From Pseudidiomarina aestuarii (GTDB taxonomy: Bacteria > Pseudomonadota > Gammaproteobacteria > Enterobacterales > Alteromonadaceae), in contig PYVG01000028.1 of the NCBI GenBank assembly GCA_003030745.1, positions 8,517-15,274 on the forward strand: a stretch of DNA of 6,758 nucleotides, written 5' to 3'. Positions within the stretch are counted from its first letter, which is position 1; every line of letters starts with the position of its first letter. A program made the translations under genes and the position numbers. Shown here piece after piece: positions 1 through 6,758 of this stretch. The notes under the pieces are model-generated. The model saw only the letters and a program-made list of their open reading frames with translations. It ran no database searches and had not been told where the DNA came from.

Positions 1-292
1 GGGACGGATGCAGAATTTCAAGGCCCTTGGCTTTGAGCTGCTCATGCAATTCTCTTACATCCGTGAATGAATCCAACGGCGATGCATCCTGATCCCAACC
101 GGGGTTAAAAGTCAGAATGTTCTTGTCGAACATGCCTTCAAATAGACCGATGTTGGTATCGCCATTCTTCATAATGAGGAACCGATGAGATTCCTCACCA
201 GCGTAAACAGTGAATCCGAGTTTTTCGTAAAATTCGCGCGACTTCTGCAAATCTTTAACGGTCAAACTGACTGAAAAGCATCCGAGTTTCAT
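1..292 (-). CDS. VOC family (glyoxalase/bleomycin-resistance fold) protein, 3' end cut by window edge
   Basis: Reading from an ATG at 292 gives 97 codons before the window edge, with no stop. The N-terminus, MKLGCFSVSLTVKDLQKSREF followed by YEKLGF, is the typical first beta-alpha unit of the vicinal oxygen chelate superfamily. A second strand region (SHRFLIMKNGDTNIGLFEG) and a helix containing DVRELHEQLKAKGLEIL follow, as in PhnB/glyoxalase-like single-domain proteins of about 120-130 residues, so perhaps 25-35 residues are missing. An AGGAG Shine-Dalgarno sequence lies about 5 bases before the ATG and supports this start. The gene starts 32 bp after the stop of the S10 peptidase, so the two are probably co-transcribed. 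VOC proteins include metal-dependent lyases, dioxygenases and antibiotic-binding proteins; the substrate cannot be told from this fragment. Confidence 0.88.
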   Translation of the reverse strand, partial: MKLGCFSVSLTVKDLQKSREFYEKLGFTVYAGEESHRFLIMKNGDTNIGLFEGMFDKNILTFNPGWDQDASPLDSFTDVRELHEQLKAKGLEILHPS

Positions 293-324
293 GAGCTGCT
301 CCTGTTGCATCAAACTCTATAAGT

Positions 325-1866
325 TTAGTCAGAAGTTTGACTCTGCGCCTTGATGAATTCACGGGTGTCTTCGAGTAAGGCTTTGCGTGCGGGTTCATGC
401 ACGTACATCATGTGGCCACCGTGATAGTAGCGATAAATGATGTCGTCCGCGGCAATGCCATGTCGGTTCAGCGTGTACTCAGCATCGAAAAATGGCGTGA
501 TTAAGTCGTAATAGCCCGAACCAACCATGACTTTCAGCGCTGGATTACTGCGTAGCACCGATGCCAAATCGGGAGCGGTATTCACGTAATGCGGTTCCCA
601 CGAACTACCTTCAGGCCGTGGACTCCAACGCCACTTACCAGACAGGTCAGGGTCGGCTGGATTTAAGTAAGGACGATTCCAATCCACACCCAAGTCATTA
701 CGCATGTAATGCATCAGTGATGCTTTGTAGGCTGGTGAGATTGCACCCGCCGCATCTTCATCCGAGCGTGGCGCTACGTCATCGCGCTCATCTAGGGTGT
801 AGCGGCTATCCAGCAGACCTACGGCAATGCCCTCTTCACGCTTGAGTTCCTTGGCAAATCGAAATGCATTGATACGCAAATCGACACGCTCAATGTATTC
901 CTTACTTAAGCCAGTGAAGCGCTGCAGCTCGCTGACCAACTCAGCACGTTTCTCATCACTCAGTAAATTGCCTTGGAACAAGGCTGGCAGGAGTTCTTGT
1001 GTCGCGAATTCTCGGCTCGCTTGAATAAAGGCTTCGAAGTCACCGGATTGCTCTACTTTACCGTGATACCACGCAGTCGCCGCCATTGTCGGAATATAGG
1101 TAATGTAGGAAATGATGTTGTCGTCGACATAAGGCGTCGACCCTTGATAGTCGAGCGCTTGTGACACAAACACAATACCGTTGACGTTAATGACATAGTC
1201 TTCACGCAATACTTTCGCAACAGCGGCAGCACGAGTGGTACCAAAACTCTCACCCAACAAGAAAATTGGCGAGTTCCAACGATTATTCTGCGTCAGCCAT
1301 TCAGCAATAAAAGCGGCCATGGAGTTTGCGTCTTCCGTCAGCCCCCAAAAGTCCTCTTTCTTGCCTTTTCCAATTGCTCGTGAAAATCCAGTGCCGACTG
1401 GGTCGACAAACACCATATCGGTGACATCAAGAATGGTTTCGGGGGCGTCTTCAATAGTATAAGGCGCTACACCTGGATGCTCCGCATCACTGGGTACAAC
1501 AATGCGCTTCGGTCCATAAGCACCCATGTGCAACCAAGTAGACGATGACCCAGGACCACCATTCCAGATAAAGGTTACTGGACGCTGCTGCTTACTATCG
1601 GCCACATAATCAAACGAAAAAATAGCCGCAGTAGGCTTACCCTCGGCATTACGAAGATAAGTTTCACCCGCATCCACTGTGTAGTTGAGTCGCTCACCGT
1701 TAAATGTCCCTTTGTGCTGCGAACTGAAACGCGTTGGCTCTGGTACTGGCTGTTCAGCCTGCTCTTGCTCAGCAGCGGCATCAGCTTCTTGTGCTGACAC
1801 ACTGTTTGATTGGGTGATCGAGAGGAGTAGCACGAAACAAACGAGGTAAGAAGTTATTGGTTTCAC
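325..1866 (-). CDS. Exported S10 family serine carboxypeptidase-like peptidase
   Basis: This 513-residue protein belongs to the alpha/beta-hydrolase S10 peptidase family, which removes C-terminal residues from peptides with a Ser-Asp-His triad. A Sec signal peptide is clear: basic Lys2, hydrophobic core at about 8-18 and a likely cleavage after VSA (residue 25). A Gln/Glu/Ala-rich linker follows at about 26-43. The oxyanion-hole/substrate motif WNGGPGSSS is at 101-109 and the nucleophile elbow GESFG at 205-209 (Ser207). The probable catalytic Asp is D454 in GYYDLITPF and the His is H485 in GGHMMY. The length fits bacterial S10 proteins. The product should be periplasmic or secreted and probably works in peptide scavenging. 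The start codon is GTG, with AGGA 9 bases upstream and the signal peptide beginning directly after it, so this start is well supported. It lies just downstream of the toxin gene (66-bp gap) and leads into the VOC gene. No clear promoter was recognised in the gap. Confidence 0.95.
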   Translation of the reverse strand: MKPITSYLVCFVLLLSITQSNSVSAQEADAAAEQEQAEQPVPEPTRFSSQHKGTFNGERLNYTVDAGETYLRNAEGKPTAAIFSFDYVADSKQQRPVTFIWNGGPGSSSTWLHMGAYGPKRIVVPSDAEHPGVAPYTIEDAPETILDVTDMVFVDPVGTGFSRAIGKGKKEDFWGLTEDANSMAAFIAEWLTQNNRWNSPIFLLGESFGTTRAAAVAKVLREDYVINVNGIVFVSQALDYQGSTPYVDDNIISYITYIPTMAATAWYHGKVEQSGDFEAFIQASREFATQELLPALFQGNLLSDEKRAELVSELQRFTGLSKEYIERVDLRINAFRFAKELKREEGIAVGLLDSRYTLDERDDVAPRSDEDAAGAISPAYKASLMHYMRNDLGVDWNRPYLNPADPDLSGKWRWSPRPEGSSWEPHYVNTAPDLASVLRSNPALKVMVGSGYYDLITPFFDAEYTLNRHGIAADDIIYRYYHGGHMMYVHEPARKALLEDTREFIKAQSQTSD

Positions 1867-1932
1867 TGGGTTATGTCCTATTTGGGCGATTGCTTGAGAT
1901 TAGCACAAATAGAAAAGGCAAAGCGATGCTCT

Positions 1933-2217
1933 CTAAGTTCTATCCTTAAGCGTCTTATAAACTTGGCCTTTTTCCCGTTTACCGACAACCAGAACCAAGA
2001 TAACTATTTCGTCGTCAATTACTTGATAAACCAAGCGGTATCCGGCTGAACGCAGCTTGATCTTATAAACGGAGCTATAACCACCAAGCTTTGCTGATGG
2101 AACTCTCGGATTAATAAGGCGATCCTCAAGCTTTTTCTTGAACTGACTCTTGATTGGAGCGCTCAGCTTCCTCCATTCCTTGAGTGCGGAGGGTACAAAC
2201 TTGAGCTTATAAGTCAT
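1933..2217 (-). CDS. RelE/ParE-superfamily toxin of a StbDE-type toxin-antitoxin pair
   Basis: A 94-residue, strongly basic protein with the RelE/ParE layout. An N-terminal strand (YKLKFVPSA) is followed by a Lys-rich helical region at about 11-34, then strands with the core RSAGYRLVYQV at 56-66 and the C-terminal VGKREKGQVY at 78-87. The arrangement of basic residues plus tyrosine (R56, R61, K80, R81, Y87) matches ribosome-dependent mRNA interferases of the RelE/StbE group, which cut translated mRNA. The ATG overlaps the end of the antitoxin gene by 11 bases, so the toxin is probably translated by coupling and kept below antitoxin level. Length and gene order (antitoxin first) are standard. 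Family membership is firm; the mRNA-cleavage activity is inferred from family, and ParE-like gyrase poisoning is less likely given the StbE-like tail. Confidence 0.9.
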   Translation of the reverse strand: MTYKLKFVPSALKEWRKLSAPIKSQFKKKLEDRLINPRVPSAKLGGYSSVYKIKLRSAGYRLVYQVIDDEIVILVLVVGKREKGQVYKTLKDRT

Positions 2218-2458
2218 CCAATGACACCGTCACTGCATCAGATAGCTCAGCGCGGCGTTCTTCGACCAGCTTGCCAAGTTCGTAATCCTCAACCACTTCC
2301 ATGATAGCTTCGTAGGTCGCCGCCGGTATCAGGTAGGCAGTTGGCTTATTATGGTTCAGAATGGCAATTGGGGAACCGCTGGCTTCGCTCAGCAGCGAAG
2401 ACGGATTTTTCTTTAACTCTGAAATACTTACGGAGAAATCAGCAAGCACGTGTTGCAT
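2207..2458 (-). CDS. Phd/YefM-family (StbD-like) antitoxin
   Basis: An 83-residue antitoxin. The N-terminus (MQHVLADFSVSISELKKNPSS, ending at residue 21) is the DNA-binding Phd/YefM fold. It is followed by the conserved strand block PIAILNHNKPTAYLIPAATYEAI (30-52), close to what I recall of StbD proteins. The acidic C-terminal part (EVVEDYELGKLVEERRAELSD) would wrap and neutralise the basic toxin. The ATG has a GAGG ribosome site 5 bases upstream. The gene precedes and overlaps the toxin gene. Antitoxins of this family bind palindromes at their own promoter and repress it together with the toxin, and repeated GACCT-type sites lie immediately upstream. StbD/StbE pairs occur on plasmids and in chromosomal integron arrays, which fits the neighbourhood, although no attC site was seen around this pair. 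Confidence 0.92.
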   Translation of the reverse strand: MQHVLADFSVSISELKKNPSSLLSEASGSPIAILNHNKPTAYLIPAATYEAIMEVVEDYELGKLVEERRAELSDAVTVSLDDL

Positions 2459-2459
2459 A

Positions 2460-2497
2460 AAGACCTCAAATATGACCTGTATTGTGGTCTTATTTTA
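2460..2497 (-). promoter_or_regulatory. Putative autoregulatory operator/promoter of the toxin-antitoxin operon
   Basis: Read on the plus strand, AAGACC at 2460-2465 is mirrored by GGTCTT at 2486-2491, and a further GACCT copy lies at 2474-2478 in direct orientation to the first. A TAAAAT (-10-like) hexamer on the minus strand is at 2497-2492, directly upstream of the repeats. No convincing -35 element was found. A bound Phd-type antitoxin would cover the transcription start and the ribosome binding region. The repeats are seen directly; their use as operator is inferred from family behaviour. Confidence 0.5.
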
Positions 2498-2550
2498 GGC
2501 TGGTTTGCTGATGTTAGCTAGTCGAAATTTGTGTATGCTCTAAGCCCGCC

Positions 2551-2575
2551 AAAACAGCCGAGCGTAACGGCGCTG
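2551..2575 (-). terminator. Weak candidate rho-independent terminator after the diguanylate cyclase gene
   Basis: On the minus strand, GCCG (2571-2568) pairs with CGGC (2560-2557) around a 7-base loop. Two more outer pairs form across a 2-base bulge, and four T residues (2554-2551) follow at once. It starts 16 bases after the GGDEF stop codon and ahead of the toxin-antitoxin promoter, where a terminator is expected. The stem is short and the T-run only four long, so it may be weak or not real. Confidence 0.3.
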
Positions 2576-2590
2576 ATTCGAAAAGCTCAC

Positions 2591-3544
2591 TCATCTCCTT
2601 TTATGCTCGTACATCGCTGCATCAGCTACCTTAATCATGCTCTCTATTGTTAGGTCATTGTCTGGCGCAAAACTAGCGATACCGGCACTGTATTCTATTT
2701 TAAAAGGTTTCTGATTCGAGTCGTTTTCTTCCTCGACGGCTTGAGCAAACTGAGCAAGTATTGACGCGACTTGATCTTCAGCCGTATTGGACAGCATTAA
2801 AGTAAACTCGTCGCCTCCTAATCTACCAACAACATCCGATTCTCGGAACGTCTCAAGCATTAGCCGCGCGAAAGCTTTCAATACATAATCACCTTCATGG
2901 TGCCCATACTTATCATTAATTTGTTTAAATTTGTTCAGATCAAAAACTACGAAGGTAAAAGGAACCTCATGGCGTCTGCACATACCGATAGAATAATCAG
3001 CGAGTGTTAGGAAGCCGCGCCTGTTGGATATCAAAGTCAACTCATCTAACGTTGCTAGTTGGATGGACTTCACTTCCTGCTCAATCATTGCGCCCAGGTC
3101 AGCGAGAAGTTGTCGATCCTCGTCACTCATCTCACGAGGACTAGAATCAATTAAACACAGCGTTCCGATGTTTAGGCCCGGCCGTAACTTCAAAGGGTAA
3201 CCAGCATAAAACCGAATTTTTGGCCCCGAAGTCACTAATGGATTATTGGAAAAACGTTCATCATCGACGGCGTTCGGTATGATGAACAAACCATCCTGAT
3301 TGATTGCATGAGCACAGAACGATATGTCGCGCGGTGTTTCGTCAACATCCAATCCTTGATTTGACTTAAACCACTGCCGATTCTGATCAATCAAGCTAAC
3401 TAGCGCTATGTCAACGCCGAACAATCGCTTGGCCATCCGTGTCACTCGATCAAACCGCTCCTCATGTCCCGTATCTAAAATACAAAGAGTTTTTAGTGCG
3501 TGAAGGCGTTCTGCTTCGTTTTCTGGGATCGCTGGCTTTTGCAT
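2591..3544 (-). CDS. GAF-GGDEF diguanylate cyclase
   Basis: A 317-residue cytoplasmic enzyme that should make cyclic di-GMP from two GTP. An N-terminal GAF sensor domain covers about 20-157, with family motifs ISFCAHAI (75-82), VDDERF (93-98) and the GxPLxxxxGxxxGTLCLID block around 115-133. The GGDEF domain covers about 166-315: FDLNKFKQIND (201-211) holds the metal-binding Asp202, the signature RLGGDEF is at 241-247, and YSAGIA and the terminal DAAMYEHKR are as usual. R234ESD237 sits five residues before GGDEF and is a complete RxxD inhibitory site, so product feedback is expected. There is no transmembrane segment. The ATG has AGGG 8 bases upstream. The GAF ligand is unknown. Two inverted repeats lie upstream. 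The enzyme would influence biofilm versus motility; nothing nearby identifies an effector. Confidence 0.95.
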   Translation of the reverse strand: MQKPAIPENEAERLHALKTLCILDTGHEERFDRVTRMAKRLFGVDIALVSLIDQNRQWFKSNQGLDVDETPRDISFCAHAINQDGLFIIPNAVDDERFSNNPLVTSGPKIRFYAGYPLKLRPGLNIGTLCLIDSSPREMSDEDRQLLADLGAMIEQEVKSIQLATLDELTLISNRRGFLTLADYSIGMCRRHEVPFTFVVFDLNKFKQINDKYGHHEGDYVLKAFARLMLETFRESDVVGRLGGDEFTLMLSNTAEDQVASILAQFAQAVEEENDSNQKPFKIEYSAGIASFAPDNDLTIESMIKVADAAMYEHKRR

Positions 3545-3556
3545 AATTTGAACCCT

Positions 3557-3575
3557 ATGTTTATACGGTAAACAT
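3557..3575 (-). promoter_or_regulatory. Perfect inverted repeat before the diguanylate cyclase start
   Basis: Plus strand ATGTTTA (3557-3563), five spacer bases (TACGG), then TAAACAT (3569-3575), which is a perfect 7-bp inverted repeat. It ends 12 bases before the start codon, just ahead of the AGGG ribosome site. There is no following T-run, so it is not a terminator. It may be an operator for a dimeric regulator or an mRNA leader hairpin near the ribosome site. Function is inferred from position only. Confidence 0.4.
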
Positions 3576-3600
3576 GAGTATGGGCGATTATCTAGTTAGA

Positions 3601-3618
3601 CACTAATCTTAATTAGTG
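3601..3618. repeat. Perfect 7-bp inverted repeat in the DUF2569-GGDEF intergenic gap
   Basis: CACTAAT (3601-3607), CTTA spacer, ATTAGTG (3612-3618). It is AT-rich with no T-run, so terminator function is unlikely. It directly abuts an integron-core-like GTTAGAC at 3595-3601. It lies about 57 bases upstream of the diguanylate cyclase start and could be a regulator site or part of a decayed recombination site. Confidence 0.4.
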
Positions 3619-3698
3619 CAGTGGCGACCTGACATGACAAGGCTTGAGAGATGGTGCCCCTCCCATATTCGTGTCGAAACAAAGAATTGAAGCCTCAA

Positions 3699-4250
3699 CT
3701 AACCAATAGTGTCGATAGTTGCCTGCAGTTGGTTCTCAGGCCGCTTTTCTACAAAAGTTGCTTTCACTCGTTCAGAGACCAGCATGTATGGAATCCAAAT
3801 CATCGCTGCAACAAGTGATCTGAAGAAATACTTCAAAGTTTCGTCATCAAACAATGGCTGATTTGGAAATACCAGTGAACCCAACCATGCATCAAGTGGA
3901 AAAATGATTACCGATATAATGGTTACCGCTATATAAACCTTTGGGAATTGATAATGCTTTGAGAAAAATAGATAAATGAGATACACAGAAACTACTGTCA
4001 TCAAAGAGTTAACCACGAGTTCACCAAAAATCAAAAGTACTAATAATGGATTATAGAACTCAGAAAAAGGATTGGTTAACGCTGAAATTACCCCATCGGC
4101 AAGAATGCTGTAATAGATTGGCCCTAGTTCGATAACTATGCTAATCGGCCTCATAAAAAGCCCAAAACCGATAATTATTAACCAACCTCCTAATCCCTTT
4201 AATTCAGAAGTATCACTCATCATTTCATCCATGTTTATATCGCGCGCCAT
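3699..4250 (-). CDS. DUF2569 family integral membrane protein
   Basis: A 183-residue protein with four predicted membrane segments at about 22-44, 66-96, 105-125 and 142-158. The family hallmark GLGGWLIIIGFGL lies at the start of the first segment, and the C-terminal WIPYMLVSERVKATFV (residues 152-167) is the conserved last helix plus SxRVKxTF tail of DUF2569. The family has no established biochemical role; it is an inner-membrane protein. The start is uncertain: in-frame ATGs occur at 4250, 4232, 4223 and 4220, none with a good Shine-Dalgarno. The conserved domain begins around residue 17, so a start at 4223 or 4220 (MSDTSELKGLGGW) is as plausible as the longest one. The gene is AT-rich like the two unknown genes upstream and follows the 136-residue gene by 75 bp. 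Family assignment is by motif recall and is fairly sure. Confidence 0.85.
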   Translation of the reverse strand: MARDINMDEMMSDTSELKGLGGWLIIIGFGLFMRPISIVIELGPIYYSILADGVISALTNPFSEFYNPLLVLLIFGELVVNSLMTVVSVYLIYLFFSKHYQFPKVYIAVTIISVIIFPLDAWLGSLVFPNQPLFDDETLKYFFRSLVAAMIWIPYMLVSERVKATFVEKRPENQLQATIDTIG

Positions 4251-4325
4251 CCAATATGGCCAATATCACTGATTCTGAAAGAGGTCACACACTCGGAAAC
4301 CTAAAGGGCTTTGAGGCATATCCAC

Positions 4326-4736
4326 TTACTCTAGTCTTATACCCATAGTCATGGGCGGGAAGACGTGCCTGATAATAACCTTGCTGTCATTCTCAAAAAC
4401 GATTTCAAGCTGATTCGAAGTATCTTCACCCAAGTAATCGGATTGCACAACTTCTTTGACCTTCATCGGAAGATCATTCGCTTGGAAGCGCTTATGAAGA
4501 TTCGTTGAATCGATTCTGTTTACCGACAAACTGAGACTTGGATATCGACCAGCAACCTCCACTTCACAGGGTTTAATCTCGAGGATCGATTGGTCGTTAA
4601 ATATTAAATTTATCTCTTTGCAAATCAGAAAGCCCTCGTTGGTATAATCCCGCCAAGCCGCATGAACTCGTTCGTGGCTTTCGCCAATTCTGATTTCGAT
4701 GAGGATCTTCTGTTCGAAAGCTATCGTTTCACTCAC
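4326..4736 (-). CDS. Hypothetical protein, 136 residues, second gene of an unknown pair
   Basis: I do not recognise this protein family. It has no signal peptide or membrane segment and reads as a soluble, mixed strand-rich domain: alternating hydrophobic stretches around ILIEIRIG (11-18), FLICKEINLIF (36-46), SILEIKPCEVEVAG (50-63) and KVIIRHVFPP (118-127). The ending VFPPMTMGIRLE looks like a conserved tail. The GTG start is supported by AGGG five bases upstream. The gene begins 44 bp after the stop of the 138-residue gene with no attC or terminator between, so the two are probably translated from one mRNA. Base composition is AT-rich like its neighbours. The clean coding frame and ribosome site argue that it is a real gene. 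Confidence 0.8.
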   Translation of the reverse strand: MSETIAFEQKILIEIRIGESHERVHAAWRDYTNEGFLICKEINLIFNDQSILEIKPCEVEVAGRYPSLSLSVNRIDSTNLHKRFQANDLPMKVKEVVQSDYLGEDTSNQLEIVFENDSKVIIRHVFPPMTMGIRLE

Positions 4737-4780
4737 AAATTCCCTGTTCCCTTGCCTATTTCCTATCTTTAAGCGTCTTT

Positions 4781-5197
4781 TTATACGGCATCTTGCAACG
4801 AAGCGTAGTTTTCTAGGTTCGACACCAGCTGTTCCAGTACTGATTCATTTATATAAGAACTGCCAAAGGCACCACTGTAAAATAAACAGCCCGAAAAATT
4901 AGCTTTAACTTTTATACCTTTGCTGGGCTTTACACCAAGAAAATGCAAATTAATCCTGAACCAACCCTTTTTGATTTTAACCTTTCCTTTATATCCCTGA
5001 TTTTTTATCTCGCGAAGTGTGCTGATTAATGAAAGTAGGGAAGTGTCCTTCAGCGGCGACAGCCATTCAACGTATTGTGAATTGGCACCTGCACAAAAAA
5101 CCAAGTATTCATTTTGTGTTACACCATTGATTTCCGTCTCACCGAAAGTGAATATGGCGTTATCAACTTTTATACGAGACTTGATAGTCTGAAACAT
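4781..5197 (-). CDS. Hypothetical protein, 138 residues, first gene of an unknown pair next to the cassette array
   Basis: Not recognised. The product is basic and soluble with strand-rich segments: AIFTFGETEING (14-25), EYLVFCAGANSQYVEWL (29-45), a helix near LLSLISTLREIKNQG (54-68), then a Lys-rich hairpin KGKVKIKKGWFRINLHFLG (70-88). The C-terminal helix, SVLEQLVSNLENYASLQDA, spans about 119-137. No signal peptide or membrane span is visible. The ATG at 5197 lies 24 bases after the core (5221-5227) of the attC-like site that ends the previous cassette, a typical cassette leader length. AGGA is present but 13 bases upstream. No attC follows its stop; instead the 136-residue gene starts 44 bp on. 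It is therefore either the first gene of a two-gene terminal cassette whose attC is lost, or the first resident gene beyond the array. Confidence 0.8.
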   Translation of the reverse strand: MFQTIKSRIKVDNAIFTFGETEINGVTQNEYLVFCAGANSQYVEWLSPLKDTSLLSLISTLREIKNQGYKGKVKIKKGWFRINLHFLGVKPSKGIKVKANFSGCLFYSGAFGSSYINESVLEQLVSNLENYASLQDAV

Positions 5198-5220
5198 TAG
5201 CGGGGTTCTTTCCTACTGTC

Positions 5221-5302
5221 TTATAACATTGGTCGGCGGGCGCGGATGAACGAAAGCGAAGCCTCATTGCAAAAATGGTCACCGAAACTGCTTTTGTTAG
5301 GC
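5221..5302 (-). other. attC-like recombination site of the 92-residue cassette
   Basis: Minus strand: core GCCTAAC (5302-5296), which contains the stop codon of the 92-residue gene, and opposite core GTTATAA (5227-5221), 82 bp overall. The TAAC/GTTA parts pair. Inside, GTTTCGGTG can pair with CGCCGACCAAT through a two-base bulge with wobbles, in the manner of attC stems with extrahelical bases. The left core departs from GTTRRRY at its fifth and last positions, so this site may be degenerate. This is the leftmost site I can support. Confidence 0.6.
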
Positions 5303-5575
5303 ATCGTTGGCAGCATACCGAATCAACCTCTCGGTAAGCTCCCTATTGGTTGGCCTTATACCGAGACTTCCGATCCAGCCTTCCAAAAAATCCCTTGCTA
5401 TGAAGACCTCTAAAAAATATTCAAACCCCAAGTGCTTTGCATGCGGTGGAACCAACCCATCGACGGGCTCTACCTCAACAATTGCGTCAGAACTAAAAGA
5501 CCACGGTGCTTTAACGTAAATCGTTAAATTTTCGTCAAGATCGTGAAAGGAACAAACCACCTGCTCGAGATTCAT
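5297..5575 (-). CDS. Integron cassette protein, 92 residues, possibly DUF7716-like
   Basis: A small acidic soluble protein. From memory it resembles short proteins common in integron cassettes and related DUF7716 proteins: an N-terminal TIYVKAPWSFSSDAIVEVEP (18-37), a central YFLEVFIARDFLEGW (53-67) and the ending ERLIRYAANDA (82-92). No enzymatic motif, signal or membrane segment is visible, and no function is known to me. The cassette structure is textbook: a GTTAGGC core at 5589-5583, seven bases (AATAACG), then the ATG. The stop TAA lies inside the next core, GCCTAAC. There is no Shine-Dalgarno between core and ATG, so translation probably depends on an upstream cassette transcript or a leaderless-like mode. 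Cassette identity is well supported; the family name is tentative. Confidence 0.87.
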   Translation of the reverse strand: MNLEQVVCSFHDLDENLTIYVKAPWSFSSDAIVEVEPVDGLVPPHAKHLGFEYFLEVFIARDFLEGWIGSLGIRPTNRELTERLIRYAANDA

Positions 5576-5582
5576 CGTTATT

Positions 5583-5656
5583 GCCTAACGCCTCTGCTAA
5601 CGAAAGCAACATCTTGCGATGTCAACCGATGATGGCTCTCTGACCTGGCGTTTGAT
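5583..5656 (-). other. attC site of the lipoprotein cassette
   Basis: A 74-bp imperfect palindrome. On the minus strand it opens with ATCAAAC (5656-5650) followed by GCC and closes with GGC then GTTAGGC (5589-5583), so AACGCC pairs exactly with GGCGTT. A perfect central hairpin, ACATC/TTGC/GATGT, lies at 5609-5622 (plus strand). The GTTAGGC core fits GTTRRRY fully; the opposite core deviates at its fourth base. The site follows the lipoprotein stop codon by 4 bases and precedes the next gene by 7. Length and architecture are in the normal attC range. Confidence 0.8.
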
Positions 5657-5660
5657 ATAC

Positions 5661-6056
5661 CTAATTAGGGCCATATTTGATATTTGCCTTTTCAACGATC
5701 AAAGGGATTTGTGATGCGAACCACTCTTTTTCCTTGGGTCCAAACGGCGTTATCTGACCATTTAACCTGTAATTATAAATAACGGCCTGATGGTGTTTTC
5801 GTGCCGAGAGCTGGTGCTTCCCGGAGTCATCTGAGACAACGAGCTCAAGCTGAACGCCTTTAGGCAAAAATAACAGTTCCGTTTTTTCTGCGTTAAAACG
5901 GATCTCGTTTTTTACATCAAGATTTGGAGCAGTGATATTCAAGAAGAAGTTATCTTCATTTATTGTCTGCCGATGTCCAGGCAAAGTAACGCATGCCGAG
6001 AGAACAAAAATTAGTCCAGATAGAATAAGCAGTCGGAGCTTAATTAACATCAACAT
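5661..6056 (-). CDS. Cassette-encoded lipoprotein of unknown function, 131 residues
   Basis: The first 22 residues form a lipoprotein signal: basic K6 and R8, hydrophobic LLILSGLIFVLSA and Cys22 in an LSAC lipobox. Residue +2 is Val, not Asp, so outer-membrane sorting by Lol is expected. The mature part (about 110 residues) is strand-rich and ends in a helix, KEKEWFASQIPLIVEKANIKYG (108-129); no known domain is recognised. The first ATG (6056) has AAGGA 6 bases upstream and is preferred over the ATG two codons on. It sits between two attC-like sites and has a longer leader (about 55 bases after the core) than the other cassettes, leaving room for its own promoter, although no convincing -35/-10 pair was seen. 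It could be a surface or envelope-protection factor, but this is not shown. Confidence 0.87.
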   Translation of the reverse strand: MLMLIKLRLLILSGLIFVLSACVTLPGHRQTINEDNFFLNITAPNLDVKNEIRFNAEKTELLFLPKGVQLELVVSDDSGKHQLSARKHHQAVIYNYRLNGQITPFGPKEKEWFASQIPLIVEKANIKYGPN

Positions 6057-6110
6057 CTACGTTCCTTGTTTATTGTTGTTGATCCAGAGTCTATCAGCAT
6101 ATTTCAACCG

Positions 6111-6155
6111 GTATAACGCAGGCCAGTATCCGTTGCTTTGCTAGCCGCGTTAGAC
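6111..6155 (-). other. Short attC-like site of the 152-residue cassette
   Basis: Minus strand: GTCTAAC (6155-6149), containing the stop codon of the 152-residue gene, to GTTATAC (6117-6111), only 45 bp. The arms are strikingly complementary: GTCTAACGC-GGCTAG against the reverse complement GTATAACGCAGGCCAG, with one extra base on one arm, like an extrahelical base. The inner unpaired loop is about 14 bases. Known attC sites are usually about 55-140 bp, so this is either a minimal site, a deletion derivative, or a coincidental palindrome around a genuine core. Confidence 0.55.
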
Positions 6156-6608
6156 ACTGATCAATTTCACCGTTGGTGGTCGTTCAGATACAACATCTAT
6201 GATCTGGTTGAGGCAACAAAAGCCATAGTGTATAAGCGGGCCCGGAAAATCCGCCGACGCTAATGTTGATTGGCTAATATAGTTCAAAAACGCTGACTCC
6301 GAATAAATTCGTGCAAGCCTGCCCTCGAAATCTCCGTCGCTGCTACCAGCATAGCTTTCATTCGTAACTGTATATGCTATGTAATCATCGAAGACAATTT
6401 CATAGCGGGCACTGTTGTCAGTCACCTCTATGCGCTTGCTCTCGATAAGTAACTTTCGTAGCGCCTCATTTGGCTCTTCAGCTGATGACATTTGCGGGGC
6501 GACGTCAGATACACCAGCTTCAGCTAGTACGATCCTGAGGCAGTCTTTATAAGTTTCTTGTATCTCAATCAAGTCGAGATACTTATGATGATTCATTGCA
6601 CTAAACAT
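6150..6608 (-). CDS. Integron cassette protein of unknown function, 152 residues
   Basis: An acidic, soluble protein without signal or membrane segments. The N-terminal half reads as helical (YLDLIEIQETYKDCLRIVLAE, then NEALRKLLIESKRIE). The C-terminal half is denser and looks conserved: ARYEIVFDDYIAYTVTNESYA (67-87), RIYSESAFLNYISQSTLASADFPGPLIHYGFCCLNQIIDVVSERPP (99-144). From memory, proteins with the FDDYIAY...NESYA and PGPLxHY...CLNxIIDVVS pattern recur as uncharacterised cassette or accessory proteins; no function is known to me. The ATG follows the GTTAGTC core by only 4 bases with no ribosome site; a second ATG at codon 5 (6596) is an alternative. The stop TAA lies inside the GTCTAAC core of the next attC-like site. 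Expression probably relies on read-through from the right. Confidence 0.87.
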   Translation of the reverse strand: MFSAMNHHKYLDLIEIQETYKDCLRIVLAEAGVSDVAPQMSSAEEPNEALRKLLIESKRIEVTDNSARYEIVFDDYIAYTVTNESYAGSSDGDFEGRLARIYSESAFLNYISQSTLASADFPGPLIHYGFCCLNQIIDVVSERPPTVKLISV

Positions 6609-6612
6609 GGAT

Positions 6613-6697
6613 GACTAACGCCGCGCTCAAACTCCGACCTTGTAATGGCGGTGAAGACGCAATGCAGTAAACGTCGCCATAACTGTCCTTGTTATGT
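6613..6697 (-). other. attC site of the cassette running off the right edge
   Basis: An 85-bp site from ACATAAC (6697-6691, minus strand) to GTTAGTC (6619-6613). The end GAGCGCGGC followed by GTTAGTC is typical of attC right ends. An internal stem is clear on the plus strand: ATGGC (about 6645) pairs with GCCAT (6676-6680), and GACG with CGTC nested just inside. The ACATAAC core contains the stop codon of a reading frame entering from the right, and the next gene starts 4 bases after the GTTAGTC core. Confidence 0.7.
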
Positions 6698-6758
6698 ACG
6701 TTGTCGAATTTGACCACTGAGTGTGCTCTTAACCAGCCGCGAATCAGGAGAGTATTTC
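6692..6758 (-). CDS. 3' tail of a further cassette gene (partial)
   Basis: The minus-strand frame entering at the right edge is open for 21 codons and stops at TAA 6694-6692, inside the ACATAAC core of the adjacent attC site. The visible residues end in KSTLSGQIRQRT. The other frame read from the last base stops after four codons. Stop-in-core is the usual way a cassette gene ends, which is the main reason to call this coding. The fragment is too short for any functional guess. Confidence 0.5.
   Translation of the reverse strand, partial: KYSPDSRLVKSTLSGQIRQRT

Follow-up and report, generated by a model that had tools for sequence, protein, structure and literature searches.

The DNA analysed here, referred to as the window, spans 6,758 nt in its entirety. 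All genes considered lie on the minus strand, and the order of the gene array at its right end runs from right to left. At the right edge, an open reading frame (6692-6758) runs off the window; it ends in ...SGQIRQRT, has its stop codon within the R'' box of the first of four attC-like sites, and is probably the next cassette gene. It is followed by P6, a 152-aa cassette gene (6150..6608) that starts 4 bases past the R' box of site 1, and by P5, a cassette gene encoding a lipoprotein of 131 aa (5661..6056) with the motif LSAC, which we take to be its lipobox. The next gene, P4 (5297..5575), encodes a predicted orphan immunity protein of 92 aa and starts 7 bases past the R' box of site 3. A 138-aa gene (4781..5197) starts 23 nt past the R' box of site 4 and is probably the last cassette, without a recognised attC of its own; the gap downstream of it held no attC candidate in the gap score test described below, and no homologue of it was found in 40 genomes, plasmids, phages and IMG/VR. 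To its left lies a 136-aa gene (4326-4736). The next genes encode a DUF2569 protein, a GAF-GGDEF protein, an antitoxin-toxin pair (Phd/YefM and ParE/RelE), a presumably S10-like peptidase, and a protein that we take to be glyoxalase-like.

The attC-like sites are all found on the minus strand. Site 1 (6613..6697), upstream of P6, consists of R'' ACATAAC (6691-6697) and R' GTTAGTC (6613-6619), site 2 (6111..6155, 45 nt) of R'' GTCTAAC and R' GTTATAC, site 3 (5583..5660) of R'' GTATATC and R' GTTAGGC, and site 4 (5221..5302), the last recognisable one, of R'' GCCTAAC and R' GTTATAA. When checked against the sequence, the sites proved to lie where an earlier, sequence-only reading had placed them. 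The check also bore out that the single genes in 5221-6758 share one orientation, that three stop codons lie within R''-like cores (6692-6694 in ACATAAC, 6150-6152 in GTCTAAC, and 5297-5299 in GCCTAAC), and that the 152-aa and 92-aa genes begin 4 and 7 bases past a core. The same reading had described all cores as GTTRRRY/RYYYAAC, which is too strict. R' GTTAGTC, R' GTTATAC, and R'' ACATAAC each carry one mismatch, R' GTTATAA carries two, and the R'' box of site 3 has lost its AAC, reading GTATATC where two homologous cassettes (loci L097 and L096) have GCATAAC. The core motif alone is not rare either, occurring at chance frequency in the window: exact RYYYAAC is found 18 times against 12.9 expected, a count reached by 21 of 200 shuffles.

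An attC score was used that combines the R''/R' core pairs with a term for the L''/L' stem. It was trained on sites of intI-bearing arrays from other genomes, the final training set comprising 130 sites, while the sites of two arrays, L070 and L097, were kept out of training for a test of the gaps between genes. On the minus strand of the window, the four sites rank as the best four (17.1-21.2, with site 2 at 21.2), with a fifth place outside the array (2562-2655) scoring 16.8, close to site 1. Two places on the plus strand reach 18.0 and 20.9, the latter being site 4 in reverse. Control DNA contains ~25 places per 100 kb that reach 17.1 and ~4 that reach 21.2, so that about two such hits would be expected in the window by chance. 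What exceeds chance is the arrangement of the sites and not single motifs or scores. With the held-out model, the gaps between P6 and P5, P5 and P4, and P4 and the 138-aa gene score 21.4, 19.5, and 18.4, respectively. A paired R''/R' core is thus present in all three gaps between cassette genes, against 2 of 179 control codirectional gaps scoring at least 17, where the control gaps take in the far sides of integrase loci and their two positives may be real sites. None of the six other gaps in the window holds an attC candidate, one of the six being only ~11 nt long and so below any control gap. In the held-out arrays themselves, scores of at least 17 are found for 10 of the 19 gaps in L097 and for 9 of the 12 in L070. 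Site 1 scores 14.7 with this model and offers no gap to score, as the gene upstream of it is cut by the window's edge. We also built a covariance model of attC, whose training sites covary strongly (0.468 versus 0.144 when shuffled); its best match in the window reached 11.3 bits (E 0.21), from a model that leaves out the loop and itself missed most sites of the held-out arrays.

The homologues of P6 and P5 place these genes in integrons elsewhere. P6 has 82 homologues besides itself, some of them assigned to Pseudidiomarina, Shewanella, Microbulbifer, and Thalassolituus. Nine loci were found in the genome collection, six of them gammaproteobacterial with 75-79% identity. In five of these six (L001-L004 and L006; absent from L005), GTTAGGC lies upstream of the homologue, where it matches in position the R' box GTTAGTC of site 1, and in four of the six the stop of the homologue coincides with GCCTAAC. 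Integrases above the cut-off are encoded in three of the nine genomes; one lies near the gene (G003) and another on the same contig far away (G002). In the Microbulbifer array L070, the P6 homologue lies ~5.4 kb from an intI gene matching at 411 bits. As for P6 itself, there is only a suggestion of an immunity-like fold (PIM7-like, as in polymorphic-toxin immunity). A more distant homologue (42%) was seen in an Acaryochloris bin (L007, 3473-3966), with GTTAGGC before it and an attC-like match after it (18.8 bits, E 0.055).

P5 has 41 homologues besides itself. One of them, at 64% identity, lies within the array of L097, ~4.7 kb from a 412-bit intI, and the start of the cassette is nearly identical in the two loci, reading GTTATGCCGGTTGAA in L097 and GTTATACCGGTTGAA in the window. 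The L097 array begins after intI and genes that we take to be atpC, glmU, and glmS. Another homologue (70%) is found in genome G831, where both intI genes lie on other contigs. As their homologues occur in intI-bearing arrays and the cassette boundaries are conserved, P5 and P6 are taken as cassette genes.

In their R boxes, the window sites score as genuine attC sites do, but the stem scores are low at all four (3.9, 3.3, 0.4, and -3.5, the last two belonging to sites 4 and 1, respectively); stems of at least 7 are seen in 18 of the 19 recognised gaps of the two held-out arrays. When the recombined strand was folded, the core was paired only at site 2, with three core pairs and a z of -2.15, and remained unpaired at sites 1, 3, and 4 (z 0.1, -1.15, and +1.64). 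Among the 130 reference sites, 73% pair the core and the median z is -3.2, figures favoured by the partial selection of these sites by stem score. Recombination is reported to be controlled by the shape of the unpaired central spacer (UCS) and by extrahelical bases (PMC2727003). Given the low stems, the folding of one site in four as an attC, and the AAC lost at site 3, the sites of the window are regarded as eroded (sites 1, 3, and 4). The likeliest account is decay at the distal end of an array, decay instead of a different geometry being what we infer here, and judging from fold and score, the cassettes are probably fixed and no longer exchanging. The sequence-only reading had held that the regularity of the locus is hard to explain without integron-type cassette exchange. 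Of this, a cassette origin stands for the 152-aa and 131-aa genes, given their homologues in arrays that carry intI and the conservation of the cassette starts. The notion of an array still intact and exchanging does not, with low stems, three of four sites unfolded, and one R'' box lost.

P4 was found in no second integron. Its sole close homologue (72%) is encoded on a metagenome contig of 945 bases, and its status as a cassette gene therefore rests on its position between sites 3 and 4. The protein has no Pfam match at E 1. It matches the viral PHROG family phrog_27390 (E 1e-18), yet a tblastn search of phage records returned nothing at E 0.01. More is learned from relatives at 31-46% identity, found in 11 records of the plasmid collection, of which six were viewed in their surroundings, one of these without annotation there. 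In Lonsdalea (L104), an HNH gene with matches to Colicin-DNase and WHH immediately precedes the relative. In Enterobacter (L105), the relative overlaps with the end of an rhs gene, the product of which matches WHH and Colicin-DNase at its C-terminus. Two Vibrio campbellii plasmids (L106 and L116) carry it amid S-type pyocin and immunity genes, and on Cupriavidus plasmid pMOL30 (L107), no toxin is annotated beside it. Further relatives are present in 2 of 295 genomes of one order: in G182 (L112), the gene comes after a SUKH gene and another that resembles Imm26 with a score below the cut-off, and in G292, the scanned neighbours matched nothing telling.

Weak matches to DUF7716 (PF24832) point from these relatives to an immunity-protein family: five of the nine members of alignment A5 match it at E up to 1 (best E 2.7e-5), and three of the five, those with scores listed, reach 14-21 bits, below the cut-off of 26. 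According to a report of May 2026, Salmonella Tennessee has a DUF7716 protein that neutralises a WHH DNase in E. coli and is protective in competition assays (PMC13224477). From relatives at this distance, P4 is probably an immunity gene of a DUF7716-like family directed against WHH/colicin-DNase toxins. It is called an orphan because no toxin is recognised beside it, its neighbours P5 and the 138-aa gene matching no toxin family. The earlier description of all payloads as being of no known function is thus not right for the 92-aa gene, and the suggestion of accessory functions holds in part, for functions in conflict. It could instead be argued that P4 is a small accessory protein whose relatives lie near toxins by happenstance, a view that concerns P4 alone and is compatible with any account of the array. 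The weak family scores and the Cupriavidus relative would fit such a view, yet in two cases the relative adjoins a WHH nuclease domain or overlaps with it, others sit in toxin and immunity clusters, and one DUF7716 member has been validated as an immunity protein (PMC13224477), which makes it doubtful.

Considering the locus as a whole, we regard it as fairly probable that the window ends on its right in the distal, eroded tail of a chromosomal integron array, in a host that is probably gammaproteobacterial, with P4 as an orphan immunity gene. The genes would once have been captured by an integron integrase acting on folded attC sites, as the homologues of P5 and P6 suggest, and the attC stems would have decayed afterwards. 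The array would end at or just past the 138-aa gene, and the genes further left, with no recognisable attC in their gaps, look like ordinary chromosome. P4 would probably bind and block a DNase of the WHH type (HNH/ENDO VII) delivered by a competitor, whether of Rhs, T6SS, or pyocin type, with binding deduced from its relatives, and would thereby protect a cell that encodes no partner toxin beside it.

The erosion itself could be read differently. If the geometry of the attC sites were divergent and escaped both score and fold, the array, or a cluster of attC sites lacking an integrase (CALIN), might still be active and its cassettes mobile, as the largely kept R boxes at all four sites and the proper folding of site 2 would allow. 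Yet the stems fall below those of nearly all recognised gaps in the held-out arrays, and the R'' box of site 3 is without the AAC that both homologous cassettes have, so we consider a still active array unlikely. A far less probable alternative is that no integron is involved and that small codirectional genes, acquired by other means, happen to form a run with motif-like gaps. The chance frequency of the single motifs, together with control DNA yielding equal scores several times per 100 kb, would favour such a coincidence. It would leave unexplained the homologues of two of the three genes, which are cassettes with conserved boundaries in intI-bearing arrays, and three positive gaps out of three against the 2 in 179 of the controls.

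Among known systems, the sedentary chromosomal integrons of the Vibrio type, here represented by L070 and L097, share with the window cassettes that hold one gene each and point the same way, R boxes where genes end and start, and payloads common to several genera. The window differs in its eroded attC stems, in having no integrase, attI, or Pc in view, and in that the recognisable sites end inside it. A CALIN likewise has attC-like sites between small genes and no intI in view; the window sites differ in being missed by our own covariance model, itself insensitive, and the comparison refers to the window and not to the whole genome. With regard to P4, the DUF7716 immunity protein of the RhsA-HNHc WHH DNase of Salmonella Tennessee (PMC13224477) resembles it in that relatives of P4 weakly match the same Pfam family and two of them follow the same nuclease class. 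P4, in contrast, has no toxin partner, lies in an integron array, and is not matched by the Pfam model. Immunity genes kept without their effectors are also reported from the T6SS orphan immunity arrays of V. cholerae, which arise by effector displacement, whereas the carrier here is a gene cassette (PMC5361080). That paper likens the V. cholerae arrays to integrons and states that there is no evidence for an integrase (PMC5361080).

Immunity genes were also found in other integron arrays. Nineteen arrays were searched, of which one (L077) gave no open reading frames, and a Pfam scan was made of 120 open reading frames located before or between the attC sites of the remaining 18, including some on the opposite strand that are perhaps not genes. 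The scan matched 51 Pfam families, and among the matches listed (25 of the 51) were at least one Barstar and at least one Imm-NTF2-2 open reading frame. The Barstar cassette (L073, 203-529) lies between strong sites scoring 30.8 and 28.4, ~200 bases from the contig end, and the Imm-NTF2-2 cassette (L082, 12992-13312) between strong sites of 31.1 and 34.6. A second Imm-NTF2-2 gene (L118 in genome G612, 6115-6312) adjoins intI and has one site, scoring 34.4, after it. Six other open reading frames near the L073 and L082 cassettes matched no toxin family at E 0.01. Barstar genes occur in 6 of the 19 genomes, in five of these elsewhere than in the fetched array. The same scan showed TIR, SEFIR, and CAP12/Pycsar-type TIR domains, possibly phage-defence cargo. 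Integrases above the TIGR02249 cut-off were present in 137 of the 369 genomes of the class sample, a higher share than expected.

For most genes in integron cassettes no function is known, and cassettes for antibiotic resistance and phage defence are already known. Tentatively, and with somewhat less than an even chance of being right, it could be speculated that integrons keep, in a mobile store, orphan immunity genes that act against competitors' toxins, with P4, perhaps P6 and P5, and the Barstar-like and Imm-NTF2 cassettes elsewhere as examples. Such a role would parallel the known resistance and phage-defence cassettes and would extend protection beyond drugs and phages to the toxins of neighbours. 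The assignment of P4, together with three further cassettes of immunity families among the few arrays sampled, offers a testable role for a share of this dark cargo, and the erosion of the sites suggests a route by which cassettes may turn into fixed chromosomal genes. In a literature search among open-licence papers, none turned up that deals with orphan immunity genes carried as integron cassettes. Xanthomonas cassettes are reported to carry toxin-antitoxin genes, in a paper whose main text does not contain the word "immunity" (PMC12444791).

Toxin-antitoxin cassettes are likewise known from the V. cholerae integron (PMC11551772). In the window, the Phd/YefM antitoxin and ParE/RelE toxin genes (1933-2458) lie beyond the last recognisable attC-like site, and the gaps flanking the pair hold no attC candidate. 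At its 3' end (1933-1956), the ParE/RelE-like toxin gene carries 24 nt that are 83% alike to a stretch just past the stop codon of the 138-aa gene (4756-4779); this second stretch could be the remnant of a toxin gene or a site that has eroded.
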